Part shown: positions 1-36,262 of the stretch, one piece after another | Layout of the letters: each line of letters starts with the position of its first letter | Numbering within the stretch: the first letter of the stretch is position 1 | Assembly: GCF_902726545.1 (NCBI RefSeq) | Contig: NZ_CACVAD010000045.1 | Location: 1 to 36,262, forward strand | DNA from: Yersinia artesiana | GTDB taxonomy: Bacteria; Pseudomonadota; Gammaproteobacteria; Enterobacterales; Enterobacteriaceae | Length of the DNA: 36,262 nt | Reading direction: 5' to 3' | The notes under the pieces: model-generated | The model's database searches: none | Seen by the model: only the letters and a program-made list of their open reading frames with translations | What the model was told of the DNA's origin: nothing | Position numbers and translations under genes: made by a program

Positions 1-311
1 ATTTATGGTAGATATATCACAATCAACATGAAATTATAATTTAATCTCATTCAAATAAATTATTAAACCGGTTTTATTTATTATAGATAGCAGGGTAATA
101 ACATAACCAAATGAAAAACATAACCTAAAACAAAATAAACTTTCCAAAGCACAGTCATTACAATTAAAAGCAGCAAAACGATAAGTTACAGATAAAGTCA
201 ATCATGACAGCAAAAAAATAAATACCATTTTAAATTAATAGAATAATTAATTATTTAAATATTAAATGTGTGATTTTAATTGTTATAAATACGATATTTA
301 ATAGTCATTAA
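1..311. other. AT-rich intergenic stretch without a recognised gene
   Basis: This stretch is very AT-rich, with runs such as taattaattatttaaatatt, and shows no open reading frame with a plausible start and ribosome binding site. It lies beyond the terminator of mtnK. It may be the upstream region of a gene beyond the left edge, but no promoter can be assigned with confidence. Confidence 0.5.
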
Positions 312-344
312 AATAATAAAAACCCCGTATTGCTTAACGGGGTT
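312..344 (-). terminator. Intrinsic terminator after mtnK
   Basis: On the minus strand an 8-bp stem (AACCCCGT at 321-328 pairing with ACGGGGTT at 337-344) with an 8-nt loop is followed by a T-rich tract (complement of 312-320). It lies about 50 bp past the mtnK stop codon, so it fits as the end of the mtnK transcript. Confidence 0.8.
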
Positions 345-394
345 ACTGTATTTTCATTCACATGACTATCACGTTGAGCTATGAATAATCTTTG

Positions 395-1594
395 CTATCC
401 ATTCTGTCTAATACGAGCAATCAAATCATCAATGCTATCTATGCATGGCGCTGCCAAAATCAAAGTACGCCCTAAACTCAAAGCATGCCGCTGGCATGCC
501 CGGCGCATCTCATCATCAGCGATACTATCCAGATCAGCCACATGGGCCAACCCAATGGTGCGTCGGATCAATTCACTACTACAATATCCCACCGCATCTT
601 GCCAAACCTGCTGTAAAAATAGCTGGGCGTAACCCGCCGTTGCCAGCGCTGAGTCTTGTGTTTTTTCCTCGCTTAATGCCAGAAAACGGTGGGCGAAGGT
701 TTCCCATAAGATATGAATATCTTTCAATCGCTGCTCGCGGCCCGCCGCTGCGTCCCTTGGGCCAGCTAACCCCGGCAAACCACAGTAGTTGAGCAGTAAA
801 TTACCCAGTGCGGTGCCCACATCAAAACCGATCGGGCCATAGAAACCAAACTCGGCATCAATGGCTTTCAGCCGCCCCTCGGCAACAAAAATGGAACCGC
901 TGTGAATATCACCGTGCAGTAATGCTTCGGCTTTGCTCAGAAAACGGTGCTTTAACGAAGCGACAGCCAACTTGAGCGCATCATCCTGACGTAATGCCAG
1001 CACGTCTGGCAATAATGCCGGATCGAAATTATTACGCTCATGATCGATGTAAGGGTCAGTAAAGAACAGATCCTCAGTGATTTGGCATAATTCTGGGTTG
1101 GTATAGCGGCTGACTGCGGCCTTTTTAGTTTGGGCCGACTGATAAAAATCGGAGGTATGGAATAAGGTTTGCGCTAAATACTCAGCCAATTGTCCCGCCG
1201 CTTGCGGATAGTATTTTCCCTTAACCAATTCACTGCGCCAGATTTCGTGATCAGATAAGTCCTCCTGAACCATCACCGCCAGCTCGGCATCGTGATGCAG
1301 AACATTAACCGTATGTTGTGGGCAAAATTGGCTGTGGGTTAACAGAGTTTCTGCTTCAATTCTGGCGCGATCCAGGGTCAGCGGCCAAGACTCTCCCACA
1401 CAACGCACATAAGGCAGTGCTTGTTTAACAATCACCCGACTAATCCCGGCAGCATCACGGATTTTAAATACCAGGTTGAGATTGCCATCGCCAATCTCAT
1501 CGGCAGTGACTAAAGATTGCGGGTCAGCGACCTGACCAAATTGGCGAGCATATTCAACGGCATCCGCAGCAGTAAATGTATGGTAGCGCGACAT
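395..1594 (-). CDS. mtnK: S-methyl-5-thioribose kinase
   Basis: Cytosolic kinase that phosphorylates 5-methylthioribose to 5-methylthioribose-1-phosphate with ATP in the methionine salvage pathway. The 399-residue protein has the aminoglycoside-phosphotransferase-like fold signature: the catalytic loop HGDIHSGS with the presumed catalytic base Asp229, followed by the metal-binding segment [16 protein letters not shown]. The ATG at 1594 is chosen over one four codons upstream because the resulting start MSRYHTFT matches the Yersinia family as I recall it and GAGG lies 7 nt ahead. It is transcribed divergently from mtnA, whose product uses the MtnK product. A MetJ-like operator lies between them and an intrinsic terminator follows the gene. 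Confidence 0.95.
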
Positions 1595-1694
1595 CTTCAA
1601 CCTCATTATTCTTTATCTGATTCTGATTCCTCACCGCCAATCATTTGCTTAGCCGTGAAATTATTCCCTGTTTGAGCAAAAAAAATCCGTATTT

Positions 1695-1726
1695 AGGCGT
1701 AAAACCATATAGACGTCTACACATCC
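1695..1726. promoter_or_regulatory. Candidate MetJ operator between mtnK and mtnA
   Basis: Four contiguous octamers compared with the MetJ box AGACGTCT: 1695-1702 (5/8), 1703-1710 (4/8), 1711-1718 (8/8, exact AGACGTCT) and 1719-1726 (5/8). MetJ with S-adenosylmethionine binds tandem boxes cooperatively, so one perfect box flanked by weaker ones is a typical layout. It sits between divergent mtnK and mtnA and could repress both. Individual -10 and -35 elements were not resolved. Confidence 0.7.
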
Positions 1727-1787
1727 GTAAGATATGTTGGCAGAATAAGAAACCAGATGCAATAACGCAACATGGATTTAACTGACA

Positions 1788-2828
1788 ATGCAGACGCTTA
1801 ACACGCTTGATTTACAAACAACCAGCTTAAAGATTGTTGATGGGAAGCTGTGGATACTTGACCAGCAGGCCTTGCCGCAGCGCCAAGAGTGGCTATCTGC
1901 CGATACGGTGGAATTGCTGATTGAACATATTCAAGCGCTGCGCGTACGCGGCGCACCATTGATTGGCTTATCAGCCAGCCTGCTATTAGCTTTGTTGGCA
2001 GAGCGCGGTTTGCCGCAGGCCCCACTGGAACAAGCACTGATTGCGCTGCGAGAATCACGCCCAACCGCAGTGAATTTAATGAATAATCTGGCGCGGATGC
2101 AGCAGGCGTTATTGCAAGCCAATTGGGTCGAAGCCATGACTCACGAAGCATTGCGTCTGGTAGAGGAAGACCGCGAGTTATGTGAGCGCATTGCCCAGCA
2201 TGGGGTGCAATTGGTTAAGCCTGGCAGCAACTTACTCACCCACTGCAACACCGGCGGGCTAGCCACTGCGGGCATTGGTACGGCTATCGGCGTGCTACTG
2301 AAAGCGCATCAGCAAGGTAAGATCAAGCAGGTGTGGGTAGATGAAACCCGCCCATTGTTACAAGGTGGTCGCTTAACAGCCTGGGAGCTAGGTGAATTAG
2401 GTATTCCCTATCAATTAATTTGTGATTCGATGGCGGCCAGCCTGATGGCTCAGGGCCGAGTCGATGCTATCTGGGTGGGCGCTGATCGCATTGCGGCGAA
2501 TGGTGATGTCGCGAATAAAATTGGTACCTACAGTTTGGCCGTATTGGCGCATTATCACCGCATTCCATTCTACGTAGCGGCCCCACATACCACTCATGAT
2601 CCTGACTGCCCGAATGGCGCGGCCATCCCCATAGAGCAACGGGATGCCAGCGAAGTCAAAGGGGTATCTGGCGGTTTCGGTCATTGCCAATGGGCACCAG
2701 AAGATGCGCCGGTGTATAACCCGGCGTTTGATGTTACCCCAGCCGCATTAATCAGTGGCTGGGTGCTAGACAGCGGTGTTATCACACCAGAACAAGTAGC
2801 CGCAGGATTCTTCCAGCCAAAGAATTAG
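1788..2828 (+). CDS. mtnA: S-methyl-5-thioribose-1-phosphate isomerase
   Basis: Isomerises 5-methylthioribose-1-phosphate to the ribulose form, the second committed step of methionine salvage. The 346-residue protein belongs to the eIF2B-related isomerase family. It shows VRGAPLIG near the N-terminus, the HCNTGGLAT segment that carries the catalytic cysteine, and [20 protein letters not shown] with the catalytic aspartate. The ATG at 1788 gives the family N-terminus [10 protein letters not shown]. Its Shine-Dalgarno sequence is weak (GGA about 14 nt upstream). It is divergent from mtnK and convergent with mtnDCB, from which a palindromic repeat separates it. Confidence 0.95.
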
Positions 2829-2865
2829 CCGTATTTGAAATATTATCCTGTCAACAATATTGATA

Positions 2866-2938
2866 AGCGGGGAAATGTACCAGATGGGTCGTAGCGGCGT
2901 GCGCCGCCGGAGCGCCCATCGGTGCAGTCACCCCGCCA
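2866..2938 (+). repeat. Palindromic intergenic repeat, copy 1
   Basis: Imperfect palindrome of about 70 bp between the convergent genes mtnA and mtnD. The outer arms are GCGGGG (2867-2872) and CCCCGC (2931-2936). An inner stem is ATGGG...CCCAT, and a central hairpin is GCGGC-GTGC-GCCGC. Related copies are at 12648-12721, 25812-25876 (inverted) and 34896-34967, and the stems show compensating base changes between copies. It lies 33 bp past the mtnD stop. It does not resemble the ERIC element also present in this window. Confidence 0.8.
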
Positions 2939-2970
2939 GCCCCGGTGTTAACTAATATAGGTTTTGTATT

Positions 2971-3513
2971 TTAGTCTAAGCGCGGATAGGCATCGGCTAT
3001 CTTATCGCCGGTAAAACGCGCCACCCAACCCTCTGGATTATCAAATACCCGAATAGCGGTAAAATTCGGTTTAGAGCCCATATCAAACCAATGCGGCGTA
3101 TCGGCCGGAACTGACAGCAAGTCATTCTTTTCGCAAAGAATTTGGTAAATTTTATCATTGAGATGCAAGCAAAATAACCCGGTTCCTTCGACGAAGAAAC
3201 GCACTTCATCTTCACCGTGGGTATGTTCTGATAAGAATTTCTCGCGCAATACTTCACGCTGCTCATTATCAGGACGCATACTGATCACATCCCAGCTCTG
3301 ATAGCCCTTTTCCGCTACCAACCGGTCAATTTCATGCTGATATGCTGCAATCACGGCCTCCGGTTGTGGGTTCTCGCCCAGTTCGCGATCCGCCTGCCAG
3401 CGCTCAAATCTTACGCCAATCGCGGTCAATTGCTGTTGAATTTCCTCAGCATCGCAGCTTTGCCACAGCGGCTGTTCTGGCTGCTCATCACTAAAAATGG
3501 TTAATCCGCTCAT
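2971..3513 (-). CDS. mtnD: Acireductone dioxygenase
   Basis: Cupin-fold metal enzyme that oxidises the acireductone made by MtnC. The Fe2+ form gives 2-oxo-4-methylthiobutanoate plus formate on the way to methionine; the Ni2+ form gives an off-pathway product with CO. In this 180-residue protein the metal ligands are visible as His97, His99 and Glu103 in [11 protein letters not shown], and His141 in TPHWFD, the same spacing as in the Klebsiella enzyme. Its start overlaps the mtnC stop by 4 bp (ATGA), so it is the last gene of a translationally coupled mtnB-mtnC-mtnD operon. A palindromic repeat follows the stop codon. Confidence 0.95.
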
Positions 3514-4199
3514 GCTGTAAAGCCCTCTATGTCTATTTCATCAAAACGGCTGACTTGGGGATGACGGCTTTCGCTGTCGGGAAGATCTCGAATCAACTGA
3601 CAAGTCTGCCAACCGGCAAGCTGTGCGGCATCCAATTCCTGGCGGATATCAGATAAAAACAGCAATGCTTGCGGGGCAATAGCCAACTGATTGGCAATGT
3701 TTTGGTAAGCGCTAACTTCGCGCTTTGCCCCAACATGGGTATCAAAATAACCACTGAATAATGGCTGTAAATCACCTGCATCACTGTAACCAAACAATAA
3801 TTTCTGAGCATCAACCGAACCGGATGAATAGACATACAACTTCAGCCCTTGCTGTTGCCAATCAGCCAGTTGCGGCGCAACATCAGGGTACAGATGGCCA
3901 CGAAAATCACCTTGCAGATAACCGCTGCGCCAAATAATGCCCTGAATGGCTTTTAGCGCAGTAGATTTGCGGTCTTCATCCATAAAACCGTGCAATGTAG
4001 TAATCAGAGTTTCAATATCTGCATCCGGTTGTTCAATCTCGCGTCGCAAGCTGAGCAATGCGTTCGCAACCTCTTCATCCTGCTGATGTTGACGTAAAAA
4101 AGGCGTCAGCCGCTCACGGGCATAGGGAAACAACACTTGGTGGACAAAGCGGATGTCGGTGGTGGTGCCTTCAATATCGGTCACTATTGCCTGAATCAT
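3510..4199 (-). CDS. mtnC: Enolase-phosphatase E1 (2,3-diketo-5-methylthiopentyl-1-phosphate enolase/phosphatase)
   Basis: Bifunctional haloacid-dehalogenase-superfamily enzyme that enolises and then dephosphorylates 2,3-diketo-5-methylthiopentyl-1-phosphate to the acireductone used by MtnD. Motif I appears as [13 protein letters not shown] near the N-terminus (Asp8 nucleophile, with Glu10 in place of the usual second Asp, as is typical of this family). Motif II is [12 protein letters not shown] and the later acidic motif is [13 protein letters not shown]. The 229-residue length is normal for the family. It overlaps mtnB and mtnD by 4 bp each, indicating translational coupling. Confidence 0.95.
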
Positions 4200-4828
4200 T
4201 TTGCCCCCACGTTAAAATTGGCATCCAACAGACGGCGTTGTAGTTCACACTGGAACAAAAACTCCAGCCCTTCCAAATGACGGCGGGCTTCAGACACACT
4301 ATTTCCCCAACAATACAAACCATGGCCACGGACTAAAAAGCCATAACGTAATGGATGATTATCAGCCAGCGCGGCAACTCGCTGTGCCAAGGCCGGGATA
4401 TCCTGATCATTATCGAAGATGGGGATCACCACGCTATCCAGATGGCTGCGTTGCCCCGAGAGGGATTTCTGCATCTCGTAGCCGTGCAATACCAACTCAT
4501 TGCTACGCTCGACGCGCGATAGCACCGTAGCATTCACCGAGTGAGTATGTAATACCGCATTGATTTCAGGGTACAGCCGATAAAGCAGGGTATGCAGGCC
4601 CGTTTCCGCTGACGGGGTACGCCCGCTGGGAACATGGTTATTGGCCGTCTCCACCAGCAAAAAATCATCCGCAGTCAAACTCCCTTTATCTTTGCCCGAC
4701 TCCGTAACCAAACATTGAGCGGAATCCAGTCGCAGGGACATATTGCCGCCGGTCGCTGGGCACCAGCCCTTCTCGCCAATCCAGTGGCAGGCGGCTAGCA
4801 GCGCGCCGAGTTGTACATTTTCTGTCAT
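4196..4828 (-). CDS. mtnB: Methylthioribulose-1-phosphate dehydratase
   Basis: Class II aldolase-like zinc enzyme that dehydrates 5-methylthioribulose-1-phosphate to the diketone used by MtnC. Zinc ligand motifs [10 protein letters not shown] and HGHGLYCWG are present. A longer reading frame starts at 4885, but the ATG at 4828 is preferred: it gives the family N-terminus [11 protein letters not shown] and has AGGGA 7 nt upstream. The 210-residue product is first in the mtnB-mtnC-mtnD operon. The upstream region shared with divergent mtnE carries three tandem MetJ-like boxes and a good sigma-70 promoter for this direction (ATGACA, 18 bp, TAAAAT at 4951-4922). Confidence 0.93.
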
Positions 4829-4921
4829 TGCATATCCCTGTTGTGGTGTTGATGTGCTGTGGCATGCTGCCACTGCAATCGGCATGACGACATTTGTTAG
4901 CGCAAAAAAATCATTAGCACA

Positions 4922-5008
4922 ATTTTATCTATGCTTAGCCAATTTTGTCATTTAGCCGTTTAAACATCTAAGCGTCTTGATTGCCAAATCTTAACATCGT
5001 GTTATATT
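4922..5008. promoter_or_regulatory. Divergent promoters with three tandem MetJ boxes between mtnB and mtnE
   Basis: Three adjacent octamers at 4954-4961 (AGCCGTTT), 4962-4969 (AAACATCT) and 4970-4977 (AAGCGTCT) each match the MetJ box AGACGTCT at 6 of 8 positions. Toward mtnB, the minus strand has ATGACA (4951-4946), 18 bp, TAAAAT (4927-4922). Toward mtnE, the plus strand has TTGCCA (4981-4986), 16 bp, TATATT (5003-5008). The operator lies between the two -35 elements, so one MetJ complex could repress both directions. That methionine salvage belongs to the MetJ regulon here is an inference from these boxes. Confidence 0.72.
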
Positions 5009-5044
5009 GACAGCAACATACAGCGCCAGGAGTATTCACCTGCC

Positions 5045-6205
5045 ATGAGCACTTTATCTTTTATTCCAGACAGTAAATTACCCGCACAGGGCACCACAAT
5101 CTTTACGCAAATGAGTGCATTGGCGCAAAAACATCAAGCAATTAACCTGTCACAAGGCTTCCCTGATTTTGATGGCCCAGATTATTTAAAACAACGATTA
5201 GCCTATCATGTTAGTCAGGGCGCAAACCAATATGCCCCAATGACCGGCGTCGCACCGCTACGCACCGCCATCGCCGAGAAAACAGCTAAAATCTATGGCT
5301 GGAAACCCGATGCCGATAGCGAAGTCACTGTCACCACCGGTGCCAGCGAAGCTCTCTTTGCCGCCATTACCGCGCTGGTTCGCCCAGGTGACGAAGTTAT
5401 TTGCTTCGATCCCAGCTATGACAGTTATGCCCCAGTGGTTAAATTGGCCGGCGGCATACTCAAACGCATTGCGCTTAAACCTCCCGCATTCAACACCGAC
5501 TGGGCTGAGTTTGCTGATTTGATATCTGAACGCACCCGATTGGTGATTGTGAATACGCCACATAACCCCTCGGCGACAGTTTGGCGCGCAGCAGATTTTG
5601 AACAATTGTGGCAAGTGATTGCTGAGCGCAATATTTATGTTCTCAGTGACGAAGTATACGAACACATCTGTTTCAGTGCGGCAGGTCATGCCAGTGTGTT
5701 GGCCCATCCACAATTGCGCCAGCGGGCTATTGCCGTCTCCTCTTTCGGCAAAACTTTTCATATGACCGGCTGGAAAGCAGGTTATTGCATCGCCCCCGCA
5801 GCGATCAGTGCCGAAGTGCGCAAAATTCACCAATATTTGACATTTTCGGTGTGTACTCCAGTCCAGTTAGCACTGGCGGACATGCTGAATAGCGAACCGG
5901 AACATTGGCAACAATTGCCGGAATTCTACCGCGCGCGCCGCGATCGATTCGTCAATGCGCTGTCAGCCAGCCGATTCAACATTCTGCCCAGCGAAGGAAC
6001 CTACTTCTTGTTGGCCGACTACAGCGCTATTTCTGATCTCGACGATGTTGAGTTCTGCAAATGGCTCACCGAACACGTAGGTGTCGCCGCCATACCTTTA
6101 TCAGTATTCTGCGCAGGCCCATTCCCCCATAAATTAATCCGGTTGTGCTTCGCCAAACAGGATGCCACGCTGGATGCTGCTGCGGAGCGATTGTGTCAAC
6201 TTTAA
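5045..6205 (+). CDS. mtnE: Methionine aminotransferase (PLP-dependent, class I)
   Basis: Transaminates 2-oxo-4-methylthiobutanoate to methionine, the last step of the salvage cycle; it is equivalent to E. coli YbdL. The 386-residue class I/II aminotransferase has QGFPDFDGP near the N-terminus, TGASEALFAAI in the cofactor region, NTPHNPSATVW, the PLP-binding SDEVYEH (Asp202, Tyr205) and the Schiff-base lysine Lys236 in SSFGKTFHMTGWKAGY. GGAG lies about 12 nt before the ATG, rather far. The next gene starts inside its last codons and encodes an omega-amidase, which points to glutamine as amino donor. It is divergent from mtnBCD across a MetJ-box operator. Confidence 0.9.
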   Translation: MSTLSFIPDSKLPAQGTTIFTQMSALAQKHQAINLSQGFPDFDGPDYLKQRLAYHVSQGANQYAPMTGVAPLRTAIAEKTAKIYGWKPDADSEVTVTTGASEALFAAITALVRPGDEVICFDPSYDSYAPVVKLAGGILKRIALKPPAFNTDWAEFADLISERTRLVIVNTPHNPSATVWRAADFEQLWQVIAERNIYVLSDEVYEHICFSAAGHASVLAHPQLRQRAIAVSSFGKTFHMTGWKAGYCIAPAAISAEVRKIHQYLTFSVCTPVQLALADMLNSEPEHWQQLPEFYRARRDRFVNALSASRFNILPSEGTYFLLADYSAISDLDDVEFCKWLTEHVGVAAIPLSVFCAGPFPHKLIRLCFAKQDATLDAAAERLCQL

Positions 6206-6963
6206 AACTAACTCTGCTGCAACAACCGCTGGTGTGGCTGGATGCTCAGGCGAATCTACGCCACTTTGACATGTTGCTGGAATCCATACAGCAGCGTGAT
6301 GTGATTGTATTGCCGGAAATGTTTACCACCGGTTTCGCGATGAATGCCGCTGAAAATGCATTGCCAGAAACTGAGGTTATTGATTGGTTACGCCACTGGT
6401 CGGTGCGCACCAATGCCCTGATTGGCGGCAGCGTAGCTCTGAATACCCCTGACGGCGCGGTTAACCGTTTTCTGTTGGTGCAGCCAGATGGGACAATCCA
6501 TCACTATGACAAACGCCACTTATTCCGTATGGCTGGTGAGCACCATCACTACCTGGCGGGTAAAGAGCGTAAAGTTGTTGAGTGGCGCGGCTGGCGAATT
6601 CTGCCGCAAGTCTGTTATGACCTGCGCTTTCCAGTGTGGTCGCGCAATCAGCAAGATTATGATTTAGCGCTGTATGTCGCTAACTGGCCTGCCGCCCGCG
6701 CTAAACATTGGCAAACGCTACTGGCGGCGCGAGCAATAGAAAATCAGGCTTATGTCGCCGGCTGCAATCGGGTTGGTGATGATGATAATGGCCATCATTA
6801 TCAGGGTGATAGTGTGATTTTGGATGCCCAGGGTGAGATTCTGACCCAGGCAGAACTGGGGCAAGCGGCGCGACTGGATGCGGAGTTGTCTCTAGAAACT
6901 TTACAAGCCTATCGGGAAAGGTTTCCGGCTTTCCACGATACCGATAAGTTTTTGTTGTTGTAA
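6193..6963 (+). CDS. Omega-amidase (nitrilase superfamily, YafV/MtnU type)
   Basis: Nitrilase-family amidase likely to hydrolyse 2-oxoglutaramate, the by-product of glutamine transamination, to 2-oxoglutarate and ammonia. The catalytic triad is visible: Glu42 (LPEMF), Lys107 (YDKRHLFRM) and Cys141 (VCYDLRFPVWSRN). I chose the GTG at 6193, which has GGAG 5 nt upstream and gives 256 residues, the same length as E. coli YafV; an in-frame start at 6145 would add an unrelated 16 residues. The start overlaps mtnE by 13 bp, so the two are probably translated together. In Bacillus the corresponding gene (mtnU/ykrU) also sits in the methionine salvage locus. Confidence 0.9.
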   Translation: MSTLKLTLLQQPLVWLDAQANLRHFDMLLESIQQRDVIVLPEMFTTGFAMNAAENALPETEVIDWLRHWSVRTNALIGGSVALNTPDGAVNRFLLVQPDGTIHHYDKRHLFRMAGEHHHYLAGKERKVVEWRGWRILPQVCYDLRFPVWSRNQQDYDLALYVANWPAARAKHWQTLLAARAIENQAYVAGCNRVGDDDNGHHYQGDSVILDAQGEILTQAELGQAARLDAELSLETLQAYRERFPAFHDTDKFLLL

Positions 6964-6974
6964 ATGCGGAACGA

Positions 6975-7003
6975 TGGGGAGCAGGCGACAAAACGACTCC
7001 CCA
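6975..7003. terminator. Hairpin between convergent omega-amidase and hpxK genes
   Basis: A 7-bp perfect stem (TGGGGAG 6975-6981, CTCCCCA 6997-7003) with a 15-nt loop fills the short gap between two convergent stop codons. No clear U-tract follows in either direction, so it may be a weak bidirectional terminator. Confidence 0.45.
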
Positions 7004-7010
7004 AATACGT

Positions 7011-8267
7011 TTAACTTAGCGCCCACGACAACACCGTTTCCAGATAAGCCTGAATCCCCATTGCCACATCACTGCAAGTCACTGATTCATCGGGATGATG
7101 ACTGATCCCGCCTTTGCAGCGCACAAATAACATCCCGACCGGCCAACACTCCGCCACTGCAATGGCGTCATGACCTGCGCCGCTGGGCAGCGCTAATGAG
7201 CGCCCCTGCACCCGACTCACACTGGCACTAATGTGTTGCTGCAAATTATCATCACAGCCAGTTGCATTGATATGGTAAAACTCTTGCGCTGCAAAAGTCA
7301 GACCACGGCGCGCCGCTATCACCTCAGCTTGCGCCAATAAATCGGCCAATAACTTGCTGACACTACTGTCCTGCGGGCCTCGAATATCCAGAGTCAGCTT
7401 CACCTCCCCCGCAATCACATTCACCGCACCGGGCAAACAGGTCAGAGCCCCCACCGTCGCCACCAAATGCTCGCCATAACTCTCGGCTAGCCGCTCAACG
7501 GAACACATCCATTCAGCAGCACCGGCTAATGCATCCTGCCGCTGCCCCATTGGCACGGTACCGGCATGACCTGCCAGCCCGGTAAAGTGGCAATTCAGAC
7601 GACGAGCACCATTAATCGCGCTCACCACGCCCAATGCCAAACCGGCCTGTTCCAAACACGGCCCTTGCTCAATATGCAATTCAAGATAGGCACAGAAATC
7701 GCGGGTTGCCCGCTGCGCCTGTGCAACCGCCATCGGATCGAGGCCGACATTCGCCATCGCCTGCGCCACACTGACCCCCTCGGCATCGGTTTTACTCAAC
7801 CAATCTGCGGGCCAACGACCGGTAATCCCTTTACTGCCGAGCAACGTGATGCCAAACCGCGTCCCTTCTTCGTCGGCAAAACCAATCACCTCAATGGCAA
7901 CCGGTAAGCGCCGCTGCTGGCGATGCAAGTACCCCACCACCTCCAGCGCACTTAATACTCCCAACATGCCATCATAACGGCCGGCATTGCGCACTGTATC
8001 AAGATGAGAACCCAGTAATATGGCTGGTGCATCGGATTGCAAACCCTCATAACGGCCACAGATATTTCCGACAGGATCCTGCCAAACCTGCATGCCAACC
8101 GCCCGCATCCATTCCCCCACTTGCTGATTTGCCCGCAAATGCTCAGGAGACAAATACACTCGCGTCAGCATATCGGGGGACTCACTGATTGCCGCCAGCA
8201 CATCACAACGGGCTAATACCCGTAATGCGGCTTGCTCTGCCTCGGCATCAGGCAGGGTAACGGCCAT
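7011..8267 (-). CDS. hpxK: Allantoate amidohydrolase-like M20-family enzyme
   Basis: Binuclear metallohydrolase of the Zn-dependent M20 / allantoate amidohydrolase and N-carbamoyl amino acid hydrolase group. Metal-binding motifs are LGSHLDTV (His88), RYDGMLG (Asp99), ADEEGTRFG (Glu133/134) and LELHIEQGP (His198); SGAGHDAIA and KGGISHHPDES lie near the C-terminus. In the Hpx pathway of Klebsiella the equivalent converts allantoate to ureidoglycine with release of ammonia and CO2. At 418 residues it has normal length. It is the last gene of the six-gene operon, and its ATG overlaps the hpxJ stop (TGATG). Family members cannot be told apart by motifs alone, but the adjacent aminotransferase favours the ureide role. 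Confidence 0.85.
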   Translation of the reverse strand: MAVTLPDAEAEQAALRVLARCDVLAAISESPDMLTRVYLSPEHLRANQQVGEWMRAVGMQVWQDPVGNICGRYEGLQSDAPAILLGSHLDTVRNAGRYDGMLGVLSALEVVGYLHRQQRRLPVAIEVIGFADEEGTRFGITLLGSKGITGRWPADWLSKTDAEGVSVAQAMANVGLDPMAVAQAQRATRDFCAYLELHIEQGPCLEQAGLALGVVSAINGARRLNCHFTGLAGHAGTVPMGQRQDALAGAAEWMCSVERLAESYGEHLVATVGALTCLPGAVNVIAGEVKLTLDIRGPQDSSVSKLLADLLAQAEVIAARRGLTFAAQEFYHINATGCDDNLQQHISASVSRVQGRSLALPSGAGHDAIAVAECWPVGMLFVRCKGGISHHPDESVTCSDVAMGIQAYLETVLSWALS

Positions 8268-9517
8268 CAGTTTTGTTCAACCTGATAGACACCCCACGCC
8301 GCTTGCAGCCCAGCGCCCTGAACAGTGACAAACCCTAACCGGTTCAACACCGCTTCAAGAGCTACCAGTGTTTGCATCACACAATCTTTACGGGCGTTAT
8401 ACCCCATCGTGCCTATACGCCAAATTTTGCCATTCAGCGGCCCAAATGAAGTACCTATCTCAATACCAAAATCATTCAACATCAATTGCCTAACTTGTTC
8501 ACCGTGGATCCCCGCCGGAATGACCACGCCCAACACATTGTTCATGCGATACTTCAGGTCACCGAAAACGGCAAGCCCCATGCCTTGAATCCCCGCCAGC
8601 AATGCAGCGCCGTGCAAGGCATGACGCGCAATGCCGTTATCCAAACCTTCTTCCAGCATCACCCGCGCACATTCTCGGGCGGCGAACAACATGCTGGTCG
8701 CCTCAGTATGATGATTCAGGCGCTCCGGCCCCCAATAATCCATGATCATGCCCAGATCAAAGTAATTGGAATAGATCATCTCTTCATCGCCATCAGCATG
8801 ATCCGCCGTGCGGATCCCCTGCTCAATACATTTGCGACGCCGAATTTGTTCAGCAAATCGTGGACTCAGCGTCACCGGAGAACTGCCCGATGGCCCACCG
8901 AGGCACTTTTGTAGCCCAGCCGAGACTGCATCCAGCCCCCATGCATCTGTTTCCAATACATTTCCACCTAATGATGCCGTGGCGTCGGTATAAAATAGCA
9001 CGTGATGACGGCGGCAAATTTCGCCCAGTTCGACCAGCGGTTGCAACATGGTGGTTGAGGTGTCGCCCTGCACCGTCAACAATAGGCGCGGGCGCACTTT
9101 CTTGATGGCATCCTCAATCATATCCGGTGTGAATACTTCGCCCCACGGCACTTCAATAACATGGACTTCGGCACGGCAACGCCGGGCAATTTCACATAAC
9201 AAATGGCCGAAACGACCAAAAACCGGCACCAGCACTTTATCGCCCGGTCGAATGGATGACAGCAAAACGGCCTCGATACCGGCACGGGAAGTGCCATCAA
9301 TCAACATCGTCCACTGATTTTCAGTACGGAAAACACCACGATACAGCGCCATCACCTGATTCATATAATCCGTCATCGCCGGATCATATTGCCCGATCAA
9401 CTGGCTCGCCATCGCGCGCAGCACCCGTGGATCGGCATTGATCGGCCCCGGCCCCATCAGCAACCGTGCTGGTGGATTAATCTGACTAAACAACGGGTTA
9501 TGGTTAACTGCCGACAT
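8267..9517 (-). CDS. hpxJ: Class V aminotransferase, probable (S)-ureidoglycine-glyoxylate aminotransferase
   Basis: PLP enzyme of the AGT/PucG fold. LLMGPGPINADPRVL at the N-terminus, DGTSRAGIEAVL, the cofactor-binding FYTDATASLGG (Asp178) and the Schiff-base Lys204 in SAGLQKCLGGPSG are seen, plus RIGTMGYNAR near the C-terminus. PucG of Bacillus transaminates ureidoglycine with glyoxylate to oxalurate and glycine, and HpxJ in Klebsiella purine catabolism is assigned the same role. Its partner hpxK overlaps it directly. The 416 residues are about normal for the family. Upstream are the ABC importer genes of the same operon. Serine- or alanine-glyoxylate transaminase is a less likely alternative. 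Confidence 0.85.
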   Translation of the reverse strand: MSAVNHNPLFSQINPPARLLMGPGPINADPRVLRAMASQLIGQYDPAMTDYMNQVMALYRGVFRTENQWTMLIDGTSRAGIEAVLLSSIRPGDKVLVPVFGRFGHLLCEIARRCRAEVHVIEVPWGEVFTPDMIEDAIKKVRPRLLLTVQGDTSTTMLQPLVELGEICRRHHVLFYTDATASLGGNVLETDAWGLDAVSAGLQKCLGGPSGSSPVTLSPRFAEQIRRRKCIEQGIRTADHADGDEEMIYSNYFDLGMIMDYWGPERLNHHTEATSMLFAARECARVMLEEGLDNGIARHALHGAALLAGIQGMGLAVFGDLKYRMNNVLGVVIPAGIHGEQVRQLMLNDFGIEIGTSFGPLNGKIWRIGTMGYNARKDCVMQTLVALEAVLNRLGFVTVQGAGLQAAWGVYQVEQN

Positions 9518-9556
9518 AGAAAATCTCCATTCTTATATGAATCAGTAAAATGTTTC

Positions 9557-10291
9557 CTACAAACCACGCACTGAGGATATAAATTGTTTTAATTCAGCTG
9601 TTTGTGGCTGAGCAAATAACGCACGACTTTCGCCCTGCTCCCACACCCGCCCCTGATGCATAAACACCACGCGGTCACCGACTTCACGCGCAAAATTCAT
9701 CTCATGGGTTACCAGAATCAAGGTCATGCCTTCAGCAGCTAACTGCTCAAGAACTTTTAGCACTTCTCCCACCAGCTCAGGATCCAGCGCAGAGGTAATT
9801 TCATCACACAACAAGACCTTAGGTTGCATCGCCAACGCGCGGGCAATGGCCACTCGTTGCTGCTGGCCGCCAGAAAGATTGGCAGGATAATAATCCATCC
9901 GATCCGCCAGCCCGACTTTGGTCAACATCTCTGCCGCCAGGTCACGACACTCGGCAGCGCTCTTTTTCAAGACTCGGCGCGGTGCCAGCATCACATTCTC
10001 AAGTGCAGTCATATGCGGGAACAAATTGAAGTTCTGAAATACCATCCCCACTGAGCGGCTAATTTCACGCGCTTGCGAATCGCGGTTGGTCACCGTCATC
10101 CCTCCGAGTTTGATACTGCCGTCCTGATAGCCTTCCAGCCCATTCATGCAGCGCAGCAATGTGCTTTTACCTGAACCGCTACGGCCAATGATCGAAATGA
10201 CTTCGCCGATCTCGATATCCAGATCTACCCCTTTCAGCACATGATTCTGGCCATAGTATTTTTGAACCTGATTAATGGTGATCAGCGGCAT
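9557..10291 (-). CDS. Polar amino acid-type ABC transporter, ATP-binding protein
   Basis: ATPase subunit of a GlnQ/HisP-type importer, energising uptake at the inner membrane. Walker A is GRSGSGKS, the signature [16 protein letters not shown], and Walker [15 protein letters not shown] with the switch histidine in LVTHEM. Its 244 residues are typical. The start overlaps the preceding permease gene by 20 bp. It lies between the permeases and hpxJ-hpxK in one minus-strand operon, which suggests that the cargo is a substrate of these enzymes (allantoate or a related ureide) although the sequence family itself points only to polar amino acids. Confidence 0.92.
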
Positions 10292-10925
10292 GGAATTTCT
10301 TCTCCAGATAATGGCTGTAACGCGACAAGGGGTAACACATCAGGAAATAGCCCAGCGCCACTAAGCCAAACACTTTAAATGGCTGATAAGTGACATTGTT
10401 TAACATAGTTCCAGCTTTGGTCAGCTCAACAAAACCGATGATGGATGCCAGCGCCGTCCCTTTGATGACTTGCACTGAAAACCCTACCGTGGGCGCAATC
10501 GCAATACGCATCGCCTGTGGCGCAATCACCCGAAATAAAGTTTGGCTGAAACTCAGGCCCAAACAGCGGGAGGCTTCCCACTGACCTTTCGGTAAAGCAT
10601 CAATACTGCCGCACCAGATATCCACCAGAAAGGCACTGGTGAACAGTGTCAATGCCATCGCCGCGGCCGCCCACGGACTGACATCAATGCCCAACAGTGC
10701 CAATCCGAAGAAAGCCAAAAACAGCTGCATCAATAGCGGTGTGCCCTGAAATAGCTCGGTGTAACCGCGGACAAAACCTGTCATCCAGCGCCAACGGCTC
10801 AAGCGCATCAGCATCAGCGGCAATGTCACCAAAGTCCCGCCGAGAAAGGCGGTCAATGACAGTAACAGCGTCCAGCGAGCTGCCAGCAGCAGGTTGCGGA
10901 TGATATCCCAATCAGTAAACATCAT
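10272..10925 (-). CDS. Polar amino acid-type ABC transporter, permease 2
   Basis: HisM/GlnP-family inner-membrane subunit of 217 residues with several hydrophobic segments (around residues 12-40, 60-80, 85-105 and 185-205). The EAA-type loop that contacts the ATPase is seen as EASRCLGLSFSQTLFRVIAPQAMR. It overlaps the upstream permease by 4 bp (stop TGA within ATGATG) and the ATPase gene by 20 bp. Two ATG codons in a row (10925 and 10922) can serve as start. It pairs with the other permease as a heterodimer, as in HisQM. Confidence 0.9.
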   Translation of the reverse strand: MMFTDWDIIRNLLLAARWTLLLSLTAFLGGTLVTLPLMLMRLSRWRWMTGFVRGYTELFQGTPLLMQLFLAFFGLALLGIDVSPWAAAAMALTLFTSAFLVDIWCGSIDALPKGQWEASRCLGLSFSQTLFRVIAPQAMRIAIAPTVGFSVQVIKGTALASIIGFVELTKAGTMLNNVTYQPFKVFGLVALGYFLMCYPLSRYSHYLEKKFHAADHH

Positions 10926-11605
10926 GAGGCACGGTTCCCAAAGAATCGGCGTCCAGCCGCCAACAACAACTGGCGCATCGCAATAGACAACAACAGGTAC
11001 AGCAATGTGGTCACCAGATAGACCTCAAAACTGAGGAAGGTACGTGACTGAATCAGGTTGGCAGCAAATGTCAGCTCTTCAAATGACACCTGCGATACCA
11101 CCGCAGAACCGAGCATCACAATAATGCATTGGCTGACCAGTGCTGGATAAATGCGCTGCAATGACGGTGGTAAAATCACCCGAAAAAATGTCTGACTGCG
11201 GCTCAAACCCAGCACTCGCCCCGCTTCCCACTGGCCTTTAGCGCTGGCCTGAATCCCGGCGCGGATAATTTCCGTGCTGTAAGCGCCTAAATTTATTGTC
11301 ATCGCCAACACCGCAGCCTGCCCGGCGCTCAATTTCAACCCCAGCGCCGGTAAACCAAAAACGATGAAAAATAGCTGCACCACAAAAGGGGTATTACGCA
11401 CAATTTCCACATAACCGCCCCATACCCGCCGCAAGATGACCTTATCAAGCCGAGGGTCATGACTACAGCGGATCGCCGCGCCGACAATCCCCAGAGCGAT
11501 CCCACCCAAGGTTGCGATAGCTGTCAGCTCAATAGTGATCAACAAACCCGATAACAACTCAGGCAGATAAGGCCACAGAGCAGGAAAGTTCAGCTGATAG
11601 GTCAT
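10922..11605 (-). CDS. Polar amino acid-type ABC transporter, permease 1
   Basis: HisQ/GltJ-family inner-membrane subunit, 227 residues. Hydrophobic segments are visible near the N-terminus (LSGLLITIELTAIATLGGIAL), in the middle and near the C-terminus, and the EAA loop is EAGRVLGLSRSQTFFRVILP. It starts 12 bp after the binding-protein gene and overlaps the next permease gene, so the transporter genes are tightly coupled. Its sequence resembles permease 2 in the coupling loop, consistent with an old duplication that gave a heterodimeric channel. Confidence 0.9.
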   Translation of the reverse strand: MTYQLNFPALWPYLPELLSGLLITIELTAIATLGGIALGIVGAAIRCSHDPRLDKVILRRVWGGYVEIVRNTPFVVQLFFIVFGLPALGLKLSAGQAAVLAMTINLGAYSTEIIRAGIQASAKGQWEAGRVLGLSRSQTFFRVILPPSLQRIYPALVSQCIIVMLGSAVVSQVSFEELTFAANLIQSRTFLSFEVYLVTTLLYLLLSIAMRQLLLAAGRRFFGNRAS

Positions 11606-11617
11606 CGCCCGCTCCTG

Positions 11618-12409
11618 TTATGCGCCGAGATCGGCTGGTAACGGGGCTTTCAGCCATTTTTCGGACAAGCCATTCAGGGTGTTATCTTGCAAAGCTTCAA
11701 CAATCAGCGCATCAACCTTGGCTTTCAGTGCCGGTTCCCCCTGGCGTAAACCGATATAACAGGGTGAATCTTTCAGCATAAATTTTGCCACAGGGGCCTG
11801 AGCGGGATTCTGACGGGCCAGGGCGCTGACCACCAAATTCCCGGTTGCCAGATAATCCACCTGCCCGGACAAATAGGCTGATAACGTGGTGTTGTTATCC
11901 TCATAACGTTTTATTTGGGCATCTTTGGGCGCTAACTCACTCAGCACCATATCTTCTACCGCCCCGCGCGTCACACCGACAGTTTTCCCGGCCAGTTGCT
12001 CTGGCTGTTGCAGCGCATCCTCTTTCGCGCCAAAAACGCCAAGGAAAAACGGCGCATACGCACGACTAAAGGCGATAGCTTTTTCCCGCTCTGGATTTTT
12101 ACCCAAGCTGGAAATCACCAAATCCACTTTATCAGTTTGCAAATAGGGAACGCGGTTAGCGCTGGTCACTGGCACCAGTTGCAACTTTAGTTTCATTTTA
12201 TCGGCCAGATAATGCGCCATATCGATGTCATAGCCTTGCGGCTGAAGATCCGTCCCAACGGAACCAAATGGAGGGAAATCCTGTGGAACAGCTACCCGTA
12301 ACACGCCACGCTGTTGAATCTGCTCTAATTGATCAGCTAATACAGCGGGAACCTGAACCAATATCAGTGCTGCACCCAGTAATGCCAACATCCGCTTTTT
12401 CATGTTCAT
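11618..12409 (-). CDS. Periplasmic solute-binding protein of the ABC transporter (SBP family 3)
   Basis: 263-residue family 3 binding protein with a Sec signal peptide: basic MNMKKRM, hydrophobic LALLGAALILVQVPA, and a probable cleavage after VLA just before DQLEQI. The family pattern follows: GVLRVAVPQDFPPFGSV, GYDIDMAHYLADKM and later ISSLGKNPEREKAIAFSRAYAPF. GGAG lies 8 nt before the ATG. It is the first gene of the operon and is preceded by a sigma-54 promoter, NtrC-like sites and RpiR-like operators. The ligand cannot be read from the sequence; context suggests an anionic ureide such as allantoate or an oxamate/oxalurate-like compound. Confidence 0.9.
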   Translation of the reverse strand: MNMKKRMLALLGAALILVQVPAVLADQLEQIQQRGVLRVAVPQDFPPFGSVGTDLQPQGYDIDMAHYLADKMKLKLQLVPVTSANRVPYLQTDKVDLVISSLGKNPEREKAIAFSRAYAPFFLGVFGAKEDALQQPEQLAGKTVGVTRGAVEDMVLSELAPKDAQIKRYEDNNTTLSAYLSGQVDYLATGNLVVSALARQNPAQAPVAKFMLKDSPCYIGLRQGEPALKAKVDALIVEALQDNTLNGLSEKWLKAPLPADLGA

Positions 12410-12433
12410 AGCTTATCTCCGATAACACAGTAA

Positions 12434-12479
12434 TGAAACAATAGATTCTTAAAATCAAATCACTGAAACCATCGTTGCA
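12434..12479. promoter_or_regulatory. Two 16-bp palindromic candidate operators for the RpiR regulator
   Basis: TGAAACCATCGTTGCA at 12464-12479 matches 14 of 16 positions of the perfect palindrome TGAAACTATCGTTTCA found just upstream of the rpiR-type gene (13588-13603). A second, weaker copy at 12434-12449 matches 12 of 16. They are 30 bp apart, close to three helical turns. The first overlaps the -12 element and the expected transcription start of the sigma-54 promoter and the second lies just downstream, positions that fit a repressor. Binding by this regulator is inferred. Confidence 0.65.
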
Positions 12480-12492
12480 ACTACTGTGCCAA
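12475..12492 (-). promoter_or_regulatory. Sigma-54 (RpoN) promoter of the ABC transporter-hpxJK operon
   Basis: On the minus strand TTGGCACAGTAGTTGCA matches the -24/-12 consensus TTGGCACGN4TTGCW at all but one specified position, with the required GG-N10-GC spacing. The predicted start is near 12465, giving a leader of about 56 nt before the binding-protein ATG at 12409. No competing sigma-70 promoter stood out. Confidence 0.8.
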
Positions 12493-12541
12493 TAAACCAC
12501 CAGGATGGAAATCCCATTATTAGTGGCATCACGCTATGTAG

Positions 12542-12567
12542 GGAATAAATCGGAGGAATAAATCGGA
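12542..12567. repeat. 13-bp tandem duplication in the operon's upstream region
   Basis: GGAATAAATCGGA occurs twice head to tail (12542-12554 and 12555-12567). It lies between the sigma-54 promoter and the NtrC-like sites, so it adds 13 bp, about 1.2 helical turns, to the promoter-enhancer spacing. Confidence 0.75.
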
Positions 12568-12575
12568 GCAAGAGA

Positions 12576-12624
12576 TTCACAAAAAAAGTGCAGAAGGATA
12601 ATTTATTTGCACCATAGAGAGGCA
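12576..12624. promoter_or_regulatory. Two candidate NtrC enhancer sites
   Basis: Compared with the NtrC site TGCACC-N5-GGTGCA, 12608-12624 (TGCACC-N5-GAGGCA) matches 10 of 12 positions and 12576-12592 (TTCACA-N5-AGTGCA) matches 9 of 12. Their centres are 32 bp apart and lie about 119 and 151 bp upstream of the predicted start. This is close to the geometry of the paired enhancer sites at E. coli glnAp2 (-108 and -140). The pairing and position strengthen otherwise moderate matches. Confidence 0.6.
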
Positions 12625-12647
12625 ATCAATCACAAACAATGCTAACT

Positions 12648-12721
12648 GAAAGGGAAGCGTGCCGTTGGGGTCGAAAGCGGCTTACGCCGCCGGAGCGCCC
12701 CTGGGTGCGATAACCCTTTCA
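12648..12721 (+). repeat. Palindromic intergenic repeat, copy 2
   Basis: Second copy of the family at 2866-2938. The outer arms are GAAAGGG (12648-12654) and CCCTTTC (12714-12720), the inner stem GGGG...CCCC, and the central hairpin GCGGC-TTAC-GCCGC. It begins 11 bp past the stop codon of the RpiR-type gene and also lies upstream of the NtrC-like sites of the next operon. Confidence 0.8.
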
Positions 12722-12731
12722 AACACTGAAG

Positions 12732-13571
12732 TTAACGCTGCTCCAGCTCGCCGAAAGCGTCATACAAATCAGCTATTTGATGAATGCGCTGTCGGCCCTG
12801 CGTCAACATTTCATGCAACAATGCATTACTGAGTAAATTCGCCAAACTCATGGCAGAAGAATAGCTATCAAAAGCAGACACACTGTCGAGCGGCGTAGTT
12901 AACCGCCACTGTGCTAATGACAGCAACGACTGGGCTTGCGGCTCACAAATCAACAAGGTAGGCACACCTTGCACCTGCATTTGTAGCAAAATTTCGCGGA
13001 TAACTTTCGGGCGGCGTCGGAATGCCACCACCACCACCACATCACGCGGCCCGGCATCCACTAACTCCTCCGACAATGTTTGCCCTGCTTGCGGGATTAA
13101 CTGGACAGACTGACGAACCTGCAGCAATTGCTGACGCAGATGCAGTGCGACCGGATAGCTATTACGTAACCCCAACAACAAGATACGCGGTGCACGCACC
13201 AAGGCATTGATAATGTCACTAAATTGCTGGCTATCTAACTGATTTACCCAATGAGTCAGGTTTGCCATTTCCTGCTTATAATGGCGCGCCAACAAGGTAT
13301 TCCCTTGCACAGCATCGCGATTATCGGTCAGCGGCATTCCGCTTTGGCGCAAGGTTCGCACCTCTTCCCGCATTTCTCGATAGCTGCTGTAACCCAGCCG
13401 TTTAAACAGGCGGCTAACCGTCGCCTTAGACACGCCACTCAGCCGCGCCAGCTCGGCGCTGTTGTAACTGATCAAATCATCAAAATGACCAAAAATAAAA
13501 TCGGTAACGCGCTGCTCCTGCGGGGTTAATTGCGCATAATGCGCCCGCAAACGCTCATCAATCTGTTTCAT
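12732..13571 (-). CDS. RpiR-family transcriptional regulator
   Basis: 279-residue regulator. Its N-terminal helix-turn-helix spans about residues 1-77 (TPQEQRVTDFIFGHFDDL, then SAELARLSGVSKATVSRLFK). The C-terminal SIS sugar/phospho-metabolite-binding domain covers about 110-260 and includes RILLLGLRNSYPVA. GGAGAAGG lies just ahead of the ATG at 13571. It sits between the transporter-hpxJK operon and divergent hpxWXYZ. A perfect 16-bp palindrome lies 17 bp upstream of its start, and related palindromes overlap the transporter promoter, so it probably controls itself and the transporter operon. The effector is unknown; a pathway intermediate is likely. Confidence 0.9.
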   Translation of the reverse strand: MKQIDERLRAHYAQLTPQEQRVTDFIFGHFDDLISYNSAELARLSGVSKATVSRLFKRLGYSSYREMREEVRTLRQSGMPLTDNRDAVQGNTLLARHYKQEMANLTHWVNQLDSQQFSDIINALVRAPRILLLGLRNSYPVALHLRQQLLQVRQSVQLIPQAGQTLSEELVDAGPRDVVVVVAFRRRPKVIREILLQMQVQGVPTLLICEPQAQSLLSLAQWRLTTPLDSVSAFDSYSSAMSLANLLSNALLHEMLTQGRQRIHQIADLYDAFGELEQR

Positions 13572-13587
13572 ACCCTTCTCCGGCCAA

Positions 13588-13603
13588 TGAAACTATCGTT
13601 TCA
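13588..13603. promoter_or_regulatory. Perfect palindrome upstream of the RpiR gene (candidate operator)
   Basis: TGAAACTATCGTTTCA is a perfect inverted repeat of 6-bp arms with a 4-bp spacer, 17 bp upstream of the regulator's start codon. Related copies lie at the ABC transporter promoter. A different palindrome (GAGAAT-TTTC-ATTCTC, 13653-13668) lies between it and the hpxW promoter and may be a further site. Confidence 0.65.
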
Positions 13604-13686
13604 GCATAGGCATTTTTGCGGAACATAGCACACAAGCTCTCACCGCTAATATGAGAATTTTCATTCTCCGCATAAAATTCGACATT

Positions 13687-13703
13687 CTGGAACGCCTCTT
13701 GCT
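13687..13703 (+). promoter_or_regulatory. Sigma-54 promoter of the hpxWXYZ operon
   Basis: CTGGAACGCCTCTTGCT fits the -24/-12 consensus YTGGCACGN4TTGCW with one change in the -24 box and the exact GG-N10-GC spacing. The predicted start is near 13714, 46 nt before the hpxW ATG at 13760. I found no convincing NtrC pair in the short upstream region, so an enhancer may lie farther away or within the regulator gene. Confidence 0.7.
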
Positions 13704-13759
13704 TAGCTTCTGCCACCTCAGTTTTCTATTTCAATAAACGGGTGATAAGGAAAGCAGCA

Positions 13760-15346
13760 ATGATCAACAGCAACATGGCACCGCAAGGAATGGCGGTTAC
13801 CCCACATCATTTAGCCAGTGAAAGTGCCCTCGCTGTATTACGTGAAGGCGGCAACGCAATTGAAGCCATGGTCGCAGCAGCGGCCACCATAGCGGTGGTT
13901 TATCCACATATGAATGGATTGGGTGGCGATGGTTTCTGGCTGATTGTCCCGCCCAATGGCGATCCGATTGCCATCGATGCCAGTGGAGCCGCAGGTGAGC
14001 TGGCGACGCTTGAGCGCTACAGCGCATATCAACAGATCCCGCACCGTGGGCCGCAAGCCGCATTGACGGTTGCCGGAACTGTCGGCGGCTGGGAAGAAGC
14101 GCTGAATGTTGCTCGCGAACTCGGTGAAAATACCCTGCCACTGCGCCGCTTACTGGCAGATGCGATTACCTACGCCACACGCGGTATTCCGGTCACCCCT
14201 TCCCAAGAGGCGGCCACCCGAGCTAAATCCCATGAGCTGGCTAAATTCACCGATTTTACCGACGTTTTTATGCCACAAGGCAATATTCCAGCAGCGGGCG
14301 AACGCTTTGTTCAGCCGCAATTGGGCCAAACGCTGACAGCGCTGGCAGAACAAGGGCTAAGTAGTTTTTATCGCGGCCCGCTGGCCGAAAAAATCATCCT
14401 TGATATTACCGCCGCAGAAATGCCGATTACCGCCCAAGATCTGGCGCAATATCGGCCTAAACGCCGTACACCTCTGCGGCTACGCCACCAGCAAGGTGAA
14501 GTCTTCAACCTGACGCCACCGACGCAAGGTTTGGTATCACTGGCGATTCTCGGATTGGCTGACCGCAAACCGGTCGCCCAAATGAGTGAAGGTCAAACCA
14601 TTCACACCCTCGTGGAAGCAACCAAACTCGCCTTTGGGCTGCGTGATCAGGTGATTACCGATCCGCTGTGGATGGAGCATTGTCCACAATCCCTACTGGA
14701 AAAAGAGCCGCTCGACCAATTGGCGGCTTACATCAATAGCGAGCAAGCCGCCCATTGGGGCAGTGGTCGCGGGCCGGGTGATACCGTCTGGATGGGGGTG
14801 ATCGACAACAATGGGCTGGCGGTTTCCTTTATTCAGAGCATTTATCATGAATTTGGCAGTGGGGTGTTACTGCCCGCGACGGGCATTATTTGGCAAAACC
14901 GTGGCGCATCTTTCAGTCTTGACCCCAAGCATCTGCTAGCGTTAGCGCCGGGAAAACAGCCATTTCACACCTTAAACCCTGCCGCCGCCCGCCTGACGGA
15001 TGGCCGAACTCTGGTGTATGGCGCGATGGGCGGAGATGGTCAGCCACAAACTCAGGCGGCGGTATTTGTCCGCCACATTGTGCAGGGCTTGCCCTTACAG
15101 CAAGCCATCACCGCACCACGCTGGCTATTGGGCCGCACCTGGGGGGAAAGCTCTGACTCACTGAAACTGGAAGCACGTTTCGGGGCCGAAACCCTTGATT
15201 ACCTGCGCCAACGCGGGCATCAGATTGAATTGCTACCCGATTTTAGCGAGGTTGTCGGCCATGCCGGAGCTATTGTTCGCCACCGTAATGGCATGTTAGA
15301 AGGCGCATTTGACCCACGCAGTAATGGCAGCGCCGCCGGTTATTGA
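13760..15346 (+). CDS. hpxW: Oxamate amidohydrolase proenzyme (gamma-glutamyltransferase-like Ntn hydrolase)
   Basis: Self-processing N-terminal-nucleophile hydrolase of the gamma-glutamyltranspeptidase family. HpxW of Klebsiella hydrolyses oxamate to oxalate and ammonia. The processing-site nucleophile is probably Thr342 in GPGDTVWMGVID, close to Thr344 of the Klebsiella enzyme. GAMGGDGQPQTQAAVF near the C-terminus matches the family's oxyanion/ligand loop. No signal peptide is seen, so unlike periplasmic GGTs it should be cytosolic. I start at the ATG at 13760, with AAGGA 8 nt upstream, rather than at an in-frame GTG at 13742; this gives 528 residues. It is the first gene of the hpxWXYZ operon behind a sigma-54 promoter. 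Confidence 0.88.
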   Translation: MINSNMAPQGMAVTPHHLASESALAVLREGGNAIEAMVAAAATIAVVYPHMNGLGGDGFWLIVPPNGDPIAIDASGAAGELATLERYSAYQQIPHRGPQAALTVAGTVGGWEEALNVARELGENTLPLRRLLADAITYATRGIPVTPSQEAATRAKSHELAKFTDFTDVFMPQGNIPAAGERFVQPQLGQTLTALAEQGLSSFYRGPLAEKIILDITAAEMPITAQDLAQYRPKRRTPLRLRHQQGEVFNLTPPTQGLVSLAILGLADRKPVAQMSEGQTIHTLVEATKLAFGLRDQVITDPLWMEHCPQSLLEKEPLDQLAAYINSEQAAHWGSGRGPGDTVWMGVIDNNGLAVSFIQSIYHEFGSGVLLPATGIIWQNRGASFSLDPKHLLALAPGKQPFHTLNPAAARLTDGRTLVYGAMGGDGQPQTQAAVFVRHIVQGLPLQQAITAPRWLLGRTWGESSDSLKLEARFGAETLDYLRQRGHQIELLPDFSEVVGHAGAIVRHRNGMLEGAFDPRSNGSAAGY

Positions 15347-15384
15347 TTTCATCCACAATTTACTTATTCAGCACAGGAATTGTC

Positions 15385-15585
15385 ATGAAAGAAACATCAG
15401 AAAAAAATGCTATGGATTGGACTGCTTATATTCGGCAAATGGAAATCTTATTAGCCTTAGAGTTGGATGACACCCGCCGTGCGGCATTGCTACAACAATT
15501 TGAACGCATTGCGACTATGGCTGGCCCCTTGATGGCGCTGCCTCTGGATGAAAAGCAAGAGATAGCCGGGGTATACCGGTTATGA
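15385..15585 (+). CDS. hpxX: Small AtzG/GatC-like subunit (DUF4089)
   Basis: 66-residue protein, mostly helical in appearance, with WTAYIRQMEILLALELDDTRRAALLQQFERI and then PLMALPLDEKQEIA. This is the DUF4089/AtzG pattern. AtzG is a reduced GatC relative that binds and stabilises the amidase AtzE. The ATG at 15385 has AGGA 6 nt upstream; the longer in-frame extension to 15343 overlaps the hpxW stop and has no ribosome site. Its stop overlaps the hpxY start (TTATGA), as expected for a subunit made together with its partner. Predicted to form a complex with HpxY. Confidence 0.85.
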   Translation: MKETSEKNAMDWTAYIRQMEILLALELDDTRRAALLQQFERIATMAGPLMALPLDEKQEIAGVYRL

Positions 15586-16979
15586 AACAGATTTCAACTC
15601 TGACTATCACCGAGATTCAGCAAGCGCTCAATCAGGGTGAATTATCCGCACAAGAAATAGCCTTAAACACGTTGGATACCATCAACGCGGCCAATCCCGC
15701 GATCAATGCTTATACCCATATCACCGCAGACCGGATGCTCAGTGAAGCATATCGGCTGGATACCTTACGCGCCAAAGGACAAGCTCTGCCCGCATTGGCA
15801 GCCATTCCCTATGCGGTAAAAAATCTGTTCGATGTGGCAGGCGAAACCACGCTTGCCGGGGCCAGTTTGTTTTGTGAACGCGCGCCAGCCAGACAAGATG
15901 CGCCGGTTATTTCACGCCTCGCTCAGCAAGGGGCCATGCTGTCCGGCATGCTGAATATGGATGCTTACGCCTATGGTTTTACCACTGAAAACAGCCATTA
16001 CGGTGCCACGCGTAATCCGCGCGATATTAACCGTATTGCCGGTGGCTCCTCCGGTGGATCGGCGGCAGCGGTTGCTGCGGGGCTGGTTAATTTCGCGCTT
16101 GGCAGCGATACCAACGGCTCTATTCGGGTTCCGGCTTCGCTGTGCGGTATTTTCGGGCTGAAACCAACCTTTGGCCGATTATCACGCCGCGGCACTCATC
16201 CATTTGTCGCCAGTTTGGACAGTATCGGCCCGATGACGCGCTGCACGCAAGATTTGGCCGCCGTCTATGATGTGATGCAAGGAACTGATATTCAAGATAG
16301 TTTTCAATCGGATAAACCTGTCTCACCCTGTCTGAATTTACTATCGCGTGGTCAGCAAGGCTTGCGAAGTGCCATTCTGGGTGGGTATTTCCAGCAATGG
16401 TGTGACGATGATGCCAAAGCTGCGGTACAGCTCGTCGCCAAAGGGCTGGAAGCAGTCACCGAAGTCGAGATGCCACAGAGTGATTTGGCCCGCACAGCCG
16501 CATTTATCATCAGTGCTGCCGAAGGCGGAAATCAGTATCTCCCTGCCCTAAGAAAATCGCCACAACGTTTTGAACCGCACTCACGGGAGCGGCTGTTAGC
16601 CGGAGCCATGCTACCAGCAAGTTGGTATATTCAGGCCCAACGTTTCCGCCACCATTTCCGTCAACAAATCCTACCGTTATTTGAACATTGGGATATTTTG
16701 ATTGCGCCCGCAACACCTTGCAGCGCCACACTTATTGGTCAGGAGATGATGCGAATCAATGACACCGATCTTCCCATTCGCGCCAGTATGGGGATGCTAA
16801 CCCAGCCTATTTCGTTCCTCGGCCTGCCAGTGGTCACCGTGCCATTGAGAACGGCTGGTGGCCTGCCAATCGGGGTGCAACTCATTGCCGCACCGTGGCG
16901 CGAAGACCTCTGTTTACGTGCCGCTTATGCATTAGAACAACAAGGATTAGTGAGCGCACCGGTCAGTAGCGTGATTTAG
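15582..16979 (+). CDS. hpxY: AtzE-type amidase
   Basis: 465-residue amidase-signature hydrolase. The Ser-cisSer-Lys triad is visible: Lys80 ([10 protein letters not shown]), Ser156 ([10 protein letters not shown]) and nucleophile Ser180 ([11 protein letters not shown]), with the same spacing as in other family members. It resembles AtzE, which removes a terminal amide nitrogen from 1-carboxybiuret, and GatA. In this operon its likely substrate is a carbamoyl compound such as oxalurate. That assignment is my inference, since published work on hpxWXYZ, as far as I recall, demonstrates only HpxW activity. It overlaps hpxX by 4 bp, indicating equal production with the small subunit. Confidence 0.87.
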
Positions 16980-17006
16980 GAAGCACCTTTCGATGAGAGC
17001 AATAAA

Positions 17007-17393
17007 ATGAAAAATGAATTTATCGATCGCCCAGCGATCCTTGCCCAGGTGAATGAAGCATTTTACCGCTATGAACAGGCGTTGATTAGCAACGATATTC
17101 CGGTATTGGATGAATTGTTTTGGCATGATAGCCGCACTGTGCGCTTTGGTGCGGGAGAGGATCTGTTTGGCATTGATGCCATCAGAGCGTTTCGTCAGAG
17201 CCGACCATCAAAAGGTTTGGATCGTACTTTAGAGAATACGGTGATCACCACTTTTGGTGAGGACATGGCGGTCGCCAGTACCGAATTCTACCGTGAAGGC
17301 ACTGCACGAGTCGGCCGACAGATGCAGACATGGGTTAAGCTGCCCTGCGGCTGGCGGATTGTGGCAGCGCATGTGAGTTTGATTTCGGAGTAA
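17007..17393 (+). CDS. hpxZ: HpxZ/AtzH-family SnoaL-like protein (DUF3225)
   Basis: 128-residue single-domain protein of the NTF2/SnoaL-like cone fold, with RPAILAQVNEAFYRYEQALI, LDELFWHDSRTVRFG, LFGIDAIRAFR and a C-terminal WVKLPCGWRIVAAHVSLI. It resembles AtzH, reported in Pseudomonas sp. ADP as a decarboxylating amidohydrolase of the cyanuric acid route. By analogy it may act on an N-carboxylated product of HpxXY; this is not shown for HpxZ. It is the last gene of hpxWXYZ, 27 bp after hpxY, with only a weak ribosome site (GAGAGC). The hairpin-rich element begins within a few bases of its stop. Confidence 0.85.
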   Translation: MKNEFIDRPAILAQVNEAFYRYEQALISNDIPVLDELFWHDSRTVRFGAGEDLFGIDAIRAFRQSRPSKGLDRTLENTVITTFGEDMAVASTEFYREGTARVGRQMQTWVKLPCGWRIVAAHVSLISE

Positions 17394-17395
17394 AG

Positions 17396-18095
17396 TTTGG
17401 TTTGGTGATCAGGTTCGGTGGTTAAAGCATGGGAGCATTGTTTCGGTTGATAGTCGTTCAGTGACCACTTAATCCCAGTCGCCTCAACCGAGCAGGAGGG
17501 CAAGCCGGCCCTCCTGCACCTGCGGCTTGCGCGAAATATTGCCCTGCGGGTAAACCGCCTGCGTCTTTCGGGCTGACGAGCCAGCGCGATTCGCAATCCA
17601 TGCTCAAGCGCGCTTTTCGCGGGGGTAATTCGTCCCATCCCTGGGACTCACCCCTTCGGGGCCGCTGCCAGCAGCGTTCAAATCTGCTCCCGGCAGATTT
17701 GTCCATGCCCGCTCACTCTACCCTCACTCCTTGTCGGCAATATTCCTGATTGCGCTCAACGTCAAAAGCCAATTCAAAACCATGGTTTTTAGGTTTTGAA
17801 GTTTAAAAGCACATTTGAGCCGCCGAGTGAAGAATGGAGCAAGGGAAATCCGCCATGGACGGCGGATTTAGGCGTCACGCGGAGGGACCCGCGTAAAGCC
17901 GTCCCGACAGCGAAATGATGAGTGAGGGCACCCACGCAGTGGGCAGGCGATACGTGCGAAAGCGCGGGATTCCACAAGGGGGCCGCCGCCCCCTTTGGCG
18001 GTTGGTTCATCGGAGGTAAAGCCTACTCGGTGCTCTAACAACCGAACTAAATCACTTAATCAACCATCAACCATCAACCATCAACCAAACCTACC
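17396..18095. mobile_element. GC-rich hairpin-array element with imperfect terminal inverted repeats
   Basis: About 700 bp without a credible gene. Perfect hairpins: 17492-17517 (10-bp stem GCAGGAGGGC), 17632-17647 (GTCCCA-TCCC-TGGGAC), 17679-17701 (9-bp stem CAAATCTGC), 17773-17800 (TTCAAAACC/GGTTTTGAA), 17846-17869 (9-bp AAATCCGCC), 17877-17894 (ACGCGG/CCGCGT), 17931-17943 (CCCAC/GTGGG), 17953-17966 (CGTGC-GAAA-GCGCG, a GNRA loop) and 17976-17995 (AAGGGGG/CCCCCTT). The ends 17404-17429 and 18031-18056 are inverted repeats with 20 of 26 positions matching. Reading frames of 70-115 codons inside lack ribosome sites. It looks like a non-autonomous element or structured RNA locus; I do not recognise a named family. 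Confidence 0.6.
18060..18086. repeat. 7-bp tandem repeat at the right end of the element
   Basis: Nearly four copies of TCAACCA in tandem, immediately outside the right terminal inverted repeat. Such short tandem arrays change copy number by slippage, so the locus may vary between strains. Confidence 0.8.
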
Positions 18096-18194
18096 CAAAA
18101 CTAAACTGAATTAAAGTGAGGTAACATTTATCTATTGGTTTATCACTCTTATTTATCTAATACTGTCGCTCTTTTCAATTCAGAATAATTCGTT

Positions 18195-19397
18195 ATGACA
18201 CAAAAAACCGAAAACGCCGGTTTAAGCCCAGCATTGATTGTCTTGATGTCGGTCGCTACCGGACTGGCGGTTGCCAGCAACTATTATGCCCAGCCACTGC
18301 TGGAAACCATCGCTCAAGCCTTTAATCTTTCAGTCAATCAGGCCGGTTTCATCGTAACAGCGGCTCAGTTAGGCTACGCTGTGGGGTTAATGTTCCTGGT
18401 TCCTTTGGGGGATATGTTTGAGCGGCGCGGGTTGATTGTCGGCATGACTCTGCTGGCGGCTGGCGGCATGCTGATTACCGCGATGTCGCAAAACCTCACG
18501 ATGATGGTTGTTGGCACCGCCCTCACCGGCTTGTTCTCCGTGGTGGCGCAATTGCTGGTACCCCTAGCCGCCACACTGGCTGCGCCGGAAAAACGCGGCA
18601 AAGTGGTCGGTATTATCATGAGCGGCCTGTTGTTGGGCATTTTACTGGCACGGACGGTGGCGGGCGCCTTGGCCTCTATCGGGGGGTGGCGCACCATTTA
18701 TTGGGTTGCCAGTGTATTGATGATATTCATGGCGTTGATTCTATGGCGCTATCTGCCGCGTTATAAGCAACATTCCGGCCTCAATTATGGCCAGTTGCTC
18801 GGCTCAATATTTTCTTTATTTATCCGCACTCCGGTGCTGCGTACCCGCGCCTTACTGGGGGCACTGTCATTCGCCAACTTTAGTGTCTTGTGGACGTCGA
18901 TGGCTTTCCTGCTGGCTTCGCCCCCTTTTGGCTATTCAGAAGCCACCATCGGGCTATTTGGTTTGGTCGGGGCGGCGGGGGCATTAATGGCCACCAAAGC
19001 GGGTCAACTGGCAGATAAAGGAAAGGCGCGCATCACCACCAGCGTAGGTTTGGTATTATTGCTGTTGTCATGGATCCCAATAGCCCTGGGACAGCATTCA
19101 ATCATTGCGCTAATAGTCGGGATTATCGTGTTAGATCTGGCCGTTCAAGGGGTACATGTCACCAATCAGAGCGTGATATACCGCATGATGCCAGAAGCCA
19201 GAAACCGCTTAACTGCAGGCTATATGACCACTTACTTTATTGGTGGAGCATTAGGTTCCCTGATTTCAGCCGCCGCCTATCAACATGCAGGCTGGTATGG
19301 CGTGGCGCTTGCCGGGCTGGTGCTATGTATCTTGAACATCACCACCTGGTTGGCTGGTAAACGCTTTGATCCCCCAGCCAATCAACCGGTCGAGTGA
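18195..19397 (+). CDS. ygaY: MFS transporter, YgaY family
   Basis: 400-residue major facilitator transporter of the drug/sugar efflux type in the inner membrane, with about 12 hydrophobic segments. The loop between segments 2 and 3 carries the MFS motif as PLGDMFERRGLI, and the N-terminus has GLAVASNYYAQPLLETI, typical of the YgaY/YnfM-like subgroup. The location just ahead of ygaZ-ygaH-mprA-emrAB is the same as in E. coli K-12, where ygaY is broken; here the frame is complete. The ATG at 18195 lacks a clear Shine-Dalgarno sequence. The substrate is unknown. Confidence 0.85.
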   Translation: MTQKTENAGLSPALIVLMSVATGLAVASNYYAQPLLETIAQAFNLSVNQAGFIVTAAQLGYAVGLMFLVPLGDMFERRGLIVGMTLLAAGGMLITAMSQNLTMMVVGTALTGLFSVVAQLLVPLAATLAAPEKRGKVVGIIMSGLLLGILLARTVAGALASIGGWRTIYWVASVLMIFMALILWRYLPRYKQHSGLNYGQLLGSIFSLFIRTPVLRTRALLGALSFANFSVLWTSMAFLLASPPFGYSEATIGLFGLVGAAGALMATKAGQLADKGKARITTSVGLVLLLLSWIPIALGQHSIIALIVGIIVLDLAVQGVHVTNQSVIYRMMPEARNRLTAGYMTTYFIGGALGSLISAAAYQHAGWYGVALAGLVLCILNITTWLAGKRFDPPANQPVE

Positions 19398-19402
19398 TTT
19401 TT

Positions 19403-19420
19403 ATTAGTTAGCTAACTAAT
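19403..19420. promoter_or_regulatory. Perfect 18-bp palindrome after ygaY (MarR/SlyA-like site)
   Basis: ATTAGTTAGCTAACTAAT is a perfect palindrome starting 6 bp past the ygaY stop and about 230 bp upstream of ygaZ. It contains TTAGTTAGCTAA (19404-19415), which matches the SlyA/RovA-type consensus TTAGCAAGCTAA at 10 of 12 positions. It is AT-rich and has no U-tract, so a terminator role is unlikely. Which regulator binds is uncertain; MprA, encoded nearby, is another MarR-family candidate. Confidence 0.45.
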
Positions 19421-19496
19421 AATCAATATGGATATAAATTTGGGATATAGGGTATTAAGACAATTACCACTCTGGTAATGTTACTTAACTTTATCC

Positions 19497-19625
19497 TATA
19501 TCCTAAATAATTCGAGTTGCATGAAGGCGGCAAGAGAGATAATCCCGATGAGCTTAGGGTGTTGTAAGTGATTCGGGTTATTGAGTGCAGCCAGCGCACA
19601 TGTAGCTTGAAGTATGACGAATATA
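19497..19625. repeat. ERIC (IRU) element
   Basis: About 129 bp between ygaY and ygaZ. The core 19535-19582 keeps the ERIC pattern: AATCCCGATGAGCTTA, then GTAAGTGATTCGGGT. The ends are inverted repeats: TATATCCTAAATAATTCGAG at the left matches the complement of the right end near TTGAAGTATGACGAATATA. ERICs are non-autonomous palindromic elements common in yersiniae and can alter transcript stability when transcribed with a neighbouring gene. It lies within the likely 5' region of ygaZ, ending about 28 bp before the start codon. Confidence 0.85.
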
Positions 19626-19652
19626 TAACCCAAATGACCAATAGCTGACCCT

Positions 19653-20426
19653 ATGCAAAGCCAAACCACCGACTCCCCCTCGACGGCCCAGCCGACCGCC
19701 ACTTTTATTGAAGGAATAACCGATAGCCTACCGATTGTTATCGGTTATCTACCTGTCGCTTTTGCCTTTGGTTTGAGTTCGGTAAAACTTGGCTTTACTC
19801 CATGGGAAGCTATTTTCTTTTCTTGCATTATTTATGCCGGAGCCAGCCAATTCGTTATTACCGCCCTGCTCAGTGCGGGGATGTCATTGTGGGTTTCCGC
19901 CTTGACCGTGATGGCGATGGATGTCCGCCATATCTTGTACGGGCCAGCACTGAAACACCGCATTGTCACCAGGTTATCTGGCAAAAAAACAGCACTGTGG
20001 GCCTTTGGTCTGACGGATGAAGTGTTTGCCGCCGCCACAACCAAGCTAATGAAAGATCAACGGCGCTGGAGCGAAAACTGGATGCTTGGCATCGCGTTCA
20101 CCTCTTGGTTGTCTTGGGTGGCTGGCACCGCTATCGGCGCGATGTTTGGTAATGGGCCGTTGGAAAATTACCCGGCGATTGAAGCATCACTCTCCTTTAT
20201 GCTCCCGGCGCTATTCCTCAGCTTCTTATTGGCCTCGTTCAAACGCCAATACAGCCTTACCGTTATTGCTTCACTGACGGGGGCCTTGCTGGGCGTGCTG
20301 CTGTTCTCTATTCCGGTGGCTATTTTGGCCGGTATTGGCGGCGGATGCCTGGCAGCCCTGCTCCAACCCGTCCCCGAGGCCGTCATAGAATTTAACGAGA
20401 GCGATAAAGAGGAGCCGCAGCCATGA
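19653..20426 (+). CDS. ygaZ: AzlC-family branched-chain amino acid exporter, large subunit
   Basis: Inner-membrane large subunit of the YgaZH (AzlCD) exporter, which expels L-valine and related branched-chain amino acids in E. coli. The 257-residue protein has the family pattern: ATFIEGITDSLPIVIGYLPV, FFSCIIYAGASQFVITALL, MAMDVRHILYGPAL, WAFGLTDEVFAAAT and SENWMLGIAFTSWLSW. Several hydrophobic helices are present. It overlaps ygaH by 4 bp (ATGA), so both subunits are made together. No strong Shine-Dalgarno sequence is seen, and an ERIC element lies directly upstream. Confidence 0.93.
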   Translation: MQSQTTDSPSTAQPTATFIEGITDSLPIVIGYLPVAFAFGLSSVKLGFTPWEAIFFSCIIYAGASQFVITALLSAGMSLWVSALTVMAMDVRHILYGPALKHRIVTRLSGKKTALWAFGLTDEVFAAATTKLMKDQRRWSENWMLGIAFTSWLSWVAGTAIGAMFGNGPLENYPAIEASLSFMLPALFLSFLLASFKRQYSLTVIASLTGALLGVLLFSIPVAILAGIGGGCLAALLQPVPEAVIEFNESDKEEPQP

Positions 20427-20764
20427 ATATGGATGTCGTGATCATTGGTTTGGTGGTGGGAACGGTCAATTATCTGTTTCGTTATCTGCCGCTGCGCCTT
20501 GGGCCTGCCCGCAAACAAGCAGGCCTGCAACGAGGTAAAGTCTCCCTGTTGCTAGACAGCATCGGGATCGCCTCTATCTGCGCGTTATTGGTGGTTTCCA
20601 GCACCCCGGAGATAGTGCATAACCCACAGAAATTAATTCCTACACTCATTGGTTTTTTAGTTATCTGCGGATGCTTTTATAAAACCAACAGTATTATCTT
20701 TGCCACGTTACTGGGCGCACTCAGTTACGGTCTGACATTCAAACTACTGATGATTTTGGCATAA
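20423..20764 (+). CDS. ygaH: AzlD-family branched-chain amino acid exporter, small subunit
   Basis: Small inner-membrane partner of YgaZ, 113 residues with about four hydrophobic helices (IIGLVVGTVNYLFRYLPLRLG, SIGIASICALLVVS, LIPTLIGFLVICGCF and IIFATLLGALSYGL). GGAG lies about 9 nt before its ATG inside the ygaZ gene. The order ygaZ-ygaH-mprA matches E. coli. Confidence 0.92.
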   Translation: MNMDVVIIGLVVGTVNYLFRYLPLRLGPARKQAGLQRGKVSLLLDSIGIASICALLVVSSTPEIVHNPQKLIPTLIGFLVICGCFYKTNSIIFATLLGALSYGLTFKLLMILA

Positions 20765-20877
20765 CAATTTGCCTGGATTGTGAACTGAAACACAATATCC
20801 TTACAATTAATAATACTAATTATTCACACACAGTGACTGAATAACACGAATTGCTAAATTTTTCGCTAATTAACCCG

Positions 20878-20906
20878 TTTACATTATTAGTCACTATCGT
20901 TACTGT
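20878..20906 (+). promoter_or_regulatory. Sigma-70 promoter of the mprA operon
   Basis: TTTACA (20878-20883), 17-bp spacer, TACTGT (20901-20906), 29 bp before the mprA ATG. In E. coli MprA represses its own operon until a ligand such as an uncoupler or nalidixic acid releases it; the operator is expected to overlap this promoter. Confidence 0.65.
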
Positions 20907-20935
20907 ACCATTTGAAATTAATGAGGCTCCTTATA

Positions 20936-21448
20936 ATGGAAAGTTCGTTTAGTCCTATAGAACAGATGCTTAATTCTCGTGCCAGACGTCAGAAAGATTT
21001 CCCTTACCAGGAAATTTTGCTGACGCGTTTGTGTATGCATATGCACAGTAAATTGCTGGAAAATCGCAATAAAATGCTGAAAGCACAAGGGATTAACGAG
21101 ACCCTGTTTATGGCGCTAATTACGCTGGAAGCACAAGAGAGCCACAGCATCCAACCGTCCGAATTGAGTGCTGCACTGGGTTCTTCACGCACCAATGCCA
21201 CCCGAATTGCTGACGAGTTAGAAAAGAAAGGCTGGATTGAACGCCGCGAAAGCCACAATGACCGCCGTTGTTTGCATTTACATCTGACCGAGGCGGGTGT
21301 TGAGTTTTTAAATCAGCTACTGCCCCCACAACATAAGTGTCTACATTTTCTTTGGTCAACACTGGACGCCGACGAACAGCAACAGCTTGAAACGCTGACG
21401 CGCAAGTTGTTGACGCGTTTGGACCAAATGGAAATACCGGAACAGTAA
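20936..21448 (+). CDS. mprA: MarR-family repressor of the EmrAB efflux operon
   Basis: Winged-helix MarR-family regulator (MprA/EmrR) of the multidrug efflux operon downstream. I use the ATG at 20936 ([12 protein letters not shown]), which matches the E. coli N-terminus and has GAGG 9 nt upstream; an in-frame TTG at 20912 would add eight residues. The 170-residue protein has the conserved [15 protein letters not shown], the recognition-helix region [19 protein letters not shown] and the wing [13 protein letters not shown]. The C-terminus is slightly shorter than in E. coli (176). It is followed by an outer-membrane factor gene, emrA and emrB in one direction. Confidence 0.94.
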
Positions 21449-21495
21449 TTCCACCGGTTCTATCCAGATACATAACTTTATCCAGGTAAATCACT

Positions 21496-22962
21496 ATGTC
21501 ATCCCCACATAGCTGGAGACTCGCGCCCCTGTTCGTCGTGCTCATACTGGCGGGCTGCGCCTCAAGCGATAATATTGCTCCTCAGTCTCAAATGCTGGAT
21601 AACCAACAACTGCAATTGGCGCAACCCAAAGTCAGTTCGTTGACACTCAGCCCTCAGTGGTGGCGGGTACTGGAAGATCCCCAACTTGACGCGTTGATGA
21701 CCAAAAGCTTGCAAACCTCGCCTTCGCTTAAACAAGCGGCGGCGCGGGTGCGTGAAGCACAAAGTGTGATGGGTCAGGCCGATGCAGCGAATGGCCCTAA
21801 TCTCGACCTCTCTGCCAGCAGTAAACGGGAAAAAGTCTCGCAAAATACGCTACAACCGTTCTTGCAGTCTTATCCCGACAAACCCTTGTATGAAACCACC
21901 AATAACCTTGGCCTGAATCTTAGCTATGAGTTTGATTGGTGGGGTAAATACCGCAATCGGGTCAATGCCGCCAATGCGCAAGTTAATGCTGCCCGCGCAG
22001 AACAGCAGCAGGCCGCGCTGACACTGACCAGTTCAGTGGCAGCGGTTTATTACCAATTACAAAGCAATTTTGCCCTGCAAAACGTATTGCAGCAGGAAGT
22101 TGATAATAATGATCGTCTGGCTGAACTGCGCACTAAGCAATATCAGGCGGGCATCTATGGCATTGAAATTCCACAGCAAACACAAGCTCAGGCCGATACA
22201 GCCAAACAACAAATCATTCAACTGCAATCTCAGGGTGAACAACTGAAACATCAGTTGGCAGCGCTGACAGGTCAAGGCCCGAGTGCCACGCAAAATCTGC
22301 GCCAGACGCCATTGCCAGATATCACCCGTCTGGCTCCTAAAGGTGAGCTGACCACGGATTTACTCGGTAAACGGCCGGATATTACGGCTCAGCGCCAACT
22401 GGTTGAATCTTATGACCAGCGGGTTAAAGCAGCACGTAAAGAGTTCTATCCCAGCTTATCCATTACCGGATTTGCCGGTTTCTCTACCACCAACTTTAAG
22501 GGGACTAACCCTAATCTGTTGGAAGCGGCCAGTCAGGCATGGAACTTTGCCCCGGCAATCTCACTGCCCATTTTCCACGCTGGCGCGTTGCGCAGTCAGT
22601 TAGGTGAAGAATCAGCCCTTTATGATGAAGCGGTTGAATCCTACAACCAGACCATTCTCAATGCCGTGCGGGAAACTGCGGATGCCATTACCATCCAACA
22701 AAGCAGCCAACTCCAGCTACAGCAAGCCATATCAGCATCGCAATCCATGCAGAAAGTTTATAACGTCGCCGACGCCCGTTATAAGGCAGGGATTATTGGG
22801 CGCGATGAACTGTTGATTAGCCAGTCGCAATACCTGCAACAACAGCAATCAGAACTCAATGCCAGCAACAACTTATTGCAGGCCAAGATTGGTTTGATCC
22901 GTTCACTCGGGGGTGGCTATCAAGCCCCGGTCAGTGATGGTTCACAAAATAAAACAATATAA
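21496..22962 (+). CDS. NodT-family outer-membrane factor lipoprotein of the EmrAB system
   Basis: 488-residue outer-membrane efflux channel (RND/NodT family, TolC fold). The N-terminus is a lipoprotein signal, RLAPLFVVLILAGC, with the acylated Cys21. The two repeats of the OMF fold are seen in PQWWRVLEDPQLDALM...SPSLKQAAARVREAQ and in LGKRPDITAQRQLVESYDQ...RKEFYPSLSI. Long Gln/Ala-rich helices form the periplasmic tunnel. It lies between mprA (47 bp upstream) and emrA (14 bp downstream), a position without a gene in E. coli, where EmrAB uses TolC. This pump therefore probably has a dedicated exit channel. Confidence 0.88.
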   Translation: MSSPHSWRLAPLFVVLILAGCASSDNIAPQSQMLDNQQLQLAQPKVSSLTLSPQWWRVLEDPQLDALMTKSLQTSPSLKQAAARVREAQSVMGQADAANGPNLDLSASSKREKVSQNTLQPFLQSYPDKPLYETTNNLGLNLSYEFDWWGKYRNRVNAANAQVNAARAEQQQAALTLTSSVAAVYYQLQSNFALQNVLQQEVDNNDRLAELRTKQYQAGIYGIEIPQQTQAQADTAKQQIIQLQSQGEQLKHQLAALTGQGPSATQNLRQTPLPDITRLAPKGELTTDLLGKRPDITAQRQLVESYDQRVKAARKEFYPSLSITGFAGFSTTNFKGTNPNLLEAASQAWNFAPAISLPIFHAGALRSQLGEESALYDEAVESYNQTILNAVRETADAITIQQSSQLQLQQAISASQSMQKVYNVADARYKAGIIGRDELLISQSQYLQQQQSELNASNNLLQAKIGLIRSLGGGYQAPVSDGSQNKTI

Positions 22963-22976
22963 ATGTGGGGAAAACC

Positions 22977-24149
22977 ATGAGTACAAACGCGGAAGCTCAA
23001 GTGCCGCAACAACCGCAGAATAAAAAGAAGCAACGTAAACGCGTGCTGCTATTACTGACGGGTATTTTTATTATTATTGGGGTGGCTTACCTTATTTATT
23101 GGTTCCTGGTGCTACGTCATCATCAAGAGACTGATAATGCTTATGTTTCGGGTAACCAGGTACAGATTATGTCACAGGTTCCCGGCAGTGTGGTCAGTGT
23201 TAATTTTGAAAATACTGATCTGGTCAAAAGTGGCGATGTGCTGTTAACACTTGACCCAACCGATGCTGAACAAGCTTATGAGCAGGCGAAAACCGCACTG
23301 GCAAATACGGTACGCCAAACCCACCAGCTCATCATTAACAGCAAACAGTATCAGGCCAATATTGCGCTGAAGAAAACTGAATTGAGCAAAGCACAGAATG
23401 ACCTGAAACGCCGTGTGGTGCTGGGTTCTGTTGATGCGATTGGTCGTGAAGAACTGCAACACGCTCGTGATGCCGTCGATGCAGCACAAGCTTCATTGGA
23501 TGTGGCGATTGCACAATACAACGCCAATCAGGCGCTGGTTCTGAATACACCTTTGGAAAAACAACCGGCGGTCGAACAAGCGGCGGCCAAACTGCGTGAT
23601 GCCTGGCTCGCCCTGCAACGCACCAAAGTTGTCAGCCCGATCACTGGTTTTGTTTCACGCCGCAGTGTGCAAGTGGGCGCTGAAATTGCCAATGGTGCAC
23701 CATTGATGGCGGTCATTCCGGCTAACGAAATGTGGATTGACGCCAACTTTAAAGAAACACAATTAGCCAATATGCGCATTGGCCAACCCGCCACGGTAGT
23801 GACTGATTTCTATGGTGATGATGTCGTCTTCCAAGGAAAAGTGGTCGGTCTGGATATGGGGACAGGCAGCGCCTTCTCTCTACTGCCCGCGCAAAATGCC
23901 ACCGGTAACTGGATCAAAGTGGTTCAACGCTTGCCGGTTCGTATTGAACTGGATGCCAAACAACTGGCTGAACATCCGCTACGTATTGGTTTATCAACCA
24001 CCGTTAGGGTGGACACCGCCGATACCGACGGCCAGGTGTTAGCGCAAAACGTACGCAAAGAACCGGCATTTGTCACTAATGCGCTGTCATTGGATTTAGC
24101 ACCAGTTAATCAAATGATTAGCGACATTGTTCATGCGAATGCGGGTTAA
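22977..24149 (+). CDS. emrA: EmrA periplasmic adaptor subunit of multidrug efflux
   Basis: Membrane fusion protein that links the inner-membrane pump EmrB with an outer-membrane channel. The ATG at 22977 (MSTNAEAQVPQQP) has GGGG 5 nt upstream and matches E. coli; an in-frame GTG at 22965 is less likely. Of 390 residues, about 22-46 form the single membrane anchor. The lipoyl-like halves are around ETDNAYVSGNQVQIMSQVPG and VVSPITGFVSRRSVQVG, and between them lies a long alpha-hairpin. WIDANFKETQLANMRIGQP is the conserved beta-barrel segment. Confidence 0.94.
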   Translation: MSTNAEAQVPQQPQNKKKQRKRVLLLLTGIFIIIGVAYLIYWFLVLRHHQETDNAYVSGNQVQIMSQVPGSVVSVNFENTDLVKSGDVLLTLDPTDAEQAYEQAKTALANTVRQTHQLIINSKQYQANIALKKTELSKAQNDLKRRVVLGSVDAIGREELQHARDAVDAAQASLDVAIAQYNANQALVLNTPLEKQPAVEQAAAKLRDAWLALQRTKVVSPITGFVSRRSVQVGAEIANGAPLMAVIPANEMWIDANFKETQLANMRIGQPATVVTDFYGDDVVFQGKVVGLDMGTGSAFSLLPAQNATGNWIKVVQRLPVRIELDAKQLAEHPLRIGLSTTVRVDTADTDGQVLAQNVRKEPAFVTNALSLDLAPVNQMISDIVHANAG

Positions 24150-24188
24150 TGTTGATGCAAATGCAAGCTAAGCGCGCCGGAGGCCTCT

Positions 24189-25724
24189 GTGGCACAAAAA
24201 CCGCTTGAGGGTGCCCAACTAGCCTGGATGACAGTCGCATTATCATTAGCGACTTTCATGCAGGTGCTGGATTCCACCATTGCAAACGTGGCTATTCCGA
24301 CGATTGCCGGGGATCTTGGCTCATCCAACTCCCAAGGCACATGGGTTATCACCTCATTCGGGGTGGCAAATGCGATTTCCATCCCGATCACCGGTTGGCT
24401 GGCAAAACGCATCGGTGAAGTCAGATTGTTTCTGTGGTCAACCGGGTTATTTGCACTGGCTTCATGGCTATGTGGCGTGTCAAACAGCCTGGGGATGCTT
24501 ATCTTCTTCCGGGTCATTCAAGGGCTGGTCGCAGGCCCATTGATCCCATTGTCCCAAAGCTTACTCCTGAATAACTACCCGCCCGCGAAGCGAAGCATGG
24601 CCCTGGCATTGTGGTCGATGACCATTGTTGTCGCCCCAATCTTTGGGCCAATTCTCGGCGGTTATATCAGTGACAACTATCACTGGGGCTGGATCTTCTT
24701 TATCAACATCCCGATCGGGTTGGTCGTCATTTTGATGGCCGGTAGCACCTTGAAAGGGCGAGAGACCAAAACCGAAATCAAACCTATTGATACCGTGGGA
24801 TTGGTATTATTGGTGGTGGGTATCGGTGCCTTACAAATCATGCTCGACCAAGGTAAGGAGCTGGACTGGTTTAACTCAACCGAGATAATCGTCCTGACGG
24901 TCATTGCCGTGATTGCCATTACCTTCCTGATAGTGTGGGAGCTAACCGACGACCATCCGGTGATTGATTTGTCATTATTCAAATCGAGAAACTTTACTAT
25001 TGGTTGTTTGTGTATCAGCCTGGCCTATATGTTGTACTTTGGCGCAATTGTCTTGTTGCCGCAGCTACTACAGGAAGTGTATGGCTATACTGCCACCTGG
25101 GCCGGTTTGGCATCAGCGCCAGTGGGTATTTTGCCAGTGTTGCTGTCACCTATCATTGGGCGTTTCTCGCATCGCATTGATATGCGACAGTTAGTCACAT
25201 TCAGCTTCATTATGTATGCGGTTTGTTTCTACTGGCGAGCATACACATTCGAACCGGGAATGGATTTTGGTGCCTCGGCGTGGCCGCAGTTTGTACAAGG
25301 TTTTGCTATTGCCTGCTTCTTTATGCCACTGACAGCGATTACTTTGTCTGGCCTACCGCCGGAGCGTATGGCGGCAGCATCCAGTTTGTCTAACTTCCTG
25401 CGAACATTGGCCGGGTCGATTGGTACCTCAATCACCACCACCTTGTGGACGCAAAGAGAGTCGATGCACCATTCGCAGTTGACGGAGTTTGTTAATCCGT
25501 TCAATCCGAATGCCACACAGATGTATCAGGATTTAGAAAAACTGGGGATGAACCAGCAGCAAGCGTCGGCTTATCTGGCGCGAGAAATTACCAATCAGGG
25601 GCTGATTATCTCTGCCAATGAGATCTTCTGGCTCTCGGCTGGGGTGTTCCTGCTGCTACTGGCTCTGGTGTGGTTTGCCAAACCGCCATTTACCTCCGGT
25701 GGCGGCGGCGGCGGTGCCCACTAG
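24189..25724 (+). CDS. emrB: EmrB multidrug MFS efflux pump (DHA2 family)
   Basis: Proton-driven drug exporter with 14 transmembrane segments in the inner membrane, acting with EmrA on hydrophobic uncouplers and antibiotics. The start is GTG at 24189 with GGAGG 5 nt upstream. The 511-residue protein shows LDSTIANVAIPTIAGDLG, the motif GWLAKRIGEVRLFLWS, and motif C-like GPILGGYISDNYHWGWIFFI. The glycine-rich tail GGGGGGAH is also present in E. coli, so it is not an oddity. It is 39 bp after emrA and last in the operon. Confidence 0.94.
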   Translation: MAQKPLEGAQLAWMTVALSLATFMQVLDSTIANVAIPTIAGDLGSSNSQGTWVITSFGVANAISIPITGWLAKRIGEVRLFLWSTGLFALASWLCGVSNSLGMLIFFRVIQGLVAGPLIPLSQSLLLNNYPPAKRSMALALWSMTIVVAPIFGPILGGYISDNYHWGWIFFINIPIGLVVILMAGSTLKGRETKTEIKPIDTVGLVLLVVGIGALQIMLDQGKELDWFNSTEIIVLTVIAVIAITFLIVWELTDDHPVIDLSLFKSRNFTIGCLCISLAYMLYFGAIVLLPQLLQEVYGYTATWAGLASAPVGILPVLLSPIIGRFSHRIDMRQLVTFSFIMYAVCFYWRAYTFEPGMDFGASAWPQFVQGFAIACFFMPLTAITLSGLPPERMAAASSLSNFLRTLAGSIGTSITTTLWTQRESMHHSQLTEFVNPFNPNATQMYQDLEKLGMNQQQASAYLAREITNQGLIISANEIFWLSAGVFLLLLALVWFAKPPFTSGGGGGGAH

Positions 25725-25742
25725 CGGCCAACGCTGAGCAAC

Positions 25743-25772
25743 AAAAAGGGCGCTGACTTATCATCAGCGCCC
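25743..25772 (-). terminator. Intrinsic terminator downstream of yfiF
   Basis: A perfect 9-bp stem (GGGCGCTGA 25748-25756, TCAGCGCCC 25764-25772) with a 7-nt loop. On the minus strand it is followed by a T-run (complement of 25743-25747), so it ends the yfiF transcript. It may also slow transcription from emrB, which stops 19 bp away. Confidence 0.8.
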
Positions 25773-25811
25773 GTTAAGGTTATCGACAAAGCTATTTTAT
25801 AGTTCGGAGAC

Positions 25812-25876
25812 TGGCGGGGCGACTGCACCGATGGGCGCTCCGACGGCTTACGCCGTTACGACCCATTTCCCCGCTT
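25812..25876 (-). repeat. Palindromic intergenic repeat, copy 3 (inverted)
   Basis: Third copy of the family, in opposite orientation. Its complement aligns closely with copy 1 but lacks 8 bp of the left arm. The central hairpin is ACGGC-TTAC-GCCGT, where copies 1 and 2 have G-C at the base pair that is A-T here, a compensating change. It lies 45 bp past the yfiF stop and before the yfiF terminator, so it should be part of the yfiF 3' untranslated RNA. Confidence 0.8.
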
Positions 25877-25921
25877 ATCAATGTGTTATTTTATATTTTA
25901 GCTATTGCAACGACGAATGAA

Positions 25922-27013
25922 TTAAGCCTGATTTTGACGCCACCACTCCGACAGCAAAATACCCGTCGCGACTGACACGTTCAGACTTTCAACTTTGCCC
26001 GTACCGCCGATCGACACACTCACATCACCCTGCTGCCAGGCGCTGTCGGTCAGACCATCACTTTCTTGCCCTAAAACCAGCACCATTTTAGCTGGCAGCT
26101 CAGCTTTTGCCAGACTGACACCTTTATGGCTTGAGGTGGTCACGATGGTATAGCCAGCTTTACGGAAGGTATCCAACACAGAAAGGAAATCATCAGCATT
26201 GATTGCTTTGATATGCTCCGCACCGCCTTCTGCTGTACGAACTGCCGCGCCAGATTCCAGCATCGCCGGGTCTTGCAGCAACACGCCGTTAATACCAAAA
26301 TGCGCACAGGTACGCATAATGCCGCCCAGATTATGTGGGTTACCCACATCTTCCAGCGCCAGCACACAATCTTTCGCCTGAGTTTGCTGTTGCAGATAAG
26401 TTTCTGCATCCAAACCCTGACGTTTCTTAATCAGGAAACACACGCCACCGTGGTGTTCAGTGCCAGACGCTTTTGCCAGCTCATCTTCTTCAACCACATG
26501 ATAAGCCTTGCGGTTAGCCGCCATCCATTTCAGCGCTTCGCGAAAACGTGGGGTAACTGACTGCACAAACCAGGCGCGCACAATCGCATCAGGGCGGCTT
26601 TCAAACAGCGCTTTACAGGCATTTTCGCCATAAACACGGGTTTCTTCAGCCCGCTGACGCCGCAATTGCGCCGGATCCACATGGCTTTTGCCACTAATGC
26701 CGCCGTGATCAAACTCAGGTTCTTCTGATGGCGCACGAGACACGGTTTTCCACGGTGAATCGTAAGGGCCATTATTATCAGAACGCGCCGGACGAGCAGG
26801 ACTCACGCGTTCATTACGGCCGGAATCGTTACGACGTGAGTCATTATTACGCGGTGAACTGCCCCGACCTGCATTATCACCCGGACGACCTTTGCCTGCC
26901 GGACGCGGGTTTTTACCCCGGTTATTGCTGTTACGGTCGTCGCTGCTGTTTTCGTCACTGCGGACGTACATCACTTTAACTTTGCCGTTTTTGCCACTAA
27001 ATGAATCGTTCAT
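25922..27013 (-). CDS. yfiF: YfiF, SPOUT-family tRNA/rRNA methyltransferase-like protein
   Basis: Putative S-adenosylmethionine-dependent RNA 2'-O-methyltransferase of the TrmH (SPOUT) class. The C-terminal catalytic domain shows [21 protein letters not shown] (motif 1), [11 protein letters not shown] (motif 2) and [15 protein letters not shown] (motif 3). An RNA-substrate-binding domain covers about 110-190 ([16 protein letters not shown]). Residues about 10-80 are an Arg/Asn/Gly/Ser-rich, probably disordered tail. The ATG at 27013 (MNDSF) has GGAGAAG 3 nt upstream; a longer in-frame start at 27028 is less likely. E. coli YfiF has no proven target that I know of. It is divergent from trxC, as in E. 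coli. Confidence 0.9.
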
Positions 27014-27233
27014 TGTCTTCTCCACCAACGCGCAGGGCGCGAAGATTACCTGATGTCTGCTCGGTTAGCCATAAGCAAGCGCTAAAAGCTAGCAACTATC
27101 GTATTCATCGAATAAACCATTTTGGCAATGACTTCATTTATACCCATAATAGATAACAACAACGAAACAATTCAGCTCATATTGACTGTCTGGTTTCTCT
27201 TAATCTACTCAGATACAAAATAAAGGCTAATTT

Positions 27234-27674
27234 ATGAATACGGTATGTACAGCTTGTATGGCGACGAATCGCCTACCTGAAGCACGTATTGATGACGGCG
27301 CTAAATGTGGGCGCTGCGGCCACTCTTTATTTGATGGCAGCGTCATTAACGCCACCGCCGAAACACTGGATAAACTGCTACAAGATGACCTGCCGGTCGT
27401 CATCGACTTCTGGGCTCCTTGGTGCGGCCCTTGCCGCAGCTTCGCTCCGATTTTTACAGAGGTTGCCGCAGAGCGCGCCGGAAAAGTTCGCTTTGTTAAA
27501 GTCAATACTGAAGCAGAACCGGCACTCAGCACGCGTTTCCGTATCCGCAGCATTCCTACCATTATGCTGTATCGAAACGGCAAAATGGTCGATATGCTTA
27601 GCGGTGCATTGCCAAAGGCAGCTTTTGATAATTGGTTAAATGAACAATTATCAGTGGAACCCACGGCTCGCTAA
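27234..27674 (+). CDS. trxC: Thioredoxin 2
   Basis: Cytosolic zinc-containing thioredoxin that reduces protein disulfides. The 146-residue protein has the N-terminal zinc motif with Cys5, Cys8, Cys25 and Cys28 (VCTACM...[12 protein letters not shown]) and the active site WCGPC with Cys64 and Cys67, the same numbering as E. coli Trx2. AAAGG lies 8 nt before the ATG. E. coli trxC is OxyR-controlled, but I could not recognise a convincing OxyR site here. A strong terminator follows. Confidence 0.95.
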
Positions 27675-27728
27675 GCTAGTTTAACTCATTTGTCACCATT
27701 CGGGCTGTTCAACTACCCGATAAAGCCC

Positions 27729-27768
27729 ACGCCCTGACAGTTTTCTGTTGGGGCGTCGTTTTTTCTTT
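27729..27768 (+). terminator. Intrinsic terminator after trxC
   Basis: A long stem starts with ACGCCC (27729-27734) pairing with GGGCGT (27751-27756), continues through GACAG/CTGTT, and has a TTTT loop. A T-run begins at 27759. It closes the trxC transcript before yfiP. Confidence 0.88.
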
Positions 27769-27827
27769 TATGGTATGACTAAGCATCAGGGTTGATTAGA
27801 ATAGCGCTATTTCTTCAGGAGTCCGTC

Positions 27828-28577
27828 GTGACTGAATCATCGACTACCGACCAGGCTTTGCCTACGGTCATAACGACGGGAAATGCAGTATTGCGGTTAC
27901 GCCAGCAGCGGTTATCCGCCTCTACCCGCCCGTATCGCGCCCGTGGTTGCCGAGCTATTCGCTGCCAAGGCTGCCTGCTGACTGAGCGTTTTTGTTTGTG
28001 TGACACCATCAAACCACAACCGGCCAGCAGCCGCTTTTGCCTGATCATGTTTGATACCGAACCCCTTAAGCCCAGTAATACCGGCCGCCTGATTGCTGAT
28101 ATTCTGCCAAACACTCAAGCCTTCCTCTGGGCGCGAACAGAAGTTGCTCCTGAGCTGTTAGCCGCAATACGCGACCCTTCTCGCCAGCCTTATGTGGTCT
28201 TTCCAGAAAAATATGCCGACCCTGACCGGCAGGTACTCAATCAATTACCTGTAAGCGATAAACCACCGTTATTTATTTTACTGGATGGTACCTGGACTGA
28301 AGCTAAAAAAATGTTCCGCCGAAGCCCGTATCTTTCCGAACTCCCCGTGCTATCGCTGAATGTCAGCAATGCATCGGATTACCAGCTACGCGAAGCACAA
28401 CGCCCGGAACAGCATTGCACTGTCGAGGTTGCCGCCGCCCTACTGCAACAAGCCGGTGATATTCAGGCAGCGGATGGATTAACCGCACATTTTCATTATT
28501 TCCGTCAGCAATATTTAGCCGGAAAACCTCATCATCCAGTGGGCCGAGTCACAGCAAGTATCGAAGATATCGCATAA
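27828..28577 (+). CDS. tapT: tRNA-uridine aminocarboxypropyltransferase (DTW-domain protein YfiP/TapT)
   Basis: DTW-domain enzyme that transfers the aminocarboxypropyl group of S-adenosylmethionine to a tRNA uridine (acp3U at position 47 in E. coli). A cysteine cluster CRAIRCQGCLLTERFCLC suggests zinc binding. The core motifs are MFDTEPLKPSNTGRLIADIL, the DTW motif as LLDGTWTEAKKMF, and YQLREAQRPEQHCTVE. The GTG at 27828 has AGGAG 6 nt upstream and gives 249 residues; the alternative upstream start at 27792 lacks such a site. The N-terminus is about 17 residues longer than in E. coli. patZ follows 52 bp downstream. Confidence 0.9.
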   Translation: MTESSTTDQALPTVITTGNAVLRLRQQRLSASTRPYRARGCRAIRCQGCLLTERFCLCDTIKPQPASSRFCLIMFDTEPLKPSNTGRLIADILPNTQAFLWARTEVAPELLAAIRDPSRQPYVVFPEKYADPDRQVLNQLPVSDKPPLFILLDGTWTEAKKMFRRSPYLSELPVLSLNVSNASDYQLREAQRPEQHCTVEVAAALLQQAGDIQAADGLTAHFHYFRQQYLAGKPHHPVGRVTASIEDIA

Positions 28578-28629
28578 AATCAGCAAAGCAGCCTCTAACT
28601 TATGCAACTTGAAAGATGACGGGGATAAT

Positions 28630-31272
28630 ATGAGCCAACGTGGATTAGAAGCACTACTACGCCCGAAGTCTATTGCCGTTATTGGTGCCTCTGAAAAACC
28701 GGAGCGCGCAGGTTTTCTGATGATGCGTAATCTGCTGGATGGCGGGTTCAATGGCCCAATTCTCCCTGTCACCCCAACTCATAAAGCGGTTTGCGGTGTG
28801 TTGGCTTACGCCAATATCGCCAGCCTGCCCATCACACCTGATTTAGCCATTTTATGTACCCATGATCGCCGTAACCTCACTCTGCTGGAGGATTTGGGTA
28901 CCCGTGGCTGTAAAGCTGTGATTATCCTGTCGGCGGCAACTGAACAATTTTCTGAACTAAAAACCTGCGCGCAGCGCCACCACATGCGCCTGCTTGGCCC
29001 AAACAGCTTAGGTTTGCTGGCACCGTGGCAAGGGTTAAATGCCAGCTTCTCACCAGTCCCTATCAAAAAAGGCCGACTGGCGTTTATCTCCCAGTCAGCG
29101 GCGGTCGCTAACACCATTTTGGACTGGGCACAGCAACGGGAAGTGGGGTTCTCTTATTTTATTGCGCTGGGCGATAGCCTGGATATTGATGTCGATGACT
29201 TACTCGACTTCCTTGCCCGAGATGGTAAAACCAGCGCTATCATGTTGTATATCGAGCATATTAGCGATGCGCGTCGCTTCTTATCGGCGTCACGCAGTGC
29301 TTCACGCAATAAACCGATTCTGGTGGTAAAAAGTGGCCGCAGCCAACGCGCCCAACAGTTACTCAACGGCCAGCAAGGGTTGGACGCCGCCTATGATGCC
29401 GCTATTCAACGTGCTGGCCTGTTGCGGGTTCAGGATACTCACGAGCTATTTTCGGCAGTCGAAACGCTGAGTCATATGCATCCACTGCGCGGTGAGCGGC
29501 TACTGATTGTGAGTAATGGCGCAGCCCCAGCAGCGATGGCATTAGATGAACTAATTAGCCGTAACGGTAAATTGGCAACACTCTCTGATAGTACCCAATC
29601 CGCGCTGAGTGCAGCGCTGCCGCCTTTTGTTTCCTTACGTAACCCAATAGACCTGCGGGATGATGCTAGCGCCGAGCGCTATTTAGCGGCGCTTAAACCC
29701 TTATTGGACAGTACCGATTATGACGCACTACTGCTGATCCACTCACCGAGTGCTGCGGCACCAGGCAGTAAAACCGCTGAGTTATTGATATCAGCCATTC
29801 GCCAACACCCACGTGGTAAGCGCATTACTTTGCTAACTAACTGGTGCGGTGAATATTCATCACAAGATGCCCGGCGTTTATTCACGGAAGCCGGTATTCC
29901 GACCTATCGCACACCAGAAGGCGCGATTACCGCGTTTATGCACATGGTGGAATACCGCCGTAACCAAAAACAGTTGAAAGAAACACCGGCGTTGCCTGTC
30001 GGCCTCACGGCCAATACTGCCCATGTACACCAGTTAATTCGCCAGGCGCTGGCCGAAGGAACAACTCAACTGGATACCCATGAAGTGCGGCCGATCCTTG
30101 AAGCCTATGGTCTGAGCATGCTACCAACCTGGATTGCCAGTGATAGTGTAGAAGCGGTACACATCGCCGAGCAGCTAGGATACCCGGTGGCCATCAAACT
30201 GCGCTCACCAGATATTGCGCACAAGTCAGAAGTTCAGGGAGTCATGCTATACCTGCGTACCGCAATGGAAGTGCAACGAGCCGCAGATGATATCCTCGAT
30301 CGCGTAAAACGGACTTATCCTCAAGCCCGTATCGACGGTTTACTGGTACAAAGTATGGCAAACCGTGCTGGAGCACAGGAGCTGCGGATTGCTGTCGAGC
30401 AAGATGCCATCTTCGGCCCACTGATTATGCTAGGGGAAGGCGGTATTGAATGGCACCATGAAACACAGGCGGCAGTCGCATTACCACCACTGAATATGGC
30501 ATTAGCCCGCTATCTGATTATCCAGGCGGTCAAAGGGGGAAAAATCCGCAGCCGCGGTTCACTGCAACCTCTGGACATCCCGGGGCTAAGCCGCTTGCTG
30601 GTGCAGGTCTCTAACCTGATTCTTGATTGCCCTGAAATCTCACGTTTAGATATTCATCCCGTGCTTGCATCCGGCAGTGAGTTCACGTTGCTGGATGTAT
30701 CAATGCAGTTAGCCCCTGTGACTGGTGACCCGCAAGCGCGGCTGGCAATTCGCCCCTACCCACACGAGTTAGAACAAACCGTGGAACTAAAAGATGGATC
30801 TGATTGCCTGTTTCGCCCCATCTTGCCGGAAGATGAACCGCTGCTAAAATTGTTTATCGATCAAGTGACTAAAGAAGATCTCTATTATCGCTACTTCAGC
30901 GAAATCAACGAATTCAGCCACGACGATTTGGCGAATATGACCCAAATTGACTATGATCGGGAGATGGCCTTCGTTGCTGTGCGCCAAACTGCGACAGGGC
31001 CGGAAATCATTGGTGTTACGCGCGCGTTGTCCGATCCTGACAACATAGATGCAGAGTTTGCGGTATTGGTGCGTTCAGATCTGAAAGGGCTGGGGCTAGG
31101 CCGCGAGCTATTGGAAAAAATGATCCACTACACCCGCAGCCATGGCTTAACTCGCCTAACCGCGGTCACTATGCCCAACAACCGCGGCATGATCGGGTTG
31201 GCGAAAAAACTGGGCTTTAGTGTTGATGTGCAGATGGAGGATGGGATCGTTAATCTGGAGCTGACACTTTGA
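28630..31272 (+). CDS. patZ: Protein lysine acetyltransferase PatZ (Pka/YfiQ)
   Basis: Large acyl-CoA-synthetase-like protein with a GNAT domain that acetylates lysines of metabolic enzymes such as acetyl-CoA synthetase. I start at the ATG at 28630 (MSQRGLEALLRPKS), with GGGG 5 nt upstream and as in E. coli; an in-frame start at 28609 adds seven residues. The 880-residue protein has an NDP-forming acyl-CoA synthetase CoA-binding domain (AVIGASEKPERAG), a ligase-CoA region, an ATP-grasp-like region (LGYPVAIKLRSPDIAHKSE) and a C-terminal GNAT domain from about 730, with VRSDLKGLGLGRELLEKM as the acetyl-CoA loop. Confidence 0.95.
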   Translation: MSQRGLEALLRPKSIAVIGASEKPERAGFLMMRNLLDGGFNGPILPVTPTHKAVCGVLAYANIASLPITPDLAILCTHDRRNLTLLEDLGTRGCKAVIILSAATEQFSELKTCAQRHHMRLLGPNSLGLLAPWQGLNASFSPVPIKKGRLAFISQSAAVANTILDWAQQREVGFSYFIALGDSLDIDVDDLLDFLARDGKTSAIMLYIEHISDARRFLSASRSASRNKPILVVKSGRSQRAQQLLNGQQGLDAAYDAAIQRAGLLRVQDTHELFSAVETLSHMHPLRGERLLIVSNGAAPAAMALDELISRNGKLATLSDSTQSALSAALPPFVSLRNPIDLRDDASAERYLAALKPLLDSTDYDALLLIHSPSAAAPGSKTAELLISAIRQHPRGKRITLLTNWCGEYSSQDARRLFTEAGIPTYRTPEGAITAFMHMVEYRRNQKQLKETPALPVGLTANTAHVHQLIRQALAEGTTQLDTHEVRPILEAYGLSMLPTWIASDSVEAVHIAEQLGYPVAIKLRSPDIAHKSEVQGVMLYLRTAMEVQRAADDILDRVKRTYPQARIDGLLVQSMANRAGAQELRIAVEQDAIFGPLIMLGEGGIEWHHETQAAVALPPLNMALARYLIIQAVKGGKIRSRGSLQPLDIPGLSRLLVQVSNLILDCPEISRLDIHPVLASGSEFTLLDVSMQLAPVTGDPQARLAIRPYPHELEQTVELKDGSDCLFRPILPEDEPLLKLFIDQVTKEDLYYRYFSEINEFSHDDLANMTQIDYDREMAFVAVRQTATGPEIIGVTRALSDPDNIDAEFAVLVRSDLKGLGLGRELLEKMIHYTRSHGLTRLTAVTMPNNRGMIGLAKKLGFSVDVQMEDGIVNLELTL

Positions 31273-31449
31273 TTTCAATTACATGAATCGGCGTGATATA
31301 GGCCACATAGATAAGCGATTCAGTCTACGGTTGGCAAAACTTGCGCACAATCCGGAAAAGTAGTGGTATTATCGCCCGACTCTATGGATTAGTGTTTTTT
31401 TGGATATGGCGGTTCTGCCATCAAATAACAAGAGAAGAAGCGCACTGTG

Positions 31450-32805
31450 ATGTTGTCAAAATTCAAACGTAGCAAACATCAACAACACCTTGCACAACTG
31501 CCCAAACTCCCCCAGCCAGTTGATGATGTCCAAACGCTTTATTGCCCCAAGGTTTTCCGCTCTACTCTGCTGGAATTGATAGGCCAGGCGACCAAACGTA
31601 TCTATCTGGTGGCACTTTACCTTGAGCAGGATGATGCAGGCCGCGATGTGATGAACGCCCTCTATCAGGCCAAACAGCGGCACCCTGAGCTTGAAATCTG
31701 TGTATTAGTAGACTGGCATCGTGCGCAACGTGGCCGCATCGGGGCCGCCGCCGTCAATACTAATGCAGATTGGTATTGTGAGATGGCAGAGAAACATCCG
31801 GACGTCTGTGTCCCGGTTTATGGTGTCCCGGTGAATACCCGCGAAGCCCTTGGCGTATTGCATTTGAAAGGTTTTATCATTGATGACACCGTTATTTACA
31901 GCGGTGCCAGCATCAATGACGTCTATCTCTATCAAAACGATAAGTATCGTTACGACCGCTACCAATTAATCACAAATCCATCATTAGCCAATATTATGGT
32001 TGATTATGTGAAGCAACGGGTGTTGAGCGCGGGTGCAGTTCAACGTCTCGATCGTACTGATCGGCCAACCAATCCAGAGATCAAAAATGAAACCCGCCAG
32101 TTTCGTTCATCACTGCGTGACGTCGGTTACCAATTTCCAGCACAAGCGGGTAATGACGAGTTAGCTGTCACCCCATTAGTTGGGTTAGGTAAAAAAAGCC
32201 AACTGAATAAAACGATTCATCATCTAATGGCTTCTGCTGATGAACGTCTCACTATCTGCACGCCCTACTTCAATCTGCCCGCATTGTTAGTCCGCAATAT
32301 CATTTATCTGCTGCGTGAAGGTAAACAGGTTGAAATTATTGTTGGCGACAAAACAGCAAACGACTTTTATATTCCCGAAGATCAGCCGTTTAAAATTATC
32401 GGTGCTCTGCCGTATTTATACGAAATCAATTTGCGCCGCTTCCTCAGTCGCTTACAGCGCTTTGTGGATAATGGCCAACTGATTGTTCGCTTATGGAAAG
32501 ATGGCGATAATACTTATCATCTGAAAGGAATGTGGGTAGATAATAACTGGCAGTTGATTACGGGTAATAACCTGAACCCACGTGCATGGCGTCTGGATCT
32601 GGAAAATGCCATTTTGATCCACGATCCTAAGCATGAGATGCATGAGCAGCGTGCAAAAGAGCTGGAATGTATTCGAACTCATACTAAAGTTGTTTCACAC
32701 TACCTTGAACTTGAGAATATTCAGCAATATCCGGTCAAGGTTCGCAAGCTGATCCGTCGCTTACGTAGAATTCGTATCGACCGGCTCATTAGTCGCATTC
32801 TGTAA
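31450..32805 (+). CDS. pssA: CDP-diacylglycerol-serine O-phosphatidyltransferase
   Basis: Phosphatidylserine synthase, which makes phosphatidylserine from CDP-diacylglycerol and serine, the route to phosphatidylethanolamine; a peripheral protein of the cytoplasmic membrane. The 451-residue protein belongs to the phospholipase D superfamily with two HKD-like motifs, HLKGFIIDD and HLKGMWVDN, each followed by GAS or GNN motifs. Conserved basic tail [18 protein letters not shown]. The ATG at 31450 is preferred over the adjacent GTG at 31447, giving the E. coli length. A hairpin (31406-31421, ATGGC/GCCAT) lies in its leader. A strong terminator follows. Confidence 0.95.
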
Positions 32806-32814
32806 ATCTCAAAC

Positions 32815-32843
32815 AAAAAACCCGGGACTACGCCGGGTTTTTT
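32815..32843 (+). terminator. Intrinsic terminator after pssA
   Basis: AAAAAACCCGG (32815-32825) pairs with CCGGGTTTTTT (32833-32843) around a 7-nt loop. The A-run and T-run make it bidirectional. It lies 10 bp past the pssA stop. Confidence 0.9.
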
Positions 32844-32867
32844 GTCTCTGGCCCAGGGAGAGACTGC

Positions 32868-33209
32868 ATGTGGTGCTCACCTTATCTTCGTCCTTTAATT
32901 ATTGCCCCGCTACTTGTTGCCAGTGCTGCATGTACTCATACAGCCAATGACAGTTGGACGGGGAAAGATAAAGCACAACATTTCTTTGCCTCTGCCGCAC
33001 TTGCTGCGGCGGGTACAGCCTATGGCGAACATCAAAATTGGTCAGATGCAAGAAGCCGCAATTTCGGCCTGTTATTTTCGATAGGTATCGGCGCGGGCAA
33101 GGAGCTATATGATAGCCGCCAAGGTGGTACTGGCTGGAGTTGGAAAGACTTTGCCTGGGATGTCGCCGGCGCAGTGACTGGCTATAGCCTCTATCAGGCA
33201 GTTAACTGA
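32868..33209 (+). CDS. yfiM: YfiM family putative lipoprotein (DUF2279)
   Basis: 113-residue exported protein. The N-terminus is a signal peptide ([15 protein letters not shown]) with a cysteine at residue 22 that could be acylated, although the residue three before it (Ser) is not the usual Leu. The conserved part is [40 protein letters not shown] and [18 protein letters not shown], the YfiM pattern. GGGAG lies about 8 nt before the ATG. It follows pssA as in E. coli. The function is unknown. Confidence 0.88.
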
Positions 33210-33392
33210 CATAGTTTCTGTGCTAAATCTATATGTAAAAACTCTAATGTGGTGACCTGCGTATTGGCGAACAAACTGGCGAGCGGTAACCACACAACGA
33301 ACCGTCTCCCGTAAATATAAAGAGCCAACAGTCAATCCACTGTTAGCTCAATGAATTACCTTGTGGCTTCCTGGTTTTGCAACGACTGATTA

Positions 33393-33480
33393 TTAATGGC
33401 ATGAACGGCACAGCGGCCTGATGATGAACCTAAAGTAAAAATGGCTTTTTGAATCCCACGGCTTTTTTAGGTTCATCAGG
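33393..33480 (-). repeat. Long inverted repeat containing a possible 27-codon minus-strand frame
   Basis: In the 364-bp gap between yfiM and yafD, 33417-33434 and 33466-33480 form a near-perfect inverted repeat (one arm has three extra bases) around a 31-nt loop. On the minus strand an ATG at 33476, within the right arm, opens a 27-codon frame (MNLKKPWDSKSHFYF...) ending with TAA at 33393. It is basic and aromatic-rich and has no good Shine-Dalgarno sequence. It may be a regulatory hairpin, a remnant of a repeat, or a small leader gene. I see nothing else recognisable in this gap. Confidence 0.45.
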
Positions 33481-33573
33481 CGCAGACACCCTTATCCACC
33501 AGACGCTGAATAGATTTAAGCAAGCCCATCATAAATCAAAATCAGTGTTGCAAAAAACGGGGGATCATAGATT

Positions 33574-34356
33574 TTATGGCTGGAATTCAACCAGAAGTGG
33601 ATTGTGATCTGAGGCTCGTGTCACTAATACTGAGGCATCAGCCAGAGTCAGGCCGCGATAAAACACGAAATCGAGCGGCTTGCCAAAAGCGCGACTGCGG
33701 TTATCGGTGCTAAACTCAACTTCTTCCAGACCTAAGCCTTGGGCAAAACGCTGTAAAGCATTAACCCGTTGGCGGCTCCAGGCATTGAAATCCCCCGCTA
33801 AAATAACCGGGCCACGGTGCATCGCAATTTGTTCACCAATCGGCTCTAACTGTTTACTGTAAACATCAACACCCAGACTAAAATTCACTGCGTGAATGTT
33901 CACAACCATCAATAAGCGGCCATCATGAATAGGATAAACAGTAATCAACGCCGACTTAGACAAGCGCAGCAGCGGCTCTCGTTCTCGCAGTGGGCAACAG
34001 TAGACTGGGTGGGTGGCCGCTAATGTCATCACGCCTGAGGGGTGTTGAGGCAATGCAAACGCAGGAACCTGATCAGCCGCCTGATAATGAGACGTAGCAA
34101 ACCTCACCAACTCGGGTGTTGTTTGTGCTTCTTGCAGTAACATCAGTTGAGCATCACGCCCGAATTCTTTAAGCACAGATAGCCATTGCGCCCGCTGCTG
34201 CTTAAAGATGTTCCACACCATTACACGCAGAAATTCAGTTGTCGGCAATGGTGCGCCTGGCGGCAACCCTTGCCCCAATTGTTTCGCAGAGCCTGGGAAA
34301 ATCTGTTCAACCGGTTGGCCTGCAACATACCGCATTGCATATGTTCGTTTCGGCAC
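33574..34356 (-). CDS. yafD: YafD, endonuclease/exonuclease/phosphatase family protein
   Basis: 260-residue EEP-superfamily protein. Catalytic motifs: [10 protein letters not shown] (Asn), [10 protein letters not shown] (metal-binding Glu), [16 protein letters not shown] (Asp/Asn) and the C-terminal [10 protein letters not shown] (Asp/His). The start is GTG at 34356, giving [14 protein letters not shown] as in E. coli YafD. The substrate is unknown; family members are nucleases or phosphodiesterases. It lies on the same strand as dkgB with a yafC remnant between them, the E. coli dkgB-yafC-yafD arrangement. Confidence 0.9.
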
Positions 34357-34540
34357 TTTGATGGCCTATTCCTTATTCGAAATCACTCTGGCTGGTAAGA
34401 TAACCGTAGTAGATAGTTCACTGATTATACGCTCAGATGTTCCGGTCAGTAATGTCTTTTGCCCATGTTGTCTTTTTGATATTGAGATATTCAGAGATAG
34501 ATTCAATCTATGCTATTCATAATGCACTAATAAGTCCTCT

Positions 34541-34850
34541 ATGAACAAAAAACCCACAATTTATATGCGGGCAGAAAATGAACTTCTGGATAATCAATTG
34601 AATCCTAAAGAATTACTCCGTATTGACGCCGCTACTCCAGTGGTGCTGCATACTATCGCGCCATTGATGGCTGAGTTTCCAGCAGGATCTGCAACGTGGG
34701 GATTTGGTACCGATACTACGAGAGCACACTTTGCCAGTCGCAATGCCGATTAATGCTGTGTATTACAGTGACCAGGTTGTAAGTAATCGGCTACGCTGTT
34801 TTGTTGATTTTATCAATGAACGTCTAATATCGACGAATCTGACAAAATAG
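34541..34850 (+). pseudogene. yafC: Remnant of yafC (LysR-family regulator)
   Basis: Two pieces of a LysR regulator in different frames. The first frame (from 34541) reads LLRIDAATPVVLHTIAPLMAEF, the start of the effector domain just after the linker helix. Near 34678-34680 the homology jumps one frame to QQDLQRGDLVPILREHT, LPVAMPINAVYYSDQVVS and NRLRCFVDFINERL, the C-terminal end, stopping at 34848-34850. The helix-turn-helix half is absent and roughly 140 central residues are deleted at the junction. E. coli yafC lies between dkgB and yafD on the opposite strand, exactly as here, which supports the identification. A 70-codon frame at 34541-34753 is therefore not a real gene. Confidence 0.88.
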
Positions 34851-34851
34851 A

Positions 34852-34873
34852 AACCACCTCCGACGGGGTGGTT
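34852..34873 (-). terminator. Probable terminator of the dkgB transcript
   Basis: AACCACC (34852-34858) pairs with GGTGGTT (34867-34873). On the minus strand the hairpin is followed by TTTCTATTTTG, a T-rich tract. It lies past the palindromic repeat in the dkgB 3' region. Confidence 0.65.
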
Positions 34874-34895
34874 CAGACTGCTGATAAAGTCAAAT

Positions 34896-34967
34896 GAAGG
34901 GGAAACGTGCCATTGGGGTCGTAGTCACGTAAGCGACCAAAGCGCCCCTAGGTACGGTCACCCCTTC
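34896..34967 (+). repeat. Palindromic intergenic repeat, copy 4
   Basis: Fourth copy of the family, with outer arms GAAGGGG (34896-34902) and CCCCTTC (34961-34967) and an inner GGGG...CCCC stem. The central hairpin (GTCAC-GTAA-GCGAC) is the most diverged. It lies 79 bp past the dkgB stop, ahead of the dkgB terminator. Confidence 0.8.
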
Positions 34968-35045
34968 ACTCACTGAGTTATCAACGGCTTTGTCATTAAC
35001 CTCAGCCACCTCAAGCGGGGCGGCTTCGTCAGTGCTTATCTAAAG

Positions 35046-35849
35046 TTAGTCCCACTTTGGTGCTAAACCATCAGGGCTTACCAGCCGTTCGTCACGATCT
35101 AGCGTGGCGATCAGCGCCAGATCTTCTGCATTCAACTGTAAATCCTGAGCCAACAGATTGCTGGCTAAATTAGCCACTTTGGTTGATGAAGGAATAACAC
35201 TGTAACCCAATTGCATTGCCCAGCTTAAAATGACCTGTGCAGGTGTCGCACCGTGCTGCTCAGCCATTTTCTTGATAACTGGCTCTTCTAATGCCTTGCC
35301 ATAAGCCAGCGTCATATAAGAAGTGATAGCAATATCATTTTGCTGAGCAAACTCAACAACTTTGCGGTTTTGCAGTAATGGAGACAACTCAATTTGGTTC
35401 GTCGCTATGGCTTCAGCGCCTACTGCAGCTATAGCCTGCTTCATTAAATCAATGGTGAAATTAGAGATACCAATCTGGCGGGTTAATCCTAACTCTTTGG
35501 CTTTCATCAACTCAGCCATAAATTCAGCAACAGACACTTCATCATTTGGTGATGGCCAGTGAATCAATGTCAGATCCACATAATCAGTTTTCAGCTTCTG
35601 CAAACTCTCTTGCAGGCTGGGAATTAATTTCCCTTGCGCTAAATTCGCAATCCAGATCTTAGTGGTGATGAATAGCTCGTCACGCTTAACACCGCTTTCT
35701 GCGATAGCCTGACCAACTGCAGCCTCATTTTCATATATTTGCGCTGTATCGATTGCACGATAGCCCAATGCTAATGCCTGGCTCACCGAATCAATAACAA
35801 CTTGATCTTGGAGACGAAAAGTTCCTAAACCGAATGCAGGTACGCTCAT
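35046..35849 (-). CDS. dkgB: 2,5-diketo-D-gluconate reductase B (aldo/keto reductase)
   Basis: NADPH-dependent aldo/keto reductase acting on 2,5-diketo-D-gluconate and small aldehydes such as methylglyoxal. The catalytic tetrad is Asp34, Tyr39, Lys64 and His97 ([25 protein letters not shown]). GISNF, NQIELSP and the cofactor-binding [14 protein letters not shown] are also present. The ATG at 35849 ([11 protein letters not shown], 267 residues as in E. coli) has AGGA 7 nt upstream. It lies next to the tRNA-Asp gene, as E. coli dkgB lies next to aspU after rrnH. Confidence 0.93.
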
Positions 35850-35852
35850 CAC

Positions 35853-36150
35853 AATTCCTCATGGCAGATGATAAGTTTATCTTTGGATGTAATTAAGAGT
35901 TTTCATTCGGCCATAAATGATAGCTCCGATGAAAAACTGAATTGATTATGACAAGATTTTTACCAACAAAAATGGCTCGTTAGGCATAATACTTTTGATT
36001 ATAAATCAAGTATTAGCACTAAAAATGCGTAATGTAGTCAGTTAAGCCAGAATATAGATATAAATTGAATGATTGGGTTGCAGACAAAACGAGACTTAGA
36101 AATCAAAAAGATGAAGAAAAGAGAAAAGAGATTAATTATTGCAGAAATGC
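35853..36150. other. AT-rich spacer between dkgB and the tRNA-Asp terminator
   Basis: About 300 bp, AT-rich, with no reading frame that has a credible start. It must hold the dkgB promoter, but I could not single out one set of -35 and -10 elements. Confidence 0.4.
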
Positions 36151-36183
36151 AAAAAAGCCCTGAATCTACGATTCAGGGCTTTT
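36151..36183 (-). terminator. Strong intrinsic terminator after tRNA-Asp
   Basis: AAAAGCCCTGAATC (36153-36166) pairs perfectly with GATTCAGGGCTTTT (36170-36183) around a 3-nt loop. On the minus strand a run of T (complement of 36151-36156) follows. It lies 9 bp past the tRNA 3' end and probably ends an rRNA operon transcript. Confidence 0.92.
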
Positions 36184-36191
36184 GCAATAAG

Positions 36192-36262
36192 TGGCGGAAC
36201 GGACGGGGCTCGAACCCGCGACCCCCTGCGTGACAGGCAGGTATTCTAACCAACTGAACTAC
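36192..36262 (-). tRNA. tRNA-Asp (GTC), truncated by the window edge
   Basis: The minus strand holds the 3' 71 nt of a tRNA that should be 77 nt long: encoded CCA (36194-36192), T arm GGGTTCGAGCCC, anticodon GTC at 36234-36232 in the loop CTGTCAC, and D arm GTAGTTCAGTTGGTTAGAA. The first six acceptor bases lie beyond the window. In E. coli an identical type (aspU) is the last gene of rrnH and is followed by dkgB, as here. Confidence 0.97.

Follow-up and report, generated by a model that had tools for sequence, protein, structure and literature searches.

The step at issue in hpx-type purine breakdown is the conversion of oxalurate to oxamate, and the gene cluster described here, from a stretch of Yersinia artesiana DNA analysed over its whole length of 36,262 nucleotides (the window), suggests by sequence and context that this step is carried out by a simple amidase acting between HpxJ and HpxW and not by a carbamoyltransferase. 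That an amidase takes the place of a carbamoyltransferase is well supported by context, and we infer both the exact bond that it cuts and the part played by HpxZ. The whole scheme, a nitrogen-scavenging allantoate cluster of the Klebsiella hpx type with a hydrolytic oxalurate route, is one that we regard as probable, if some way from certain. Sequence comparison shows the gene identities, where the amidase sits in the cluster across bacteria, that AllG and two kinds of allantoinase are absent, and promoter-like sites.

The cluster occupies positions 7011 to 17393, and family and structure matches bear out the earlier note in joining an ABC importer, HpxK, HpxJ and hpxWXYZ there. On the minus strand lie hpxK (7011..8267), for an allantoate amidohydrolase of the M20 family (NCBIfam NF006773, 752 bits against a cut-off of 584); hpxJ (8267..9517), for an oxalurate-making ureidoglycine aminotransferase whose closest solved chain is the ureidoglycine-glyoxylate aminotransferase 3NNK (790 bits); hpxI (9557..10291), for the importer ATPase, with GlnQ as its top model at 316 bits, below the cut-off of 379; hpxH (10272..10925) and hpxG (10922..11605), for permeases that both score above the TIGR01726 cut-off; and hpxF (11618..12409), for a periplasmic binding protein of family 3 (PF00497) and probable allantoate binder. 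A minus-strand gene for an RpiR/SIS regulator (12732..13571; PF01418 and PF01380), the HpxU counterpart, is missing from the earlier note's account. On the plus strand, hpxW (13742..15346, although the ATG at 13760 may be the real start) encodes an oxamate amidohydrolase of the GGT fold, matched by both 5HFT chains (421 and 337 bits), with the chain split at 347/348 and T348 as probable nucleophile. It is followed by hpxX (15412..15585), for an AtzG/GatC-like small subunit of 57 aa (NF033624, 103.5 bits, cut-off 70; PF13318); by hpxY (15582..16979), for an AtzE-type amidase and proposed oxalurate amidohydrolase (NF006631, 787 bits; TIGR02715; closest solved chain AtzE 6C62, 494 bits); and by hpxZ (17007..17393), for an AtzH-like NTF2 protein and proposed N-carboxyoxamate decarboxylase (NF033625, 210 bits, cut-off 135; PF11533), whose closest solved chains are 2RCD (195 bits) and AtzH 6BJT (124 bits) and which is 98% identical to HpxZ of Yersinia proxima. 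In NCBIfam, both HpxX and HpxZ already carry names that refer to oxalurate catabolism. The residues K80-S156-S180, which by family we take to be catalytic in HpxY, are present in 47 of 47 aligned amidases.

Elsewhere the window has proteins that match methionine-salvage enzymes, a CN hydrolase, an MFS permease, AzlC/YgaH, MprA-EmrAB with an outer-membrane efflux subunit, a tRNA/rRNA methyltransferase, TrxC, an acyl-CoA ligase-like protein, phosphatidylserine synthase, an Exo_endo_phos protein and DkgB, and the ORFs 2971-3513, 27227-27664, 27792-28577 and 32868-33209 gave no family match. Among these other window proteins scanned there was no purine or ureide enzyme, in agreement with the earlier statement that the window holds no allantoinase, xanthine dehydrogenase or oxamate carbamoyltransferase. 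Relatives' loci were found with HpxZ (the best 80 of 297 in named genomes) and their completeness was judged by set thresholds. In the comparisons of small-genome, Sodalis-type and outside loci below, tblastn tables take the place of script-made ORF lists, which favour long ORFs and lose shadowed genes in GC-rich loci. Given that 63 of these best 80 of 297 loci hold all eleven genes, the arrangement is far beyond chance.

The known steps of homologues underlie the assignments of HpxK, HpxJ and HpxW. HpxFGHI would import allantoate, which HpxK would convert to ureidoglycine, ammonia and CO2, and HpxJ would form oxalurate by transamination of ureidoglycine. The amidase HpxY, of the AtzE/GatA type, together with its small subunit HpxX, would then hydrolyse the terminal carboxamide of oxalurate to yield ammonia and N-carboxyoxamate, which would break down spontaneously to oxamate and CO2; the AtzH-like HpxZ may accelerate this decay and is predicted to be helpful, not required. 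HpxW would convert oxamate to oxalate and ammonia, and no carbamoyl phosphate would be formed along the route. Two sigma-54 promoters and the RpiR-type repressor would control the operons.

In E. coli, oxalurate is converted to oxamate by the oxamic transcarbamylase AllFGH with formation of carbamoyl phosphate, an activity whose genes, according to the accessible text of PMC11326118, were not identified until 2024 and which is reportedly absent from K. pneumoniae. The earlier proposal of a carbamoyltransferase-free route is supported by a genome-wide search for AllG (PF06545), which gave no match in the window's genome and a positive E. coli control. In the family sample (f1; 198 genomes, taken as Enterobacteriaceae), HpxZ scored above cut-off in 56 genomes, the fragmentary HpxZ genomes G536 and G662 not being counted; HpxJ was present in all 56, AllG in 13 and absent from 43. 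An anticorrelation of HpxZ and AllG was rejected as an argument, the two being independent in the 198 family genomes (p = 1), and the two routes are therefore not mutually exclusive. Likewise, AllG adjoining HpxJ was looked for in AllG-positive HpxJ genomes that lack HpxZ, and none lay within 100 kb on one contig. Two genomes (G526 and G582) carry K and J with none of W, X, Y or Z in the stretch, and AllG occurs in both. An unrecognised carbamoyltransferase encoded elsewhere might in principle make oxamate from oxalurate, leaving HpxXYZ to act on side products or a different ureide, and the restriction of the search to AllG, which leaves room for YgeW-type enzymes, and the 13 AllG-bearing HpxZ genomes count in its favour; but with no AllG in the other 43, nor in any of seven small HpxJ genomes, and with an amidase filling the slot in 9 of 9 outside clusters examined, we hold this to be very improbable.

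The amidase of those outside clusters is not HpxXY. Outside f1, a single-chain PRK08310-type enzyme (amidase II) lies beside W, with no HpxXY, in all nine of the K-J-W clusters examined, whereas amidase II occurs anywhere in only 2 of 32 other W stretches (p 6e-7 assuming independent loci, which these loci are not). The nine sequences group together (100/92) and are separate from HpxY in the tree, and G425 holds Z, amidase II, a TRAP importer and W in a single run, with no J or K. HpxXY and amidase II can both be named as candidates for the oxalurate step. As for the earlier claim that HpxXY acts on oxalurate, the patterns of retention and displacement place an amidase between HpxJ and HpxW, and we infer the bond that it would cut.

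Gene loss bears on the same question. In the family sample HpxJ is found in seven genomes of at most 1.2 Mb (G042, G529, G562, G599, G625, G628 and G665), and at least eight other family genomes of this size lack it. K, J, X and Y are present in every one of the seven, W in 5 and Z in 2; importer and regulator were not found in the fetched stretches, nor AllG in the whole genomes (0/7), where the absence of W, importer and regulator refers to stretches of about 17-19 kb and that of Z and AllG to whole genomes. In the two of 0.48 Mb (G529 and G665) the stretch holds the allantoinase PuuE besides K, J, X and Y, with no W and no Z; X there is very divergent (30% identity in G529, no Pfam match) and is named by its position and end. 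Constraint on HpxY in this pair is weaker than on its neighbours (dN/dS 0.26 versus 0.13 for K and 0.07 for J), and HpxY dN/dS is 0.06 in G530/G666. Given that the tree places its six HpxY from small genomes in a single group (99/98), they may represent a single history, not several. Larger genomes repeat this order: G530 and G666 lack Z and, in the stretch, W, with XY kept, and G615 and Yersinia frederiksenii (L021) lack W with XY kept. J occurs without K in nine further stretches, one of them (G564) ended by a contig end, and HpxJ may therefore have other uses. HpxJ stretches were analysed for 18 of the 20 HpxJ genomes without full HpxZ, G663 and G662 being left out; G662 has a broken Z and a truncated J.

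The stretches of G529, G665, G530, G666, G615 and L021, in which XY is present and W is not, would also fit a different cleavage, with HpxXY producing oxalate and urea from oxalurate and HpxW unneeded for this flux. We nevertheless consider this cleavage highly unlikely, given that HpxW hydrolyses oxamate (Hicks and Ealick 2016, as cited in the accessible text of PMC5270733), that it is found in 76 of the best 80 of 297 relatives' loci, and that AtzE, the closest enzyme of known function, is a deaminase of 1-carboxybiuret (PMC6219798, accessible text). More broadly, we lean, with some reserve, towards a route that leads from oxalurate to oxamate with no carbamoyltransferase and may use either of two separately evolved amidases, HpxXY or the PRK08310-type, with an AtzH-like decarboxylase as an optional addition, and whose core of allantoinase, K, J and XY is kept even in symbiont-sized genomes of 0.48 Mb, where it would free host-ureide nitrogen without allantoicase or oxamic transcarbamylase. 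Recycling of ureide nitrogen in symbiont-sized genomes is thus suggested, and a survey based on allantoicase and urease could miss such a route (compare PMC7218078, in its accessible part).

HpxZ is the less settled component. It cannot be obligatory, and this counts against the two-enzyme scheme of the earlier note as written: of the 7 small genomes 5 are without it, as are 8 of the 9 amidase-bearing outside clusters. Also against that scheme are three loci that hold Z with X and Y absent (L031, Sodalis sp.; L039, an Enterobacterales MAG; L059, labelled Martelella alba). These loci, apparently of Sodalis type, speak against a simple role for HpxZ; AllG was not found in their genomes, and two comparisons of their Z each give a dN/dS near 0.05 (dS 1.3-1.9). 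Remote amidases of L204-L206 were considered as XY replacements in Sodalis-type genomes and are not claimed as such, because they are 26-33% identical between best copies, not close to amidase II and in other contexts.

The nine pocket residues of AtzH (Tyr22, Arg46, Arg63, Arg66, Arg73, Phe94, Arg96, Gln106 and Gln108, from the accessible text of PMC6219798) are all found in the window's HpxZ, with Gln106 and Gln108 at 105 and 107. They are unchanged in 11 of 11 HpxZ of one alignment (A1), and the majority of the AtzH-like proteins checked also keep them, the exceptions being L130, L140, L145, L146, L147, L148 and the small-genome HpxZ L171 (G599), which differs at one residue. Outside the family, 23 AtzH-like loci scored above cut-off and 21 were examined (G350 and G395 left out): an AtzE-type amidase lies within 2 kb in 12, another amidase in 4, an AtzE-type amidase about 3 kb away in 1, and no amidase in 4. 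It is possible, though we think it unlikely, that the amidase acts on oxalurate and HpxZ does otherwise, for example in handling carbamate from HpxK, or that HpxXY releases carbamate directly without N-carboxyoxamate. Proximity to an amidase in 16 of those 21 loci argues against such a separate task, as does the pocket, which is the same in all 11 A1 sequences, although that of G599 is one residue off; HpxK, moreover, occurs in none of those outside Z-amidase stretches. Decarboxylation of N-carboxyoxamate by HpxZ is the reading preferred here, as a proposal.

Guzman in 2013 reportedly described a K. pneumoniae allantoate cluster together with the RpiR-type repressor HpxU. Candidate sigma-54 promoters precede hpxFGHIJK (12476..12491, minus strand, TGGCACN5TTGCA) and hpxWXYZ (13688..13703, plus strand, TGGAACN5TTGCT). 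The inverted repeat TGAAAC-N4-GTTTCA, a probable RpiR operator, has an exact match at 13588..13603 (plus strand), and a weak, imperfect RpiR-type repeat with one mismatch to it (12464..12479, plus strand) overlaps the hpxF promoter. The strict sigma-54 pattern has two matches in the 36 kb window, exactly before hpxF and hpxW, where 0.16 were expected and two matches arose in 4 of 100 shuffles. Both patterns were chosen after viewing the alignment of the RpiR-W region, and the hpxF site serves as the independent test. With the window included, the strict site lies upstream of hpxF in 65 of 67 regions (0 in one shuffle) and of hpxW in 71 of 76 (1 in one shuffle), and the near repeat is kept upstream on the RpiR side in 74 of 78 and on the W side in 72 of 76; ahead of hpxF, by contrast, just 7 of 67 loci show the repeat pattern. 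A looser sigma-54 pattern was rejected, having four window matches with only one at a promoter. In K. oxytoca, hpxWXYZ is induced by nitrogen starvation, and NtrC and sigma-54 have been suggested (PMC8381380, accessible text).

How the substrate enters is approached through gene content. Assignment of the importer's ligand by homology was rejected, because no solved structure is closely related to HpxF (best match 102 bits). PuuE and a gene of the Asp/Glu/hydantoin-racemase family lie near Z in 54 of the best 80 of 297 relatives; 52 of these PuuE-bearing loci also have an NCS1 permease near Z, 44 also have a complete importer, and 21 loci of the same 80 have the importer without PuuE. Importer and allantoinase are therefore not strict alternatives, an idea rejected on the 44 loci with both. 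Given these counts, and given that a search for two allantoinase types found no PuuE match and no AllB above cut-off in the window's genome, HpxFGHI probably carries allantoate.

The Klebsiella hpx gene layout (in part from the accessible text of PMC6219798) presumably matches that of this locus, in which hpxK, hpxJ and the ABC importer are divergent from hpxWXYZ with the RpiR regulator between. The hpxFGHIJK-hpxU-hpxWXYZ genes of Klebsiella pneumoniae and oxytoca are of the same kinds, with an RpiR-type regulator and suggested sigma-54/NtrC control (accessible text of PMC8381380); the Yersinia genome differs in being without PuuE and without AllB above cut-off. E. coli AllFGH achieves the same net conversion but makes carbamoyl phosphate, whereas the window's genome has no AllG. 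AtzG-AtzE-AtzH of Pseudomonas sp. ADP offers a homologous small subunit, amidase and NTF2 protein that deaminate and then decarboxylate (PMC6219798, accessible text), and the gene order AtzG-like, AtzE-type, AtzH-like recurs here (PF13318, TIGR02715, PF11533). That system acts on 1-carboxybiuret from an operon with atzD and atzF, however, and neither was found among the window proteins scanned. The accessible text of PMC12625717 calls HpxY an oxalurate amidohydrolase in passing and labels it oxamate carbamoyltransferase in a figure legend, and the accessible parts of the open-licence literature yielded no HpxXY or HpxZ assay and no N-carboxyoxamate scheme. The closest comparison is Esquirol 2018 (PMC6219798, accessible text), whose ggt-atzG-atzE-atzH of Enterobacteriaceae is the same locus, described in Serratia, Klebsiella, Yersinia and others with a ggt-like gene, atzG-E-H, a divergent ABC transporter, a transaminase and an allantoate amidohydrolase; that text reports a LysR-family regulator, in contrast to the RpiR type seen here, and assigns no step in this setting. 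The locus is thus an ordinary one of known type, and its arrangement is already in print.

Predicted sigma-54-type sites lie upstream of each of the two hpx operons in the window (regions 12464-12491 and 13588-13703). The sites of both operons are kept across relatives, as is an RpiR-type inverted repeat in the interval between the regulator gene and hpxW. In the Yersinia frederiksenii ATCC 33641 locus (L021), HpxX, HpxY, and HpxZ are still present, and the regulator-HpxX interval contains no HpxW. HpxXY is gone from the three Sodalis-type loci (L031, L039, and L059), as is most or all of the importer; HpxZ is still present in each and is under strong purifying selection.

Two genomes of only 0.48 Mb each (G529, stretch L166; G665, stretch L167) retain PuuE, HpxK, HpxJ, HpxX, and HpxY, which, judging from gene content, would constitute a ureide route; HpxW, HpxZ, the importer, and the regulator were not found within the fetched stretch of either. 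Nine stretches (L173-L178 and L181-L183), one of them ending at a contig edge, carry HpxJ without HpxK and without HpxWXYZ, which suggests that HpxJ may have another role. Finally, an AtzH-like gene, amidase II (a single-chain PRK08310-type amidase), a TRAP importer, and an HpxW-like gene are packed into a single run in locus L139 (7990-14357), perhaps an uptake operon for oxalurate or oxamate.
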